From positions 62,001 to 126,000 of the forward strand of contig JACRCL010000016.1 of the NCBI GenBank assembly GCA_016219015.1: 64,000 bases of DNA, read 5' to 3'. A program made the position numbers and the translations under genes. The notes under the pieces were generated by a model. That model did no database searches. It was not told where the DNA came from and worked only from the letters and a program-made list of their open reading frames with translations. Source of the DNA: Deltaproteobacteria bacterium (GTDB lineage: Bacteria > Desulfobacterota > GWC2-55-46). Shown here piece after piece: positions 1 to 64,000 of this stretch (positions within the stretch are counted from its first letter, which is position 1; the number at the start of each line of letters is the position of its first letter).

Positions 1-459
1 GAGGCTCAGGCCTTCGACAGGCGCGGGCAGTAGCGCCGAGGCCCCGCCTGAAAGGAGGAAGATTACGAGGTCGCCCTGTCCCGCTGACCGCGCTATCTCG
101 AGTATTTTTTGCGCGCCTTTAAGCCCGTTCCTGTCCGGCAGGGGGTGCCCCGCCTCGATGACCTCGGCGTACTTCAGCTTCAACGCATGATTGTATTTCG
201 TGACAACGCAGCCTGCCTTTATGCGGCTGCCGAGCGCGTCTTCCACAGCCTTTGCCATGGGGCAGGCCGCCTTTCCGGCGCCTATCAGGTAGATGTTTTT
301 TATTGATTTAAGGTCTAAGGAGAGGTTGTATATCTTTAACTTCTTTGAAAGGAGCTTGAGGTTCGATCTTACAGAATCGTACGGCGAGGCCGCGGAGACG
401 GCTGCCCGAAAGATTTCTTCAGCCGCTTTCCTCGAGCTTTTATTTCGAGCCGTTCTCAT
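1..459 (-). CDS. Glycerate 2-kinase (MOFRL/DUF4147 family), N-terminal part
   Basis: The gene is cut by the left window edge, and about 153 N-terminal residues are visible. The reverse strand reads M-R-T-A-R-N-K and stays open to base 1. Recognisable family blocks are a Gly-rich YLIGAGKAA segment near residue 52, the GHPLPDRNG block near 110, and FLLSGGASALL near 135. The family phosphorylates glycerate at C2 using ATP in the cytoplasm (serine, glyoxylate and sugar-acid metabolism). The ATG lies 20 bp inside the 3' end of nadE, so the two are probably translationally coupled. The start is the only ATG close to the nadE stop. The C-terminal MOFRL domain is outside the window and cannot be checked. 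Confidence 0.82.
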   Translation of the reverse strand, partial: MRTARNKSSRKAAEEIFRAAVSAASPYDSVRSNLKLLSKKLKIYNLSLDLKSIKNIYLIGAGKAACPMAKAVEDALGSRIKAGCVVTKYNHALKLKYAEVIEAGHPLPDRNGLKGAQKILEIARSAGQGDLVIFLLSGGASALLPAPVEGLSL

Positions 460-2173
460 ACCCGTTGGTTATAGGCATCCTCCTGTCTTTTCCGAGGGCC
501 CTTGGGGTTATCTTCACTCCGGGCGGCGCCTGCCTCCTCTTGTATTCGCTCAAGTCGACCATCCGCACTACCTGCCTTATAAGGGGCTTTTTAAAGCCGA
601 GGGCGGCTATCTCGTCGATGCTCTTGTCCTCCTCGACGTAGGCCTTGAGTATCTTATCGAGTATATCATACGGCGGGAGCGTGTCCTGGTCGGTCTGATT
701 GGGCCGCAGCTCTGCGGTGGGCGCCTTGGTAAGGACCCGCCCGGGTATGAGTGTCTTCCCGGCAAGCTCGTTGACCTTTTCGGATACCTTGTAGACGAGC
801 GTCTTGGGCACGTCCTTTATCACGGCGAACCCGCCGGCCATGTCGCCGTAAAGGGTGGCGTAGCCCACGGACATCTCGCTCTTGTTGCCCGTGGTAAGCA
901 CAAGCCAGCCGAACTTGTTCGAAAGCGCCATAAGTATGTTCCCGCGTATGCGCGCCTGTATGTTCTCTTCGGTGATGTCTTCTTTCCTCCCCTTGAAGGC
1001 CGGCCTCATCATCTCGAGGTAGCTGTCGAAAGCGGCGTTTATGGGGATATTAAGGAGCCCTATCCCGAGGTTCGAGGCGAGGGCTTCGGCGTCCTCGCGG
1101 CTCTCCATCGAGCTGTACTTCGAAGGCATGAATACGCCCGTGATATTTTCGCTGCCGAGCGCCAAGGACGCGACCGACGCCACAAGTGAAGAGTCTACCC
1201 CTCCGCTAAGACCCACGACCACGTGCCTGAAGCCGTTCTTATGGACGTAGTCGCGCGTGCCGAGCACAAGGGCCTTCAGGACCTCCTCAACGGCCTCGGG
1301 CCTTTCGGCCTCCCTCTTGAGTATGGGTTTCCTTTTGGGCTTTTTTGCAATGGGGGGGAGAATGACCTCGTTAAGTTCTATCTTCGTCTTTCTTTTTACT
1401 TCCCTCCTCCTCGGGTCGTGGAGGCGCGCCATGAATGTGGCCTCCAGGTCGAGGTCAACGACGATAAGGTCCTCCTCGAAGGCCTTCCCCCTCGCTATTA
1501 TCCGGCCGCCCTCGTCTATTACCATGCCCTGGCCGTCGAAGACGAGTTCGTCCTGCCCGCCGACCGTATTGTTGTAGGCGATTATCACCTCGTTGTCCAT
1601 GGCCCTTGTGGCAAGCATCTCCTCCCTTGTCCAGGGCTTTCCCGTATGGAACGGCGAGGCGTTTATGTTCACTATCACCTCGGCCCCGGCAAGGGCCTGC
1701 GCCCTGGCGGGGCCTTCGGGGTACCAGATGTCCTCGCATATCTCGAGCCCCACGGTAATCCCGTTAAGGACGAAGTTCATGGGAGCGGCGCCCGCCTGGA
1801 AGTACCTCTGCTCGTCGAAAACGCCGTAGTTGGGCAGGAACATCTTGTGGTAGACGCCCGCTACACGGCCGTCATGGACGATCGCCGCGGCGTTGTATAT
1901 GTCAGCCTTCTTGTCCACGAAGCCGATTATGGCGGTCACGCCGCGGAGCTTTTTGGCGAGCCTTTCAAGCTCTTTGATATTGTCTTCTATGAAACTCGGC
2001 TTCAGGAGGAGGTCTTCAGGCGGGTATCCGGTAAGAGACAGCTCGGGGAATATGACGAGGTCGGAGCCGAGCCGCTTCGCCTCCTCTGCGAAAGAGAGTA
2101 TCTTCCCGGCGTTATCGGCGAGCGCGCCGACCGTGGGGTTTATCTGCGCCATCGCAAGCCTCAGGCTCCGCAT
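440..2173 (-). CDS. nadE: Glutamine-dependent NAD+ synthetase
   Basis: A protein of 577 residues that amidates nicotinic acid adenine dinucleotide to NAD+, using ammonia released from glutamine. The N-terminal nitrilase-type glutaminase carries the Glu-Lys-Cys triad at E44, K110 and C146 (GLEICEDIW). The C-terminal synthetase domain has the PP-loop SGGVDS at 323-328. The length matches two-domain NadE enzymes. The frame stays open for about 125 codons upstream, but that part runs through a repeat and has no family similarity. The chosen ATG gives MRSLRLAMAQINPTVG, which keeps the first beta strand of the nitrilase fold. It is followed by and overlaps a glycerate kinase gene. The upstream 400 bp hold no gene. 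Confidence 0.95.
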   Translation of the reverse strand: MRSLRLAMAQINPTVGALADNAGKILSFAEEAKRLGSDLVIFPELSLTGYPPEDLLLKPSFIEDNIKELERLAKKLRGVTAIIGFVDKKADIYNAAAIVHDGRVAGVYHKMFLPNYGVFDEQRYFQAGAAPMNFVLNGITVGLEICEDIWYPEGPARAQALAGAEVIVNINASPFHTGKPWTREEMLATRAMDNEVIIAYNNTVGGQDELVFDGQGMVIDEGGRIIARGKAFEEDLIVVDLDLEATFMARLHDPRRREVKRKTKIELNEVILPPIAKKPKRKPILKREAERPEAVEEVLKALVLGTRDYVHKNGFRHVVVGLSGGVDSSLVASVASLALGSENITGVFMPSKYSSMESREDAEALASNLGIGLLNIPINAAFDSYLEMMRPAFKGRKEDITEENIQARIRGNILMALSNKFGWLVLTTGNKSEMSVGYATLYGDMAGGFAVIKDVPKTLVYKVSEKVNELAGKTLIPGRVLTKAPTAELRPNQTDQDTLPPYDILDKILKAYVEEDKSIDEIAALGFKKPLIRQVVRMVDLSEYKRRQAPPGVKITPRALGKDRRMPITNGYENGSK

Positions 2174-2253
2174 ATCCGTAAAGATTATCAAAAGGATAAT
2201 GGCGTGTAAAGGGGAGAAAGGGAGGAAGAAAGAAAGAATAACTTCTAGCCAAT

Positions 2254-2418
2254 GCCTTTTTGCGCATTGCCATGCGCTTTCGGGCATAGGGCTCGGCTCC
2301 CTACAGCCTCCTTCCACCGGGCGAGCCCGCCGAAGCTTCCTCGAAATACGCCTTCCGCCCCGCTCGCCCGCCCCTCCCCCATCCCTATGGTCGCTACGCC
2401 CTATGCCCTGTGGGTTTG
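2254..2418 (+). repeat. Dispersed repeat family A, copy 1 (about 165 bp)
   Basis: Starts GCCTTTTTGCGCATTGCC and ends near CTATGCCCTGTGGGTTTGA. Inside it, GGGCATAGGGC near the left end pairs with GCCCTATGCCC near the right end, so the element can fold back. Near-identical copies lie at 4594-4866 (opposite strand, with an extra insert) and 30014-30180. It fills the gap between the nadE start and the TPR gene; no conserved reading frame is seen. Confidence 0.88.
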
Positions 2419-2441
2419 AAAAAAGAAAAGATAAAAAAATA

Positions 2442-2470
2442 GCGGGTTCAGGTTTGCAACCGGCATACCC
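2442..2470. repeat. Half copy of the GGTTCAGG/CCTGAACC palindrome
   Basis: GCGGGTTCAGGTTTGCAACC matches the left half and loop of the perfect palindromes at 23055-23085 and 57079-57103. The right half is replaced by CGGCATACCC, a string also present near 26011. It is a degenerate or recombined copy. Confidence 0.6.
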
Positions 2471-2531
2471 TTTTAAAACTGATCTTATCAGGGTAAGGCC
2501 CTTCTTGCGCGCTGTACAGCGCATCCCTCTC

Positions 2532-2560
2532 TTTACATCCCCCGGCATAAAGATTATAAT
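2532..2560 (+). promoter_or_regulatory. Sigma70-type promoter just upstream of the TPR gene
   Basis: TTTACA at 2532-2537 and a perfect TATAAT at 2555-2560 are separated by 17 bp. Transcription would start near 2567, only about 9 bases before the ATG at 2576, where no Shine-Dalgarno sequence is seen. The transcript would be nearly leaderless. Confidence 0.65.
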
Positions 2561-2575
2561 CTGCTTCTATATCCT

Positions 2576-3607
2576 ATGGTGAGTAACCCTTATACGCTTT
2601 TCGGAAAGGCTGAAAGGAAGCGGCGGCTCTCGAAGTTCCTCGATGCCATACCCCTGTACCTCGAGGCCAAGAGGCTCTCGTCCGTCGATAAAGAGCTTAA
2701 AAGCTCCTGCTACTTCGCGCTCGGCGACACGTACAGGATGGTCGGCGAGTTCACGAAGGCAAGCAGATGCTATATCGAGGCGCACGGCCTGGTAAAGAGG
2801 CTCGGTGACGAGGTGAGGGCGCTCGACGCGCTCGTGGGGCTTGGCCTGAGCCTCAGGGCGACAGGGGACTTTAGAAACGCGCTCTCCATATTCGACAAGG
2901 CGCTGAAGGGGTACAGGGATATGGACGACAGGGGCGGAGAGGCGTTCACGCTCTGGGCCCGCGCGGGCGCCTTGAGGATAAAGGGCGACCTAAAGGGCGC
3001 GCTAAAGGGCTTTAAGGAGGCCAGGGCGCTATTCGCCCGGATGAAGGACGGTAGCGGTGTGGGCTATTGCCTCACAGGGCTCGGTGGGGCCTCGCGCGTC
3101 CACGGCAGGCCGCGCGATTCGCACAAATATTATATTGAGGCCAACAGGGCCTTCAGACGATTGAAAGACACCTTCGGGGTCGCCTATTCCTACTGCGGGA
3201 TAGCGAACTCGCTCCGCATGCAAGGGGACTTCAAGGGGTCGCTCGGGTTTTTCAAAAAGGCGAAAGAGAACTACAGGAAGATAGGCGACAAGGTAAGCTA
3301 CGCCTATACGCTCTGGGGCGAAGGCAGCTCCCTGCAGATGCTCGGAAAGGACGCGCCCGCGTTAGAGGACTTCAGGGAGGCGCAGAGGTTGTTCAAGGAA
3401 ACGAAGGACAGGAGGGGGGTTGTCTACTGCCTCTTATCCATTGGACAGCTTGAGTTCAAAGGGGACAGGAAAAAGGGGCTGAGAAGACTAAGCCTCGCGT
3501 CGGATACGGCGAAGGCCCTCGGGCTTTCCGTTGAGGCGGGCTACGCGAAAGTCCTCCTCAGGGCCGCTGAAAAAAGACCCGAAGCGTTGCCCATGAACCT
3601 CGCGTAG
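2576..3607 (+). CDS. Tetratricopeptide-repeat protein
   Basis: A 343-residue soluble protein with no signal peptide, made almost entirely of about eight TPR-like helical pairs. Repeats of about 40 residues carry the pattern G-D/E-F-K-x-A-L-x-x-F-x-K-A (for example near residues 58, 98, 138, 178, 218 and 258). Such proteins are protein-protein interaction scaffolds; no enzymatic motif is present, so the partner is unknown. The run of full-length repeats recalls the Rap/SMIR-like TPR-12 class, but there is no HTH or phosphatase domain. It is preceded by a strong promoter and followed 32 bp later by an RDD membrane protein that may be co-transcribed. Confidence 0.85.
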   Translation: MVSNPYTLFGKAERKRRLSKFLDAIPLYLEAKRLSSVDKELKSSCYFALGDTYRMVGEFTKASRCYIEAHGLVKRLGDEVRALDALVGLGLSLRATGDFRNALSIFDKALKGYRDMDDRGGEAFTLWARAGALRIKGDLKGALKGFKEARALFARMKDGSGVGYCLTGLGGASRVHGRPRDSHKYYIEANRAFRRLKDTFGVAYSYCGIANSLRMQGDFKGSLGFFKKAKENYRKIGDKVSYAYTLWGEGSSLQMLGKDAPALEDFREAQRLFKETKDRRGVVYCLLSIGQLEFKGDRKKGLRRLSLASDTAKALGLSVEAGYAKVLLRAAEKRPEALPMNLA

Positions 3608-3639
3608 TTTTTTAAAGCTGTTATATAGGTGAGCTGATA

Positions 3640-4131
3640 ATGGACAGCGTCCCTTACAAGGCGGTCGAAGAAGGGCAGGCCCCGGCGCTCCAGAAGGCGC
3701 CGGTCCTCGACAGGTTCATCGCCAAGTTCATAGACCTCCTCATAATGGGCGCCTTATTCGCCTTCCCCACGGCCATAGGCCCGCTCGCCGGCACCACCTA
3801 CATACTCATATCCGACGGGCTCAAGCACGGGCAGAGCCTCGGCAAAAAGGCGATAGGGCTAAAGGCCGTCTCGATATCTACGGGCCAACCCTGCGACTTC
3901 AAACAGTCGATAATAAGGAACGCCGTATTCGGGCTTCTGATAGGGATATATTTTATCCTCGGGTGGATACCGTACGTCGGTAAAGTATTGGTCTTCCTGG
4001 CATGGGCCGCCGTTACCGCGATAGAGATGATCCTCGTCTATGCCGATGAAGGCGGGGCCCGCTTCGGCGATAGGATCGCCGGGACGATGGTCGTGGACGC
4101 GAGGGACCTTAAGCGGCCTGCCTCTTTTTAA
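3640..4131 (+). CDS. RDD-family membrane protein
   Basis: 163 residues. The RDD signature is visible as LDRFIAKFIDLLIMG near residues 24-38 and as RFGDRIAGTMVV at the C-terminus, with hydrophobic segments near 32-55, 92-115 and 118-138. A cytosolic tail of about 20 residues precedes the first helix. RDD proteins sit in the inner membrane; some have been linked to ion or sodium/proton exchange, but the function of this one cannot be read from the sequence. The spacing (32 bp after the TPR gene, same strand) suggests one transcript. Its last 23 bp overlap the 3' end of msrB on the other strand, an unusual convergent overlap. Confidence 0.82.
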   Translation: MDSVPYKAVEEGQAPALQKAPVLDRFIAKFIDLLIMGALFAFPTAIGPLAGTTYILISDGLKHGQSLGKKAIGLKAVSISTGQPCDFKQSIIRNAVFGLLIGIYFILGWIPYVGKVLVFLAWAAVTAIEMILVYADEGGARFGDRIAGTMVVDARDLKRPASF

Positions 4132-4513
4132 GCTTTAACGCCACGGAGTTCATGCAGTAACGCTTGCCCGAGGGCGGCGGGCCGTCGTCGAAGAGATGGC
4201 CGAGGTGGGCGCCGCAACTGTTGCAGAGCACTTCGGTCCTCCTCACGAAGAAGCTGCTATCAGGCTCCGTCCTTATGTTCTCATCCGATACAGGCCTCGT
4301 GAAGCTCGGCCACCCCGTGCCGGATTCGTATTTGTCGTCCGAGCTGAAAAGCTCGTTGCCGCAGCATACGCAGGCGTAGATGCCGGGGTCTTTCGTATGG
4401 GCGTACTCGCCAGTGAAAGCCTTTTCAGTCCCCTTTTTCCTGGTCACCCTGTACTGCTCCGGCGTAAGCTCCTTCTTCCATTCCGCGTCCGTCTTTGTGA
4501 TCTTGTCCTTCAT
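4109..4513 (-). CDS. msrB: Peptide-methionine (R)-S-oxide reductase
   Basis: 134 residues, full length for a single-domain MsrB. It reduces the R-epimer of methionine sulfoxide in oxidised proteins, normally with thioredoxin. Zinc-binding cysteine pairs are at C48/C51 and C97/C100. The substrate-loop motif GTGWPSF is at 65-71 and the catalytic cysteine is C120 in RYCMNSVAL. No signal peptide is present, so it is cytoplasmic. It is a stand-alone gene with no msrA beside it, and it converges on the RDD gene with a 23-bp tail overlap. Confidence 0.95.
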   Translation of the reverse strand: MKDKITKTDAEWKKELTPEQYRVTRKKGTEKAFTGEYAHTKDPGIYACVCCGNELFSSDDKYESGTGWPSFTRPVSDENIRTEPDSSFFVRRTEVLCNSCGAHLGHLFDDGPPPSGKRYCMNSVALKLKKRQAA

Positions 4514-4593
4514 ACTTAATTGATAGCTTCAATTAAACCGTATGTCAAGAGAGCGGGATGCAGGCTCGCGGGATGAACTAATTATCTTTTTTT

Positions 4594-4866
4594 CTCAAAC
4601 CCACAGGGCATAGGGCGTAGCGGTCATTGGGTTGAGGGGGGTTGGGGTTCGGTCGCTCGCCGGCTCACGCCCGAAGGGCGGGATAAGACGAGCTTAGGAA
4701 ATGAATATTACCTTACCGATGAGAGCTGGTTTTTAGCTCTCATTGGGGCGGGCGAGCGGGGCGGAAGGCGTATTTCTTAGGAAGGTTCGGCGGGCTCGCC
4801 CGGAGGAAGGAGGCTGTAGGGAGCGAGTCCTATGCCCGAAAGCGCATGGCAATGCGCAAAAAGGCC
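4594..4866 (-). repeat. Dispersed repeat family A, copy 2, with about 110-bp internal insertion
   Basis: Reverse-orientation copy of the element at 2254-2418: it begins TCAAACCCACAGGGCATAGG and ends with GCATGGCAATGCGCAAAAAGG. Between about 4632 and 4740 it contains sequence absent from the other two copies, including a hairpin (GAGAGCTGG...TTAGCTCTC) near 4710-4740. It fills the 4514-4932 gap; no gene is seen there. Confidence 0.85.
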
Positions 4867-4932
4867 TTGGCTTGGTTTTATGATAAGGACTTAGAACCTA
4901 ATATTCTCCAAAAGATGACACCACTCTACCAC

Positions 4933-5640
4933 CTACCCCTTCCATCTCTCCACCCTGAAGGCCCCTTTGTCGTAGACGAGGTAGCTCATATCGCCTGCCC
5001 AGCTCCCGGGGTTCGCGTAGACGCCCTTGCCTTCCCTGTGGACGCCTGCCACGTGCGAGTGCGCGAGGACCACGGATGAGAACCCCTCTGCCAGTTTTTT
5101 TCCGGCGAATTCCCTTAACAGGGCATCGGTCCTGTTTGACCTGTCAGTGTAAGTCCTTTTCCTGCTCCTGTTCGAAAGCCCCATCGCGATCTTCCAGACG
5201 TTCTTCGGCCTCGCCACCCACGCCATCAGCTTGAAAAGCGGGCTACGGAGGTACGCCCTCCAGAGCCTGTAGCCCGGCGACATCGATACCGTATCGCCGT
5301 GCGAGAGGTAGAGCCTTTTGCCGTCTATGGAGATATCGAGGGATTCGGGGTGGACCCCGGCCTTTAGCGTTTCCCTGAAGTACCTCCCCATCGAGAAGTC
5401 ATGGTTCCCTTCGAGGTAGATTATCCTGACGCCCCGCTCCTTGAGCCTTAAGAGCGCGTCAAGGACTGGTCTGTAGTTCTTCTCAACGGTCTCGTTCGAC
5501 CCTGTCCAGAAGTCGAAGAGGTCCCCGAGGATGACCAATGTTGAAGTCTGCCTGAGGCTGTCTAAGAATCTTACGAGGGATAGGGAGTTGGGGTCCGCGG
5601 GGCCCTTCAGGTGCCCGTCGGCGATAAATACTGTCTTCAT
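4933..5640 (-). CDS. lpxH: UDP-2,3-diacylglucosamine hydrolase-like metallophosphoesterase
   Basis: 235 residues of the calcineurin-like phosphoesterase fold. Metal-binding motifs appear in the usual order: D8-x-H10, GDLFDFW from 39, GNHD at 78-81, HGD at 114-116, and H194-x-H196. The DxH...GDLFDFW...EGNHDFxxG arrangement is that of LpxH, which cleaves UDP-2,3-diacylglucosamine to lipid X in lipid A synthesis at the inner membrane face. A related phosphoesterase with another substrate cannot be excluded from sequence alone. It is separated from aroE by 33 bp on the same strand and may share its transcript. Confidence 0.85.
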   Translation of the reverse strand: MKTVFIADGHLKGPADPNSLSLVRFLDSLRQTSTLVILGDLFDFWTGSNETVEKNYRPVLDALLRLKERGVRIIYLEGNHDFSMGRYFRETLKAGVHPESLDISIDGKRLYLSHGDTVSMSPGYRLWRAYLRSPLFKLMAWVARPKNVWKIAMGLSNRSRKRTYTDRSNRTDALLREFAGKKLAEGFSSVVLAHSHVAGVHREGKGVYANPGSWAGDMSYLVYDKGAFRVERWKG

Positions 5641-5673
5641 CTTATCTGTGGGCCTTTGATGGCCGCATATTTT

Positions 5674-6534
5674 TTATTGCAGCCGTAAGGCCCTCAGGGC
5701 CGCCTTCTTCATCACTTCAACGGGGGCCTTCTCGCCCGTCCACAGCTCGAAGGCTATGGCGCCCTGATGGACGAGCATCCCTAATCCCGTATGGGTCTTT
5801 AACCCGCGGGCCTCGGCCTTCTTAAGCAGCTCGGTCTTTACAGGCCTGTAGACTATGTCGGAGACGACGGCGCGGGCAGGGAGGACATCCAGAGGCGCGT
5901 TTAGAGCGCCCTTGCCCATCATGCCGAGCGAGGTCGCGTTCACGAGCAGGTCCGCGTCCTTGAGATATGGCCTCAAGGCCTCGGGCTCCAGGCCGGAGGC
6001 CTCCACCGCGACGTTGAACTTCGGCCTGAACTCTTTGGCCAGGGAGCGCGCCCTTTTTATGGTCCTGTTAGCTATGACTACGGACTTCGGCCTGCCGCTC
6101 AGGATATAATAGAATATCGACCTCGAAGCGCCCCCGGCGCCGATTATTACCACGTTCTTCCCTTTGGGCGTAAATCCCGTGTCCTCCCTGAGGCTAAGCA
6201 GGTAGCCCATCCCGTCGGTATTGTACCCGATGAGCCTGCCGTTTCTATTCACGACGGTATTGACCGCGCCTATCTCTTTGGCGTGGAGGTCCACTTCGTC
6301 GAGGTATTTAAGGGCCCGCTCCTTGTGGGGTATGGTGATGCTCACGCCGAGCATGTTCAGGGCCCTTATGGAGGCCATCGCCTCCTTGAGCCCCTTTGGC
6401 CCGACCCTGAAAGGCAGATAGACTATCTCAAGCCCGAGCGCCTCGAACGCGGCGTTATGTATCGCGGGGGAGAGCGTCTGCTCGACGGGGTCGCCGAATA
6501 CGGCGGCTACCTTGAAATGGCCTGATATCTTCAA
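5674..6534 (-). CDS. aroE: Shikimate dehydrogenase
   Basis: 286 residues. It reduces 3-dehydroshikimate to shikimate with NADPH (aromatic amino-acid pathway). Substrate-binding TLSPAIHN is at 20-27, the catalytic lysine lies in TIPHKE near 68, and the GAVNT and YNTDGMGY blocks follow. The nucleotide-binding glycine loop is GAGGASRS near 132. No other shikimate-pathway gene is in the window. It lies between ribF and lpxH on the same strand. Confidence 0.96.
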   Translation of the reverse strand: MKISGHFKVAAVFGDPVEQTLSPAIHNAAFEALGLEIVYLPFRVGPKGLKEAMASIRALNMLGVSITIPHKERALKYLDEVDLHAKEIGAVNTVVNRNGRLIGYNTDGMGYLLSLREDTGFTPKGKNVVIIGAGGASRSIFYYILSGRPKSVVIANRTIKRARSLAKEFRPKFNVAVEASGLEPEALRPYLKDADLLVNATSLGMMGKGALNAPLDVLPARAVVSDIVYRPVKTELLKKAEARGLKTHTGLGMLVHQGAIAFELWTGEKAPVEVMKKAALRALRLQ

Positions 6535-6572
6535 TCCTAAGCTCCGTTATACGACCGAATAAGACCTGGGCC

Positions 6573-7490
6573 TTAATTGAGTATCGCCCTTGCCCTGTCC
6601 GCGTCCTTCGTTATCTGGCGGACGAGCGCCTCCTTTGACCTGAAGGCCTTCTCGTCCCTGAGCCTTTTTACGAATTGAACCCCCATCCTTTTACCATAGA
6701 TATCGCCGTCAAAGTCAAGTAAATGGACCTCAACGCCCCTGTCCCTGCCTCCGAAGGTCGGGGCAGTGCCTATGTTCAGCACGGCCGGGAGCCTCCTGCC
6801 TTCGACCATGGCATAGGCCGCGTAGACCCCGTTAGCCGGGACGAGCTCGCTTTCGACCCTGAGGTTAGCGGTCGGGAAGCCCATGGCTTTGCCTATGTCC
6901 ATGCCCTTCACGACCCTGCCCTTTATGGAGTAGTCCCTGCCAAGGAGGGCGGAGGCGCCCTTCACGCCGCCTTCTTTTATCAGCGCCCTTATCCGAGAAG
7001 AGCTTACGATATGCCCGCCTTTCTTGAAGGCCGGTACCACGAATACCTTGAACCCGAGCTCTCCTCCGAGCTCCTTTAAGTAGCCGACCGTCCCGGCCCT
7101 GCCCCTGCCGAAGGAAAAATCATGGCCGACCCATACCTCCTTAACCGAAAAAGCCTTATGGAGGACCTTCTCGACGAACTCCCTCGGGTGCGTTGCCGCG
7201 AACTCCTTTGTGAACCGCGCGAATATCAGGCAGTCTATGCCGAAAGAACCTATGAGCCCGGCCTTGTCCTTTGCGTCCAGTATGAGCGGCGGGCTTTTAT
7301 GCGGCGCCACCACCTTGAGCGGGTGCGGCTCGAAGGTGTATACGACGGACTTCAATCCGAGCTGCCGCGCCCTTGCCGCAACCTTCCTGATTAACTTCTG
7401 ATGACCGAGGTGGAGGCCGTCGAAATTGCCGAGGGTAAGGACCGCGTCTTTTATCTTAGGGCGTCTTTTAGCGCCCCTGAATATTTTCAT
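6573..7490 (-). CDS. ribF: Bifunctional riboflavin kinase / FAD synthetase
   Basis: 305 residues, standard RibF length. The N-terminal nucleotidyltransferase domain has GNFDGLHLGH near residues 19-28 and the C-terminal flavokinase domain has GFPTANL near 185. Together they convert riboflavin to FMN and FAD. The frame runs 29 codons further upstream, into the repeat at 7514-7656, but homologues begin at MKIFRG, so the ATG at 7490 is chosen. No good ribosome-binding site precedes either. The repeat ends only 24 bp upstream of this start, so the original upstream region has probably been displaced. Confidence 0.93.
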   Translation of the reverse strand: MKIFRGAKRRPKIKDAVLTLGNFDGLHLGHQKLIRKVAARARQLGLKSVVYTFEPHPLKVVAPHKSPPLILDAKDKAGLIGSFGIDCLIFARFTKEFAATHPREFVEKVLHKAFSVKEVWVGHDFSFGRGRAGTVGYLKELGGELGFKVFVVPAFKKGGHIVSSSRIRALIKEGGVKGASALLGRDYSIKGRVVKGMDIGKAMGFPTANLRVESELVPANGVYAAYAMVEGRRLPAVLNIGTAPTFGGRDRGVEVHLLDFDGDIYGKRMGVQFVKRLRDEKAFRSKEALVRQITKDADRARAILN

Positions 7491-7513
7491 ATTCGCGTAA
7501 AAATCTGTCAGTT

Positions 7514-7656
7514 GGCTGCCTCTAAAAATTGTTATTTTTCCCGACCTCTGCGTCAGGCCGTAAATAAAAATGCTCACATATTAACCACATATGCTGCGCT
7601 TTTTATTTCCGCCCTTCCTTGACTTCAGAAAAAATTCCTAATTTTTAGAGGCAGCC
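7514..7656 (+). repeat. MITE-like repeat family B, copy 1 (143 bp)
   Basis: Bounded by inverted repeats GGCTGCCTCTAAAAAT and ATTTTTAGAGGCAGCC. The interior contains GACCTCTGCGTCAGG, TGCTCACATATTAA and CTTCCTTGAC, shared with copies at 12996-13138, 34823-34965 and 38850-38981. There is no coding capacity of note. It sits 24 bp upstream of the ribF start. Confidence 0.92.
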
Positions 7657-7695
7657 TGTTATTTTAAATTTTCAGCGCCCGCAAAAGGGGGCGTA

Positions 7696-9381
7696 TCAGA
7701 ACTTCCCCGACCTCAATATCTGTATCGCGAGCCACAGGCCCATGAACGACGCTATCACGAAACCAATGAGTCCCAGCACGGGCACGCCCATCACCTTCGG
7801 GGCCGCGTCAGAGGCTATTATCATGGACGAGCCCACCACGAGGGCCGCTACTATTATGCCGAACGTGAGCCTGTTGGAGGACCTGTCAATCTCGCCCATG
7901 AAGTCCTCGAGCCCCCTGTGCCTGAAATCTATCGAGAGCCTGTCTTCTATTATCTTCCTCATCACCCGCCCCATGTCATTGGGGAACTTCTGCAAGAACT
8001 CCCCGTAACCGGACGCCATGTCTTTAGCGTTCTTCAGGAAGGCCGACGGCTTCATCCTCTCGGCGTAGAGCCGCGCCGCGTAGGGCTCGCCCTCTTCGAG
8101 GATATTCGCCTCCGGATAGAGGAGCTTGGCGAGCCCTTCGAGCTCGATGATGCATTTGTCGAAGAGGAGCAACTCCCTCGGGAGCCTTATCTCGTGCCTC
8201 GCGGCTATCCTTATGTAATCGAGGAGGAGCTCTCCTATCCTCACGTACTTGAATGGGCGGCCGAAGTAATGGACTATTATATCATAATACTCCCTCTCGA
8301 AACGCGCCCTGTCAATCCCCTCCGGGAGTATCCCCATCTTCTGGTAGATGTTCGTTATGGCCTCGAAGTCCTCGGAGACGAAGCTTATGAGGATATCCGC
8401 GAGGTTCTGCTTCATCAGCGGGCTTACCCTGCCGACTATCCCGAAGTCCACGAGCGCGAGCCTGTCCTCGTCCATTATGAAGATATTGCCCGAGTGGAGG
8501 TCGCCGTGAAAGAGCCCGTGCTCGAATACCTGCTTGAAGAACGTATCGGCGAGGAGGTGGGCTACTTTCCGGGTGTCGATCCCCTTCTCCCTGAGCCTGG
8601 CGATGTTGTCGACCTTTATCCCGCTGACCCGCTCCATGGTGAGGACCTTCCTGCCGGTAAGCTCCCAGATGACCTCCGGTATCGCCACCCTCGGGTCTTC
8701 AGCGAAGTTCTCCCTGAATTTTTCCATGTAGCTCGCTTCAAGGGTAAAGTCCATCTCCCTTCTTATCACGCCCGAGAACTCCTCGACCACGCCGACCGGG
8801 TCGTAGAGCCTGCTCTCCGGGATGTAGCGGTGAGCGAGCCTCGCTATGAAACCCAGGATTACGATGTCGGTATCCACGACCCTGTCGATGTTCGGCCTCT
8901 GGACCTTTATTGCCACCTCCCTGCCCGAAAGCGTGACGGCGTTGTGCACCTGGGCGATGGAGGCCGCGGCCACCGGTGTTTCGTCTATCGAGGCGAAAAG
9001 CTCGGACGCCGGCCTCTTGAACTGTTCTTCTATCACCGCCACGACGTCCTTGAACGGGAACGGGGCGACGGAGTCCTGTAGCTTCAGGAACTCTATTATG
9101 AACTCGTGCGGCACCACGTCCGGGCGCGTGGAGAGTATCTGGCCGAGCTTTATGAACGTGGGGCCGAGCTCCTCCATCGCGAGCCGCGCCCTCACTGCCG
9201 GGGTCAGGGCCTCCTGCTCGCGGGTTATCTTCTTCACGGCTATCCGCAAGGGGAGCGAGATGAGCCTTGCAAGGTGCAGGCTCTCCATTAGGGGCTGGAA
9301 ACCGTGCCTGACGAGCACGGTCACGATGTCCCGGAGCCTCTTTACGTTCTTGTACGCCGGATGGGACCTTAAAGACCTCAC
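7696..9381 (-). CDS. ubiB: ABC1/UbiB-family atypical protein kinase
   Basis: 561 residues. The ABC1 signature KxGQ is seen in FIKLGQILSTRPDVVP near 75-90. It is followed by the A-rich loop AAASIAQVH near 138, the catalytic HGDLHSGN near 294 and the metal-binding VDFG near 314. Two hydrophobic helices near 505-555 anchor it to the membrane. UbiB supports ubiquinone or other polyprenyl-quinone synthesis, apparently through ATPase activity rather than classical kinase activity. The ATG overlaps the rnr stop by 4 bp, so the two are translationally coupled. Confidence 0.93.
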   Translation of the reverse strand: MRSLRSHPAYKNVKRLRDIVTVLVRHGFQPLMESLHLARLISLPLRIAVKKITREQEALTPAVRARLAMEELGPTFIKLGQILSTRPDVVPHEFIIEFLKLQDSVAPFPFKDVVAVIEEQFKRPASELFASIDETPVAAASIAQVHNAVTLSGREVAIKVQRPNIDRVVDTDIVILGFIARLAHRYIPESRLYDPVGVVEEFSGVIRREMDFTLEASYMEKFRENFAEDPRVAIPEVIWELTGRKVLTMERVSGIKVDNIARLREKGIDTRKVAHLLADTFFKQVFEHGLFHGDLHSGNIFIMDEDRLALVDFGIVGRVSPLMKQNLADILISFVSEDFEAITNIYQKMGILPEGIDRARFEREYYDIIVHYFGRPFKYVRIGELLLDYIRIAARHEIRLPRELLLFDKCIIELEGLAKLLYPEANILEEGEPYAARLYAERMKPSAFLKNAKDMASGYGEFLQKFPNDMGRVMRKIIEDRLSIDFRHRGLEDFMGEIDRSSNRLTFGIIVAALVVGSSMIIASDAAPKVMGVPVLGLIGFVIASFMGLWLAIQILRSGKF

Positions 9382-11531
9382 CGCTGTTTCCTCTTCTTTT
9401 CGCCCTTTGCCGCGCCCTTCGCCTGCTCCCCGGCAAGGGTCATGTCGATCCTGCGCCTTTCGATATCGACCTTCGTAAGCTTCACCGTCACGGCGTCGCC
9501 GAGGCGGAAGACCTTTTTCCTGCTCTCGCCCGTAAGGGCGTGCGCCTTCTCGTCGAACCTGTAATAGTCGTCGCCGAGGGTCGATACGTGGACGAGCCCC
9601 TCGACGAAGTATTCCTTCAGCTCGACGAAGAACCCGAAGCTCGTAACGCCGGATATCAGGCCCTCGAAGGTCTCTCCGACCTTGTCGCTCATGAACTGGG
9701 CCTTCTTGAGGTCCACTATCTCCCTCTCGGCCTCCATCGCCTTCCTCTCCCGCGCGGACGTGTGGGAGGCTACCTGCGGCAGCGTTTCCTCGTACCTGTC
9801 GCGCTCGGGTTTTGTGTACTTCCCCCGCAGCTGCGCCCGGAGGAGCCTGTGCACGACGAGGTCGGGGTACCTCCTTATGGGGGAGGTGAAGTGCGTGTAG
9901 TCCTTGAACGCGAGCCCGAAGTGGCCGATGTTATCCTCGGAGTATACGGCCTGCTTCATGGAGCGCAGGAGCACGTGGTTTATGAGCCTCTCCTCGGGCC
10001 TGCCCCCGGCGGCCTTCAGCACGCCCTGGAAGGCCTTTGGCCCCTCGCCCGGCTTTAGCCTGAGCCCGAAGCCCCTTATGAACTCGATGAAATCGGCGAC
10101 GTTATCCTCGCTGGGCGGCTCGTGTATCCTGTAGAGGAACGGGTAGCCCAGGGACGAGAAGTGCTCGGCCACTGCCTTGTTAGCGGCCAGCATGAACTCC
10201 TCGATGAGCTTATGCGCCACGTTCCTCTCGGAGCGGACTATGTCCTCTATGTTGCCTTCAATGTCTATTATAATCTGCGGCTCCGGCAGGTCAAAATCTA
10301 TCGAGCCGGCCTCCATGCGCCTCTCGGTGAGCTTCTGGGCGAGCTCGGCCATTATCTTCAGGTCTTCGAGTATATGCGCGAATCGTTCACGGAGGGTGGC
10401 GTCTTCGTCCTCGAGGAGCCTTTTTACGTTGGTATAGGTCATCCTCTCGGAGCTTCTTATGACGCTCTCGTAGAACCTTTTTTTCATGACGCCGCCGCCT
10501 CTGTCGAAGTCGAGCTCGGCGGTCAAGGTCAGGCGGTCTACCTTGGGGTTAAGACTGCATATCCCGTTCGACAGCGCCTCGGGGAGCATGGGGATGGCCC
10601 TGTCCGGGAAGTATACGCTCGTGCCCCTCGCGTAGGCTTCAATGTCGAGCGTGCTCCCTTCCCTTACGTAATGGCTCACGTCCGCGATCGAGACCCTCAG
10701 CCTGTACCCGTGCGGGGTCCGTTCGATAGAGACGGCGTCGTCGAAGTCCTTCGCGGTCTCGCCGTCTATGGTGAGCGTCGTCCTGCCGCGGAGGTCCACC
10801 CTGCCTTCGATGTCCTCCGGACTTACCTCGACGGCCGCCTCTTTCGCCTCCCTCGCCACGTCCGCGGGGAACCTGTGCGGCAGGCCGAACTTCTTGAGTA
10901 TGACCTCGACCTCGACGTCCGGGTCTTCGGGGTTGCCGATGACCTCGGTAATTTTGCCGGCCGGCGAGATGTTCCTGGCCGGCCACCTCGTTATCTCGGC
11001 CGTGACTATGACGCCCTCGGGCGCGCCTTTCATCTCGGAGGGGGGTATTATTATCTTATCGAGTATCCGCTCGTCCGACGGTATGACCACGCCGAAGCCC
11101 TTGCCTTTCTCGAACCTGCCGACGACGAGCTTATGCGCGCGCTTTACGACCCGGATGATGCCGCCTTCCCTCTTCCCGCCCCCCTTTTGCCCGTCGACCC
11201 TCGCCACGACCGTATCCCCGTGCATGGCCCCGCCGAGCTTCCGCGGGTTTATGAAGACGTCCTCTCCGCCCTCCTCGGGACGGACGAACCCGAACCCGTC
11301 TCGGTGGCAGGAAAGCTCGCCCGTGACGAGGTTCATCTTCGAGGGCAGGCCGTACCTGCCCCCGCGTATCTTTATCAGGGTACCCTGGTTAATCAGCCCC
11401 TTGAGGAGCCTTTTGAACCTGTCCCTCTCTTCCTTTTCCACCTCGAAGGCGCGCACAAGCTCCTTGAACGACATGGGCCTGTACGAGACCTCTTTCATGA
11501 ACTCCAGTATCTTCTTTTCCGTATCCTGCAA
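9378..11531 (-). CDS. rnr: Ribonuclease R (RNB-family 3'-5' exoribonuclease)
   Basis: 717 residues with the full RNase R layout: N-terminal winged-helix RNB leader (1-65), cold-shock OB folds (about 70-210), the RNB catalytic domain, a C-terminal S1 domain (near 625-705) and a short basic tail. The catalytic acidic cluster lies in TAKDFDDAVSI near 258, followed by VREGSTLDIEAYARGTS. It degrades structured RNA processively from the 3' end. It overlaps ubiB by 4 bp. A short family-B repeat remnant begins 24 bp upstream of the start. Confidence 0.96.
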   Translation of the reverse strand: MQDTEKKILEFMKEVSYRPMSFKELVRAFEVEKEERDRFKRLLKGLINQGTLIKIRGGRYGLPSKMNLVTGELSCHRDGFGFVRPEEGGEDVFINPRKLGGAMHGDTVVARVDGQKGGGKREGGIIRVVKRAHKLVVGRFEKGKGFGVVIPSDERILDKIIIPPSEMKGAPEGVIVTAEITRWPARNISPAGKITEVIGNPEDPDVEVEVILKKFGLPHRFPADVAREAKEAAVEVSPEDIEGRVDLRGRTTLTIDGETAKDFDDAVSIERTPHGYRLRVSIADVSHYVREGSTLDIEAYARGTSVYFPDRAIPMLPEALSNGICSLNPKVDRLTLTAELDFDRGGGVMKKRFYESVIRSSERMTYTNVKRLLEDEDATLRERFAHILEDLKIMAELAQKLTERRMEAGSIDFDLPEPQIIIDIEGNIEDIVRSERNVAHKLIEEFMLAANKAVAEHFSSLGYPFLYRIHEPPSEDNVADFIEFIRGFGLRLKPGEGPKAFQGVLKAAGGRPEERLINHVLLRSMKQAVYSEDNIGHFGLAFKDYTHFTSPIRRYPDLVVHRLLRAQLRGKYTKPERDRYEETLPQVASHTSARERKAMEAEREIVDLKKAQFMSDKVGETFEGLISGVTSFGFFVELKEYFVEGLVHVSTLGDDYYRFDEKAHALTGESRKKVFRLGDAVTVKLTKVDIERRRIDMTLAGEQAKGAAKGEKKRKQR

Positions 11532-11554
11532 ATTGTTTCCTTTTCTGTTTGAAA

Positions 11555-11599
11555 GATGCCTCTAAAAATTGTTCTTTTTCCTGATTTTTAGAGGTATCC
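11555..11599 (+). repeat. Short internally deleted copy of repeat family B (45 bp)
   Basis: GATGCCTCTAAAAATTGTTC is followed directly by CTGATTTTTAGAGGTATCC: both ends of the 143-bp element with the middle lost. It forms a hairpin upstream of rnr. The loss of the centre with retention of both ends is typical of foldback elements. Confidence 0.85.
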
Positions 11600-11671
11600 A
11601 TATTGTTGTTGAGGCCTTTTATTAATGGCCGCTCGAAATGCGAAACTTCCTTTATTATCTTTAAGCGCCAA

Positions 11672-11962
11672 TCAAGCGCTTTCATAATCTACTACCGCAA
11701 TCGCCTCCCTCACTTTCGCTATATAGTCCGCCGCCTCCCTGTGGTCAGGGTGGACCTGGTATGCCTCCAGGTCCTTTAATGAGTCGAACCTGACCGTAAG
11801 CGCGATGTCATAGGACCTTGCCGAGCGGAGCACGTCTTTTCCCACCTCGATCGACCTTACCTGTGGGACCTTGCCCTTCAGGGCAAGGAGCATCTCCTCT
11901 ACCTTGCGGATAGTACCCGGGCTTTTATCCGCGAGCTTGAAAAGCACGACATGCGTTATCAC
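11672..11962 (-). CDS. Dabb-domain (stress-responsive alpha/beta barrel) protein
   Basis: 96 residues when started at the GTG at 11962, giving VITHVVLFKL, which matches the usual Dabb opening M-I-x-H-x-V-L-F-K. A strong AGGAGG lies at 11977-11972, nine bases before this GTG; an in-frame GTG seven codons further up lies before that ribosome-binding site and is rejected as start. The domain is a ferredoxin-like dimeric barrel. Here HPDHREAADYI near residue 70 is the conserved C-terminal half. The substrate is unknown: some members are olivetolic-acid-cyclase-like, many are uncharacterised. A hairpin (11988-12006) separates it from the upstream outer-membrane gene. Confidence 0.85.
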   Translation of the reverse strand: MITHVVLFKLADKSPGTIRKVEEMLLALKGKVPQVRSIEVGKDVLRSARSYDIALTVRFDSLKDLEAYQVHPDHREAADYIAKVREAIAVVDYESA

Positions 11963-11987
11963 TTCCTGCTCCCTCCTGAACACACTT

Positions 11988-12006
11988 CCCCGCAGTTGCT
12001 GCGGGG
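11988..12006. repeat. CCCCGCAG/CTGCGGGG hairpin
   Basis: A perfect 8-bp inverted repeat with a 3-base loop between the outer-membrane protein gene and the Dabb gene, followed on the + strand by AGATTCA. A related imperfect copy is at 38440-38460. No T-tract follows on either strand, so it looks more like a dispersed palindrome or processing site than a terminator. Confidence 0.7.
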
Positions 12007-12010
12007 AGAT

Positions 12011-12781
12011 TCAACGATTATTTCCGGCCGGGAATTCGTATTTGAACCCTGCGTAGAACCGTAACCCCGGGCCTCCCCTGTTCGCCTCCCTGAGGCTCTT
12101 CCCGACCGACGAGTGCACGGAAAGGCTATCCGAGACCCTTGTTTTGAAGCCTATTCCCGCCGCTAACCTGTAGGGCCCGCCCGGCTCATCGCTTGTCCTG
12201 TAGTATACTTCAGACAGGAGCCTTGACGCCGGGGTTATCGCGTACTCCTGGGCAAAGGCGGTGAACCATGTGTTCCGCTTTTCAACCCTTACTCCGTTTG
12301 CCTCAGGCTCTCCGACGAACGTATGCCCGAGGTTGACTATGCCCGTAAACCAGCTTACCTCTTTTTGCGCCCTGAGCCTCAGCTCATACTCAAGGGCGCC
12401 GGTGCCCAGCCCCTTTTCCCTGCCGGCGTTGTCCAGCTTGACCTCGAACGAGCCAGCCACCCCCGGCCTGTCAGACCTTTCCTCAAGAAAAAGGTATTTC
12501 GTCCCTATAACCGCGTCCCCGAAGCCCTGCGAGCCTTCGGTTGAGAGATATGGTACTTCGAAGGTTATCTCCTGCCTTTCCGAGAGCCCGTATACGAGCT
12601 CCGTGAAAGGGACCTGCCGCTCGACCACGTCGGTCTTCTGGTAGCGGTAGCCGACATACAGCTCGACGTGGCTTTTCTCGGCAACAGGCGCGTCCCCCGT
12701 TACCAGCGGGGGGATGGCACAGGCCGTCCCGCGCAGCGTCAGGGAAAAGACGCAGACAAGAAGGGTAAGCTTCCGCTCCAT
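12011..12781 (-). CDS. Predicted outer-membrane beta-barrel protein
   Basis: 256 residues with an N-terminal signal peptide (about residues 1-22, ending near GTACA). Alternating amphipathic strands follow: VELYVGYRYQKT, ITFEVPYLST, AGSFEVKLDN, LEYELRLRAQKE, WFTAFAQEYA, LRFYAGFKYEF. The protein ends KYEFPAGNNR, close to the aromatic C-terminal strand typical of outer-membrane barrels. It resembles the transporter-like barrel group annotated as MetA-pathway of phenol degradation, but this is a weak family assignment and the substrate is unknown. GAGGG just upstream of the ATG serves as ribosome-binding site. Confidence 0.72.
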   Translation of the reverse strand: MERKLTLLVCVFSLTLRGTACAIPPLVTGDAPVAEKSHVELYVGYRYQKTDVVERQVPFTELVYGLSERQEITFEVPYLSTEGSQGFGDAVIGTKYLFLEERSDRPGVAGSFEVKLDNAGREKGLGTGALEYELRLRAQKEVSWFTGIVNLGHTFVGEPEANGVRVEKRNTWFTAFAQEYAITPASRLLSEVYYRTSDEPGGPYRLAAGIGFKTRVSDSLSVHSSVGKSLREANRGGPGLRFYAGFKYEFPAGNNR

Positions 12782-12995
12782 TTTGCCCTCGGGACAGACG
12801 GGGGTTTACGCCTTGCAAAGATACCGAGACACACCTGTTGATTGTATAGGGAGAATTAAGCCTGTATGGCCTTTGGCCGGTAGTTTGCAAATTATTGGCA
12901 GTTTGCAATTAACTATAGTGCAAATTCGACAAATAAAAAAGGCAAGACGGCTTTAGCCGCGGTATTGAGCCTGTATCGATCAAAAAATCGCTGTA

Positions 12996-13138
12996 GGCAA
13001 CCTCTAAAAATTGTTCTTTTTCCTGACCTCTGCGTCAGGCGCGAAAATAAAAATGCTCACATATTAACATATATGCTGCGCTTTTTATTTCCATCCTTCC
13101 TTGACCTCAGAAAAAATTCCTAATTTTTAGAGGTAGCC
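12996..13138 (+). repeat. MITE-like repeat family B, copy 3 (143 bp)
   Basis: Same internal sequence and orientation as the 7514-7656 copy, with ends GGCAACCTCTAAAAATT and ATTTTTAGAGGTAGCC. It ends 6 bp beyond the tal stop codon. The rest of the 12782-13144 gap carries only AT-rich sequence upstream of the outer-membrane gene; no gene is seen. Confidence 0.92.
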
Positions 13139-13144
13139 TGGACC

Positions 13145-13801
13145 TTATACCCTGACCTGCTTGGGCACCTTCTCCCAGTCTTTAAGGAACCTGTCTATCC
13201 CGATATCCGTCAGCGGGTGCTTCGAGAGCTGTTCGAGCACCTTGAAAGGTATAGTGGCCACGTGCGCGCCGAGCGTGGCGGCATCGAGCACATGGAGCGG
13301 GTTCCTGACGCTGGCCACTATGACCTCGGACGTGAACCCGTAGTTGTCGTATATGTCGAGTATCTGGCTTATAAGCTCCATCCCGTTCTGTGAGATGTCG
13401 TCGAGCCTGCCCACGAAGGGGCTGACATAGGTGGCGCCAGCCTTGGCGGCCATAAGGGCCTGCAGGGGCGAGAATACGAGGGTGACGTTGGTCTTTATCC
13501 CCTCTTTCGAGACGGTCTTCACGGCCCTCAGCCCGTCAAGGGTCATGGGTATCTTTACGACGATGTTCTTGTGTATCCCGGAGAGCTTCCGTGCCTCCTC
13601 TATCATGCCCCTTGAATCGAGGCTTATCGCCTCTGCGCTGACGGGGCCGTCTATTATCGAGCAGATGTCCTTTATCCTCTCCTCGAAAGAGCACTTTTCC
13701 CTGGCTATAAGCGACGGGTTGGTCGTTACTCCGTCCACAAGCCCCCATTCGTCTGCCGTCTTTATCTCCTCGAGGTTGGCGGTATCTATGAAAAACTTCA
13801 T
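13145..13801 (-). CDS. tal: Transaldolase / fructose-6-phosphate aldolase-like (TalC type)
   Basis: 218 residues, the short class of the transaldolase family. The protein opens [20 protein letters not shown] is at 26-32, and the Schiff-base lysine is K83 in VVKIPMT. A C-terminal [20 protein letters not shown] block closes the barrel. It interconverts sedoheptulose-7-P and fructose-6-P in the pentose phosphate pathway, or cleaves fructose-6-P; the two activities cannot be separated reliably by eye. A ribosome-binding site AAGGGAG precedes the ATG by 5 bases. It is a single gene. Confidence 0.93.
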
Positions 13802-13956
13802 AAAAACTCCCTTGACTTAGGTTTTTTACTATGACAATATTTTTATTTATTGAGCGCCTGCGCGCCGATTATAATATAAATAGAGGATTTTAAAGATAGA
13901 ATATAGCCTGAAAGCAAACCTTTTTCAAGGGTTTAATTGTAAGGCTATGGATGCAT

Positions 13957-14043
13957 GCCGAAGTGGCGGAATTGGCAGACGCGCTAGATTCAGGTTCTAG
14001 TGGGTGAAAGCCTGTGGGGGTTCGAGTCCCCCCTTCGGCACCA
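13957..14043 (+). tRNA. tRNA-Leu (anticodon CAG)
   Basis: 87 nt. The acceptor stem GCCGAAG pairs with CTTCGGC, and the A discriminator and encoded CCA end at 14043. The anticodon loop TTCAGGT gives CAG. A long variable arm (class II) and the T-loop GGTTCGAGTCC are present. A TATAAT at 13870-13875 could be its -10 box, though the -35 region is weak. Confidence 0.96.
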
Positions 14044-14048
14044 AATTT

Positions 14049-14072
14049 AAAAAAACCAGCCATCAGGCTGGT
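14049..14072 (-). terminator. Intrinsic terminator on the minus strand, facing tRNA-Leu
   Basis: On the minus strand, ACCAGCC and GGCTGGT form a 7-bp stem with a 4-base loop, followed by seven T residues (A-run at 14049-14055 on the + strand). It would end a minus-strand transcript covering the structured element at 14073-14223, stopping six bases short of the tRNA 3' end. Confidence 0.65.
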
Positions 14073-14223
14073 CTACTTGAATTTGACGTACGATATCGGG
14101 ACTCGAACGACGCCTTCACGCCGAGCGGAGCGAGGATGAGGCCGCATGGATGCGGCCGGAAGTGAAGGCGGCCGGACCCGAAGTGGCGGGACAGGATGTC
14201 CGCGAACTGAGGGCGAGTCCCTC
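14073..14223 (-). ncRNA. Candidate structured RNA element downstream of tRNA-Leu
   Basis: Strong nested pairing is visible. GGGACTCG (14098-14105) pairs with CGAGTCCC (14214-14221). CGCCTTCAC (14111-14119) pairs with GTGAAGGCG (14162-14170) and encloses GGCCGCA/TGCGGCC (14140-14146 with 14151-14157). GGACA/TGTCC (14189-14193 with 14197-14201) forms a third arm. Read on the minus strand, the 3' side carries GTTCGAGTCCCGATATCG, like a tRNA T-arm, and then an intrinsic terminator. No protein-coding reading is convincing. The strand is inferred from the terminator. Similar tRNA-adjacent elements are remembered from other proteobacteria, but no family name can be given. Confidence 0.5.
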
Positions 14224-14319
14224 CCGTTATACAAAATTTTTTTAAGAATCCAGCCTACCTTTACCTGCCTTACTGGCCCCGGGCGTTTTTTAAATTTTGG
14301 CTTTTTTCGCCGGACCGAA

Positions 14320-15033
14320 ATGGATGACCTTAAGGGAAAACTCCTCGTAATAATACCGGCTTTCAACGAAGAGGCCACGATCGGCTCTGTCATCTCCTCC
14401 GTAAAAAAAGAGGTCCCGGAGGCGAATATCCTTGTCGTCAACGACGGCTCCAGGGACAGGACCGCCTCGATCGCCGAAGATAGCGGCGTCACGGTCCTTA
14501 ACCATCTCTACAACATGGGCATAGGCGCCACCATGCAGACAGGCTATAAATACGCCCGGCTCATGGGCTACGAGGTCGCCGTGCAGGTGGACGGAGACGG
14601 CCAGCACCCGGCGGACCAGATAAAATACCTGATAGCGCCGATATTGAATAAAAAGGCCGACCTTGTCGTCGGCTCCCGTTTCCTCGGGGAGGGCACCTAC
14701 AGGCCCTCGCTTGCGAGGTCCGCGGGAATGGCGATATTCTCGAAGGTGGTATCGACGGTCATAAAGGAGAAGGTAACCGACACCACCTCCGGCTTCAGGG
14801 CCGCCGGCAGGGACTGCATCGCCTTTTTTAGCTCCAGATACCCCGACGACTACCCCGAGGTCGAGGCCCTTGTGTTGCTTCACAAAAAGGGATTTAGTAT
14901 AATGGAGGTCCCGGTAAGGATGTATGAGAGGGCGGGGGGGCGCTCCTCCATCACGCCGGTGAAATCCGTCTACTACATGGTGAAGGTGCTCCTTGCCATA
15001 ATGGTAGACCTTGTAAAGAAGGTGGACGGCTGA
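14320..15033 (+). CDS. Family 2 glycosyltransferase (DPM1/polyprenyl-phosphate type)
   Basis: 237 residues. The GT-A fold opening LLVIIPAFNEEATIGSV is followed by VVNDGSRDRT near 45 and the metal-binding QVDGDGQHP near 88. DTTSGFRA near 155 is typical of dolichyl/undecaprenyl-phosphate sugar transferases. No C-terminal membrane helices are present, so it is probably membrane-associated through partners. It likely loads a sugar onto undecaprenyl phosphate for the membrane glycosyltransferase two genes downstream. The ATG at 14320 keeps the first beta strand; the frame extends upstream but into the structured element. Confidence 0.9.
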   Translation: MDDLKGKLLVIIPAFNEEATIGSVISSVKKEVPEANILVVNDGSRDRTASIAEDSGVTVLNHLYNMGIGATMQTGYKYARLMGYEVAVQVDGDGQHPADQIKYLIAPILNKKADLVVGSRFLGEGTYRPSLARSAGMAIFSKVVSTVIKEKVTDTTSGFRAAGRDCIAFFSSRYPDDYPEVEALVLLHKKGFSIMEVPVRMYERAGGRSSITPVKSVYYMVKVLLAIMVDLVKKVDG

Positions 15034-15052
15034 AATAACCGGAGGGCGGGAG

Positions 15053-15418
15053 ATGTACTACTTCCAGATATTCGCGATCCTCGGCTCGATAACGCTTTTC
15101 GCGCTTGTGCTGGACTTCATACGCCGGGGGCTGTTGAAGGAGAAGTATTCGGTCCTCTGGCTCGCGGCCGCCATCGTCATAACGGTCCTCTCCCTTAAAA
15201 AGGATCTCCTCGACTGGATAGCTTGGAAGCTCGGGATAGCGTATCCGCCGTCGCTCCTTTTCCTCGTCGCCTTCATATTCGTCCTTCTGATAACGCTCCA
15301 TTTCTCGGTCGTCATCTCCATACTCCATGAGAAGAACAAGGTCGTGTCGCAGGAGCTCGCCCTTTTAAGGCTCGCGCTCAAGGAGGCGGGCATAAAGATG
15401 CCGGGCGGGAAAAAATAG
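15053..15418 (+). CDS. DUF2304 small membrane protein
   Basis: 121 residues with three hydrophobic segments (about 5-22, 32-50, 66-90) and a charged C-terminal helix. This matches DUF2304 proteins, which are commonly encoded beside GT2 transferases and may act as their membrane partner or flippase-like subunit; that role is inference. It starts 19 bp after the GT2 gene with GGAGGGCGGGAG as ribosome-binding site, and its TAG shares one base with the GTG of the next gene, so the three genes form an operon. Confidence 0.85.
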   Translation: MYYFQIFAILGSITLFALVLDFIRRGLLKEKYSVLWLAAAIVITVLSLKKDLLDWIAWKLGIAYPPSLLFLVAFIFVLLITLHFSVVISILHEKNKVVSQELALLRLALKEAGIKMPGGKK

Positions 15419-16734
15419 TGAGAAGGCTTTTTTCAAGCTCGTATTTCCACTTCTACGCGGCCCTCGCCATAGGGCTCCTCGTGATAGCCGCGTACTCCAA
15501 CACTTTCCATTCAAGCTTCCAATTCGACGACCAGCCGCAGATAATCCAGAACGGCCTTATAAGGTCCCTGAGCACGGGGATGTTGAAACAGACGAGGGGG
15601 GTCACCTACCTGAGCTTCGCGGTGAATTACGCGCTCGGCGGGCTCGACGTCACCGGCTACCACGTGGTCAATCTCTCCATACACATAATAAACTCCCTCC
15701 TCGCGTACTGGCTCCTGCTCTCCACGTTCAAGCTCCTGGACAAGGACGACGCCTGGGCGCGGAGGATCGCCTTTTTTTCGGCCCTGATATTCGCACTCCA
15801 CCCCATACAGACACAGGCCGTTACCTACATAATCCAGCGTATGGAGTCGCTCTCGAGCCTTTTTTACATCGCGGCCCTGCTCTTTTTCGCCAGGGCCGCC
15901 GTTTCAGACAGCGGACCCAAAAGGCTCATCCTCTACGGCCTGGTGGGCCTTTCATACCTTCTGGGCTTTTACTCGAAAGAGACTACCTTCACGGTCCCGG
16001 CAGTGGTATTGCTCTACGATTTCTTTTTCGTAAGCAAGGGAAGCGTTAAAGGGCTTGCCAGCAGGTGGCCGCTTTACGCAATCCTGGCCGCGCTTTTCGT
16101 CTTCTTTACGATGAATACCGTTATGCCGCTCGGAGGGTTCGGCGACGTTAGCAAGGAATCGACGGTGGCCGAGACGATTTCTCCCAGGCCGGACGCCTCT
16201 GTCCCCGTAGCGCTGCCCAAAGAGGAATCGGCAGGCTTTAAAGTGACTTACATAAGCCCGAAGGAATACCTTCTGACCCAGTTCAACGTTGTAGTCTATT
16301 ACCTGACGCTCCTGGCCGTCCCGTTGAACCAGAACCTCGATTACGACTTCCCGAGGGCCACTGGGCTATTCCAGGCGCCGGTAGCGCGTAAGGGCGCCGC
16401 CCTCAATATCCCGATGCTCCCGCCCATAGCCTCCCTTTTTATCATCCTTTTTATTATCGGCCTGGGGATATACCTTTACTTCAAGTCAATGAAAGAGGCG
16501 GGGGAGAGGGGAGGGGCTGAAAAGAGGCTTATCTCCTTTTTTATCCTGTGGTTTTTCATAATACTTTCGCCTACTTCGAGCTTTATACCGATTATAGACG
16601 TGATCTACGAGCACAGGCTTTATCTTCCCTCGCTCGGATTTTTTACAGTATTCGTAATCCTGGCCGATATGTTTTTAAAGGCTGTCTTTCGCCCAAAGAG
16701 TGCGTCTAATAATCCTTTAATCTCCGGCGAATAA
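15418..16734 (+). CDS. Polytopic GT-C-type glycosyltransferase (TMTC/DUF1736-like)
   Basis: 438 residues with about ten transmembrane helices. The first loop carries FQFDDQPQIIQNG near residue 38; the paired acidic residues are the GT-C metal/acceptor motif. ALHPIQTQAVTYIIQRMESLSSLFY near 125 and FYSKETTFTVPAV near 183 are hallmark blocks of the O-mannosyltransferase-like TMTC group. Unlike most family members it has no C-terminal TPR array, ending soon after the last helix. It starts with GTG, overlapping the DUF2304 stop by one base. It presumably transfers a lipid-linked sugar to a protein or glycan on the outer face of the inner membrane. Confidence 0.82.
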   Translation: MRRLFSSSYFHFYAALAIGLLVIAAYSNTFHSSFQFDDQPQIIQNGLIRSLSTGMLKQTRGVTYLSFAVNYALGGLDVTGYHVVNLSIHIINSLLAYWLLLSTFKLLDKDDAWARRIAFFSALIFALHPIQTQAVTYIIQRMESLSSLFYIAALLFFARAAVSDSGPKRLILYGLVGLSYLLGFYSKETTFTVPAVVLLYDFFFVSKGSVKGLASRWPLYAILAALFVFFTMNTVMPLGGFGDVSKESTVAETISPRPDASVPVALPKEESAGFKVTYISPKEYLLTQFNVVVYYLTLLAVPLNQNLDYDFPRATGLFQAPVARKGAALNIPMLPPIASLFIILFIIGLGIYLYFKSMKEAGERGGAEKRLISFFILWFFIILSPTSSFIPIIDVIYEHRLYLPSLGFFTVFVILADMFLKAVFRPKSASNNPLISGE

Positions 16735-16811
16735 AATAACCCTGACGAGACGGGGAAAATGGATAACGGGGCAACTGGTTTTCCGTTCAAATTCAGCCCC
16801 TTAAAAATATA

Positions 16812-16840
16812 TTGACTACATGCATTTAATATATTATCCT
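16812..16840 (+). promoter_or_regulatory. Candidate promoter of the ANTAR regulator gene
   Basis: TTGACT at 16812-16817, a 17-bp spacer and TATCCT at 16835-16840, about 15-20 bases before the proposed start codon. The short leader agrees with a dedicated promoter. Confidence 0.5.
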
Positions 16841-16854
16841 TACCAGAAATAGTC

Positions 16855-17472
16855 ATGAGGGCTATACCTGTCATGAAGGCATCGTTGACACAGAAGCCGA
16901 ACAATAAAGTACTGATCGCGGAAGACAATTCCAAGACAAGGCTCTTCTTAAAAAACCAGCTTGAGCTTTTGGGCTATGAGGTGATCGCGGCGGTATCGAA
17001 CGGGCAGGCGGCCGTGGACGCCGCGGCTGAGCTGGGCCCGAACCTCGTGATAATGGACATAAAGATGCCGGAGATGGACGGCATCGACGCCGCGAGGGTC
17101 ATTAGCGACAAAGGGCCCGTCCCCATAATACTCATAACCGGCCTTTCCTCTGATGAGATGGCCTTGAAGGCCATAGAGGCCGGGGTATTCGCCTACCTGG
17201 TCAAGCCCGTCACTAAAAAGCAGCTCGAGCCCGCCATAAAGCTCGCCCTTGCAAGGTACGAGGAGTTCAAGAGTCTCAAGGTGGAGGTCAATGACCTCAA
17301 GGACGCCATCGAGACCAGGAAGCTCGTCGAGCGCGCAAAGGGCATCCTCATGAAGCGGTGCAACATCTCCGAGGAAGACGCCTTCAAGCTCCTCCAGACC
17401 CACTCCCAGAAAGAGAACAAGAAGATGCGCGAGATTGCGGATACGATAATCTCCGCGAGCAAGCTCATCTGA
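16855..17472 (+). CDS. Response regulator with ANTAR RNA-binding output domain
   Basis: 205 residues. Receiver domain about 17-135 with acidic pocket E23/D24, phospho-acceptor D68 in VIMDIKMPEMDG, and conserved lysine in YLVKPV near 121. A coiled-coil linker follows, then an ANTAR domain (about 148-205) with KLVERAKGILMKRCNISEEDAFKLL. ANTAR proteins bind paired hexanucleotide stem-loops in nascent RNA and prevent termination, often in nitrogen assimilation. No histidine kinase is adjacent. A second ATG at 16873 is a possible start. It lies directly upstream of the TPP-riboswitch operon but has no demonstrable link to it. Confidence 0.93.
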   Translation: MRAIPVMKASLTQKPNNKVLIAEDNSKTRLFLKNQLELLGYEVIAAVSNGQAAVDAAAELGPNLVIMDIKMPEMDGIDAARVISDKGPVPIILITGLSSDEMALKAIEAGVFAYLVKPVTKKQLEPAIKLALARYEEFKSLKVEVNDLKDAIETRKLVERAKGILMKRCNISEEDAFKLLQTHSQKENKKMREIADTIISASKLI

Positions 17473-17564
17473 AACGACCCGATCAAAGGCTTTAAAGAAC
17501 CGTCTATCCCCCCTTCATCTATTCGTCCGCCGTTTTCTCTATTCCGGGAATCCGCCTAAAACCC

Positions 17565-17593
17565 TTGACTACGGCACTTCAGGCTGGTATTGT
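17565..17593 (+). promoter_or_regulatory. Promoter of the thiamine operon
   Basis: TTGACT at 17565-17570 and TATTGT at 17588-17593 with a 17-bp spacer. The expected start near 17600 places the TPP aptamer at the very 5' end of the transcript. Confidence 0.6.
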
Positions 17594-17602
17594 TATACCA
17601 TT

Positions 17603-17695
17603 AGCGCTAGGGGAGTCCGCAGGGACTGAGAGTTCTCGGTAACGAGAAGACCCTAACGACCTGATCTGGGTAATGCCAGCGTAGGGAAGCGTCTG
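17603..17695 (+). promoter_or_regulatory. TPP riboswitch (THI element)
   Basis: All THI-box landmarks appear in order: CTAGGGGAG, CTGAGA, GACCCT, ACCTGATCTGGGTAATGCC and the closing GCGTAGGGAAGC. This aptamer binds thiamine pyrophosphate. An intrinsic terminator 37 bp downstream suggests control by premature transcription termination. The regulated genes are those at 17833-23040. Confidence 0.96.
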
Positions 17696-17731
17696 AAATA
17701 AAATTTTTTCAAACTCTCCCATGCTATTTCA

Positions 17732-17757
17732 GCCGCCCCGGTCAGGGCGGCTTTTTT
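17732..17757 (+). terminator. Riboswitch-controlled intrinsic terminator
   Basis: GCCGCCC(CGGTCA)GGGCGGC stem-loop (17732-17751) followed by six T residues. It lies between the TPP aptamer and the first thiamine gene, as expected for an attenuation platform. Confidence 0.88.
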
Positions 17758-17762
17758 ATTTA

Positions 17763-17822
17763 GCAGGCTGTTGAAAAACAGTCTGCTAAAGCAATCCATG
17801 GATGGACTTTTTCAACATCCTA
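17763..17822 (+). repeat. Repeat family C, short copy between riboswitch and first thi gene
   Basis: CAGGCTGTTGAAAAA at the left end pairs with TTTTTCAACATCC at the right end; the centre is mostly deleted. It relates to the roughly 120-bp elements at 21630-21752 and 63281-63396. It ends about 11 bp before the ATG at 17833, so the ribosome-binding region of that gene derives from or abuts the element. Confidence 0.8.
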
Positions 17823-17832
17823 TTGGACTAAA

Positions 17833-19182
17833 ATGGTCGTAGACACTCGAATAATAGAATCCCTCCTCCAGGGGCCTCAACCCTCCGCCGGGAAAGTAGC
17901 GCGGATACTCGAAAAGGCCGGAGCGTGCAAGGGGCTCGGCATAGAGGACTCCGCGGCCCTCATCACCATCGAGGCCCCCGATATACTGAACGCCGTCTTT
18001 AAAAAGGCCGGAGAGGTGAAGGAGCGCGTATTCGGCAAGAGGGTCGTCCTCTTCGCGCCCCTGTACCTTTCCAACCACTGCACCAACGGCTGCGTCTACT
18101 GCGGGTTCAGGAGCGCCAACAGGGAATTCCCCCGTAAGGCGCTTGATGTGCCCCAGACAATAAAAGAAGCGCGTTCGCTCGAGGAGATGGGCTTTAAAAG
18201 GGTCCTGCTGGTAACGGGCGAGGACCCCCGCTACGGGCTCGATTATATAATCTCGTGCGTAAGGGCTATATACGAAAATACCGGGATAAGGATAGTCCAT
18301 GTGAACGCCCCCCCGATGGACACGGAGTCGCTGAAGGCGTTGAAAGGTTCCGGCGCCGGGGTCTACCAGGCGTTCCAGGAGACGTACCACAGGCCGACCT
18401 ACGAGAAGATGCACCCGTGGGGCATGAAAAAGGACTATGACTTCCGTATCGAGGTGATGGACAGGGCAATGTCCGCCGGGTTCGGCGACGTCGGCATAGG
18501 CCCGCTTTTGGGGTTGTACGACTACAGGTTCGACAGCCTCTCGGCCATAGCCCACTCGCGCCACCTCTACGACGAGTTCGGCGCTCACGCGCATACGATA
18601 TCAATACCGAGGCTCCGTCCGGCGCAGGCCGGGTTGAGCGAGGTCCCTTGCCCCGTGTCCGACGAGGAGCTTAAAAAGATAGTCGCTGTCTTGCGCTTGA
18701 GCGTCCCTTCGGCAGGCGTTGTCGTATCCACGAGGGAAGGGGCATCTTTAAGGAACAGGCTCATGCACGTTGGCGCGACTCAGTTGAGCGCGGCGTCCCG
18801 CACGAACCCCGGCGGCTATACCGAAGGCGAGGGCCTCGAACAGTTCTCCACGAATGACAAGAGGTCTTTGCCCGAGGTCATAAGGTCGGTCATAGACGAG
18901 GGGTACCTGCCGAGCCTTTGCACGACCTGCTACAGGGTGGGCAGGGTCGGCCATGAGTTCACGGAAAAGACGATAGCCGGGGAGATGGGCAGGCTCTGCC
19001 AGGCTAACGCCATATTGACCCTGAAGGAGTACCTCCTCGACCACATCAAGAACGGCTCGAGGGAGGCGGTGGAGAGGTCTTTGGAGGAGGGGCTTAAGGA
19101 AGTCAAAGACCAGGCGCTTAAAGACGCGCTCATAAGAAAGTTAAAAGAACTTGAAGAAGGCGGGAGGGACCTCTTTTTTTAA
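17833..19182 (+). CDS. HydG-type radical SAM tyrosine lyase in the thiamine operon (functional ThiH candidate)
   Basis: 449 residues. The radical SAM CX3CX2C motif is C83-C87-C90 in SNHCTNGCVYCGF. Downstream blocks IRIVHVNAPPM, QETYHRPTYEKMHP, DVGIGPLLGLYDYRF and SAASRTNPGGY are those of HydG. The C-terminus carries C363, C366 and C389, exactly the CX2CX22C pattern that binds the second, auxiliary cluster of HydG; E. coli ThiH (about 377 residues) lacks this tail. Both enzymes cleave tyrosine to dehydroglycine and p-cresol; HydG goes on to make CO and cyanide for [FeFe]-hydrogenase. Position first in a TPP-riboswitch operon with thiS and thiG argues that this one supplies dehydroglycine for thiazole synthesis. 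No hydE, hydF or hydrogenase is in the window. Confidence 0.9.
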   Translation: MVVDTRIIESLLQGPQPSAGKVARILEKAGACKGLGIEDSAALITIEAPDILNAVFKKAGEVKERVFGKRVVLFAPLYLSNHCTNGCVYCGFRSANREFPRKALDVPQTIKEARSLEEMGFKRVLLVTGEDPRYGLDYIISCVRAIYENTGIRIVHVNAPPMDTESLKALKGSGAGVYQAFQETYHRPTYEKMHPWGMKKDYDFRIEVMDRAMSAGFGDVGIGPLLGLYDYRFDSLSAIAHSRHLYDEFGAHAHTISIPRLRPAQAGLSEVPCPVSDEELKKIVAVLRLSVPSAGVVVSTREGASLRNRLMHVGATQLSAASRTNPGGYTEGEGLEQFSTNDKRSLPEVIRSVIDEGYLPSLCTTCYRVGRVGHEFTEKTIAGEMGRLCQANAILTLKEYLLDHIKNGSREAVERSLEEGLKEVKDQALKDALIRKLKELEEGGRDLFF

Positions 19183-19183
19183 A

Positions 19184-19384
19184 ATGATAATACGCGTAAA
19201 CGGAGAAGAAAAATACTTCAAGGACGGCTTCACCATAGAAGACGTCCTGAACGAGCTTAAGATAAAGCCCGAGGGCATGGCAGTAGACCTCAACAGGGGG
19301 ATAATCCCCAAGAGGCTCTACAATAACACGATGCTCAAGGACGGGGACACCGTGGAGATAGTGAAGATGACCGGCGGCGGGTAG
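19184..19384 (+). CDS. thiS: Sulfur carrier protein ThiS
   Basis: 66 residues when started at MIIRVNGEE, one base after the upstream stop codon. It has the beta-grasp ubiquitin-like fold and ends in the required Gly-Gly (MTGGG), which becomes a thiocarboxylate that donates sulfur to ThiG. Upstream in-frame codons overlap the preceding gene and are not part of the fold. The activating enzyme ThiF is not in this operon and must be encoded elsewhere. Confidence 0.94.
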   Translation: MIIRVNGEEKYFKDGFTIEDVLNELKIKPEGMAVDLNRGIIPKRLYNNTMLKDGDTVEIVKMTGGG

Positions 19385-19417
19385 GCAGCCGGTAGATGAA
19401 CAAAGGAGAATATTTTT

Positions 19418-20188
19418 ATGTCAGACGCATTGAAGATAGGTAAAAGGGTTTTCAGGTCCCGCCTGATGGTAGGCACCGGCAAGTACCCCACTAATGAAGT
19501 CATGAAAAAGGCGCTCGAGGCGTCCGGGGCCGAGGTCGTGACAGTTGCCGTAAGGCGCGTAAACCTTGACCGCACGGGTGAATCGCTCCTCGACCATATA
19601 GACCTGAAGAGATACACTCTGCTGCCGAATACCGCCGGCTGCTACACGGCGGAGGACGCGATAAGGACAGCCCGGCTCGCGAGGGAGGCCCTCGAAACCG
19701 AGCTCGTCAAGCTCGAGGTCCTGGGCGATGAAAAGACTCTCTTCCCGGACAACGAGGCGCTCCTGCAGGCGGTGAAGGTCCTCGTCAAAGAGGGTTTCAC
19801 GATACTCCCTTACACCAACGACGACCCGATAATGGCTAAGAAGCTCGAAGACGCCGGGTGCGCGGCTGTTATGCCCCTGGCGGCCCCTATCGGCTCCGGG
19901 CTCGGCATAAGGAACCCGCATAACATCAGGATAATACTCGAGACGATTAAGGTGCCGGTGATCGTGGACGCGGGCGTGGGCACGGCCTCTGACGCGGCCA
20001 TAGCCATGGAGCTCGGCTGCCACGGGATACTCATGAATACCGGGATAGCCGGGGCAAAGGACCCGGTATCGATGGCAAGGGCCATGAACCTCGCGGTGGA
20101 GGCCGGGAGGCTCGCGTACCTTGCCGGCAGGATTCCTAAAAAGCTCTACGCCACGGCGTCAAGCCCGATTACCGGGCTTATAGGATAA
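19418..20188 (+). CDS. thiG: Thiazole synthase
   Basis: 256 residues, typical ThiG length, a TIM barrel. It condenses 1-deoxyxylulose-5-phosphate, dehydroglycine and ThiS-thiocarboxylate into the thiazole phosphate. Characteristic segments are [13 protein letters not shown] near 11, TVAVRRVN near 43, [13 protein letters not shown] near 68 and [21 protein letters not shown] near 178. CAAGGAGA-type ribosome-binding sequence precedes the ATG. It follows thiS by 33 bp in the riboswitch operon. Confidence 0.97.
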
Positions 20189-20216
20189 CGGCTCAGCAAC
20201 CTGCAGGAGAATATAA

Positions 20217-20999
20217 TTGCACCCGATACTCTTCAAATGGGGCCCGATAGAGATAAGGTTCTACGGGCTCATGTATGTGATAGCCATCCTTACGGGGAGC
20301 TATCTCATCAAAAGCGAGGTGAAGAGGAAGGGTATCCGCATGACGGATGACGACGTGATGAACTTCATCATCTGGACGGTGATAGGCGGCGTTGTCGCGG
20401 CGAGGGCCTATTACGTGGTATTCAACCTCGGCTATTACCTCGCCAACCCGGTTGAGATACCCGCGGTATGGCACGGCGGGCTCGCGATACACGGGGGAAT
20501 GATAGGCGGGCTGCTTGTAGCCTGGTTCTACCTTAAAAGGCGGGATGTGAAATTCTGGAGGATGGCCGACGCCGTGGCGCCGGCCATAATACTCGGGCAG
20601 GCCTTCGGCAGGTTCGGCAACTTCATGAACGGGGACGCCCACGGCAGGCCCACGGACATGCCCTGGGGCATAGTCTTTCCCCCGGGGTCGATCGCCGGGG
20701 CCGAGTTCCCCAATACGCCCCTCCACCCGACAATGCTCTATGAGCTGACGATAAACTTCCTGATATTCTGCCTTCTCTGGTTCGGGCTGAGGAAAAAAGA
20801 GCACAAAGACGGCTTCATATTCGCTTCCTATATCGCGCTCTATTCGACCGGCAGGTTCATCGTAGAAGGGTTCAGGGCTGACAGCCTCATGCTCGGCCCA
20901 ATACGGGTAGCCCAGCTTGTAAGCGTTACCATAGCCATCGTAGCCGCGGCCTTTATAATAAACAAAAGGCTCTGGGTCCCTCCGGCTAAAAGGGCATAG
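20217..20999 (+). CDS. lgt: Prolipoprotein diacylglyceryl transferase
   Basis: 260 residues, seven predicted transmembrane helices. It transfers diacylglycerol from phosphatidylglycerol to the lipobox cysteine of prolipoproteins in the inner membrane. Family blocks are IRFYGLMYV near 12, AVWHGGLAIHGGMIGG near 83 with the essential HGG, and the Lgt signature GRFGNFMNGDAHGR near 125. Translation probably starts at the TTG at 20217, preceded by AGGAGA 10 bases upstream. Its place between thiG and thiE, 28 bp and 5 bp from its neighbours, puts a lipoprotein-maturation gene under the TPP riboswitch. Confidence 0.95.
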   Translation: MHPILFKWGPIEIRFYGLMYVIAILTGSYLIKSEVKRKGIRMTDDDVMNFIIWTVIGGVVAARAYYVVFNLGYYLANPVEIPAVWHGGLAIHGGMIGGLLVAWFYLKRRDVKFWRMADAVAPAIILGQAFGRFGNFMNGDAHGRPTDMPWGIVFPPGSIAGAEFPNTPLHPTMLYELTINFLIFCLLWFGLRKKEHKDGFIFASYIALYSTGRFIVEGFRADSLMLGPIRVAQLVSVTIAIVAAAFIINKRLWVPPAKRA

Positions 21000-21004
21000 T
21001 AAAG

Positions 21005-21622
21005 ATGCCGGTCTATCTCGTGACAGACAGAAGGCTTGTCGATGATATCGTAATGGCCGTTGAAAGCGCGCTGGAGGGCGGGGTCAGGCTCGTCCAACTG
21101 AGGGAGAAGGACCTGAGCGCCAAAGAGATACTAACGCTCGCTAAAAGGCTCAGGGCAAAGACAGCGGAGTCCGGGGCCAGGCTCTTCATAAACGACAGGG
21201 TCGATATAGCGCTACTATCCGGCGCTGACGGCGTACACCTCGGGCAAAATAGTTTTTCACCGGTTGACGCGCGTAAGGCCCTTGGAAAGAAGATGCTCAT
21301 TGGAGTGTCGGCCCATTCGATTAAAGAGGCTGAGGCGGCGGAGCAGCAGGGGGCCGACTTTGTCACCTTCGGCCCGGTATTCCATACGGCCTCCAAGGCC
21401 CGTTACGGAGAGCCTGTGGGCACAGGCCTTTTGAAAGAGGCGTGCGGCAGGCTCAATATACCCGTATACGCCATCGGCGGGATAAAAAGGGAGAATATGA
21501 AAGACGCCGTTGCCGCCGGGGCCGGAGGCGTCGCGGTCATATCCTCTATACTCGGCAGCAGGGATATAAGAAAAAGCGCGGAGCAGCTTGTCAAAGAGTT
21601 CGAGCGTTTGAGAGCTGTCTAA
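21005..21622 (+). CDS. thiE: Thiamine-phosphate synthase
   Basis: 205 residues, TIM barrel. It joins HMP-pyrophosphate and thiazole phosphate to give thiamine phosphate. Visible motifs are LVQLREKDLSAKE near 31, FINDRVDIALLSGADGVHLGQ near 63, the phosphate-binding VSAHSIKEA near 102, TFGPVFHTASK near 121 and AIGGIKRENM near 158. It begins 5 bp after lgt and is surely co-transcribed. ThiD, which makes its substrate, is not in the window. Confidence 0.95.
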   Translation: MPVYLVTDRRLVDDIVMAVESALEGGVRLVQLREKDLSAKEILTLAKRLRAKTAESGARLFINDRVDIALLSGADGVHLGQNSFSPVDARKALGKKMLIGVSAHSIKEAEAAEQQGADFVTFGPVFHTASKARYGEPVGTGLLKEACGRLNIPVYAIGGIKRENMKDAVAAGAGGVAVISSILGSRDIRKSAEQLVKEFERLRAV

Positions 21623-21629
21623 CAGAACT

Positions 21630-21752
21630 CAGGCTGCTCAAAAAGCTCCAGATGCGAGGCGTCAAGAAGCGAGGAATGAGACGTACTTTTTTCGTACGTC
21701 GCAATTACGAGCTTTGATGCCAACGAAGCAGATGGATTTTTTGAGCAGCCTG
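21630..21752 (+). repeat. Repeat family C, full-length copy (about 123 bp)
   Basis: Ends CAGGCTGCTCAAAAA and TTTTTTGAGCAGCCTG form terminal inverted repeats. A nested hairpin ACGTACTTTTTTCGTACGT lies near the centre. The other full copy, in opposite orientation, is at 63281-63396. It lies between thiE and thiC, 13 bp before the thiC start. Confidence 0.88.
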
Positions 21753-21765
21753 AAATGGAGAGATT

Positions 21766-23040
21766 ATGACCCAGCTTGAATCAGCCCGCAAGGGCATGAT
21801 CACGGAAGAGATGAAAAAGGCCGCGCTCTTCGAGGGCGTTGAGCCAGAGCAGATACGGAAAGGCATCGAGGAGGGGGTTATAATAATAACCAAGAACCTC
21901 CTCCACAGGAAGATCGACGGCCTTGCCGTGGGCAGGGGCCTGAAGACCAAGGTGAACGCGAATATCGGCTCCTCGCAGGACAGGGTAGACGTAAAAGAGG
22001 AGCTTGAAAAGCTAAAAGTAGCGATAGAGGCCGGGGCAGACGCGGTCATGGACCTCTCCACGGGCGGCGACCTGAACGCCATCAGAAAAGCGGTAATGGA
22101 CGCTTCCACCGTGCCCATCGGCACGGTGCCCATCTACCAGGCGGCGTACGACGCGAGGAAGAGGGGGAAGTCTTTCGTTGAGCTTACCTCTGACGAGATA
22201 TTCGCCTCAATCGAGGCCCACGCCGAGGACGGCGTCGACTTCGTGACCGTCCATTGCGGCGTTACGCAGAGGTCGGTGGAGAGGGTAAAAAAGCAGGGCC
22301 GCATCATGGGCATAGTCAGCAGGGGAGGGGCGCTCACCGCAGAATGGATGAGGTTCAACAAGAAGGAGAACCCGCTCTTCGACGAGTTCCCGCGCCTTTT
22401 GAAGATAGCCAAGAGGTACGACCTCGTCCTGAGCCTCGGCGACGGCCTGCGGCCCGGGTGCCTGGCCGACGCTACCGACAGGGGGCAGGTGGAGGAGCTT
22501 ATAATCCTCGGTGAGCTTGCGAAAAGGGCCTTCGACGAGGGCGTGCAGGTCATGATAGAGGGGCCGGGGCACGTGCCCATAGACCAGATAGAGGCGAACA
22601 TTCTCCTTCAAAAAAGGCTCTGCAACGGCGCGCCTTTCTATGTGCTCGGGCCGCTGGTGACGGACGTCGCGCCCGGCTACGACCACATAACCTCTGCCAT
22701 AGGCGGCGCCATAGCCGCCTCGGCCGGAGCGGACTTCCTCTGCTACGTCACCCCGAGCGAGCACCTGAGGCTTCCGACCGTCGAGGACGTTAAAGAGGGC
22801 GTCATAGCCTCACGCATAGCGGCCCATGCAGGAGACATAGCCAAGAAGGCGAAAGGCGCGATGGAGGCTGACATAAGGCTTGCGAAGGCGCGGAAGGCGC
22901 TCGACTGGGACGAGCAGATAAGGCTATCGATAGACCCGAAGAGGGCGCGTTCTTTGAGGGACACCAGCTTGCCCGAGGATTCGGACGTGTGTACGATGTG
23001 CGGGAGCCTATGCGCGATAAAGATTGATGGGCGAACGTAA
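21766..23040 (+). CDS. thiC: Phosphomethylpyrimidine synthase
   Basis: 424 residues. A radical SAM enzyme that rearranges aminoimidazole ribotide into HMP-phosphate. Recognisable segments are DRVDVKEELEKL near 76, VDFVTVHCGVT near 155, SRGGALTAEWM near 184, GDGLRPGC near 225 and EGPGHVPID near 264. The C-terminal CX2CX4C cluster motif in CTMCGSLC (near 412) is intact. The family-C repeat just upstream may carry an internal promoter or simply interrupt the operon; no terminator is seen between thiE and thiC. Confidence 0.97.
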   Translation: MTQLESARKGMITEEMKKAALFEGVEPEQIRKGIEEGVIIITKNLLHRKIDGLAVGRGLKTKVNANIGSSQDRVDVKEELEKLKVAIEAGADAVMDLSTGGDLNAIRKAVMDASTVPIGTVPIYQAAYDARKRGKSFVELTSDEIFASIEAHAEDGVDFVTVHCGVTQRSVERVKKQGRIMGIVSRGGALTAEWMRFNKKENPLFDEFPRLLKIAKRYDLVLSLGDGLRPGCLADATDRGQVEELIILGELAKRAFDEGVQVMIEGPGHVPIDQIEANILLQKRLCNGAPFYVLGPLVTDVAPGYDHITSAIGGAIAASAGADFLCYVTPSEHLRLPTVEDVKEGVIASRIAAHAGDIAKKAKGAMEADIRLAKARKALDWDEQIRLSIDPKRARSLRDTSLPEDSDVCTMCGSLCAIKIDGRT

Positions 23041-23054
23041 TAAATGTCTTTCGC

Positions 23055-23085
23055 CGCGGGTTCAGGTTTGCAACCTGAACCCGCG
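23055..23085. repeat. Perfect 31-bp palindrome (family D)
   Basis: CGCGGGTTCAGGTT and AACCTGAACCCGCG form a 14-bp stem around a 3-base loop. The same core is at 57079-57103, with a half copy at 2442-2470. It lies 15 bp after the thiC stop. Confidence 0.85.
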
Positions 23086-23100
23086 TAAAGATGACAAGAT

Positions 23101-23131
23101 AAAAAAAGGCGGGCCTTCGGCCCGCCCTTTT
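23101..23131. terminator. Bidirectional intrinsic terminator after thiC
   Basis: GGCGGGCC/GGCCCGCC with a 3-base loop (23108-23126), preceded by seven A and followed by CTTTT. It can terminate both the thiamine operon (+) and the GGDEF gene (-). Confidence 0.88.
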
Positions 23132-23155
23132 CCTTTTTTATCGAAGTCTCTTTCC

Positions 23156-24571
23156 CTATCCCTCCGCCACCTTGACGCAATTTTTGCCGCTCCACTTCGC
23201 CTTGTACAGTGCGTCGTCGGCGTGGTTGACGAGGTCGCCCGAGTTCATAGCGCCTTTCTGGGGATAGGAGGCGACCCCGAAGCTCATCGTTATCCTGTTA
23301 TTGACGAGCCCGGCGTAAGCGTGGCTCTCTATAAGCTCCCTTATCCTTTCGGCCTCATCGACCGCGCCCTTGAGGAGCGTGTGCGGAAGGACCACGGCGA
23401 ACTCCTCCCCGCCGTAGCGCGCCACTATGTCGGTCTTCCTGACGCCCCTTCTTATCATGGCGGCGATCTCTTTAAGGACTATGTCCCCGATCCTGTGGCC
23501 GTATGTGTCGTTTATGTTTTTGAAGTTGTCTATGTCCATCATTATGAGGGAGAGAGGCGTTTCATACCTTACGGCCCTCTCGAACTCCTCATCGAGCCTC
23601 GAGTAGAAGAAGTTATGGTTGTAAAGGGATGTGAGCTGGTCCTTTACGGCTATCTCTTTGAGGTAGTCCTTCTCCCTGCTGACCTTCTCGAAAAGCCGCG
23701 CGTTCTTCAACGCGTGGAAAGAGGAGTTCGCGACTATCCTGCAGAAATCGACCTCTTTCTGGCTGAAACCCTGCTCCCTCCTCTTTGTCCTTAAGAAAAG
23801 CGTCCCGAGCACCTCGTCGTTGAAGACTATAGGCACTATCAAAAGGCTCATGTCCCCGAGCCCCCGGACCTTGTCCTTTACAACGGACATTATAGGGTTG
23901 TTCATTATATCCTCGACGGCCAGCGGGCTCTTGGTATTTATGACCTGCCTTATCTCGGGGTAGTTAGAGAGGTCCAGCTTGAGCTCCTTTACAGAGGGGT
24001 CCTCGTGAGAGGCAAGGACATACCCCTCGTCGTCCTTCACTATGAGGACGATGGAGCAGCGAACGGCATCGGTGACGCCCGCGACCTTGGTTACTATGGT
24101 ATTTAGCACCTCGGAGGGGTCGAGCGTGGCCGACATGGCGCTCGTTATGGCCAGTATCGACTCGAGGTTACGCTTATCCTCCCCTATCTGCCTGTAGAAG
24201 TCGCTTATCCTGAGCTGGGCCTTGACCCTCGCTATGAGCTCGGCCTCGTTTATGGGCTTTACTATGAAATCGTCCGCGCCGTCGGACAGGGTGCTTACTA
24301 TGGTGTCCTTGTCGCCCTGCATCGAGACGATTATTATAGAAGGCCTGGAAGGGAGCTTCATCTCCCTTATCTCCCTGCAGACCTTCCTGCCGTCCATGCC
24401 GGGCATGATGAGGTCGAGGAGAATGACCGACGGGTTCCAGTCCGATATAATCCTTAGCCCCTCGCCCCCGTCCTGCGCGAACTTCGTCTCATACCCGTTC
24501 GAGGTGAGTATGTCCTCGAGTATGGCCTTGTTCGTCAGGTTGTCGTCGATTATAAGGACTTTATTCTTCAT
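23156..24571 (-). CDS. Response-regulator diguanylate cyclase (REC-GAF-GGDEF)
   Basis: 471 residues from the ATG at 24571, which has AAGGA eight bases upstream; an ATG ten codons earlier lacks any ribosome-binding site. Receiver domain 1-120 with acidic pocket D9/D10, phospho-acceptor D53 and K105. GAF domain about 140-295. GGDEF domain about 305-471 with active-site GGEEF at 387-391. An RxxD inhibitory site, R378-D381, sits exactly five residues before GGEEF, predicting product inhibition. It makes cyclic di-GMP upon phosphorylation. No cognate kinase is adjacent. Confidence 0.95.
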   Translation of the reverse strand: MKNKVLIIDDNLTNKAILEDILTSNGYETKFAQDGGEGLRIISDWNPSVILLDLIMPGMDGRKVCREIREMKLPSRPSIIIVSMQGDKDTIVSTLSDGADDFIVKPINEAELIARVKAQLRISDFYRQIGEDKRNLESILAITSAMSATLDPSEVLNTIVTKVAGVTDAVRCSIVLIVKDDEGYVLASHEDPSVKELKLDLSNYPEIRQVINTKSPLAVEDIMNNPIMSVVKDKVRGLGDMSLLIVPIVFNDEVLGTLFLRTKRREQGFSQKEVDFCRIVANSSFHALKNARLFEKVSREKDYLKEIAVKDQLTSLYNHNFFYSRLDEEFERAVRYETPLSLIMMDIDNFKNINDTYGHRIGDIVLKEIAAMIRRGVRKTDIVARYGGEEFAVVLPHTLLKGAVDEAERIRELIESHAYAGLVNNRITMSFGVASYPQKGAMNSGDLVNHADDALYKAKWSGKNCVKVAEG

Positions 24572-24630
24572 GACATTGGTCCTTATCTCAAGCGTGCTCA
24601 TTGGTGGCCAACTTTCGTAGTGTTTTTTAC

Positions 24631-24690
24631 CAGGCTGCTGAAAAAGTCCATCTGCTGCGTTATCTTCGTCAATTGAGGCCCCGCATAGCG
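24631..24690 (+). repeat. Repeat family C, partial copy
   Basis: CAGGCTGCTGAAAAAGTCC and ATCTGCTGCGTT match the left part of the 63281-63396 copy; the right end is missing or diverged. It lies upstream of the GGDEF gene and before tRNA-Thr. Confidence 0.7.
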
Positions 24691-24770
24691 AAACAGCTTG
24701 ACAAAAACAGAGCCTTTATCATATTTTAAACAGTGGGGCTTTTCCCGAAAAGCCCCGATGCCTTTTATGC

Positions 24771-24845
<75 letters not shown>

Positions 24846-25050
24846 TTTAAGCCCCGCTTCTCCCATTCACATCCCTGTGACACCTGTCCTTAAATCAATT
24901 CTTAATGACAAACAGCTTCTAAATATAATTTATGGGTTTAAAAGTCAAGTCAATAAGTCACTTTTTTTTAAATCCCGATTAGAACGTATTGTTTTTAAGG
25001 AGTTTTTTCGCCCCCCTGTTTCCAGGGGGGCGAAAGGAATTAACGTGAGA

Positions 25051-25827
25051 TTATTGCGGGTTGTCGATGAGGCCGAGCAGCGCGTCAGCGGGCAGGTACC
25101 CTGGCACAAGCCTTGAGTCGGGCAGGATTATGGCGGGGGTGCCCCTTACGCCAAGCTCCTCGGCGAGCTTTATGTTCTCGTCGATCTCCTTCGTCTCGCA
25201 TTCGGCCTTGGGGAGCTTCTTGCCTGAAAAGGCGTCGTCGAGGAGCTTCTCGGACTTCGCGCAGACGATCGATTTGCTCTTCTCGTAAGCCCCCGGGTGT
25301 ATGGGAAGCGGGTACATCTTTATGTAGAAGACTATGTCCTTCCTCTTATCGGTTATCTTTTTTATCTCCTCGTGGAGCTTGGCGCAGTAGGGGCAGTCGG
25401 GGTCGTCGAAGACTATGACCTTTTTCTGGGCTGAGGCGCTCCCGATGACGACCGCGTTCTCAAGAGGGACCTTCTTCAAGTCGACCTTCTTTAAAGGCGC
25501 GCTCTCGCCGAGCTGTTCGAGCGCGGTGAACTTGCCCTCGACGAGGAACTTCTTGGCGAAGTCCATATACACCACGAAGACCTTGTCGCCCTGCGTGACC
25601 TCTACCTCCCAGAGGCCCTTGACCGGGCTCATCCTTATATCCCTGATGCTCGCCTTGAACTTATCGGCCTTCAGCAGCTTCGACGCGTCCTCTTTCGTGA
25701 GGCTGTGGCAGTCGGTGCACTTGCCCATGCAGCCCGGCCCCTGGAAGGCCGAGGCCGTGTCGGCCGCGAAGGCCGAAAAGGCGCATGCGAGCGTAAATGC
25801 CATTACCAGCGATATCCTTTTTATCAT
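25051..25827 (-). CDS. DsbC-like periplasmic disulfide isomerase with N-terminal haem-type motif
   Basis: 258 residues with a signal peptide (about 1-21). A thioredoxin-fold DsbC domain carries the active site CPYC at C145-C148 and the cis-proline loop GVRGTPAIIL near 230. The usual DsbC dimerisation region is replaced by about 100 residues beginning C33-M-G-K-C37-T-D-C40-H41. CTDCH is a covalent haem c attachment motif (CXXCH), so the protein may be a one-haem DsbC, or the cysteines may be redox-active. Similar DsbC forms are remembered from deltaproteobacteria. AGGAGA precedes the ATG. A CGCCCCCC/GGGGGGCG hairpin near 25010-25033 follows the gene. Confidence 0.85.
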   Translation of the reverse strand: MIKRISLVMAFTLACAFSAFAADTASAFQGPGCMGKCTDCHSLTKEDASKLLKADKFKASIRDIRMSPVKGLWEVEVTQGDKVFVVYMDFAKKFLVEGKFTALEQLGESAPLKKVDLKKVPLENAVVIGSASAQKKVIVFDDPDCPYCAKLHEEIKKITDKRKDIVFYIKMYPLPIHPGAYEKSKSIVCAKSEKLLDDAFSGKKLPKAECETKEIDENIKLAEELGVRGTPAIILPDSRLVPGYLPADALLGLIDNPQ

Positions 25828-26017
25828 CTCTTCTCCTGTCTCTTTAATCTGCCCTGAAAGGGGGCTTTTAAAGTCAAAGATCTATCAGATTGCTGAAAAA
25901 CTCAAAATCACATGAAAATTCTCCGCCATGAATGGCAAAGAATTTGATGGCAAGGAAAATCATTTTTATTTGCCAGCCTTGACCCGCTAAAGCGGGATTG
26001 CGGCTGGCATACCCATA

Positions 26018-26070
26018 CAGGCTGCCAAAAAGCGCACGACGCCGCAGATTGGGCTTTTTGAGCACCCTGC
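26018..26070 (+). repeat. Repeat family C, short degenerate copy
   Basis: CAGGCTGCCAAAAAGC and GCTTTTTGAGCACCCTGC keep the terminal inverted repeats of family C with a shortened centre. It abuts the dapB stop codon. The preceding 25881-26017 stretch holds no gene. Confidence 0.65.
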
Positions 26071-26873
26071 TATTTTATGCCGAGCACGTCCTGCATGTCG
26101 TAGAGCCCGTTCGGCCTGTCCACGACCCAGACGGCCGCCTTGACAGCGCCCATCGCGAAGGTGTCCCTCGAAGACGCCCTGTGCGTAAGCTCGATCCGCT
26201 CCCCAATGCCGCCGAAAAGTACCGTATGGTCGCCGACTATGTCGCCCGCCCGGATACTCTGCATCCCTATCTCCTCGGGCCTTCTCTCCCCTACTATGCC
26301 TTTCCTCTCGTAGACGGCGACCTTCTCCAGGTCCCTTTTAAGGGTCGTTGCTATGACCTCGGCTATCCTTATAGCGGTGCCCGAGGGGGAGTCCTTCTTG
26401 TGCCTGTGGTGGGCCTCGATTATCTCAATGTCATAATCTAATCCGAGGACCATGGAAGCCTGCGCGACGAGCTTTAAAAGGAGGTTTACCCCTATGCTCA
26501 TGTTAGGGGCCATGACCACGCGGGCCTTCGCGGTAAGCTCTTTTATAAGCTCCCTCTGATGCATGGAAAAGCCCGTGGTGCCGATAACCACGGCCTTCCC
26601 CAGCTCGACCGCGTCCTCCAGGACCTTCATCGACGCGTCCGGCGTGGAGAAATCTATTATTACGTCGGCCTTTTTGAAGGCCTTTGCCCGGTCGGAGGTG
26701 ATTTTCACCCCTATTTTGCCCCTGCCGGCGGCCTCTCCCGCGTCCTTGCCGAGCGACGGGGAGTCCTCCCTCTCAAGGGCGCCGGAGAGCTGTATCCCCG
26801 CATTGCCCGCAAGCGCGTTTATTATGGCCGTGCCCATCCTGCCTGCCGCGCCCGTTACCGCCGCGTTTATCAT
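26070..26873 (-). CDS. dapB: 4-hydroxy-tetrahydrodipicolinate reductase
   Basis: 267 residues. It reduces the DapA product with NAD(P)H in lysine/DAP synthesis. The dinucleotide loop is VTGAAGRMGTAI at 5-16. The catalytic histidine lies in EIIEAHHRHKKDSPSGTA near 148-165, where the lysine and SGT block bind substrate. It is last in the minus-strand order argH-lptM-lysA-dapF-dapA-dapB and starts 2 bp after dapA stops. Confidence 0.96.
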   Translation of the reverse strand: MINAAVTGAAGRMGTAIINALAGNAGIQLSGALEREDSPSLGKDAGEAAGRGKIGVKITSDRAKAFKKADVIIDFSTPDASMKVLEDAVELGKAVVIGTTGFSMHQRELIKELTAKARVVMAPNMSIGVNLLLKLVAQASMVLGLDYDIEIIEAHHRHKKDSPSGTAIRIAEVIATTLKRDLEKVAVYERKGIVGERRPEEIGMQSIRAGDIVGDHTVLFGGIGERIELTHRASSRDTFAMGAVKAAVWVVDRPNGLYDMQDVLGIK

Positions 26874-26875
26874 CT

Positions 26876-27757
26876 TTAGCTCCTTACGCCGAGTCCGTAC
26901 GCCTTAAGCACCGTTATAAGCTTCGCCCTGTTAGCTTCCGACATCCTTGTAAGGGGGAGCCTGAACTCCTCGCCCACCATGCCCATGACCGCGAGCGCGG
27001 TCTTAACCGGTATGGGGTTCGTCTCCATGAACATCGCGCGGTGGAGCGCCTGCAGCCTGAAGTGGAGCCTCCTGGCCTCTTTCATGTCGCCCGCGAAATA
27101 GCTCCTGACCATGCCGGACATCTCGCCGGGCATTATGTTCGAGGTAACGGATATGACCCCGTGCCCGCCGATGGACAATAGCGGCAGGGTCGTGAAGTCG
27201 TCCCCTGAAAGGACGATGAACCCGTCCCTGGAGAGCTCTATAACCTCGCTTACCTGCTTGAGGTCCCCGGTCGCCTCCTTTATCCCGATAATGTTTTTTA
27301 TCTCTGACAGTCTCGCGACCGTCTCCGGGAGCATGTTCACGCTGGTGCGCCCCGGGACGTTGTAGAGGATGATGGGGATATCGACGGCCTCGGCGACCTT
27401 CCTGTAGTGCTCGTAAAGGCCGGACTGTGTCGGCTTGTTGTAATACGGGGTTATAAGGAGCGCGGCGTCCGCCCCGGCCTTCTTCGCGTGTTTCGTAAGC
27501 GCTATGGTCTCGGCGGTCGAGTTGGAGCCGGTACCGGCTATCACCGGGACCCTCTTTGCCGAGGCCTCTATGGTAAGCTCTATTACCCTGTTATGCTCCT
27601 CGTATGAGAGGGTGGCGGACTCCCCGGTGGTGCCGCAGGGGACTACCCCGCTGGTGCCCCCGGCTATCTGGAACTCGATCAGCCTTTTTAGCCCCTCTTC
27701 ATCTATATTACCGTCCCTGAAGGGCGTGACAAGGGCGGTAATGGAACCTGTGAACAT
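26876..27757 (-). CDS. dapA: 4-hydroxy-tetrahydrodipicolinate synthase
   Basis: 293 residues, TIM barrel. It condenses pyruvate with aspartate semialdehyde. GTTGESATLS near 42-51 carries the proton-relay threonines, YNVPGRTSVN near 132 has the catalytic tyrosine, and the Schiff-base lysine is in GIKEATGDL near 161. AAGGAGG precedes the ATG. It is coupled to dapB downstream. Confidence 0.97.
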   Translation of the reverse strand: MFTGSITALVTPFRDGNIDEEGLKRLIEFQIAGGTSGVVPCGTTGESATLSYEEHNRVIELTIEASAKRVPVIAGTGSNSTAETIALTKHAKKAGADAALLITPYYNKPTQSGLYEHYRKVAEAVDIPIILYNVPGRTSVNMLPETVARLSEIKNIIGIKEATGDLKQVSEVIELSRDGFIVLSGDDFTTLPLLSIGGHGVISVTSNIMPGEMSGMVRSYFAGDMKEARRLHFRLQALHRAMFMETNPIPVKTALAVMGMVGEEFRLPLTRMSEANRAKLITVLKAYGLGVRS

Positions 27758-27789
27758 CTCTTTGCCTCCTTATAATGCGGCCCCTGGCC

Positions 27790-28608
27790 TCAGACCTCGA
27801 AAGACCCCGTAAAGACCTCTGCAGCGGGGCCGGTCATGTAGGCGTGGCCGTCTTTCGCAAGCTCTATGCCAAGTATACCGCCTTTGAGGAGCACTGACAC
27901 TTTATTGCCCGTCAACCCCTTCAGGTTCGACGCCACGGCGGCGGCGGTTGCGCCCGTGCCGCAGGCAAGCGTTTCGCCCGCGCCGCGCTCCCACACGCGC
28001 ATCTTTATGCGCCTGCTGTTCAGCACCTCTATGAACTCCACGTTAGTCTTTTTGGGGAAGAACTTGTTCACCTCTATCAGGGGCCCGTACTTCCCCACGG
28101 GGAAAGAATCGACGTCGTCGACGAGTATGACGCAGTGGGGGTTGCCCATCGATACGCAGGTTATATCGAAGGCCGTGTCGTTTATGGCAAGGGGCAGGTC
28201 GATTATCCTGCCTTCGCGCACCGTGGGGATGAGCTTGCCCTCGAGCTCAGGCACTCCCATGTCCACGCGGACGAGAGCGCCGTCTTTAGCGGGGCGTATT
28301 ACGCCTGCAAGCGTCTCTATGTCGAGCGCCTTTTTCCTCGAAAGCCCTCTTTTCCATATGTAGCTCGCAAGGCACCTGATGCCGTTGCCGCACATCTCGA
28401 CCTGTCCGCCGTCGTTATTGTATATGTCCATCCTGAAATCCGCCCTCTTCGAGGACTTGAGGATAAGGGCCTGGTCAAAGCCTATGCCGAACCTCCTGTC
28501 AGATAGCCGCCTTAGCAGTTTGGGGAGGTTCCTTATATCCTTGCCGCGGGAGTCGAGGACGATAAAGTCGTTGCCCAGCCCGTGCATCTTGGTGAAGTCG
28601 ATCTTCAT
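27790..28608 (-). CDS. dapF: Diaminopimelate epimerase
   Basis: 272 residues. It interconverts LL- and meso-diaminopimelate without a cofactor. The two catalytic cysteines lie in the family motifs MCGNGIRC (near 73) and LACGTGATAAA (near 215). It starts 10 bp after lysA and ends 33 bp before dapA in one operon. Confidence 0.96.
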   Translation of the reverse strand: MKIDFTKMHGLGNDFIVLDSRGKDIRNLPKLLRRLSDRRFGIGFDQALILKSSKRADFRMDIYNNDGGQVEMCGNGIRCLASYIWKRGLSRKKALDIETLAGVIRPAKDGALVRVDMGVPELEGKLIPTVREGRIIDLPLAINDTAFDITCVSMGNPHCVILVDDVDSFPVGKYGPLIEVNKFFPKKTNVEFIEVLNSRRIKMRVWERGAGETLACGTGATAAAVASNLKGLTGNKVSVLLKGGILGIELAKDGHAYMTGPAAEVFTGSFEV

Positions 28609-28617
28609 GGTGTATGG

Positions 28618-29889
28618 CTACTTCCTCCTCCGCCTGCCCTCTGGTACCAGCCTCTCGCCCCTTATAAGGTCCGCAAGGCTCTCGCGCTCCCTTACTACGT
28701 GAAACTCCCTGCCGTCGACCATCACCTCGGCCGCCCTCGGCCTCGCGTTATAGTTGCTCGACATCGAAAAGCCGTAGGCCCCGGCGGACATGACGGCGAG
28801 GCAGTCCCCGGACTTTACGGACGGGAGTATCCTGTCCTTCGCGAGGAAGTCCCCGCTTTCGCATATCGGGCCGACCACGTCGGCGGTTATCTCTTCACCG
28901 TGGCTCTCCTTCACGGCCTTTATGGCGTGGTATGAGCCGTACAGGCTGGGTCTCGCGAGGTCGTTCATCGCCGCGTCCACGATGATAAAGTTCTTCTCCG
29001 AGCCCTTTTTCGTGTACAGGACCTTTGTGGCGAGGATTCCGGCGTTGCCGACCATCGACCTGCCTGGCTCGAATATGAGAGTAACGCCGAGCCCCCTTGT
29101 CCCGTCGATGACGGCCTCTCCGTACTTGCTCGGGTGCGGCGGGGCCTCTGTGTCGTAGGTTATCCCGAGCCCGCCGCCCATGTCGAGGTACTGTATGTCT
29201 ATGCCCTCGCTTCTGAGAGTCTTTAAAAGCTCCCTTGTCTTTGCCAGCGCGTCGATGAAAGGCTCTATCTTCGTTATCTGCGAGCCTATGTGGCAGTCGA
29301 CCCCGATGGGGGTCAAGTTCCTCAAGTTGTTCTTCGCGTTAATGTATTCCTTCAGGGCCTGGGCGGTCTCTATGCCGAATTTGTTCTTCTTGAGCCCCGT
29401 CGATATATACGGGTGAGTCTTCGGGTCAACGTCGGGGTTGACCCTTATGGCTATTGCGGCCTTTTTCCTGAGCCTGCGGGCTATCCTGTTTATCGCGGCA
29501 AGCTCCTCGGGGGACTCCACGTTGAACATGAGTATGCCTTTTTTTAAGGCGAACTCTATCTCGTCGTCCCTCTTGCCCACGCCGGAGAAGACTATCTTTT
29601 TAGGCTCGGCGCCCGCCTTCAGAGCCCTGAAGAGCTCGCCGCCGGAGACGATGTCGAAGCCGCTGCCTTCATTGGCGAAGGTCTTCAAGACCGCGATATT
29701 GGAGTTCGCCTTTATCGAGTAGCATATAAGGTGCGGCACCTTCGCGAACGCCGCGCCGTAAGCCTCATAGTGCCTCTTCAAGGTCTTCGAGCTGTAGATG
29801 TAGACGGGGGTGCCGCACTCTTTTATTATCTTTTGCACAGGCACGCCCTCGGCGTAGAAGTTGCTCCCCCTGTACCCGAAAAAATGCAT
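28618..29889 (-). CDS. lysA: Diaminopimelate decarboxylase
   Basis: 423 residues, PLP-dependent, last step of lysine synthesis. The PLP lysine is in CYSIKANSN near 60. GGGLGITYD near 232 and FEPGRSMVGNAG near 275 bind the phosphate; C-terminal CESGD near 343 supplies the cross-subunit active-site residues. It is followed closely by dapF. Repeat copy A3 lies between it and the small lipoprotein gene upstream, so it may have its own promoter. Confidence 0.96.
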   Translation of the reverse strand: MHFFGYRGSNFYAEGVPVQKIIKECGTPVYIYSSKTLKRHYEAYGAAFAKVPHLICYSIKANSNIAVLKTFANEGSGFDIVSGGELFRALKAGAEPKKIVFSGVGKRDDEIEFALKKGILMFNVESPEELAAINRIARRLRKKAAIAIRVNPDVDPKTHPYISTGLKKNKFGIETAQALKEYINAKNNLRNLTPIGVDCHIGSQITKIEPFIDALAKTRELLKTLRSEGIDIQYLDMGGGLGITYDTEAPPHPSKYGEAVIDGTRGLGVTLIFEPGRSMVGNAGILATKVLYTKKGSEKNFIIVDAAMNDLARPSLYGSYHAIKAVKESHGEEITADVVGPICESGDFLAKDRILPSVKSGDCLAVMSAGAYGFSMSSNYNARPRAAEVMVDGREFHVVRERESLADLIRGERLVPEGRRRRK

Positions 29890-30013
29890 CTCCTTAAGAC
29901 CCTCCCAAGCAGCTTACGCTGAATAATCCATATATTTTACAATAAGAGCCGTTTACTTTGAAACAAAATAGATGAGGAAAATAGTATGCCCTCTTCGCCG
30001 CGTTTTTACTGAA

Positions 30014-30180
30014 GGCCTTTTTGCGCATTGCCATGCGCTTTCGGGCATAGGGCTCGGCTCCCTACAGCCTCCTGCCGCGGGCGAGCCCACCGAACCTTCC
30101 TCGAAATACGCCTTCCGCCCCGCTCGCCCGCCCCTCCCCCATCCCTACGGTCGCTACGCCCTATGCCCAGGGGTTTTTTT
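30014..30180 (+). repeat. Dispersed repeat family A, copy 3 (about 167 bp)
   Basis: Same orientation and nearly the same sequence as 2254-2418, ending CTATGCCCAGGGGTTTTTTT. Just downstream, CCCCCTTTTCTAAAGGGGG (about 30200-30220) is another small palindrome. The 29890-30243 gap holds no gene. Confidence 0.88.
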
Positions 30181-30243
30181 AAAAGATTAAATCTATACTC
30201 CCCCTTTTCTAAAGGGGGCTGGGGGGATTATCTTGCCGGGGGT

Positions 30244-30369
30244 TCATCTACTCGCACTCCGTGTAAACCCCTTTGCCTCGTCCGGCGGCATGGGCGGGCC
30301 TTTCTTGCCGCAGCCCGTTGCTATAAAGACGAGGGCGCAGAGGAGAAAGAATACGATATTTCTACGCAT
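30244..30369 (-). CDS. lptM: Small lipoprotein, LptM (YifL)-like
   Basis: 41 residues. A short hydrophobic signal ([20 protein letters not shown]) leads to a lipobox IATGC with lipidation at C20, then CGKKGPPMPP. The C-G-x-K-G-P-x block after the lipid cysteine is the hallmark of LptM, which helps mature the LPS translocon LptDE at the outer membrane. The location between argH and lysA resembles the lptM-lysA-dapF order of many proteobacteria. The ATG shares one base with the argH stop (TGATG), so it is translationally coupled. The tail is shorter than in enterobacteria. Confidence 0.82.
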   Translation of the reverse strand: MRRNIVFFLLCALVFIATGCGKKGPPMPPDEAKGFTRSASR

Positions 30370-31757
30370 CAGCAGCAGCCTTTCTTCACCTCGGCCTTTA
30401 CCTCCTTGAGCCGCTTCTTTACCGTGGAGGCCGCGGTGCCGCCGTATATCCTCCTCGTATTGAGGGAGTTTTTTATGGCGACGGCCTTCTTTATATCCGG
30501 GCCGAAGAGCCTTGAGAACCTTTGCCAGTCGGCAATGTCAAGGTCTTCGAGAGTGATCTTCTTTTTTATGCAGAAGGCGACCGCCTCCCCGGCTATCCTG
30601 TGCGCCTCCCTGAAAGGCACGCCCTTTCTTGTGAGGTAATCGGCTGCGTCAGTGGCGTTAAGGAAGCCCGCGCCAGTTGCCCTGAGCATGGCGTCCTTTT
30701 TAACCTTCATGGTCCTGAGCATCGGCGGGAAGACCTTTAGTATTATCTTAAGGGTGTCAATTGTATCGAAAAGAGGCTCTTTATCCTCCTGCATGTCCTT
30801 GTTGTACGCCAGCGGCAGGGCCTTCATTGCCGTAAGGAGCGTAAGGAGGTTGCCGTAGACCCTGCCTGTCTTGCCCCTCGTAAGCTCCGCCACGTCCGGG
30901 TTTTTCTTCTGCGGCATGATGGACGACCCTGTCGAGAAGGCGTCGGACAGCTCTATGAACCCGAACTCCTGCGAAGACCAGAGTATAAGCTCCTCCGAAA
31001 GCCTGGACAGGTGCATCATGAGTATCGAGGAGGCGGCGAGGAACTCTATTATGAAGTCCCTGTCGCTTACGGAGTCGAGGCTGTTCTCGGTGACTCTCGC
31101 AAAGCCCAGGAGCCTTGCCGTCAGTTTCCTGTTGAGGTTATAGGGGCTGCCTGCCAGCGCCCCGGCCCCGAGCGGCATCTCATCCGTCCTGTCAAGGCAG
31201 TCGAAGAGCCTGCCGGTATCCCTTTTGAGCATCTCGTAGTAGGCAAGGAGGTGGTGGGCGAGGAGCACGGGCTGGGCCCTCTGCAGGTGCGTATATCCCG
31301 GCATTATGGTATCGATGTTCTCCCCGGCCACATCGACGACCGCCCTCTTAAGCTCATGGACGAGCCATATTAGCTCGTAGATATTGTCCTTCAGATAGAG
31401 CCTTATGTCGAGCGCGACCTGGTCGTTCCTCGACCTCCCGGTATGGAGCTTGCCTCCGAGCGGGCCGATCTTCTCGGTCAAACGCTGCTCCACGGCCATG
31501 TGTATGTCTTCCATTTCGATGGAGGGCCTGAACCTGCCCTCCTCGATCTCTTTTTCAATCGCTTTAAGCCCGGCTATTATCTTCCCGGCCTCTGCCTTCT
31601 TTAATATCCCGGCGTCGGCGAGCACGGTTGCGTGCGCGATCGAGCCGAGTATGTCGAACCTGAAGAGCCTCTTATCGAACGGGATGGAGGCGTTAAACTC
31701 CTCAACGAGCCTGTTTGTGCCTTTAGAGAACCTGCCGGACCAAGCCTTTTTTTTCAT
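30369..31757 (-). CDS. argH: Argininosuccinate lyase
   Basis: 462 residues, fumarase/aspartase superfamily. It cleaves argininosuccinate to arginine and fumarate. The protein starts [10 protein letters not shown] near 5; HTGRSRNDQ near 102, [14 protein letters not shown] near 150 and the signature [12 protein letters not shown] near 272 are intact. It ends in two cysteines just before the overlapping lipoprotein start. It overlaps the upstream gene by 4 bp. Confidence 0.97.
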
Positions 31758-32686
31758 AGCCCTTCCATTATGGCCGCGTAAAGGAGCGGCACCATTATCT
31801 CGTGGTGGCCCGTGAGCCTGTAGCCCGCGCCCTTGCCGAGCGTCGGCCTCCTTACGACGTTCGTAAGCGGCCTGTAGTGCTGTAGGAAGTCCATGTTCAC
31901 GGTCGTGAACTCCTCGACCCTGTGGCCGAGGTTCCGGGCGAGCGTCAATGCCTTCAGGAAGACCTCGGGCATTATCACGGCCGAGCCGATATTAATGTAT
32001 ACCCCGCCTTCGAGCGAGGCAACGACCGACGCGAAGAGCTTGAAGTCGTACAGGGACGCCGCCCCCGTTGCCGCGCCGTCCATGGACGGGTGTATGTGGA
32101 GGATGTCCGTGCCGAGCGCCACATGGACCGTAACCGGTATGTCGAATCTAAAGCCGGCGGCGAGTATGCTCTTGTCCCTGTTGGGGAAATTGGATTTGCC
32201 TATCATCTCGCCTACGGCCCTGCCAAGGCCGGTCTTCGCGCCCCTTTTTATCGCCCTGTTCAGCAGCCGTCCGGTCTCTTCGGCCATGCCGAAGGCGCCC
32301 GCCCCGAGCTCCTTATCGACGTCCTCGGACGTGACGCCCGCGAAGGCGACCTCGAAGTCGTGGACGACCCCGGCGCCGTTCATGGCGACCGAGCTTACCA
32401 CGCCCCTTTCCATCAGGTCGATTATGAGGGGGCTAAGGCCCACCTTGATTACGTGCGCGCCGATGCCGAGCGCGACGGTTTTTTTATTCTTATGGGCCGT
32501 GAGGACGGCCGAGACTACGGACTTGAGGTCCTTTGCCGCGAGTATGTTGGGGAGGCTTTCAAGGAAATCATTGAAGCTCAGGCCCGCGGGTGGGAGTGAG
32601 GCGAAGTCTTCCACCTTGACCTTGCTTTTTCTATCCTTTATCGAATAGGTCCTGAGGCCTTTTGAGGAGAGGGGTTTGAACTTCAT
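31754..32686 (-). CDS. Conserved protein of unknown function (possible deoxyhypusine-synthase-like fold)
   Basis: 310 residues, soluble. I cannot assign it firmly. The segment from about residue 70 ([18 protein letters not shown], then [14 protein letters not shown] near 102) has the layout of a nucleotide-binding fold and loosely recalls deoxyhypusine synthase, in which a Gly-rich strand is followed by a Gly-Gly-x-E-E/D-F block. The catalytic lysine block of that enzyme is not recognisable. [14 protein letters not shown] near 198 and [14 protein letters not shown] near 235 look like active-site loops. It overlaps argH by 4 bp (ATGA), so it is made together with arginine and lysine enzymes, hinting at amino-acid or polyamine metabolism. 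Confidence 0.6.
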
Positions 32687-32714
32687 CTTTTACCGGGCAT
32701 CAAGGATAGAATCA

Positions 32715-33293
32715 CTAGACTTTTTGGAAGAGCATATGGTCGACCAGCTCGCAGAGGATGTGGGCTATGGTTATATGGACCTCCTGTATCCGGGGGGTCG
32801 CCTTGGCCTCCACGTTAAGGAGTATGTCGGTCTTTCCGGCCATCAGGCCGCCGTTTTTCCCGGTGAGGGCGACGGTCTTCATGCCGATGGCCTTCGCCGC
32901 CTCGATGGCCTTCATGACGTTCTGCGAATTGCCGCTCGTGGATATGGCCAGGAGGACGTCTCTTTCCTTGCCGAGCGCCCTTATCTGCTTAGAGAATATC
33001 TGGTCAAAGGAGTAGTCGTTCCCTATGCTCGTTATGTCGGAGGTGTCGGTGGTAAGGGCGAGCGCGGGGAGCGGAGGCCTTTCTATCTCGAACCTGTTTA
33101 TGAACTCGGCGGCGATGTGCTGGGAGTCGGCCGCGGAGCCGCCGTTGCCCACGAGAAGGAGCTTCCCGCCGGCCTTGAAGGACTCAACTATCATCTCGGC
33201 GGCCTCGACCACAAGGTTGGTATTCTTCTTCGTGAAGAACTTCTCTTTCGCCTTGACGCTTTCCTTGAATGACCTGGCGACTATCTCGTCCAT
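32715..33293 (-). CDS. gmhA: Sedoheptulose 7-phosphate isomerase
   Basis: 192 residues, one SIS domain. It makes D-glycero-D-manno-heptose 7-phosphate for the LPS inner core. [17 protein letters not shown] near 48-64 and STSGNSQNV near 118-126 are the phosphosugar-binding loops; the catalytic histidine is in EVHITIAH near 171-178. It is 28 bp upstream of the unknown 310-residue gene on the same strand. Other heptose genes are not in the window. Confidence 0.93.
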
Positions 33294-33442
33294 CGGGGTT
33301 TTCTCTCCGCCAAAAACTGCCTTAAAAAACGAAATTGATAATATCTTCTGTAAAAAGGAGTGTCAAGGGATTTCAACGCCTTTCACCCTTAAAAAAGGGG
33401 GTCCCCGCAATGGACCGGGTTGGGGATTCCGCGCGCGGACTT

Positions 33443-34513
33443 TTATATCAGGAATTTGCCGTTCTTCTGTATCGCCTTGCCGTCCAGGTAGATGGCCCCG
33501 TTCTTCCTCAGGTCCTTTATCATGTCCCAGTGGATGGCCGAGATGTTCTTTCCGCCCGCGTCCTCGTAGGACCTCCCCACGGCGAGGTGGACCGTGCCGC
33601 CGATCTTCTCATCGAAGAGTATGTCCTTGGTGAACTTCTGTATCCCGTAATTGACGCCTATGCCCAGCTCGCCCAGGAACCTCGCGCCCTTGTCGGTGTC
33701 GAGCATGGTTATGAGGAACTTCTCGTTCTTGTCCGCGCTGGCGTCCACTACCTTGCCGGACCTGAACTTCAGCCTTATGCCGGTCACTTCCCGGCCCTGG
33801 TATATGGCGGGCATCTCGTAGTAGATGTGCCCGTCGGCCGAGTCCTCGACGGGGGAAAGGAAGACCTCGCCGTCCGGCATGTTCCTCTCGCCGTAGCAGG
33901 GGATGGCCTTTCTCCCTTTTATGCTTATGGTGAGGTTGGTCTCCTCGCCCACTATCCTTACCTCGTTGGCCTTATCGAGGACCTTCTTCAGTTTAAGCTC
34001 TTCCTTCTTTACCCTGTTCCAGTCTATGTTCGTGGCGCTGTAGACGAAGTCCTCGTACTCGTCGAGGCTCATGTCCGCCTCCTGCGCCAGCCCGTTCGTC
34101 GGGTAGTTGCAGAGTATCCAGCGCTTGTTGTTGACTATCTCCTCGCTTATGGGCCGGAGGACCTTGCTACGCTCGCTTATCAGCAGGGGGTCGATGTTGG
34201 ACAGGGCCTTCTTGTTCGCCGCCGCCCTGATGTTCACGATGCAGTCGATGTTCCTGGCCTCGAACATCCTTATCTTCGGGAAGTTCTGCATCTGCTCCTT
34301 AGAGGCGAGCCTGTAGAATATGTTCGTGGTCTCCTCGAAGCCTATGCTCGTAAGGGGATGGCCGCCGGCCTTGACGACCTCTTTGTATACCTCCAGCACC
34401 AGGGGCTTTGCCAGCTCGGTAGAGGAGCTTATGAGGACGACGTCGCCCTTTTTTACCTCTATCGAGTGATGTACGAGAATGGAAGCGAGCTTTGCTACCC
34501 GTGGGTCGGCCAT
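33443..34513 (-). CDS. M29-family aminopeptidase
   Basis: 356 residues, matching the thermophilic aminopeptidase family (AmpS/PepS), cytoplasmic metallo-exopeptidases with two metal ions. Family positions appear as GEETNLTISIKGR near 193, DGEVFLSPVEDSADG near 215 with metal-ligand Glu/Asp, ELGIGVNYGI near 282, DEKIGGTVHLAVGRSY near 302, and HWDMIKDLR near 328. The downstream gap to gmhA (33294-33442) contains a CCC/GGG palindrome near 33388-33420 and no gene. Confidence 0.88.
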   Translation of the reverse strand: MADPRVAKLASILVHHSIEVKKGDVVLISSSTELAKPLVLEVYKEVVKAGGHPLTSIGFEETTNIFYRLASKEQMQNFPKIRMFEARNIDCIVNIRAAANKKALSNIDPLLISERSKVLRPISEEIVNNKRWILCNYPTNGLAQEADMSLDEYEDFVYSATNIDWNRVKKEELKLKKVLDKANEVRIVGEETNLTISIKGRKAIPCYGERNMPDGEVFLSPVEDSADGHIYYEMPAIYQGREVTGIRLKFRSGKVVDASADKNEKFLITMLDTDKGARFLGELGIGVNYGIQKFTKDILFDEKIGGTVHLAVGRSYEDAGGKNISAIHWDMIKDLRKNGAIYLDGKAIQKNGKFLI

Positions 34514-34566
34514 TAAAAACCTCCTGAATGCTTTTTATTATTATAACCGGTTTTGCCCGGCTATGT

Positions 34567-34806
34567 TCAGCTGAGCATGAACTTGTCTATTATGAGCCTT
34601 TTGAACCTCGGGGCGTAGACGAGGTCGTAGACGTTTTCCTTGCCCGGGAACAGCCTTTCGGCGAACTCCCTGACCCCGGCCGCGTGGCGCGCGGCCTCTT
34701 CAAGGGACATGTCCGTGTCTATGATGAGCGTCATGGTGAAATCGACCATCCTTCTCAAGTACCTTATCTTCTTATCCTCTGCCTTTATCTCTTCATGTGT
34801 GGGCAT
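34567..34806 (-). CDS. Small hypothetical protein
   Basis: 79 residues, acidic-basic mixed, predicted mostly helical. I do not recognise the family. It begins MPTHEEIKAEDKKIRYLRR and has no cysteine, signal peptide or membrane segment. GGAGCACCC precedes the ATG. It lies 54 bp upstream of the M29 gene and may share a transcript; a family-B repeat starts 17 bp above its start codon. Codon usage matches its neighbours, which supports it being real. Confidence 0.6.
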   Translation of the reverse strand: MPTHEEIKAEDKKIRYLRRMVDFTMTLIIDTDMSLEEAARHAAGVREFAERLFPGKENVYDLVYAPRFKRLIIDKFMLS

Positions 34807-34822
34807 TGGGTGCTCCTTTATA

Positions 34823-34965
34823 GGCTACCTCTAAAAATTGTTCTTTTTCCTGACCTCTGCGTCAGGTCGAAAATAAAAATGCTCACATATTAACAACATA
34901 TGCTCCGCTTTTTATTTCCGCCCTTCCTTGACTTCAGAAAAAATTCCTGATTTTTAGAGGCACCC
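34823..34965 (+). repeat. MITE-like repeat family B, copy 4 (143 bp)
   Basis: Begins GGCTACCTCTAAAAATTG and ends GATTTTTAGAGGCACCC; the interior matches copies 1 and 3 base for base over most of its length. It separates the small hypothetical gene from the radical SAM gene. Confidence 0.92.
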
Positions 34966-34980
34966 ATAACGGTTACGGGT

Positions 34981-35901
34981 TTATCCCTTCTCAAAGTCCA
35001 AATGGCATCTCGCGCCCTGGAAGGTCCCATTGAGGCGCATGAGCCCCAGTATCTTCTCCGTCACCATGAACTTGTTGGCATTCCAGTGCGGCGCAATCAA
35101 ATATCTCGCGGGTACGTCCCCGCAGAGCCTGTGCACTACGGCCTGACCGGGCAGACGTTCCAGACATTCTACCACGGCAGCCGCGTACTCTTCAAGCGTA
35201 AGGGGTTTGAACTCCCCTTTATTGTACATTTCCTCGAGCCTTGTCCCCTTGATGACCTGCATCTGGTGGAACTTGACGCCCCAGACGCCGAGCCCGGCAA
35301 GTAGGCCCGCCGTATTAAGGGCGTCTTCCTTCCCTTCGCCCGGCAGGCCTATTATGACGTGGGCGCATACGTCTATGCCGCGCATCGAGGCGCGCCCGAC
35401 GGCCGCTTTGAAGTCCTCGACGGTATGGCCCCTGTTTATGAGCTTGAGGGTTGTGTCGTTCGCCGACTGGAGCCCGAGCTCGAGCCAGAGGTCCCTTTCT
35501 TTTTTGAGCCCTGAAAGGAGCCCGAGGACGCCTTCATCGAGGCAGTCGGGCCGGGTCGATACGACAAGGGCCGCCACCTCCGGGCGAAGCGCCTCCCTGT
35601 ATATCCTTTCGAGGTCTTCGATCGGGGCGTGGGTGTTCGTGTTTATCTGGAAGTAGGCGATGAACTTCTCGGCCCTGTGGCGCTTCCTGGCCCGCTCCAT
35701 CCCCTTTTCGATCTGCGCCCCTATGTCAGCAGGCCAGTCGAGCGGCTTAAGCGCTGCCGAATCGCAGTAGACGCACCCGCCGTAGCCTTTTTTGCCGTCC
35801 TTGTTAGGGCAGGTCATGCCCGCGTCGACAGTTACCTTGAAGACCTTGCACCCGTAACGCGATTTAAGGTGATCCGACAGGGGGTTGTAGAGTTTTGGCA
35901 T
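34981..35901 (-). CDS. TIGR01212/YhcC-family radical SAM protein
   Basis: 306 residues. The cluster motif is the family's extended form, C31-x11-C43-x2-C46 (TCPNKDGKKGYGGCVYC), and the N-terminus YNPLSDHLKSRYGCKVFKV is characteristic. GLQSANDTTLKLINRGHT near 148 and HVIIGLPGEG near 182 complete the TIM barrel. Members resemble the Elp3-like group; the substrate is not established, RNA modification being the common suggestion. It is a single gene with the methyltransferase gene divergent 126 bp away. Confidence 0.92.
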   Translation of the reverse strand: MPKLYNPLSDHLKSRYGCKVFKVTVDAGMTCPNKDGKKGYGGCVYCDSAALKPLDWPADIGAQIEKGMERARKRHRAEKFIAYFQINTNTHAPIEDLERIYREALRPEVAALVVSTRPDCLDEGVLGLLSGLKKERDLWLELGLQSANDTTLKLINRGHTVEDFKAAVGRASMRGIDVCAHVIIGLPGEGKEDALNTAGLLAGLGVWGVKFHQMQVIKGTRLEEMYNKGEFKPLTLEEYAAAVVECLERLPGQAVVHRLCGDVPARYLIAPHWNANKFMVTEKILGLMRLNGTFQGARCHLDFEKG

Positions 35902-36027
35902 GGCTTTCGGGATTATACCCCATAAGGCACGTCCTTTGGAGATGATTTATGTCCTTGATTCCACAAAGCCGTCCAAACTATACTTGTTACTTGATTTTTG
36001 AAAAATAAAACATCCGGGAGAGTCGTT

Positions 36028-36837
36028 TTGGAAACGGTCAAAAAGAGCCCAGAGGAGCTTTATTCGATAATAAGAAAGATAGACGGTTTCCTGTATGACG
36101 GGGAGGCCTATTTCCTGTACGAGAGCGCGTTCGGGCAGAGGCCGGGGGCCGTTATCGCCGAGATCGGGAGCTACTGCGGAAAGTCCACAGTCTGCCTGGC
36201 CCTTGGCCTGAAGGACAGCAATAACAAAAACGCGCGTGTATACGCCATAGACCCTTTCGGCGGCTCGTCAGAGCACGGCTCCATAGATACTTTCCCGAGG
36301 TTCAGGGAGAACACAAGGAACGCCGGGGTGGAGGGGTTTATCATACCCGTCAAGTCCACTTCAGAGGAGGCTTACAGAAAGTGGGACCCTGTGAGGAACA
36401 TCGACCTCCTCTGGATAGACGGCGGCCACGAGTACGAGTACGTGGCAGAGGACATAAACCTGTGGCTCAGGCTCGTTATGGAAAAAGGGCTGATAGCCCT
36501 CCATGACACGAGCGGGCGGTTTTATTACGGCGGTTTCATAGGGGTAAGAAGGGCGCTCAAGGAGGTCCTGTTCAAAAGGGAATGCCTGAAGGAGTACGGG
36601 TTCGTGAACGCGACTACATACGCGAGGAAGAGCCATTCGATCACCCAGAAAGAGGCATGGGAGAGGTGGAAGGCTTACGTCTGCTGGTGGACGGGGGAGG
36701 TCGGGCTATACCCGAGGGCGAGGGGTTTGGGGATGGCCGGGTTCGCCCTCGTCGTCCTTTCAAGGTACTTCAAGAGGATACCGAAGTTCATAAGGAAGCC
36801 CTGGGTCTTGCTGATGGATGAGAGCAAGAGGTGGTAG
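36028..36837 (+). CDS. Class I SAM-dependent methyltransferase (Methyltransf_24 type)
   Basis: 269 residues. The SAM-binding motif I is AVIAEIGSYCGKST near 40-53; YAIDPFGG near 74 and the DLLWIDGGHEYEYVAEDINLW block near 125 are typical of the Methyltransf_24 family, often found in glycan or O-methylation loci. The likely start is the TTG at 36028, with GGGAGAG five bases upstream; an earlier in-frame TTG at 35998 has no ribosome-binding site. The C-terminal 60 residues, rich in Trp and basic residues, may bind the membrane. The substrate is unknown. Confidence 0.82.
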   Translation: METVKKSPEELYSIIRKIDGFLYDGEAYFLYESAFGQRPGAVIAEIGSYCGKSTVCLALGLKDSNNKNARVYAIDPFGGSSEHGSIDTFPRFRENTRNAGVEGFIIPVKSTSEEAYRKWDPVRNIDLLWIDGGHEYEYVAEDINLWLRLVMEKGLIALHDTSGRFYYGGFIGVRRALKEVLFKRECLKEYGFVNATTYARKSHSITQKEAWERWKAYVCWWTGEVGLYPRARGLGMAGFALVVLSRYFKRIPKFIRKPWVLLMDESKRW

Positions 36838-36885
36838 GATAAGAAAAAAATTGGCGGGCCAGCTATAAGCCGTATCCATAATCCG

Positions 36886-38337
36886 TTACCGCCTCGTGCT
36901 CTCCGTCCAGGCCTTCGGCTCCGCCATTATAGTCCTGTATTCCTTTATAGTCACCATCCCGGGCTTCGCGCCACGGGGCCTTTTTACGTTCCGGGCCTCG
37001 GTGTATACGACCTCGGCCTTGCCCGACCCGCGCGCCTTGCTGTAGAAGGCGGCTATGGAGGCCGCCTCTTTGATGGTCTGCTCCGTTATGCCCTTCCCGC
37101 GCCCCGCGGCCTTTATGAGCACGTGGCTTCCGGGCACCTTTGACGCGTGGAGCCAGATGTCATCGTCTTTGGCGTACTCCTTTACTATGAGGTCGTTCCC
37201 CAGCCCCGATTTGCCGCATAGTATCTCGAAGCCCTCGGAGGACTTGAACCTCCTGACGGGCTCGGCCCTTTCTTCCACCTTCTCCCTTTGCGCCGCTTTT
37301 ACCTTCAGATACCCTGTTGAGGCAAGCTCGGTTTCGAGGTCCAAAAGGTCGTCTTTAGCGTCCGCCTGCTCCCATTCATAGGCAAGCCCTGCTATATACT
37401 CAAGCTCCCTTTCCACCTCAGGGATGCGCCCGCTTAAAAGCGCCAGCGCGGTCTTGGCCTTCTTCGCCCTCTTGAAGTACTTCTCGATATTCTCCCTGGG
37501 GCCAAGGCGCTCATCGAGCCTGACCGAGACCTCTTCAGGAGGGACCTTCGAGTAATCGACGGCCCTGACCTCCCTCTGCCCCCGTTTTATCCCCCCGATA
37601 TTATAAGTAAGGAGCTCGCCTATCCTGTAGTAATCGATCTCCGCCCGGGCCTTCTCCCTGTCCCCGTTCAGGTTGGCCAGCTTCCGGGCCGCCTTTTTTT
37701 GAGCCTCCGTTATGGCGCGCCTTAAGTAGTTCTTCTCCGAGGCGAGCTCTTCCTTGTCCAATAGCGCCGAATAGAACCCGTCGGCGGCCTCGTTCCAGCT
37801 TTCGTCATCTCTTTTCGGCGGCAGCACCCCTGCGGGCGGCAGCGCCGTCTTGAGGGGTGTTAATCTTACGCCGGGGGAAACCGGGCGGGGGGAGGCGGCG
37901 TCGTAGTATTTAAGGGCATCGAGGACCACACCGTCGCTGCCGGTCAATATGATATTGCCGGATTTGCCCGTAAGCTCGGCTATGAGCGTCAGGCGGTCAC
38001 GGGATTCATCGGCCTCATCCCGCTTTCTGCTCAACTCTATATATACGATCCGCTCCCCCTCGGCCTGCCTTATCTCCTCGATGCGCGAGTTAAGGGTCCT
38101 GCTCCTCAAAAAGGCGCAGAAGCGGAGCGGCGCAGGGGGGTTCCTGAACTCCCTGCCTGTGATATGTATCCTCGGCAGCGCCGGATGGGTGGAGATAAGG
38201 AGGTTGACGGTAGAGCCTTTCACGAAGACCCTTAAGATGACGTTCCGCTCGTCCGGCTGACAGACCTTCGAGACGATCCCGTGCCGAAGCCGTTCATCAA
38301 GCTCGGCGGCTATGTTTTTTATAAGACCCGGGTCCAT
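36886..38337 (-). CDS. rqcH: NFACT-family protein (RqcH/Tae2-like)
   Basis: 483 residues from MDPGLIKNIAAELDERL; the frame continues 19 codons upstream without family similarity. NFACT-N about 1-200, a coiled-coil middle about 220-370, and the NFACT-R (DUF814) domain near 385-470 with DDIWLHASKVPGSHVLIK. RqcH binds 60S/50S subunits holding peptidyl-tRNA and adds C-terminal Ala tails in ribosome quality control. It is shorter than the Bacillus protein (about 570). No RqcP or other partner is adjacent. Confidence 0.88.
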   Translation of the reverse strand: MDPGLIKNIAAELDERLRHGIVSKVCQPDERNVILRVFVKGSTVNLLISTHPALPRIHITGREFRNPPAPLRFCAFLRSRTLNSRIEEIRQAEGERIVYIELSRKRDEADESRDRLTLIAELTGKSGNIILTGSDGVVLDALKYYDAASPRPVSPGVRLTPLKTALPPAGVLPPKRDDESWNEAADGFYSALLDKEELASEKNYLRRAITEAQKKAARKLANLNGDREKARAEIDYYRIGELLTYNIGGIKRGQREVRAVDYSKVPPEEVSVRLDERLGPRENIEKYFKRAKKAKTALALLSGRIPEVERELEYIAGLAYEWEQADAKDDLLDLETELASTGYLKVKAAQREKVEERAEPVRRFKSSEGFEILCGKSGLGNDLIVKEYAKDDDIWLHASKVPGSHVLIKAAGRGKGITEQTIKEAASIAAFYSKARGSGKAEVVYTEARNVKRPRGAKPGMVTIKEYRTIMAEPKAWTESTRR

Positions 38338-38439
38338 AAGTGAAAAATTATAACATAAAAAACAGGGCCTGTTGAACACATATAGCGAGCGCATGAACGA
38401 GCGAATCGGAATCGAAATCTTCCTTATGTGTCGAAGATT

Positions 38440-38460
38440 CCCCGAAAGCTTGCTGCGGGG
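38440..38460. repeat. Imperfect CCCCG/CGGGG hairpin
   Basis: CCCCGAAAGCTTGCTGCGGGG followed by AGATCA, related to the perfect hairpin at 11988-12006 followed by AGATTCA. A flanking stretch rich in CGAATCGGAATCG precedes it. Confidence 0.55.
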
Positions 38461-38538
38461 AGATCAAGGCCGTTCCGGCCGCGCCCTTAATGGCTTTTCT
38501 TCCACGCCAAAACGCTTAAAAATTTTTTCAAAAATCCC

Positions 38539-38567
38539 TTGACAAGGAATTATACTTGTTATAATAT
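38539..38567 (+). promoter_or_regulatory. Strong sigma70-type promoter upstream of the act cluster
   Basis: A perfect TTGACA at 38539-38544 and TAATAT at 38562-38567, spacer 17 bp (a perfect TATAAT also lies at 38560-38565). It points toward actA, about 420 bp away. It is the only convincing promoter in the 38338-38993 gap. Confidence 0.75.
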
Positions 38568-38573
38568 TCCCCC

Positions 38574-38849
38574 CACACTAAAGTTATACTTTTTATATTA
38601 ATACTTTTTTCTTCCTGTTATTCTACTACTCTCTTGTTAAGGCGATAGCGGCCGGAGTTATACACCCTGTGTATCCTCCCGCGGCGTATTCCCGTCAGGG
38701 CCGTAGGTTGAAGCAGGCCCCCGGGATATGCGAAAAATCTTTAACATGGGGGGGCTTGTATTCGAGCTGGCAGGGGTCTATTGCCACAGGTGTCTTTTCG
38801 CTCCTTGAGAAGGTTTCGCCTTAAAAGTCCGGAAAAACTAAATTTTAAA
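38574..38849 (+). other. Long structured untranslated leader or small RNA region before actA
   Basis: No open frame is seen. A hairpin GGAG-tt-ATACAC-cct-GTGTAT-c-CTCC occupies 38654-38679, flanked by GCGGCC and GCGGC. GGGCC (38698-38702) can pair with GGCCC (38716-38720). Further G-tracts and C-tracts follow. It may be the 5' leader of the act transcript or an independent RNA; no known riboswitch consensus was recognised. Confidence 0.45.
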
Positions 38850-38981
38850 GGATGCCTTTAAAAATCAGGAATTTTTTCTGAAGTCAAGGAAGGGCGGAAA
38901 TAAAAAGCGCAGCATATGTGACCATTTTTATTTTAGCGCCTACGCAGAGGTCAGGAAAAAGAACAATTTTTAGAGGTAGCC
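38850..38981 (-). repeat. MITE-like repeat family B, copy 5 (132 bp), inverted
   Basis: Opposite orientation to copies 1, 3 and 4: GGATGCCTTTAAAAATCAGG on the left and AATTTTTAGAGGTAGCC on the right. About 11 bp shorter in the middle. Its right end lies 12 bp before the actA start codon. Confidence 0.9.
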
Positions 38982-38993
38982 TAAAAAGAGATA

Positions 38994-39500
38994 ATGAAAA
39001 AGCTTATCGTATACGCCCTGACCGGCGTCATATCATTGGCAATCGGTTACTGGGTTCAGCAGCAGTTCTTCTCTGACAGGGCCCCTGTTCAGCCCATAAA
39101 TTTCAGCCATAAGATCCACGCGGGCGTAAATAAGATACCCTGCCAGTATTGCCATATATACGCCGAGAGGTCGAGGGTGTCCGGCGTGCCCAATGTCCAG
39201 AGGTGCATGGGCTGCCATAAGATCATAAAGACCGATTCCCCGGAGATACAGAAGGTGACGGCGTACTGGGAGAAAAAAGAGCCGATACCCTGGACAAAGG
39301 TGCATAACCTCCCGGACTACGTCTACTTCCCGCACAAAAGGCACGTCAGGGCGGGCGTGGAATGCACGAACTGCCACGGCGACGTGCCGAACATGGACAG
39401 GATAACAAAGGTCTCCTCCTTACAGATGGGCTGGTGCCTGACCTGCCACACGCAGAGGAACGTCAAGAACGGAAGAGACTGCTGGACTTGCCATAAATAA
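38994..39500 (+). CDS. actA: Alternative complex III subunit ActA, pentahaem cytochrome c
   Basis: 168 residues with an N-terminal signal anchor (about 3-20). Five CXXCH motifs at 50-54, 71-75, 124-128, 148-152 and 163-167, with distal histidines such as FSHKIH (38-42) and FPHKRH (112-117). ActA is the membrane-anchored pentahaem cytochrome that passes electrons within ACIII, a quinol:cytochrome c or HiPIP oxidoreductase replacing bc1. It is the first gene of the actA-B1-B2-C-D-E-F run. The ribosome-binding site is weak (AAAGAG), and the repeat ends 12 bp upstream. Confidence 0.93.
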   Translation: MKKLIVYALTGVISLAIGYWVQQQFFSDRAPVQPINFSHKIHAGVNKIPCQYCHIYAERSRVSGVPNVQRCMGCHKIIKTDSPEIQKVTAYWEKKEPIPWTKVHNLPDYVYFPHKRHVRAGVECTNCHGDVPNMDRITKVSSLQMGWCLTCHTQRNVKNGRDCWTCHK

Positions 39501-39523
39501 GGCTGACAAGGTTTGAGCTGAAG

Positions 39524-41770
39524 ATGAAGCGCAGGGAATTCTTAAGGATATTAGGCATAGGCGGCGCGGGCACGGGGCTCGGGTTCGTGCTCGGCAAGGT
39601 GACCCAGACTCCGGGCGCCAAGCTTATCCCCTACCTCGTCCCGCCGGAAGAGATAGTCCCCGGCGTCGCCAACTGGTACGCGAGCATGTGCGCGGAGTGC
39701 AACTCCGGCTGCGGCATAATAGTCCGCGTCATGGAGGGCAGGGCGAAGAAGATAGAGGGCAACCCCGGCCACCCCGTTAGCAAGGGCGGCCTTTGCGTAA
39801 GGGGGCAGGCGAGCGTCCAGCGCCTCTATAACCCGGACAGGATAAAGGGCCCCCTTAAGAGAAGGGGGCAGAGGGGCAGCGGCGATTACGCCGAGGTGAC
39901 CTGGGACGAGGCCGCTGCAGAGCTCGCAAAGAACCTCTCTGACCTCCGCAAAAGCGGGGAGGCGGGCAAGTTCTACCTCCTCACTTCCCAGCTCCACGGC
40001 CACCTGAACCAGCTCGCGGCGAACTTCATGTCGGGCTACGGGTCGCCGAACCACATCCAGTACGAGCTTTTCCAGAACAGGAACCTCCTCTACGCGAACC
40101 AGGCGTCGATGGGCCTTAATACCATCCCCCATTACAATATCGAGCACACCAAGTACCTCCTCTCCTTCGGGGCCGACTTCGGCTCCACGTGGCTCTCCCC
40201 CGTGAACTTCAGCAAAGGCTACGGCAGGATGCGCCAGGGTGAGGGCGCGAGGGGCAAGCTCGTGCAGGTAGAGCCGAGGATATCGGTTACCGGCGCCAAC
40301 GCGGACGAGTGGGTCCCGGCAAGGCCCGGCACAGAGGCGATCCTCGCCCTCGGCATAGCCTACGCCATGGTGGAAAAAGGCTACAACAGGGCCGGAGACG
40401 CGTCCGCCTGGAGGGCGGCGTTAAGCGCCTACAGGCCCAAGGAAGTGGCCGCGATAACCGACGTAAAGGAAGAGCGCATCTTTGAGATAGCAAAAGAGTT
40501 CGCGCAGACGCGCCCGAGCCTCGCGATAGGAGGAGAGGGGCTTTCCTCCTACGAGAACGGGGCCTCAGGGCTTGTCGCCGTCAACGTACTCAACCACCTT
40601 GCCGGGAACCTCGGCGTAAAGGGCGGGGTGCTGCCGAACCCCGACGACCCGTTGAGGGCCGCGGTAGACATGAACAAGAGGATAACGGCGCTCGCGTCGG
40701 CAGCGGCCTCCTCGAAGGTAAAGGCGCTCGCGATATACAACACGAACCCGGTATTCACGACCCCGAAGGCCGCGAAGCTCGAGGAGTCGCTGAAGAACAT
40801 ACCTTTCATAGTGTCATTTTCAAGCTTCATGGACGAGACGACCGCTCTCGCGGACCTCATCCTCCCGGCGAATACGCCCCTTGAGGACTGGGGCGACGGC
40901 TTCGCCGAGCCGGCCGCCGGCGCGCCGGTATACACGATAATGCAGCCCGCGGTAAGCCCCGTATTCGACACAAAGTCCCTCGGGGACATACTGCTTTCAC
41001 TCGCCAAGTCGATGCCCGGCAACATGGGGCCGAAGCTGCAGGCACAGAGCTTCGCCGAGTACGTAAGGAACGGCTGGAAGGAGCTTTATTCCAAGAACAG
41101 GGCGATGGCCTCCGGGACGGCCGACTTCGACGACTTCTGGGATAAGACGCTCCAGAACGGCGGGTGGTGGTCGCAGGAGCCTTCGAGGAGGGGGTTGTCC
41201 GTATCAACAGGGGCCGCCTCGGCCAATATCTCCAACAAGCCCGCCAAATTCGACGGCGATGAGAAGCAGTTCCCGCTTTACCTTATAACCTACGCGCACC
41301 CCATGAGGCTCGACGGCAGGGGCGCGAACCTCCCGTGGCTCCAGGAGATACCCGACCCGATGACATCGGTCGTATGGGGCTCATGGGTGGAGATAAACCC
41401 GAAGACGGCCGAAAGCCTCGGCATCAAGGAAGGGGATACCGTCTCGATAGAATCGCCCTCGGGCAGGATAAGCGCGCACGCGTACCTCTTCCCGGGCATA
41501 AGGCCCGATACCGTGGCCCTCCCGCTCGGGCAGGGGCAGGTCTATGGCAGGTACGCCAAGGACAGGGGAGAAAACCCCATAGGCGTACTCCCGCTCGTCG
41601 AGAACCCGAAGACGGGCGCGCTGGCGCTCAACTCCACGCGCGTCAAGGTCTCCGTGGCCTCGCCAACTGGCAGGATGGTCAAGATGGAAGGCTCGACAAA
41701 AGAGCTCGGCAGGGGCATCGTGAAGACCGTTTCACCTGAAGAGTTCAGCAAGATGAAGAAGGAGGCGTAG
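39524..41770 (+). CDS. actB1: Alternative complex III molybdopterin-like subunit (ActB, part 1)
   Basis: 748 residues with twin-arginine motif RREFLR at 3-8, so exported folded by Tat. It belongs to the DMSO-reductase/MopB superfamily. Cysteines C56, C59, C63 and C91 form CX2CX3CX27C, a [4Fe-4S] site (CAECNSGCG...GGLCVRG) that canonical ActB proteins, as I remember them, have lost. At the usual Mo-ligand position (after GSPNHIQYELFQNRN) no Cys, Sec or Ser ligand is evident. The C-terminal cap (WVEINPKTAESLGIKEGD) is intact. In most organisms ActB is one fused chain; here the ferredoxin part is a separate gene starting at the next base. Confidence 0.9.
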   Translation: MKRREFLRILGIGGAGTGLGFVLGKVTQTPGAKLIPYLVPPEEIVPGVANWYASMCAECNSGCGIIVRVMEGRAKKIEGNPGHPVSKGGLCVRGQASVQRLYNPDRIKGPLKRRGQRGSGDYAEVTWDEAAAELAKNLSDLRKSGEAGKFYLLTSQLHGHLNQLAANFMSGYGSPNHIQYELFQNRNLLYANQASMGLNTIPHYNIEHTKYLLSFGADFGSTWLSPVNFSKGYGRMRQGEGARGKLVQVEPRISVTGANADEWVPARPGTEAILALGIAYAMVEKGYNRAGDASAWRAALSAYRPKEVAAITDVKEERIFEIAKEFAQTRPSLAIGGEGLSSYENGASGLVAVNVLNHLAGNLGVKGGVLPNPDDPLRAAVDMNKRITALASAAASSKVKALAIYNTNPVFTTPKAAKLEESLKNIPFIVSFSSFMDETTALADLILPANTPLEDWGDGFAEPAAGAPVYTIMQPAVSPVFDTKSLGDILLSLAKSMPGNMGPKLQAQSFAEYVRNGWKELYSKNRAMASGTADFDDFWDKTLQNGGWWSQEPSRRGLSVSTGAASANISNKPAKFDGDEKQFPLYLITYAHPMRLDGRGANLPWLQEIPDPMTSVVWGSWVEINPKTAESLGIKEGDTVSIESPSGRISAHAYLFPGIRPDTVALPLGQGQVYGRYAKDRGENPIGVLPLVENPKTGALALNSTRVKVSVASPTGRMVKMEGSTKELGRGIVKTVSPEEFSKMKKEA

Positions 41771-42547
41771 GTGGCAGGCATATTCGACAAGGTAAAGGAT
41801 ACGCTCAACTCCTACCGGACGCCCGGTTACTTTAAGAAGCTCGACCATAAGTGGACCATGGTCGTGGACCTCGATATGTGCAACGGATGCGGCGCCTGCG
41901 TCGCAGGATGCTACGCGGAGAACAACCTCCCGGTAGTCGGCAAGGAGGACTGCGGGAAATCAAGGGCGTTCAGCTGGCTCCGCATAGAGAGGTACGTGGA
42001 CGGCGAATACCCGGATGTGAAGGTTAAGTTCATCCCGGTCATGTGCCAGCACTGCATGAAGGCGCCCTGCGAGATAGGCTGCCCGGTCTACGCGACATAC
42101 CACAACCAGGACGGGCTTAACGTGCAGGTATACAACAGGTGCGTGGGCACCTTCACGTGCGCGACGTACTGCACCTACGACGTCCGCCGCTTCAACTGGT
42201 TCTCGTATAAATGGCCCAAGCCCCTCGACCAGCAGCTTAACCCCGACGTGACGGTGCGCGAGATGGGCGTAATGGAGAAGTGCACGTTCTGCATACAGAG
42301 GATAACCGCCGCCAAGGACAAGGCGAAGGACGAGGGCAGGGGGGTGAAGGACGGCGAGGTGCTGCCGGCCTGCTGCCAGTCATGCCCGACCAACGCGCTC
42401 GTCTTCGGCGACCTCCAGGACCCGGAAAGCAGGGTCGCCAAGATGGTCAACAACCCCAGGAAGTACAGGCTCCTTGAGGAGCTGAACACGGACCCCTCGG
42501 TCATATATCTGAAACGGGTGATGAACGATGGCAAATCAGAAGAGTAG
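41771..42547 (+). CDS. actB2: Alternative complex III iron-sulfur subunit (ActB, part 2)
   Basis: 258 residues, NrfC/PsrB-like with four cluster sites: C37-C40-C43-C47, C92-C95-C100-C104, C124-C130-C134 and C171-C174 with C201/C205. The third site reads CVGTFTCATYC: the second cysteine is Thr127, the variation associated with a [3Fe-4S] cluster in ACIII. The GTG start directly follows the TAG of actB1. It carries electrons between the quinol-oxidising membrane subunit ActC and the cytochromes. It overlaps actC by 20 bp. Confidence 0.93.
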   Translation: MAGIFDKVKDTLNSYRTPGYFKKLDHKWTMVVDLDMCNGCGACVAGCYAENNLPVVGKEDCGKSRAFSWLRIERYVDGEYPDVKVKFIPVMCQHCMKAPCEIGCPVYATYHNQDGLNVQVYNRCVGTFTCATYCTYDVRRFNWFSYKWPKPLDQQLNPDVTVREMGVMEKCTFCIQRITAAKDKAKDEGRGVKDGEVLPACCQSCPTNALVFGDLQDPESRVAKMVNNPRKYRLLEELNTDPSVIYLKRVMNDGKSEE

Positions 42548-43919
42548 CGTGGGTATAAGGGGCATGGAAATAAAGACTCTCCCTAAGCACGACCAGAGCC
42601 ATATCTCCTACAGAGAGATCAACGAGGACATCTTAAGGTTCATGACCCAGACCGGGCCGGGCTACTATATCGTCCTGGGGGCGCTGTTCCTTTTGACCAT
42701 TTTGCTCTACGCGCTTCCCTGGGCCTACCAGATATACACGGGCCAGGGCGTCACGGGGCTTAACGTCCCGGTCTTCTGGGGTGTTTACCTCGTTAACTTC
42801 GTCTTCTGGGTCGGCGTGGCGCACGCGGGCACCCTCATCTCGGCCATGCTCTACATAACCGAAACGCCCTGGAGAAGGGCCATAGCGAGGGGCGCCGAGA
42901 CCATGACGCTCTTCGCCCTCGTGATAGTCACCTTCTTCGTCTTCATACACATGGGAAGGCCCTGGAACTTCTACTGGTCGTTCCCCTACCCCAACACAAG
43001 GCAGCTCTGGACGAGTTTTCAGTCGCCACTGATGTTCGACGTCTTCGCCATAGGCACGTACTTCACCAGCAGCGTCATATTCCTCTACTTCGGCATGATA
43101 CCGGACCTCGCCTCCCTCAGGCAGAGCTCGACCGGCTGGAGGAAGAGCCTGTACAGGGTCATGAGCCTCGGGTGGCGCGGCACCGACAGGCAGTGGCACA
43201 TGCACGGGAAGGCCTGCATGTTCTTCTCTTCATTCATAATGCCCCTGGTCGTGTCCGTGCACTCGATCGTCTCATGGGACTTCGCGCTCTCGGTCGTGCC
43301 GGGCTACAGCAAGACCGTCTTCGCCCCGTACTTCGTCACCGGGGCGTTGCTTTCAGGCTTTGCCGGCGTGCTGCTTATGTTGACGGTCATCCGGTGGTTC
43401 TTCCCGATAATGAAAAAGTACGTCACGGCCTACCACTTCGACAGGATAGGCATAATCATCCTCGTGCTGTCGCTCACGTGGAGCTACTGCACGCTGATGG
43501 AGGTCGTGACGGGCCTTTACGCCAACACGTCCCAGGAGCTGGAGCACCTCAAATTCAAGCTCCTTACCCCGCCGTACTCGTACCTCTTCGTGCTGATGAT
43601 ATTCTCGAACACGCTGGTACCGCTCTCGCTTATGATAAGGAAGATAAGGAGCTGCGAGATCGGCATGTTCTTCATCTGCATATTCGTCCTTATCGGGATG
43701 TGGCTTGAGAGGTACCTGATAGTGCCCAACTCGCTCTCCAGGAAGTTCCTCCCCTGGATGTGGCACGACTACTTCCCCAGCTGGGTCGAGGTGTCGATCA
43801 CGGTCGGGGCCGTCTGCTTCTTTATCTTCATGTTCATGGCGTTCATAAAGATATTCCCGGTCGTCTCGCTCTTTGAGGTCAAAGAGGACGCGGGGATCCC
43901 TATGAAAAAGGGGCATTAA
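42528..43919 (+). CDS. actC: Alternative complex III membrane subunit ActC (NrfD/PsrC family)
   Basis: 463 residues with about ten transmembrane helices. The quinol-binding NrfD-type core includes NFVFWVGVAHAGTLISA near 87 and FFVFIHMGRPW near 136; HMHGKACMFFSSFIMPLVVSVHSIVSWDF near 225-253 holds the conserved His/Asp positions of ActC. It oxidises quinol and probably couples this to proton movement. The start lies 20 bp inside actB2, giving translational coupling, and it ends 1 bp before actD. Confidence 0.94.
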   Translation: MANQKSSVGIRGMEIKTLPKHDQSHISYREINEDILRFMTQTGPGYYIVLGALFLLTILLYALPWAYQIYTGQGVTGLNVPVFWGVYLVNFVFWVGVAHAGTLISAMLYITETPWRRAIARGAETMTLFALVIVTFFVFIHMGRPWNFYWSFPYPNTRQLWTSFQSPLMFDVFAIGTYFTSSVIFLYFGMIPDLASLRQSSTGWRKSLYRVMSLGWRGTDRQWHMHGKACMFFSSFIMPLVVSVHSIVSWDFALSVVPGYSKTVFAPYFVTGALLSGFAGVLLMLTVIRWFFPIMKKYVTAYHFDRIGIIILVLSLTWSYCTLMEVVTGLYANTSQELEHLKFKLLTPPYSYLFVLMIFSNTLVPLSLMIRKIRSCEIGMFFICIFVLIGMWLERYLIVPNSLSRKFLPWMWHDYFPSWVEVSITVGAVCFFIFMFMAFIKIFPVVSLFEVKEDAGIPMKKGH

Positions 43920-43920
43920 G

Positions 43921-44424
43921 ATGGATATCCTCGGACTGTTCAAGCACGCTGACACGATGCTCGACGCCGCTAAAAGGCTCGAAAGCGCGGGCTACGCCTT
44001 CACGGTCTTTTCGCCCGTGCCCCTCGTGCACGAGATCGACCACGCCTTCGGGGAAAGGAAGAGCTACATAAAATACTTCACCTTCTTCGGCGGCTTGAGC
44101 GGGTTCTTTACCGGGACCCTGCTGGCGCTCGGGACGGCGGCGCTTTACGTGCTCCCGAGGGGCGGCCGCCCGATATTCTTCATAACCCCGACGCTCATAA
44201 TATCGTATGAGACGACGATACTTTTCGGCGTCGGCATAACGCTGCTGAGTTTCTTCCTGTTCGCGGGCCTTCCTTCCTTCAAGAAGGACGTCCCGTCCCC
44301 GGAGGCGGCCATCGACTCCTTCGGGCTCCTCGTCGACGACATAAGGGAGGACGAGTTCGTGAAGCTTGAAAAGATATTAAAGGAATCCGGCGCAGACGAG
44401 GTCAAAAGGGTTGAAGAAGAATAA
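43921..44424 (+). CDS. actD: Alternative complex III subunit ActD (DUF3341)
   Basis: 167 residues. An N-terminal soluble domain (DTMLDAAKRLESAGYAFTVFSPVPLVHEID) is followed by two transmembrane helices near 62-82 and 95-115 and a C-terminal domain that ends VDDIREDEFVKLEKILKESGADEV. This is the DUF3341 architecture of ActD, a structural subunit contacting ActC and ActF with no redox centre. The last 14 bp overlap actE. Confidence 0.92.
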   Translation: MDILGLFKHADTMLDAAKRLESAGYAFTVFSPVPLVHEIDHAFGERKSYIKYFTFFGGLSGFFTGTLLALGTAALYVLPRGGRPIFFITPTLIISYETTILFGVGITLLSFFLFAGLPSFKKDVPSPEAAIDSFGLLVDDIREDEFVKLEKILKESGADEVKRVEEE

Positions 44425-44944
44425 GCTGATACTTGCGTTTTCCCTTGCCGCGCTCCTTTCCCCGGCCGCGGCTTCGGCCATGCCGTGGTCCTGGGACATG
44501 TACAGCCAGCCTTCGTACAAGGCCCAGGAAGACCTGCCCCCCCAGAAGCCCCAGGGCACCGTCCCCACAAAGGGCAGGACCAACATAAAAGAGCGCGTTG
44601 ACGCCGTAAGGATAAAAAACCCGATGGAGCCGAAGCTCGCGTCCATCGAGCGCGGAGAGGCCAGGTTCAACATCTACTGCGCGACCTGCCACGGGGACGG
44701 GGGCAAGGGCGACGGGGTTGTGGGGCAGAAGTACGTCGCGCCCACGGACCTTACGAGCGACTACGTGCAGGCGAAACCCGACGGGGACATATTCTACACC
44801 ATAACCTACGGCGGGCTGGCCATCATGCCGAGCTACGGGGACTCCGTCCCGGCCGAGGACAGGTGGCATATAGTGAACTACATAAAGCACGGGCTTAACG
44901 GCGGCGCGCAAAAGCCGCTCCCCGCGACTGCCGAAAAAAAATAG
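44411..44944 (+). CDS. actE: Alternative complex III monohaem cytochrome c ActE
   Basis: 177 residues with a signal peptide (about 1-23, ending AASA). One haem site, C90-A-T-C93-H94, in RFNIYCATCHGDGGKGDG, and a distal methionine in GLAIMPSYGD near 137. It probably passes electrons to a soluble carrier or oxidase. The TTG start lies inside actD with GAGG nine bases upstream. The N-terminal MPWSWDMYSQPS segment is the ActE-type extension that lies along the complex. Confidence 0.9.
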   Translation: MKKNKLILAFSLAALLSPAAASAMPWSWDMYSQPSYKAQEDLPPQKPQGTVPTKGRTNIKERVDAVRIKNPMEPKLASIERGEARFNIYCATCHGDGGKGDGVVGQKYVAPTDLTSDYVQAKPDGDIFYTITYGGLAIMPSYGDSVPAEDRWHIVNYIKHGLNGGAQKPLPATAEKK

Positions 44945-44954
44945 AAGGTCTGAT

Positions 44955-46094
44955 ATGGCACTCTGGGTCCTACTGATACTGCTCGTAAACGGCGTGGTCT
45001 CATTCGCGTATACCGCGGCCAACTCAACCGAGCCCTCGACGGTCTGGGCGATGCTGGCCACGACTTTCATATACTTCCTGGGCATCAGCCAGACCGGCAT
45101 AGTCTTTTCCGCCGTCATGAGGATAGCCAAGTCGGGGTGGGGCAGATATTTCTCAAGGCTCGGCGAGATACTGACCCTTTCGTTCATACCCGTGGCGTTC
45201 GTCACGTTCCTTATCATATATTTCGGAGGCACGGACCATCTCTTCTACTGGGCTCACCCGGAGAAGATGGAGCACGGGCACCACTTAAGCCCCTGGCTCT
45301 CGAGGGACCAGTTCCTCTGGAGGGGCCTTATCTCCATGGCGCTATTCTACGCGATGAGCTATATGTATTTCGCGACCGGAAGGGCTGAGGAGGAGGGGAG
45401 GGCGTCGTATGACGTGGAAAAAAGGCTCAACGTCATGGCCGCGCTCGTCATGTTCTTCTATGTCCTTACTAACACGAATACGGCCTGGGACTTCGGGATG
45501 ATGATCATCCCGCACTGGGAAAGCTCCATATTCCCGCCTTACTACTGGGCGGGCAACCTCCTTGGCGGCTCGGCGTTCCTGTTCATCATGTCGAACTTCT
45601 TCATCCAGAGGGGGCCGGTCGAGAGTTTTAACAAACGCTGCCTCGATTCGATGGGCAAGGTGATGCTCGGGTTTGTGCTCCTCTGGACATATATGCACTG
45701 GTCGCAGCACATAGTAATATGGTACAGCAACCTCCCGAACCTCGTCGGCCCCATCGCCAAGAGGATGAGCGGCAACTTCACGCTCCCGTTCGTGCTGATG
45801 CTGCTTACCATATTCGTCCTGCCGTTTTTCGCCCTGCTCTTCAGGCCCATAAAACTTTCGTTCAAGACCCTCTTCGTGGTCGCGGCGCTCATTTGCACAG
45901 GGGTATGGATAAACCGTTACCTGATGGTTATCCCGGTATTTTCGGACGGGACCAAGCTGGTATTCCTCAGCTGGACGGGCATATCCCTCATTCTCTCGGG
46001 CCTTGCGGCAACGGTACTGTCCGTGATCTTCTTCCTCAAGCTCTTCCCCCGTGTGACTGTGACCACTCACGATGGCGAGGGCGGACACCACTAA
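44955..46094 (+). CDS. actF: Alternative complex III membrane subunit ActF
   Basis: 379 residues, about ten transmembrane helices, related to ActC/NrfD. Conserved ACIII positions appear in WAHPEKMEHGHHLSPWLSRDQFLWRG near 95-120, WDFGMMIIPHWESSIFPPYYWAGNL near 178-202 and HWSQHIVIWYSNLPNL near 239. It is the second quinone-type membrane subunit, thought to form a proton half-channel. It starts 10 bp after actE. A terminator at 46121-46144 ends the cluster, and no terminal oxidase genes follow. Confidence 0.92.
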   Translation: MALWVLLILLVNGVVSFAYTAANSTEPSTVWAMLATTFIYFLGISQTGIVFSAVMRIAKSGWGRYFSRLGEILTLSFIPVAFVTFLIIYFGGTDHLFYWAHPEKMEHGHHLSPWLSRDQFLWRGLISMALFYAMSYMYFATGRAEEEGRASYDVEKRLNVMAALVMFFYVLTNTNTAWDFGMMIIPHWESSIFPPYYWAGNLLGGSAFLFIMSNFFIQRGPVESFNKRCLDSMGKVMLGFVLLWTYMHWSQHIVIWYSNLPNLVGPIAKRMSGNFTLPFVLMLLTIFVLPFFALLFRPIKLSFKTLFVVAALICTGVWINRYLMVIPVFSDGTKLVFLSWTGISLILSGLAATVLSVIFFLKLFPRVTVTTHDGEGGHH

Positions 46095-46120
46095 TACCCT
46101 TGAGCATACTAAGTCTTTAA

Positions 46121-46144
46121 GGCCCGCCATTTGGCGGGCCTTTT
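46121..46144 (+). terminator. Terminator of the act cluster
   Basis: GGCCCGCC-atttt-type loop-GGCGGGCC (46121-46140) followed by TTTT. It lies 27 bp beyond the actF stop. Confidence 0.88.
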
Positions 46145-46152
46145 GATTTCAG

Positions 46153-46195
46153 CAGGCTGCTCAAAAAGCCCGATGGGACGCGCGTAATCGTCAAG
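46153..46195 (+). repeat. Repeat family C, partial copy
   Basis: AGCAGGCTGCTCAAAAAGCC followed by CGATGGGACGCGCGTAATCGTCAAG; the left end matches family C, the right end is lost. The rest of the 46095-46439 gap shows no gene. Confidence 0.65.
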
Positions 46196-46351
46196 CGGTT
46201 TTCATGGGCGTAATAGCCGCAGCCAAACACTCACGGCCAGGCCGGGAGCTGTTGAAGAAGGGTGGGGGGCAGGGCCAAAGGCCGCTCAGGCAGGCCGGGC
46301 ACGCAAAGAGGGACAGGGCTATTTGTATGGTAATCCGGCAAAAGGAGGGCA

Positions 46352-46386
46352 ATAAAAAAACCGCCCATCTCTGAGCGGTTTTTTTT
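46352..46386. terminator. Terminator of atpE (minus strand), symmetrical
   Basis: AACCGC and GCGGTT (46359-46364 with 46375-46380) flanked by A-rich and T-rich runs on both sides, so it can work in both directions. It lies 54 bp after the atpE stop. Confidence 0.8.
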
Positions 46387-46439
46387 AAGTTCGCATTCGA
46401 TCGCTACGCCGCGCGGTCAAATAAGGAGTATAGCGCTCT

Positions 46440-46802
46440 TTAGCCGAGGTATTTGAGGAAGGGGTTGGCGAAGAGCAGTATAAGCGCGATAACCAGCGCG
46501 TAGATGGCAAGCGATTCGATCATCGCTATACCGACCAGCATGGTCGTAAGTATCTTTCCTGACGCCCCGGGGTTTCTGGCTATGCCTTCAACAGCACCCC
46601 TGATGGCGTTACTCTGGGCATTGCCCGCGCCCACGGCCGCTATGGCCATGCCGAAAGCGGATGCTATCGCGACGCTGATGAAAAACCATATCTTCGCGTT
46701 ACCTCCGCCAGACTGGACGGCTTCCGCTGTCTCCGCGAATACCGGGGATGCGGTCAGGGCTATTGCCGCCGTGCAAAGAACAAACCCTAAACGCTTTCTC
46801 AT
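46440..46802 (-). CDS. atpE: ATP synthase subunit c
   Basis: 120 residues from the ATG at 46802, which has AAGGAGGT upstream. It is longer than usual because of an N-terminal signal-like segment (about 1-24, ending PVFA) before the two c-ring helices. The ion-binding glutamate is in MIESLAIY near 103, with a conserved Gln in helix 1 (GAGNAQSNA) and Tyr after the Glu. The Q/ES/Y set overlaps with Na+-type rings but the Na+-typical threonine is a leucine, so a proton ring is more likely. The polar loop ARNPGA is intact. It stands alone with its own promoter and terminator; no other atp gene is in the window. Confidence 0.93.
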
Positions 46803-46881
46803 AACTGAAATTACCTCCTTTCTTTCTACCAACAATCGCTGCGGTATTAGCAATTTTTTGGGATTTTTTTATAGACGCACA

Positions 46882-46910
46882 ATATTACTAAAAGGCTACC
46901 GCTCTGTCAA
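46882..46910 (-). promoter_or_regulatory. Promoter of atpE
   Basis: On the minus strand TTGACA (46910-46905), a 17-bp spacer and TAATAT (46887-46882). About 80 bp of leader separates it from the ATG at 46802. It lies back to back with the dnaK promoter. Confidence 0.72.
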
Positions 46911-47130
46911 GGATATTTTGAGGCAAAAAACCCGATAGATCCGCCGCCCGGCCGGCCCCGGAAAACTCCCTTCAGGGGCGCTTCCCCATCGGTCTTTAGA
47001 GGTACGCGCTTTTATTGCGCCGGGGCCTTGACAGAGGGGGCCCAGGTCCCTATATTATCCTTAAGCACCGGCCTGGCCAGTGCGCGGGGGTTCGGGCAAA
47101 GCCATTGAAATGATTTATGTTTAAGCAAAA

Positions 47131-47159
47131 TTGACAACATAATTAAAAGAGTCTATAGT
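47131..47159 (+). promoter_or_regulatory. Promoter of dnaK
   Basis: TTGACA (47131-47136), 17-bp spacer and TATAGT (47154-47159), a near-consensus vegetative promoter ending 20 bp before the dnaK start, so the leader is very short. No CIRCE inverted repeat and no sigma32-type motif were seen. The rest of the 46911-47130 gap holds no gene. Confidence 0.75.
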
Positions 47160-47178
47160 AAATTTGAGGAGGAGTAAA

Positions 47179-49068
47179 ATGGGTAAGATCATCGGAATAG
47201 ACCTCGGCACCACAAACTCGGTCGTAGCCATCATGGAGGCCGGGGAGCCGAAGGTTATAGTGAACGAGGAGGGGAGCCGCATCACCCCTTCGGTAGTGGC
47301 GTTCACAAAGGACAGGGAAATACTCGTCGGGCAGGTCGCCAAGAGGCAGGCCGTCACCAACCCTGAGAATACCATCTTCTCGATAAAGAGGTTCATGGGA
47401 AGGAATTACGACGAAGTCAACGAAGAGATGAAGATGGTCCCTTACAAGGTCATAAGGGACACGCAGGCCAGGGCCGCGGTATTTTCCTCCAACATGAACA
47501 AGGAGTTCCTCCCGCCGGAGATATCCGCCCTGATACTCCAGAAGCTCAAGAGGTCGGCAGAGGCGTACCTCGGAGAGACCGTCACCGAGGCGGTCATAAC
47601 CGTGCCCGCATACTTCAACGACGCGCAGAGGCAGGCGACGAAGGACGCCGGGAAGATCGCCGGGCTCGACGTGAAGAGGATAATAAACGAGCCTACCGCC
47701 TCGTCGCTCGCCTACGGGCTTGAGAAGAAAAAGGACGAGGTAATAGCCGTATACGACTTCGGCGGGGGCACGTTCGACGTATCGATACTGGAGGTCGGCG
47801 AAGGGGTCTTCGAGGTCAAATCCACGAACGGGGACACGCACCTCGGTGGGGACAACTTCGACCACCGCATAATAGACTGGCTCATCACGGAGTTCAAGAA
47901 GGACCAGGGCATAGATCTCTCGAAGGACAGGATGGCCCTGCAGAGGCTCAAGGAGGCGGCTGAGAAGGCGAAGATAGAGCTTTCTTCCATGATGGAGACG
48001 GAGATAAACCTGCCCTTCATAACAGCCGACGCGACCGGCCCCAAGCACCTCGTGATGAGGATATCGAGGGCGAAGCTCGAACAGCTCGTCGGCGACCTCG
48101 TCGAGAGGAGCCACAAGCCCTGCGAACAGGCGTTGAGGGACGCCGGGCTCAAGGCCTCGGACATAAACGAGGTCGTCCTCGTGGGCGGCATGACACGGAT
48201 GCCCGCCATACAGAAGTTCGTAAAGGAGTTCTTCGGCAGGGAGCCGCACAAAGGCGTGAACCCCGACGAGGTGGTCGCGGTGGGCGCGGCCATCCAGGGA
48301 GGGGTCCTGGCGGGCGAGGTGAAAAACGTCGTCCTCCTCGATGTGACCCCGCTATCGCTCGGGGTAGAGACCCTCGGCGGCATCATGACCACGCTCATAC
48401 CGAGGAACACTACGATACCCACGAAGAAAAAGGAGATATTCACCACCGCCGCGGACAGCCAGACGCAGGTGGAGATACACGTCCTCCAGGGCGAGAGGCA
48501 GATGGCGAGGGACAACAGGACGCTCGGCAGGTTCCATCTCATCGGGCTGCCGCCGGCGCCGAGGGGCGTGCCCCAGGTGGAGGTCGCCTTTGACATAGAC
48601 GCCAACGGCATACTGAACGTCTCGGCAAAGGACCTGGCCACGAGCAAGGAGCAGAAGATAACGATAACCGCATCGAGCGGGCTCGCGAAGGATGAAGTCG
48701 AAAAGATGGTAAGGGAGGGCGAGTCCAACGCCGAAGAAGACAAGAAGAGGAGGGAGGTAATCGAGACCAGGAACCAGCTCGACGGCCTCGTATACTCCAC
48801 TGAGAAGCTCCTTAACGAGAACCGCGCGAAGGTCCCGGACGCCGACGCCAAGGCCGTGGAGGACGCGGTAGCCGAGGCGAAGAAGGCGCTTGAGCAGAGC
48901 GAGCTCCAGCCGTTGAAGGACGCGATAAACAAAATAAATACAGCTTCCCATAAAATAGCCGAAGTAATGTATAAGGGCGCTACGGCCGCGCAAGGCGCGC
49001 CCGGAGAGAATGAGCCCGGCAAGCAGGGCGACGTGGTAGAGGCAGAGGTCGTGGATGAGCAAAAGTAG
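47179..49068 (+). CDS. dnaK: Molecular chaperone DnaK (Hsp70)
   Basis: 629 residues from [17 protein letters not shown], preceded by GAGGAGGAG. Nucleotide-binding domain about 1-380 with the phosphate loop GIDLGTTNS and the second Hsp70 signature in [14 protein letters not shown] near 190; substrate domain about 390-505; helical lid to the end, closing with [11 protein letters not shown]. It is an ATP-dependent holdase/foldase working with DnaJ and GrpE. dnaJ lies 289 bp downstream; grpE and hrcA are not here. Loss of CIRCE-type control is suggested by the plain promoter. Confidence 0.97.
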
Positions 49069-49136
49069 CCGGTATCATCCGGAAAGAACGGAAATGGCCT
49101 GGCTGTCCGGTCAGGAGGCTTTTACAGGGGGAAAAC

Positions 49137-49161
49137 GGCAGGGCTTTCATTGAGCCCTGCC
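49137..49161 (+). other. Hairpin between dnaK and dnaJ
   Basis: GGCAGGGCT and AGCCCTGCC form a 9-bp stem with a 7-base loop. It is followed by TCCTTA rather than a T-run, so it is a weak terminator or an mRNA-stabilising structure that could lower dnaJ relative to dnaK. Confidence 0.5.
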
Positions 49162-49357
49162 TCCTTATGGCCCGTCTTCCAGTGGATAACACCCCTGCCT
49201 CTCTTCAGGAAATACCAGCGAAAGCCTTTCCGTCCTTAAACCACGAAATCATTTGAAAAGGGGCTTTCAGGACCCCCTTGCCGGACAGCGAAAAACCCTG
49301 AAGGACCCGCGTTCTACTGAAAAGGAAAGCCCCTCCTCAGGGAGGAGGCCGGAAAGT

Positions 49358-50245
49358 ATGGCGACAAAAGACTATTATGAGACGCTCGGTGTCTCCCGGA
49401 ACGCCACCGAGGAGGAGCTGAAAAAGGCCTACCGCGATCTCGCGAAGAAATATCACCCCGACCTCCACCCCGACAACAGGAAGGAGATGGAGGCGAAGTT
49501 CAAGGAGATAAACGAGGCTTACGGCGTATTGAGCGACCCCAAAAAAAGGTCGGACTACGACCTTACGGGCAACGTGACGTTCGAGCCGGGCGCCGGCGGA
49601 TACCCGCCGGGCTACGGCCATTTCGAGGACTTCGGGTTCGGGGACGCGGGCGGGTTCGAGGACATCTTCAGCGAGATATTCGGGGGCAGGAGAAGGAGGA
49701 GGGAGAAGGGCGCCGACATAGAATACCATCTCGAGCTCGACTTCCTCCGGGCCGTAAAGGGCGCGGACGTAAAGATCACCGTGAGCAGGCACCCGGGGAC
49801 CGAGACCCTTACCATAAAGATACCCCCCGGGGTGAAGGACGGAGCGAGGGTGAGGGTGGCGGGCAAGGGGCACGCCAGTTTCGAGGGCGGCCCCGCGGGG
49901 GACCTGTACATATTGTTAAGGGTAAAACCCCATCCGTACTTCAGGAGGGTCGAAAACGACATATACGTGGACCTGCCGGTCACAGTGCAGGAGGCGGTAT
50001 TCGGCGCGGAGATAGACGTGCCGACCATAGACGGTTTTACGAGGATAAAGCTGCCGCCCGGCACCCAGGGCGGCACGAAGATGAGGCTCAGGGGAAAGGG
50101 CGCGCCCGTGGCGCACGGCGAGCGCGGGGACCAGTACGTTGTGATAAATGTCACGGTCCCGAAGTCAGTAAACAAAAAGGGAAAAGAGCTCTTAGAGGAG
50201 CTCGCGGGCACAAATCCCTATGAACCGAGGAAGGGATTGTGGTAG
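49358..50245 (+). CDS. DnaJ-family co-chaperone without zinc finger (CbpA/DjlB type)
   Basis: 295 residues from [11 protein letters not shown], with GGAGGAGG upstream; the frame is open 35 codons earlier without similarity. J-domain 1-70 with the HPD tripeptide in KKYHPDLHP near 31-35. A Gly/Phe-rich linker (about 75-115) is followed directly by two beta-barrel substrate domains (about 120-285). The four CXXCXGXG zinc repeats of type A DnaJ are absent, so it is type B. It stimulates DnaK ATPase; being next to dnaK it is probably the main local partner. Confidence 0.93.
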
Positions 50246-50364
50246 AATAGATATGAAAGGTTTTCGTGCAACAGGGCGGTCAGTATGATTTCGTAACAGG
50301 ACCTGGCAAGACCACGGTTCAAAACCCCGGGGCGGAAAGCGCCGGGCAGGCACGAGGTTAGAAC

Positions 50365-52640
<2,276 letters not shown>

Positions 52641-52644
<4 letters not shown>

Positions 52645-53474
52645 TAAAAAATATACTCATACCGCTCGACGGCTCCACCAACGGCCTTGCCGCGCTCGAA
52701 TACGGCATCTGGCTTGCCAAAAGGTTCGGCTCCGGGCTTATCGGCATGAACGTCGTTGACGTCGTCTCGCTCGAAGGCCCGTTCCTGCACGACATCTCGG
52801 GCTCGCTCGGCTTCGAGCCCTACCTTAATTTCTCGACAAAGATGAGGGAGGTCCTCGAGGCACGGGGCAAGGCTATCCTGAGTTCGTTTGAGGAGGAGTG
52901 CGGCAAGGCGAATCTTGTGTGCGAAACCGAAGTCGCCTTCGGCATAGTCCCCAACGAGATCTGCGCCAAGGCGAAGGTGGCCGACATCATTGTGATGGGC
53001 AGGAGGGGCGTAAACGCCAAGTTCGAGTACGGTATGCTCGGCTCGACCACTGAAAGCGTCATAAGGAGGTCCCCGAAGCCCGTACTTATAGTGCCCGACA
53101 GTTTCAGGGAGCCTAAAAACCCGCTCCTTGCCTATGACGGCAGCCCGAGCGCGAGCCGCGCCATGCACTCCGCGGCCGAGTGGGCGCAGACGCTGGCCCT
53201 GCCTCTTACTGCTGTCTCGGCCTCCTCGACTGAAGAGGACAACTCGCTGCTGAGGGAGGCTGAGGGCTATCTGAAGACCTACGGCCTGAAAGTGAAGTAC
53301 GTCCACCTGAAGGGCGACCCTCCCGCGGTGATAGAGAAGTATTATAAGGAAAACGGCCATGACCTCCTGTTCATGGGCACGTCCCACCATTCAAGGATAG
53401 TCGAGATGGTCCTTGGCTCCACCACCGAGCATGTCATGAGGAAGGTCGACGGGCCGTTTTTCCTTGAAAGGTAA
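52641..53474 (+). CDS. Universal stress protein, two tandem UspA domains
   Basis: 277 residues: UspA domain 1 about 1-150 and domain 2 about 155-277. Both contain the ATP-binding loop pattern G-x2-G-x9-G-S/T: MGRRGVNAKFEYGMLGSTTES in the first, and MGTSHHSRIVEMVLGSTTEH (first Gly replaced context) in the second. IPLDGSTNGLAALEYG opens domain 1. It is coupled to the ClpC-like gene by ATGA, suggesting a joint stress role. A terminator follows. Confidence 0.92.
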
Positions 53475-53494
53475 ATTTGCGATCGAGTCATTGA

Positions 53495-53521
53495 AGCGGG
53501 CCTTTTCAGGCCCGCTTTTTT
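53495..53521 (+). terminator. Terminator after the clp-usp operon
   Basis: AGCGGGCC and GGCCCGCT stem (53495-53502 with 53509-53516), followed by a T6 run. It lies 20 bp after the usp stop. Confidence 0.9.
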
Positions 53522-53605
53522 ATTCCCATCAAGACGCCTTCCGCATGTTCTTCCCGCCCCGCCGGAAAAATACCGGGCCGATGCACGGGAACCGGGCATT
53601 ACATG

Positions 53606-53634
53606 TTGACATATCACATCCGTAGTGCTAATTT
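53606..53634 (+). promoter_or_regulatory. Candidate promoter of mgtE
   Basis: TTGACA (53606-53611), 17-bp spacer and TAATTT (53629-53634). About 120 bp of leader precede the mgtE start; no M-box or other known Mg2+ riboswitch pattern was recognised. Confidence 0.62.
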
Positions 53635-53764
53635 TTAATATCGCGATTCGCTGAGAAGACTGCTGCGTATTAAACCCGGCCCTGTCCTTTCTGGATTGAT
53701 TTAGTCACCCCCGCTTTGCTGAAATAACTTAAATAAAACAGAAAACAATTGTCCACTTTTCATT

Positions 53765-55123
53765 ATGACTGTTGAAGTCAAAAACGACCATATCGAGGAG
53801 ATCAGGCTCCTTTTGGAGGGCGGGGACGAACACGCCGTCTCCTCCTTCCTCTCAGGGCTCCACGCCTCCGATATCGGGAGGACCCTCGCCGGGCTGGCGG
53901 AAGAGGACGCGGTAAAGGTCTTCAAGCTCCTCTCCCCGGAGCTCGCCTCGGAGGCCGTGTTAGAGGTCGATGAGCGCCTCCGTAAGGCCCTCATCTCGTC
54001 CATCTCGTCGGAGGAGCTGATAGAGGTCGTCGACGAGATGGAGACCGACGACGCGGCCGACGTCATCTCCGAGCTCCCTATAGAGGACGCCAGGCAGGTC
54101 CTCGAAGGCATCGGCAAGGAGGATTCCCTCGAGGTCCAGAAGCTCCTCGTCTACCCGGAGGACACGGCCGGCGGCAAGATGCAGGCCGAGCTCGTCTCGG
54201 TGCGCGAAGACTCTACCGTCCAGCAGACGATAGAGGAGGTAAGGAGGAAGAGCAAGGACATCGAGAACATCTCGAACGTCTTCGTGGTCGATGGATCAGG
54301 CCGCCTCGCGGGCACGGTCGCCCTCGACAAGCTCATACTCGCGGGCCCGGACGTGCCGATAAAAGAGATAGCCGAGCGTGAGCCGGTAAAGGTCAGGACC
54401 GACGTCGACCAGGAGGAGGTCGCCAAGATATTCCAGAAGTACGACCTCCTGACCCTGCCGGTGGTGGACCATGACGGCAGGCTCGTGGGAAGGATCACCG
54501 TCGACGACGTCGTGGACGTCATAGAGGAGGAGATATTCGAGGACTTCTACAAGATGGCGGGCCTCAACGTGGAGGAGCGCGTCCTCGACCCTCCCTCGAG
54601 GTCGATATGGCTCCGCTTCCCGTGGCTGTTCGTGAACCTCGGCACCGCCTTCCTGGCGGCCAGCGTCGTTAAGGTATTTCAGGGTACGATCGAAAAGCTC
54701 GTCGTGCTCGCGGTATTGATGCCGATAGTGGCGGGCATGGGCGGGAACGCCGCCACCCAGGCCATAACGGTCGTCGTCCGCGGGCTCGCCCTCGGGGAGC
54801 TGTCGCTCAAGAACGCCAGGCGGGTGCTCGCGAAGGAATCGCTCGTCGGGCTCGCCAACGGCCTCATGACCGGCGGCATAGCGGCCGGCATAGCGTACAT
54901 AGTCGGAATCAAGCCGGCGGTAGGTCTGCTCCTGTTCATCGCCATGACGGCGAACCTCTTGATAGCGGGACTCAGCGGGGCGCTTATCCCCCTCGTGCTC
55001 AAATGGATGAAGGTCGACCCGGCGATCTCGTCGAGCATATTCGTCACCACCTGCACCGACATAGGCGGTTTCTTCACATTCCTCGGGCTTGCCACAGTCT
55101 TCATGAAGGCGGGCATACTGTGA
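53765..55123 (+). CDS. mgtE: Magnesium transporter MgtE
   Basis: 452 residues. N-terminal helical superfamily domain about 1-125, a pair of CBS domains about 130-255 that sense intracellular Mg2+, and five transmembrane helices about 285-450. The pore helix segment with the conserved acidic residue near the C-terminus reads VTTCTDIGGFFTFLG. It is a Mg2+-gated channel in the inner membrane. No Shine-Dalgarno is obvious. Its stop overlaps the recO start by 4 bp (GTGA). Confidence 0.96.
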   Translation: MTVEVKNDHIEEIRLLLEGGDEHAVSSFLSGLHASDIGRTLAGLAEEDAVKVFKLLSPELASEAVLEVDERLRKALISSISSEELIEVVDEMETDDAADVISELPIEDARQVLEGIGKEDSLEVQKLLVYPEDTAGGKMQAELVSVREDSTVQQTIEEVRRKSKDIENISNVFVVDGSGRLAGTVALDKLILAGPDVPIKEIAEREPVKVRTDVDQEEVAKIFQKYDLLTLPVVDHDGRLVGRITVDDVVDVIEEEIFEDFYKMAGLNVEERVLDPPSRSIWLRFPWLFVNLGTAFLAASVVKVFQGTIEKLVVLAVLMPIVAGMGGNAATQAITVVVRGLALGELSLKNARRVLAKESLVGLANGLMTGGIAAGIAYIVGIKPAVGLLLFIAMTANLLIAGLSGALIPLVLKWMKVDPAISSSIFVTTCTDIGGFFTFLGLATVFMKAGIL

Positions 55124-55899
55124 AAAGGGGCCTCTACAGGGCTCAGGCCATAATATTGAACTCCTTCGACTACGGGGAATCAGACCGCATCATCGCCTTC
55201 TACACCCTCGAGCACGGCAAAATCAAGGGCATTGCAAAAGGGGCGCGGCGCTCGAAGAAAAGGTTCGTGGGCAACCTCGAGCCCGGCTCTCTCATAAACC
55301 TCATATTCTTCCAGAGCGGCGGAAGCGAGCTGGTGAGGGTGGAGGACGTCACGCTCGTGGAGGGCTTCCACAGGCTGAGGGCCGACATAGACACGCTCTC
55401 GTACGGGTTTTACCTCCTGGAGCTTACCTCCGAGATGACAAGGGAGGGCGTCGTTTTACCCGCGGTCTACGAACTCCTCGCCGGGATGCTTAAGATGTTG
55501 AACGACGGGCACGGCCCGGGTGTCGTTGCGAGGTTCTTCGAGATAAGGCTCCTGTCGCTCGCGGGCTATATGCCGCATCTGAGCGGGTGCGTCGTCTGCA
55601 AGAATGACGGCACGGACGGGCCAGTGAGGAAGTTCAGCTCCGAGAAGGGCGGGGTCGTCTGCGGCAGGTGCGCCCCCGGGCTTAATAGCCTCCTTCCCAT
55701 CTCGCCTTCCACGGCAGGGCTGCTTTCGATGGCCGCAAGGATGGACGCCGACAAACTTGCGAGGCTCAAGCCCGCCCAGTCCTTCATAGAGGAGGGGGAG
55801 AGGCTCCTGTACGACTTCATAAAGTTCCAGCTCGGCAGGGAGCTAAAGACAAGAAGGTTCATGGAAAAGATGCGGGCCATCGAGACAAGGGCGCTCTGA
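55120..55899 (+). CDS. recO: DNA repair protein RecO
   Basis: 259 residues from the GTG at 55120 (VKRGLYRAQAIIL), overlapping mgtE by 4 bp. N-terminal OB fold with AIILNSFDYGESDRI and KGIAKGARRSKKRF; a helical domain follows, carrying CVVC near 157 and CGRC near 181 as a zinc finger. RecO loads RecA onto SSB-coated DNA in the RecFOR pathway. Coupling to a magnesium transporter is an accidental-looking but clear overlap. Confidence 0.94.
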   Translation: MKRGLYRAQAIILNSFDYGESDRIIAFYTLEHGKIKGIAKGARRSKKRFVGNLEPGSLINLIFFQSGGSELVRVEDVTLVEGFHRLRADIDTLSYGFYLLELTSEMTREGVVLPAVYELLAGMLKMLNDGHGPGVVARFFEIRLLSLAGYMPHLSGCVVCKNDGTDGPVRKFSSEKGGVVCGRCAPGLNSLLPISPSTAGLLSMAARMDADKLARLKPAQSFIEEGERLLYDFIKFQLGRELKTRRFMEKMRAIETRAL

Positions 55900-56016
55900 G
55901 CCCAGGCCCTTCAGGCTCCTTTTGACCAAGGGCCGGATTTTTTGTTAAAATGGGTCTTTATCACCAATAGGAAAATAAGGCGGGCTCCGGCCCTGCCTCG
56001 GATAAGGAGGGCAACG

Positions 56017-56898
56017 ATGTATTTTCAGGACGTAATCTTGAACCTTCAGAGGTTCTGGGCTGAAAGGGGCTGCGTGCTCCATCAGCCGTACGACATGGAA
56101 AAGGGCGCGGGCACGTTCCACCCGGCCACCTTTCTGAGGGTCCTCGGCCCCGAGCCGTGGAAAGCGGCGTATGTGGAGCCTTCGAGGAGGCCGACAGACG
56201 GCAGGTACGGCGAGAACCCGAATAGGTTGCAGCACTACTACCAGTTCCAGGTGATACTGAAGCCCTCGCCCGACGACATACAGGAGCTATACCTCGACAG
56301 CCTGAGGAGCCTCGGCATAGACCCGCTCGCGCACGATATAAGGTTCGTCGAGGACGATTGGGAGTCCCCGACGCTCGGCGCGTGGGGCCTCGGGTGGGAG
56401 GTCTGGCTCGACGGCATGGAGATAACGCAGTTCACGTACTTCCAGCAGGCGGGCGGCATAGACTTGAAGCCCGTATCCGGCGAGATAACGTACGGCCTTG
56501 AGCGCATAACCATGTACCTTCAGGGCGTCGATAACGTCTACGACCTCAAGTGGACAAAGGACATCTCTTACGGGGACGTGCACCTGAGGGGCGAGATAGA
56601 GTACTCCCGCTACAACTTCGAGGAGGCCGACACCTCGATGCTCTTCAAGCTCTTCGACATGTACGAGAAGGAGAGCTTCAGCCTGCAGGGAAAGGGGCTC
56701 TTCCTCCCGGCTTACGACTACTGCCTCAAGTGCTCGCATACCTTCAATCTCCTGGACGCGAGGGGGGCGATAAGCGTCGCCGAGCGGACGCGCTTCATCG
56801 GAAGGGTGAGGGCGCTCGCCAGAGGCTGCGCCGAGGGGTATCTGAAGACAAGGGAGGAGATGGGGTTTCCGCTGCTGAGGGAGAAGGTGGCAGGGTAG
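56017..56898 (+). CDS. glyQ: Glycyl-tRNA synthetase alpha subunit
   Basis: 293 residues from [19 protein letters not shown], with AAGGAGG seven bases upstream. Class II catalytic core of the heterotetrameric (alpha2beta2) enzyme: [19 protein letters not shown] near 28 and [29 protein letters not shown] near 50-78 are near-invariant. It charges tRNA-Gly together with GlyS. The beta subunit gene, normally the next gene, is absent here: a 500-bp repeat-rich gap and the phoU gene on the other strand follow. Confidence 0.97.
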
Positions 56899-56915
56899 AA
56901 AGCTCTGATAATTAT

Positions 56916-57041
56916 GCCTTCTGTCATTCTGAGGGAGCGTAGTGACCGAAGAATCTCGTAAAATGCTGATTATTTACCATGAGATTCTTCCCCTTCGCTT
57001 CGCTCAGGGCTTCGGCTCACGCGCTCAGAATGACAGAAGGC
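56916..57041. repeat. Inverted-repeat element with 18-bp perfect ends
   Basis: GCCTTCTGTCATTCTGAG at the left and its exact complement CTCAGAATGACAGAAGGC at the right enclose about 90 bp with inner complementary blocks (AGATTCTTC / GAAGAATCT). Elements with CATTCTGAG ends and GAAGAATCT centres are widespread in environmental bacterial genomes. It lies just after glyQ. Confidence 0.88.
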
Positions 57042-57078
57042 TGAGAATTAATCAGAATTCCTTAAATGTAATTTCTGC

Positions 57079-57103
57079 GGGTTCAGGTTTGCAACCTGAA
57101 CCC
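57079..57103. repeat. Palindrome family D, 25-bp copy
   Basis: GGGTTCAGGTT and AACCTGAACCC with a 3-base loop, the same core as 23055-23085. It is followed by CCCTCCCC/AAGGGAAGGGG palindromic sequence near 57160-57200. The 56899-57416 gap contains only these repeats, a terminator and a diverged family C-like stretch (about 57290-57380); no gene. Confidence 0.85.
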
Positions 57104-57217
57104 TTACATTCGGCTTGGCTCCAGGTTCAATTTGAGCAATTTCGAGGTGAAGTTTCCCTTCACCCTCCCCTTCGTCCCCTCCCGTCAAGGGAAGGGGATT
57201 TTATTTTACAAAAGAAT

Positions 57218-57255
57218 AAGGCGGGGATTATCCAGCCCCGCCTTATATGTTTTTT
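57218..57255 (+). terminator. Intrinsic terminator downstream of glyQ
   Basis: AAGGCGGGG and CCCCGCCTT form a 9-bp stem (57218-57226 with 57236-57244), followed by ATATG and six T residues. It lies 320 bp after glyQ, beyond the repeats. Confidence 0.78.
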
Positions 57256-57416
57256 AATTTCACGCTAATAAATGTCCCGGATGCTTAGGAAGGACAAGGG
57301 ATTAAACCGCAGCATACTTTTTGTGTATGTGAGGATTTAAGCCCGCAGTCCTGACAACGCAGATGGGCGTTTGAGTGGCGTGAACAGTAAACCTGAAAGA
57401 TATTAAAAGCACGGAG

Positions 57417-58082
57417 CTAATATTTCGAGACGTTCATCTCCTCCATCTTCCCCGTTACCATATAGACCACACGCTCCGCAATATTGGTAACCCTGTCGGC
57501 TATCCTCTCAAGGTTATGCGCGGCCCAGATGAGGTATGTCGCGTCCTTGATTATCTTCGGGTTATTGACCATCATCATCACAAGCTCGGCGTATATCGCG
57601 TCGTAGAGGGCGTCCACCTCGTCGTCCTCGTTGCAGATCTTCTTCGCCGTTTCGGTGTCCCTGTCGATGAAGGCCTGCATGCACCTCTGGAGCATGGAGA
57701 GGGCCTTGTCTGCCATCTTGGGCATGTCTATGAGGGGCTTTACGAGCGGGGCGTCGCCTATGGAAACGCTTATCTTCGCTATGCCCTCGGCGTGGTCGCC
57801 TATGCGTTCGAGGTCGGTTATGATGTTGATGATCGCGGTAAGGGTCCGCAGGTCCACGGCCATGGGCTGCTGGGTCGCGATAAGCCGGATGCACCTCTCC
57901 TCGATATCAAAGCGCTTCTTGTTCACCTGCATGTCGTTCTTGACGATCTTCCTGGATTTTTCTATATCCCTGCTCTTCAGGGCGTCCATGGAGTCCTTTA
58001 TGGCCCCGCCGACCATTACGGCCATCTGCTGGACCTCGTCCTGGACCTCCTTCAAAGCCATGTGGTAAGCCTCGCGTGTCAT
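57417..58082 (-). CDS. phoU: Phosphate transport system regulator PhoU
   Basis: 221 residues, two tandem three-helix PhoU repeats (about 1-110 and 115-215). Metal-binding E/D-rich helices include ITDLERIGDHAEGIAKI near 88-104 and AHNLERIADRVTNIAERV near 190-207. It represses the Pho regulon when phosphate is plentiful, linking PstB to the sensor kinase. It is last in pstS-C-A-B-phoU, 24 bp after pstB. phoR and phoB are not in the window. Confidence 0.96.
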   Translation of the reverse strand: MTREAYHMALKEVQDEVQQMAVMVGGAIKDSMDALKSRDIEKSRKIVKNDMQVNKKRFDIEERCIRLIATQQPMAVDLRTLTAIINIITDLERIGDHAEGIAKISVSIGDAPLVKPLIDMPKMADKALSMLQRCMQAFIDRDTETAKKICNEDDEVDALYDAIYAELVMMMVNNPKIIKDATYLIWAAHNLERIADRVTNIAERVVYMVTGKMEEMNVSKY

Positions 58083-58106
58083 CTTTCCTCCTTCATTTAT
58101 GACGCC

Positions 58107-58862
58107 TTATCCGAACCTTCCGGTTATGTAGTCTTCCGTCAATTTATTCGAAGGCGCGGTGAATATCTTCTGCGTATAATCGAACTCTATTACCTCGCCC
58201 ATCATGAAAAACCCCGTGTACTCGGAGACCCTCGCGGCCTGCTGCATGTTGTGCGTTACTATGACGACGGTATAGTTCTTCTTGAGATCGGTCATCAGGT
58301 CTTCGATCTTGGCCGTGGCCACCGGGTCGAGCGCGGAGCAGGGCTCGTCCATCAGGATGACCTCGGGCTCGACCGCCACCGCCCTCGCTATGCAGAGCCT
58401 CTGCTGCTGGCCCCCTGAGAGCGACAGGGCGTGCTCGCCCATCCTGTCCTTTATCTCGTCCCACAGGGCCGAGTCTTTAAGCGCCTTCTCCACCCTCTCG
58501 GTTATCTCTTTTTTCTTCTTGAACCCGAGGAGCTTCAATCCGAAAGCGATGTTCTCGTATATCGACATGGGGAACGGGGTCGGCTTCTGGAAGACCATCC
58601 CCACCTTGCTCCGGAGCTTTATGAGGTCAAGGCCCTTCTCCAGTATGTTCCTGCCGTCGAGTATTATCTCCCCCTCGTAGCGGTTGCCCGGGTACAGGTC
58701 GTGCATCCTGTTGAGGCACCTGAGAAACGTGGTCTTCCCGCACCCGGAGGGGCCTATCAGGGCCGTTATCTCCTTTTCCCTGACAATCAGGTTTACGTTC
58801 TTGAGGGCCTGCTTCTCGCCGTAGTAGAAGTTCAGGTTCTTTATGTTTATCTTGTTGTTCAT
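58107..58862 (-). CDS. pstB: Phosphate ABC transporter ATP-binding protein
   Basis: 251 residues from [15 protein letters not shown], overlapping the pstA stop by 4 bp. Walker A GPSGCGKT near 37, Q-loop [16 protein letters not shown], signature [14 protein letters not shown] near 149 and Walker [14 protein letters not shown] near 171. The [11 protein letters not shown]-type stretch is specific to PstB. It energises phosphate uptake at the inner membrane. Confidence 0.97.
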
Positions 58863-59704
58863 CCGGCGCTTCTCCGCGTTACCAGTAGTCTCGCAAGGAC
58901 CGTGAGGACGAGCACGCTCGCCGTAATGAGGAACGCCGCGCCCCACGCCTTCGTGTGCCAGTCCTCATAGGGCCCGAGCGCGTAGTTGAATATCGTGACC
59001 GTCAGAGTCGCGGTAGGCTCGGTCATCTTGAAGTTCCAGAACGAGTTGTTGAAAGAGGTGAAAAGGAGCGGGGCCGTCTCGCCCGATACCCTCGCCACCG
59101 CCAGGAGCACGCCTGTCGTTATGCCCCTCCTTGCGCCCCTGTAGACGACCTGGACCGTGACCTTCCAGTGCGGCGCGCCGAGCGCGAGGGCCGCCTCCCT
59201 CGTGGCGTCCGGCACGAGCTTCAATACCTCCTCGGCGGTCCGCACGATGACCGGGAGCATTATTATGGAGAGCGCCACGGCCCCGGCTATCGCCGAGAAC
59301 CCGCCGAACGGCTTTACGAGCACGGCGTAGACGAAAACGCCTATAACTATCGACGGGGCGCTTACCAGTATATCCGAAAGGAACCTCACCGTGGAAGCGG
59401 TCTTTGACTTCCTCCCGTACTCGGACAGGTACGTCCCGGCCAGTATGCCCGAAGGCACGCCTATGGCCGTGGCTACCACGGTGACGAAGAACGTGCCGAG
59501 GATGGCGTGCGCCACCCCGCCGCCCTCCGCGCCCGGCGGGGCGGGCAGCTCCGTAAAGAAGGAGCCGTTCAGCGCCGGGAGGCCGAAGGAGATCACGTCC
59601 TTCAATATCCAGAAGAGGAAAAATATCCCGAAGCCCGCTGAAAGGAGCGATACCGTCAGGGCGAGGATGTTATAGAATTTGCGCCTCAGGTAGAAAAAAT
59701 TCAA
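58859..59704 (-). CDS. pstA: Phosphate ABC transporter permease PstA
   Basis: 281 residues, six transmembrane helices. The EAA-type loop for PstB docking is seen in [50 protein letters not shown] near 190-238, including the PstA-typical [10 protein letters not shown]. It starts 35 bp after pstC stops. Confidence 0.96.
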
Positions 59705-59739
59705 ACGCGGCCCCCGGTCCTGTTATTGTAAGAGGTCAT

Positions 59740-60678
59740 CTAAGGCCTCCCGCCCTTGTATGAGAAGCCCCCTATGAGGAGCTTCGAGAAGACCAGGACT
59801 ATGAACGTTATCACAAAGAGTATCAGCCCGAGCTCGACCAGGCTCGACAGATATACCGGGTCGACCGCCTCGGTGAACTCGTTCGCGAGCGTCGCCGAGA
59901 TGGACGTCGCAGGGTCAAGGAGAGCCTTGCTTATCTCGTGCGAGTTGCCGATTACGAACGTCACGGCCATGGTCTCGCCCAGGGCCCTCCCGAGCCCGAG
60001 TATTACCGCCCCCATTAGGCCCGACCTCGTATACGGTATGACGACCTTCCTTATGACCTCCCATTTGGTGGCGCCCACGCCGTAGCCGGACTCCTTCATT
60101 ATCGGCGGCACCATCTGGAATATCTCCCTCGACACAGATGAGATGAAAGGGATTATCATTATGGACAGTATGAAGCCTGCCGGGAGCATCCCTATGCCGA
60201 GCGGCGCTCCGTTGAATATCGGGATAAAGCCGAGGTGGTCGATTATCCACGGCTCGATATGGTCGGACAGGAACGGCGCGAAGACGAAGAGCCCCCACAT
60301 GCCGTAGATGATCGAGGGTATGGACGCCAGCAGCTCTATGGCCGTGCCTATCGGGCCCCGGAGCCCCTTGGGGGCCATCTCGGTAAGGAAGATGGCTATG
60401 CCGAGGCTTATGGGGACCGCTATGACGATGGCTATTATCGACGACACTATGGTGCCGTATATCGCCGGGAGCGCGCCGAACTCGAGCTGCACCGGGTCCC
60501 ACGCGGCTGACGTGAGGAACTTGAGCCCGAATTTTCTTATGGACGGGAGCGACTCCTTGAAGAGGACGGCGAAGATGAAGAGCATGAGGACTACGACGAG
60601 CACGGCGAAAAAGTAGGAAACGCCCCTGAAGACGGCGTCTCCAATCTTATCGGCCTTATGTCTTTCGAAAAACGCCAT
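59740..60678 (-). CDS. pstC: Phosphate ABC transporter permease PstC
   Basis: 312 residues, six transmembrane helices. The PstB-contact loop is SGYGVGATKWEVIRKVVIPYTRSGLMGAVILGLGRALGETMAVTFVIGN near 195-243, with the PstC-typical ALGETMAV. Upstream LTEMAPKGLRGPIGTAIELLASIPSIIYGMWGLF near 95 is also diagnostic. It follows pstS by 59 bp. Confidence 0.96.
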   Translation of the reverse strand: MAFFERHKADKIGDAVFRGVSYFFAVLVVVLMLFIFAVLFKESLPSIRKFGLKFLTSAAWDPVQLEFGALPAIYGTIVSSIIAIVIAVPISLGIAIFLTEMAPKGLRGPIGTAIELLASIPSIIYGMWGLFVFAPFLSDHIEPWIIDHLGFIPIFNGAPLGIGMLPAGFILSIMIIPFISSVSREIFQMVPPIMKESGYGVGATKWEVIRKVVIPYTRSGLMGAVILGLGRALGETMAVTFVIGNSHEISKALLDPATSISATLANEFTEAVDPVYLSSLVELGLILFVITFIVLVFSKLLIGGFSYKGGRP

Positions 60679-60737
60679 ATCGCTTCAGGATACTACAAAA
60701 GTAACGTCCGGGCAAACCGTTAAACAAAGGGTAGAGG

Positions 60738-61772
60738 CTATCTCTTCCAGACGGCCTGCCCCTTGCACTTTATCTCCTTTGTCCAGGCATCTTCCATTAT
60801 CTCGGATACGTTCTTCGGCATCGGCACATAGTCCAGCGACCTGGCCATCCCGGCGCCGTCACTGTAGGCCCAGTCGAAGAAGCCGAGCACGGCCTTCGCG
60901 TTCGCGCAGTCTTCGGGCTGGCGCCGGACTATGATGAACGTGGCCCCGGATATCGGCCAGGAGTTTTTTCCGGGCTGGTCGGTCAATACCACTGAAAACC
61001 CAGGGGTGTTCTTCCAGTCTGCTGAAGCTCCGGCAGCGCTGAAGCTCTCAATCGACGGGTCAACGAAGTTCTTCTCCCTGTTCTGAAGCTTCGCGTGGGT
61101 GAGCTTGTTCTGCAGGGCGTAAGCATACTCAACGTACCCTATCGACCCCTTTATCCTCTTCACATAAGCGGCAACGCCCTCGTTCCCTTTCCCGCCGACG
61201 CCGGCGGGCCAGTTCACGGCGGTGCCGAACCCGGCCCTGTCGTGCCATTCCTTGCTTATCTTGTCGAGGTAGTTCGCGAATATCCATGTCGTGCCGCTCC
61301 CGTCAGAGCGGTGCACTACGGTAATTTTATCGTCCGGAAGCGTTACGCCGGGGTTTATATCAATTATCTTTTTATCGTTCCATCTCGTGACCTTGCCGAG
61401 GAACATGTCGGCGAGCACATCCGGCGTTAGCCTTATCTGCCCCGCGCTTATGCCCTTTATGTTGACGACCGGCACGACACCGCCAATTGCCATGGGGAAC
61501 TGGAACAGCCCCGCCTCAGTCAGCTCCTTTGCCGTAAGCGGCGCGTCGCTCGCCCCGAAGTCAACGGTCTTCTCCTTTATCTGCTTTATGCCCCCGCCGC
61601 TCCCAATGGATTGGTAGTTGAGCTTTATCCCGGTCTTTTTGGCGTACTCGTAAGCCCACTTCGAGTAGAGCGGGTAGGGGAACGTCGCCCCCGCGCCGTT
61701 AATAAGGTCCGCGGCAGATGAGCCCCCTGCCATAAGCAGCATCAAAACAACCGCAATAAGTAACTTTCTCAT
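60738..61772 (-). CDS. pstS: Periplasmic phosphate-binding protein PstS
   Basis: 344 residues with a signal peptide (about 1-20, ending SSA). Phosphate-contacting segments are INGAGATFPYPLYSKW near 24, GSGGGIKQI near 57, DFGASDAPLT near 72 and VHRSDGSGTTWIFANYL near 152. It delivers phosphate to PstCA. GAGGAG lies five bases before the ATG, and a Pho box lies about 40 bp upstream. Confidence 0.97.
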   Translation of the reverse strand: MRKLLIAVVLMLLMAGGSSAADLINGAGATFPYPLYSKWAYEYAKKTGIKLNYQSIGSGGGIKQIKEKTVDFGASDAPLTAKELTEAGLFQFPMAIGGVVPVVNIKGISAGQIRLTPDVLADMFLGKVTRWNDKKIIDINPGVTLPDDKITVVHRSDGSGTTWIFANYLDKISKEWHDRAGFGTAVNWPAGVGGKGNEGVAAYVKRIKGSIGYVEYAYALQNKLTHAKLQNREKNFVDPSIESFSAAGASADWKNTPGFSVVLTDQPGKNSWPISGATFIIVRRQPEDCANAKAVLGFFDWAYSDGAGMARSLDYVPMPKNVSEIMEDAWTKEIKCKGQAVWKR

Positions 61773-61811
61773 CGATTCTCCTCTTTTTCTTTTTCCCGTA
61801 ATTTACCACGC

Positions 61812-61834
61812 GATTGTTACATTTGTGTTACGGG
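61812..61834 (-). promoter_or_regulatory. Pho box upstream of pstS
   Basis: Two TGTTAC hexamers on the + strand (61815-61820 and 61826-61831; GTAACA on the minus strand) repeat with an exact 11-bp period, as in PhoB binding sites. On the minus strand TAAATT follows near 61804-61799 as a possible -10 box. This predicts induction of pstSCAB-phoU in low phosphate. Confidence 0.72.
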
Positions 61835-61936
61835 AGGGTTAAGGGTTAGAGAAGATAGATTTTAGAAGGCATCCTTATTTAATTTCGCCCTTTATACCAT
61901 CAAACAACAGGGCGTATCAAGCCGCGTAAATAGGGA

Positions 61937-61966
61937 TTGACACGGATTCAGCCATTCAGGTAGGAT
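61937..61966 (+). promoter_or_regulatory. Candidate promoter of hemL
   Basis: TTGACA (61937-61942), an 18-bp spacer and TAGGAT (61961-61966). The hemL start is 30 bp further on. Confidence 0.5.
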
Positions 61967-61996
61967 ATTATCTACTTTTTATAAGGAGTTAGATAG

Positions 61997-63280
61997 ATGG
62001 GGACGAAAAAATCGGCAAGTCTGCTCAAAAAGGCAATCAAGGTCATCCCCGGCGGGGTAAACAGCCCTGTCAGGGCCTTCAAGGCCGTGGGCGGCGGCCC
62101 TCTTTTCATTTCAAAGGCAAAAGGCTCGAAAATATACGACGCGGACAATAACGAATATATAGATTACATCGGCTCATGGGGGCCGATGATACTCGGCCAC
62201 GCCCACCCGAAGGTCTCAAGCGCCCTTAAAAAGGCGATAGACAGGGGCACGAGCTACGGCGCGCCGACCGGGCTTGAGGTGGAATTGGCCGGTCTTACGC
62301 TCAAGGCGTTCCCGTCGATGGAGATGGTCAGGTTCGTAAGCTCGGGCACCGAGGCTACGATGAGCGCCATAAGGCTTGCCAGGGCATATACGAAAAGGGA
62401 CGGGATAATAAAGTTCGAGGGGTGCTACCACGGCCACGCGGACAGCCTCCTCGTGAAGGCCGGCTCCGGCGCGGCCACCCTCGGCGTGCCCGACAGCCCC
62501 GGCGTGCCTGCAGACCTTGCCAAACACACGTATAACGCCGTATATAACGACCTCGGCTCAGTAAGGGAGTTATTCGAGAAGGCGCCTGAAGGCATAGCCT
62601 GCGTCATAATCGAAGGCGCTCCGGGCAACATGGGCGTGGTACTGCCCAAGGACGGCTTCATCGATGGCGTAAGGGAGCTATGCACGAGGTTCGGCGCGCT
62701 CCTTATAATGGACGAGGTCATGAGCGGCTTCAGGCTCTGCTACGGGGGGGCGCAGAAGGTATATAGAGTCGACCCGGACCTTACCTGCCTCGGCAAGGTG
62801 ATAGGCGGCGGGCTCCCGGTGGGCGCGTTCGGCGGGAAGAGGCGTATAATGGAGATGCTCTCCCCGTCCGGGCCGGTCTACCAGGCCGGGACGCTTTCAG
62901 GTAACCCCATAGCCATGACAGCGGGCATAGAGACCCTGAAGCTCCTTCAGAAAAAGGGGACCTACGATAAGCTCTTCAAGTCTACTGATGCGCTCTGCGC
63001 GGGCATCGCCGAGGCCGCCAAAAGAAGAGGCATCCCCGTCCAGACAGCGGTAGCGGGGTCGATGTTCACGGTCTTTTTCTCGGAAAGGCCGGTGCATAAT
63101 TATCAGGACGCTAAAGGCTCCGATACCGCCCGGTTCGGCAAGTATTTTACGAAGATGCTGAAGAACGGGGTCTATCTGCCGCCCTCGCAGTTCGAGGCGG
63201 TATTCGTAAGCCTCGCGCACTCAAAAGACGACATAGCCCGGACGATAGAGGCGGCTGACAGGAGCTTCAAGGGGCTGTAG
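61997..63280 (+). CDS. hemL: Glutamate-1-semialdehyde 2,1-aminomutase
   Basis: 427 residues, PLP-dependent class III aminotransferase fold. It forms 5-aminolevulinate from glutamate-1-semialdehyde in the C5 haem pathway. VNSPVRAF near 20, [18 protein letters not shown] near 112, the [12 protein letters not shown] block near 235 and the PLP lysine in [16 protein letters not shown] near 264 are all present. AAGGAG precedes the ATG. A family C repeat begins at the base after the stop codon. Confidence 0.97.
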
Positions 63281-63396
63281 CAGGCTGCTGAAAAAGTCCA
63301 TCTGCTTTGTTGTCTTCAAAGCGCACAACGTAAGGAGAGTACGTCTCATTCCTAAGCTTCTCGACGCCTCGCATCTGGAGCTTTTTAAGCAGCCTG
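63281..63396 (-). repeat. Repeat family C, full-length copy (116 bp)
   Basis: Ends CAGGCTGCTGAAAAAGTCC and GGAGCTTTTTAAGCAGCCTG. The interior contains GAGAGTACGTCTCATTCC and CTTCTCGACGCCTCGCATC, the reverse complement of the element at 21630-21752. It starts at the first base after the hemL stop. Confidence 0.88.
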
Positions 63397-63423
63397 AACA
63401 AATTCCGGGGTTTTAACTGCTGG

Positions 63424-63470
63424 CAGGCTGCTGAAAAAGTCCATCTGCTGCGTTGGCATCGAGTGTCAAG
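63424..63470 (-). repeat. Repeat family C, partial copy in tandem
   Basis: CAGGCTGCTGAAAAAGTCC and ATCTGCTGCGTTGGCATCG repeat the left end of the preceding copy and then stop. Head-to-tail placement of a full and a truncated copy suggests insertion into, or recombination at, an existing copy. Confidence 0.75.
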
Positions 63471-63484
63471 AGACGGAAATCAAA

Positions 63485-63516
63485 GCGCCCCGCCGGAATC
63501 GGCGGGGCGCTTTTTT
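63485..63516 (+). terminator. Terminator between hemL and uppP
   Basis: GCGCCCCGCC and GGCGGGGCGC form a 10-bp stem with a 6-base loop (63485-63510), followed by six T residues. It serves the + strand and probably also the convergent uppP transcript. Confidence 0.9.
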
Positions 63517-63520
63517 ATTC

Positions 63521-64000
63521 TTAAATCAAGTACGCGTAGACAAGGAGTATGATGCCGAGGGCGACCCTGTATGCCACGAAACCCTTCATCGAGTGCCTTG
63601 AGATTATCTTGAGGAAGTAATGTATCGCGAGGTAGGCCGTTACGAAGGTCACGATAAAGCCGATAACAAGCGGCGCAAGGGGCGTGTCGAGCCCGTGCTT
63701 TAACATCTTGAACCCTTCAAGCCCGGCGGCAAGCGCCCCCACAACGGTGGCGAGGAGGAACGAGAACCGCGCCGCCGCCGTGCGGCTAAGCCCTGAGAAG
63801 AGCCCGGCCGTCATCGTAATGCCCGAGCGGCTCGTGCCGGGCACGAGCGCCAGCGCCTGCGCGAGGCCGACAAAGATAGCCGTGGGCCAGCGGAGCCCCG
63901 CCACCTCTGTCCTGCCGGGGTTTTTATCGGCTATCCAGAGGACGACCCCCCAGACTATGGAAGACCATGCGATGACCTGAAGAGTCCTTAACTGGTGCGC
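63521..64000 (-). CDS. uppP: Undecaprenyl-diphosphatase UppP/BacA, C-terminal part
   Basis: The gene runs off the right edge; 159 C-terminal residues are visible. The frame is open through the last base, so the Met-like codon at 63904 is internal and not the start. Catalytic ALVPGTSRSGITMTAGL (near 63810-63860) with the PGTSRSG motif, and four hydrophobic helices ending in YRVALGIILLVYAYLI. It dephosphorylates undecaprenyl pyrophosphate in the inner membrane to recycle the cell-wall lipid carrier. Its N-terminal half with the EGLTEFLP-type motif is outside the window. Confidence 0.93.
   Translation of the reverse strand, partial: AHQLRTLQVIAWSSIVWGVVLWIADKNPGRTEVAGLRWPTAIFVGLAQALALVPGTSRSGITMTAGLFSGLSRTAAARFSFLLATVVGALAAGLEGFKMLKHGLDTPLAPLVIGFIVTFVTAYLAIHYFLKIISRHSMKGFVAYRVALGIILLVYAYLI

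Follow-up and report, generated by a model that had tools for sequence, protein, structure and literature searches.

A HydG-type, two-cluster radical SAM lyase in a TPP-controlled thiamin operon as a predicted substitute for ThiH

Why an enzyme with the build of the hydrogenase maturase HydG should be encoded where a thiamin operon would be expected to carry thiH is the question raised by the gene at positions 17833 to 19182 (+ strand) of the 64,000-nucleotide stretch of DNA analyzed here, referred to below as the window. According to our analysis, this gene is predicted, with a probability of roughly 0.8, to encode the 2-iminoacetate (dehydroglycine) synthase of its operon, feeding ThiG in the place of ThiH. 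The basis of this prediction, read from sequence, is the protein family, the operon, its control by TPP, the lack of any other detected ThiH, ThiO, HydF, or hydrogenase, and the retention of the tyrosine and cluster residues. On the best reading of the data, the two-cluster lyase represents a distinct lineage distributed across several phyla, which would be sister to HydG and would have kept the HydG-type C-terminal domain.

The open reading frame encodes a protein of 449 amino acids, which harbors the radical SAM cysteines C83, C87, and C90 in a CX3CX2C arrangement together with an exact CX2CX22C auxiliary-cluster motif formed by C363, C366, and C389. It scores 408 bits against the NCBIfam HydG model TIGR03955, above the cut-off of 312, and 312 bits against the ThiH model TIGR02351, under the cut-off of 380; the curated family score therefore designates HydG and not ThiH, which counts against the proposed role. 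The top match in the PDB is the HydG of T. italicus (4WCX; E value, 1e-121), and the match to the ThiH structure 7PD1 is much weaker. An AlphaFold2 model, for which the input relatives were solely those found in this analysis, has a pLDDT of 90.8 and superposes over its whole length on 4WCX (TM score, 0.96; RMSD, 1.6 Å), whereas the ThiH structure aligns with a shorter stretch of the model. The initial annotation of the locus as encoding a HydG-type protein with both CX2CX22C and the radical SAM cysteines is thus borne out by the motifs and the TIGR03955 score, and the model and residue comparisons likewise point to a HydG-type radical SAM tyrosine lyase.

On the same strand, the gene is followed by thiS, encoding the sulfur carrier with its GG end (19184 to 19384; TIGR01683, 66.5 bits, and PF02597), thiG, encoding thiazole synthase (19418 to 20188; PF05690, 384.5 bits), lgt, encoding prolipoprotein diacylglyceryl transferase (20217 to 20999; TIGR00544, 220.8 bits), thiE, encoding thiamine phosphate synthase (21005 to 21622; TIGR00693, 197.6 bits), and thiC, encoding phosphomethylpyrimidine synthase (21766 to 23040; NF009895, 653 bits). 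Upstream lies a TPP riboswitch aptamer, or THI element (17599 to 17704, + strand; RF00059, 72.5 bits by cmscan with a gathering score of 54.3). The aptamer and the profile matches agree with the earlier description of a gene heading a thiS, thiG, thiE, and thiC operon behind a THI element, in which lgt had been left out of the listing. This gene is probably a passenger; it occupies the same operon position only in members of the window's own class and is missing from more distant operons. Just 5' of the aptamer, a sigma-70-like promoter (TTGACT-17-TATTGT; 17565 to 17593, + strand) is predicted from a consensus match alone, at 9 of 12 positions, and a pattern scan places an intrinsic terminator hairpin followed by a T run at 17731 to 17752 (+ strand; 8-pair stem, 7 of the pairs G-C), which is the probable expression platform of the riboswitch. 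An inverted repeat, AGCAGGCTGTTGAAAAACAGTCTGCT, follows the terminator, ahead of the start codon (17763 to 17788), and a partial further copy of it, TTTTTCAACATCCT, is present before the ATG. Directly 5' of the riboswitch, positions 16855 to 17472 encode an ANTAR-domain response regulator, copies of which, 78 to 83% identical, adjoin the same operon at loci L041, L047, L048, and L052.

The 64 kb had been reported to contain no hydE, hydF, or [FeFe]-hydrogenase gene, and when we inspected the whole assembly (2.24 Mb, 96.6% complete) by profile searches, this held throughout. The HydA domain of [FeFe]-hydrogenases was not detected, HydF did not exceed its cut-off, and HydE yielded an 80-bit cross-match of the window protein itself and one 19-bit match, with nothing above the cut-off. 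The same whole-genome searches returned no second HydG/ThiH homologue and no ThiO, for which the best match reached 55 bits where 251 are required, so that the proposal is not contradicted by a canonical thiH accompanied by hydEF or hydrogenase genes elsewhere in this genome. A ThiF-family protein is encoded outside the operon. Another possible thiazole route is provided by Thi4. Since a search covering ThiH, HydG, and ThiO revealed neither a second ThiH/HydG nor a ThiO, the window protein is the only candidate source of dehydroglycine found among these families.

Among 297 genomes of the same phylum, HydG-family proteins were identified in 70 at E values of 1e-60 or less, the weakest of which are ThiH proteins, and the proteins resembling the window protein, at approximately 360 to 450 bits, are located in thi operons. 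A scan of GTDB representatives added clade members from other Deltaproteobacteria MAGs, Nitrospirota, Deferribacterota, and Moorella mulderi. In this thi-linked clade, 28 of 30 loci have a same-strand thiG no more than 3 kb away and none of the 30 has HydE, HydF, or HydA nearby, whereas at the loci of hydrogenase-type HydG, many of which have short flanks, thiG is near in 0 of 48 and HydE, HydF, or HydA in 28 of 48. One of the two exceptions without thiG is at a contig end; the other is directly 3' of an open reading frame which, read by eye, appears to be a ThiS-ThiF fusion, with ThiS at its start and ThiF as the remainder. A TPP riboswitch is found upstream in 19 of the 22 clade loci tested. 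We also considered trivial explanations: an assembly artifact or chimera is ruled out by the occurrence of the same operon in more than 25 independent genomes, an accidental gene order by the thiG neighborhood counts, and a missed second ThiH by the homologue search of the window's own genome and the ThiH search of the carriers.

None of the 24 genomes from the window's phylum that carry the thi-clade gene has canonical ThiH, HydF, or the [FeFe]-hydrogenase domain, and canonical ThiH is also absent from four carriers of other phyla (Nitrospirota, Deferribacterota, and Moorella). ThiH is present in 15 of the 34 genomes with a hydrogenase-linked HydG, and its distribution differs between the two sets at a Fisher P value of 3.5e-5 in which related genomes are counted as independent. 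The telling case for the replacement of ThiH is Moorella, in which a true HydG (642 bits) and HydF are encoded alongside a separate thi-linked copy (433 bits), without a canonical ThiH; M. mulderi thereby offers a cultured host with both HydG forms. A search for a vitamin requirement of Moorella yielded just a thiamine-containing medium. Operon position and co-occurrence provide correlative support for the role of ThiH. As regards ThiG itself, the proteins encoded beside HydG-type enzymes (L039 to L063, L101, L112, and L118) are 68 to 91% identical to the window ThiG, with that of Moorella at 59%, and those beside canonical ThiH in the same phylum (L071 to L075) are 46 to 54% identical, so that ThiG seems to track the lyase type.

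HydG and ThiH share the same first step. In the window enzyme, the presumed substrate, tyrosine, would be cleaved at the radical SAM cluster into p-cresol and dehydroglycine, and the latter would be supplied to ThiG, which is the job of ThiH. The radical SAM CX3CX2C motif is invariant in 31 of 31 thi-clade members, and so are T300, R301, R307, S319, and S322, the counterparts of the tyrosine site known for TcThiH (PMC9046217). The partners of the tyrosine carboxylate are unlike those of both families, which is a point against the proposed role. In TcThiH the carboxylate is bound by Glu158 (PMC9046217), at which column the thi clade has N158 in 31 of 31 members, Asn as in HydG; at the column where 21 of 53 HydG proteins have a compensating glutamate (Glu133 in TiHydG), the clade has V127. 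Four further residues, I154 (Arg in HydG), H156 (Asn), V177 (Thr), and V297 (Ile), distinguish 30 to 31 of the 31 members from the 53 HydG proteins, and H156, near Asn158 on the same strand, may have a part in carboxylate binding.

From the first site, dehydroglycine would pass through an internal channel and reach the second cluster, to be docked there and handed over to ThiG instead of being fully split into CO and cyanide. This docking and hand-over function is the weakest step of the proposal, and we advance it tentatively, rating it slightly below an even chance. C363, C366, C389, and H254 are invariant in 31 of 31 members, and H254 aligns with His265 of TiHydG, which we take, from the work on 4WCX, to be a ligand of the dangler iron. 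The mean identity within the clade is 58% in the auxiliary motif region and 60% in the barrel, and a motif region as conserved as the barrel indicates that the auxiliary cluster is under selection. The sequences carry no sign that dehydroglycine escapes splitting, because all known ligands of the CO/cyanide chemistry are kept.

No such domain is needed by canonical ThiH for this job (PMC9046217), as would be expected if the auxiliary cluster were structural, or a site of electron entry, with no part in the handling of dehydroglycine. We deem this unlikely, since it leaves unexplained why the histidine of the dangler iron is kept in all 31 members. Less likely still is that the full HydG reaction, which gives CO, cyanide, and an Fe(CO)2(CN) synthon, has been kept, part of the dehydroglycine being converted into CO and cyanide on the auxiliary-cluster iron and the rest passing to ThiG, with the Fe(CO)x(CN) product used or tolerated by the cell. 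The invariance of the auxiliary cysteines, the His265 counterpart, and the surrounding motif in 31 of 31 members, together with the fit of the model to 4WCX at a TM score of 0.96, is consistent with such a reaction; however, the clade has other residues at columns 154, 156, and 177, where R, N, and T are fixed in HydG, and since HydF and [FeFe]-hydrogenase are absent from the 24 carriers and HydE from the window's own genome, the product would have no known user. That CO and cyanide made during vitamin synthesis would have to be dealt with by the cell is speculation.

A quick first tree, rooted on HydE, unites the 31 thi-linked proteins (support of 99). Long branches met in this tree, and it was replaced by ThiH-rooted trees, the first of which places the thi group (99/67) as sister to hydrogenase-linked HydG (90/81), as does the second (94/75 and 98/84, respectively). 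In approximately unbiased (AU) tests, topologies in which the thi group nests next to the Alkaliphilus HydG group are not rejected (P = 0.465, and 0.115 once more ThiH sequences were included), nor is one that removes Moorella from the thi group (P = 0.408). The separate identity of the thi-linked lineage is well supported, and its exact attachment point, in view of the AU tests, is not. The initial annotation had left the choice between a recruited HydG and a form intermediate between ThiH and HydG in which the second cluster is retained. These readings are partly supported; a thiamin-linked lineage that is distinct and of old origin becomes more likely than plain recruitment of an ordinary HydG, as in the best trees the protein falls not inside hydrogenase-linked HydG but in its own clade, sister to it.

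Recruitment would mean that a hydrogenase maturase entered thiamin operons recently and more than once, the auxiliary cluster being a leftover. The HydG-like fold and family score, as well as the nesting retained by the AU tests, would fit such a history, but the thi-linked sequences stay together in all three trees, with the hydrogenase HydG as a group of its own (98/84), which fits one old event better than several recent ones. Moreover, a motif conserved like the barrel is unexpected of a leftover, and I154, H156, V177, and V297 are found in 30 to 31 of the 31 members where HydG has other fixed residues. We consider recruitment improbable. It is hardly credible that the protein functions in hydrogenase maturation and is found in the thiamin operon by accident, even though the HydG cut-off is passed, since no hydrogenase or HydF is found in the window's or 23 other carrier genomes, the operon is conserved across several phyla, and the other genomes would stay unexplained even if a hydrogenase were hidden in the 3% that the assembly does not cover.

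The proposed dehydroglycine synthase appears ThiH-like in its work and HydG-like in its build, and it fails one defining test of each family. With HydG (TIGR03955; 4WCX and 4RTB) it shares the whole-length fold, the radical SAM cysteines, CX2CX22C, the His265 counterpart, the tyrosine-site residues, and Asn at the column of ThiH Glu158; unlike HydG, it belongs to a separate clade, its gene lies in a TPP-controlled thi operon of a genome without HydE, HydF, or hydrogenase, and I154, H156, V177, V297, and L362 replace the HydG residues. With ThiH (TIGR02351; 7PD1) it shares the thiS/thiG operon, the TPP riboswitch, and the tyrosine-site residues, and the thi-clade enzyme and ThiH appear to be mutually exclusive. 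Unlike ThiH, it scores below the ThiH cut-off, has Asn in place of Glu158, and possesses an extra C-terminal cluster domain of approximately 90 residues, which is present in all thi-clade members and corresponds to gaps in ThiH. NosL/MIA synthase, HydE, PylB, and BioB belong to the same radical SAM barrel superfamily, with far lower sequence and fold scores. In open-license papers we found no description of HydG-type proteins in thiamin operons.

The thi-linked lineage bears on the origin of the second site, which makes CO and cyanide in HydG, and a lineage that keeps that site yet would serve B1 synthesis is a natural comparison for separating tyrosine cleavage from CO/cyanide formation. It is conceivable, although we find it doubtful, that the thi clade still performs what was originally the function of the HydG lineage, with B1 synthesis coming first and hydrogenase maturation being built on it later; if so, the second cluster would predate the need for CO and cyanide, as a site for holding or handing over dehydroglycine. 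The thi-clade proteins are also an annotation trap: because the curated HydG model accepts them, hydrogenase-free genomes will be labeled as having a hydrogenase maturase and, seemingly, no ThiH.

Other HydG-family proteins encountered in the survey deserve mention. A third HydG-like paralog (L064 to L070, e.g., L068:5851-7311), found in genus g73 of family f45, keeps CX2CX22C (CAACPRLGR...) and has lost tyrosine-site and ligand residues (R307W, S319L, H254R in 3 of 4, E183D, and Y367P); it has no adjoining thi or hyd genes, and some of its host genomes lack HydF yet encode a canonical ThiH. In two draft genomes, G079 (L020) and G298 (L175), a hydrogenase-type HydG is present and HydF was not found, which may reflect genome incompleteness or another function. 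Finally, genome G308 (L122) contains three HydG-family matches, one of them with an in-frame TGA.
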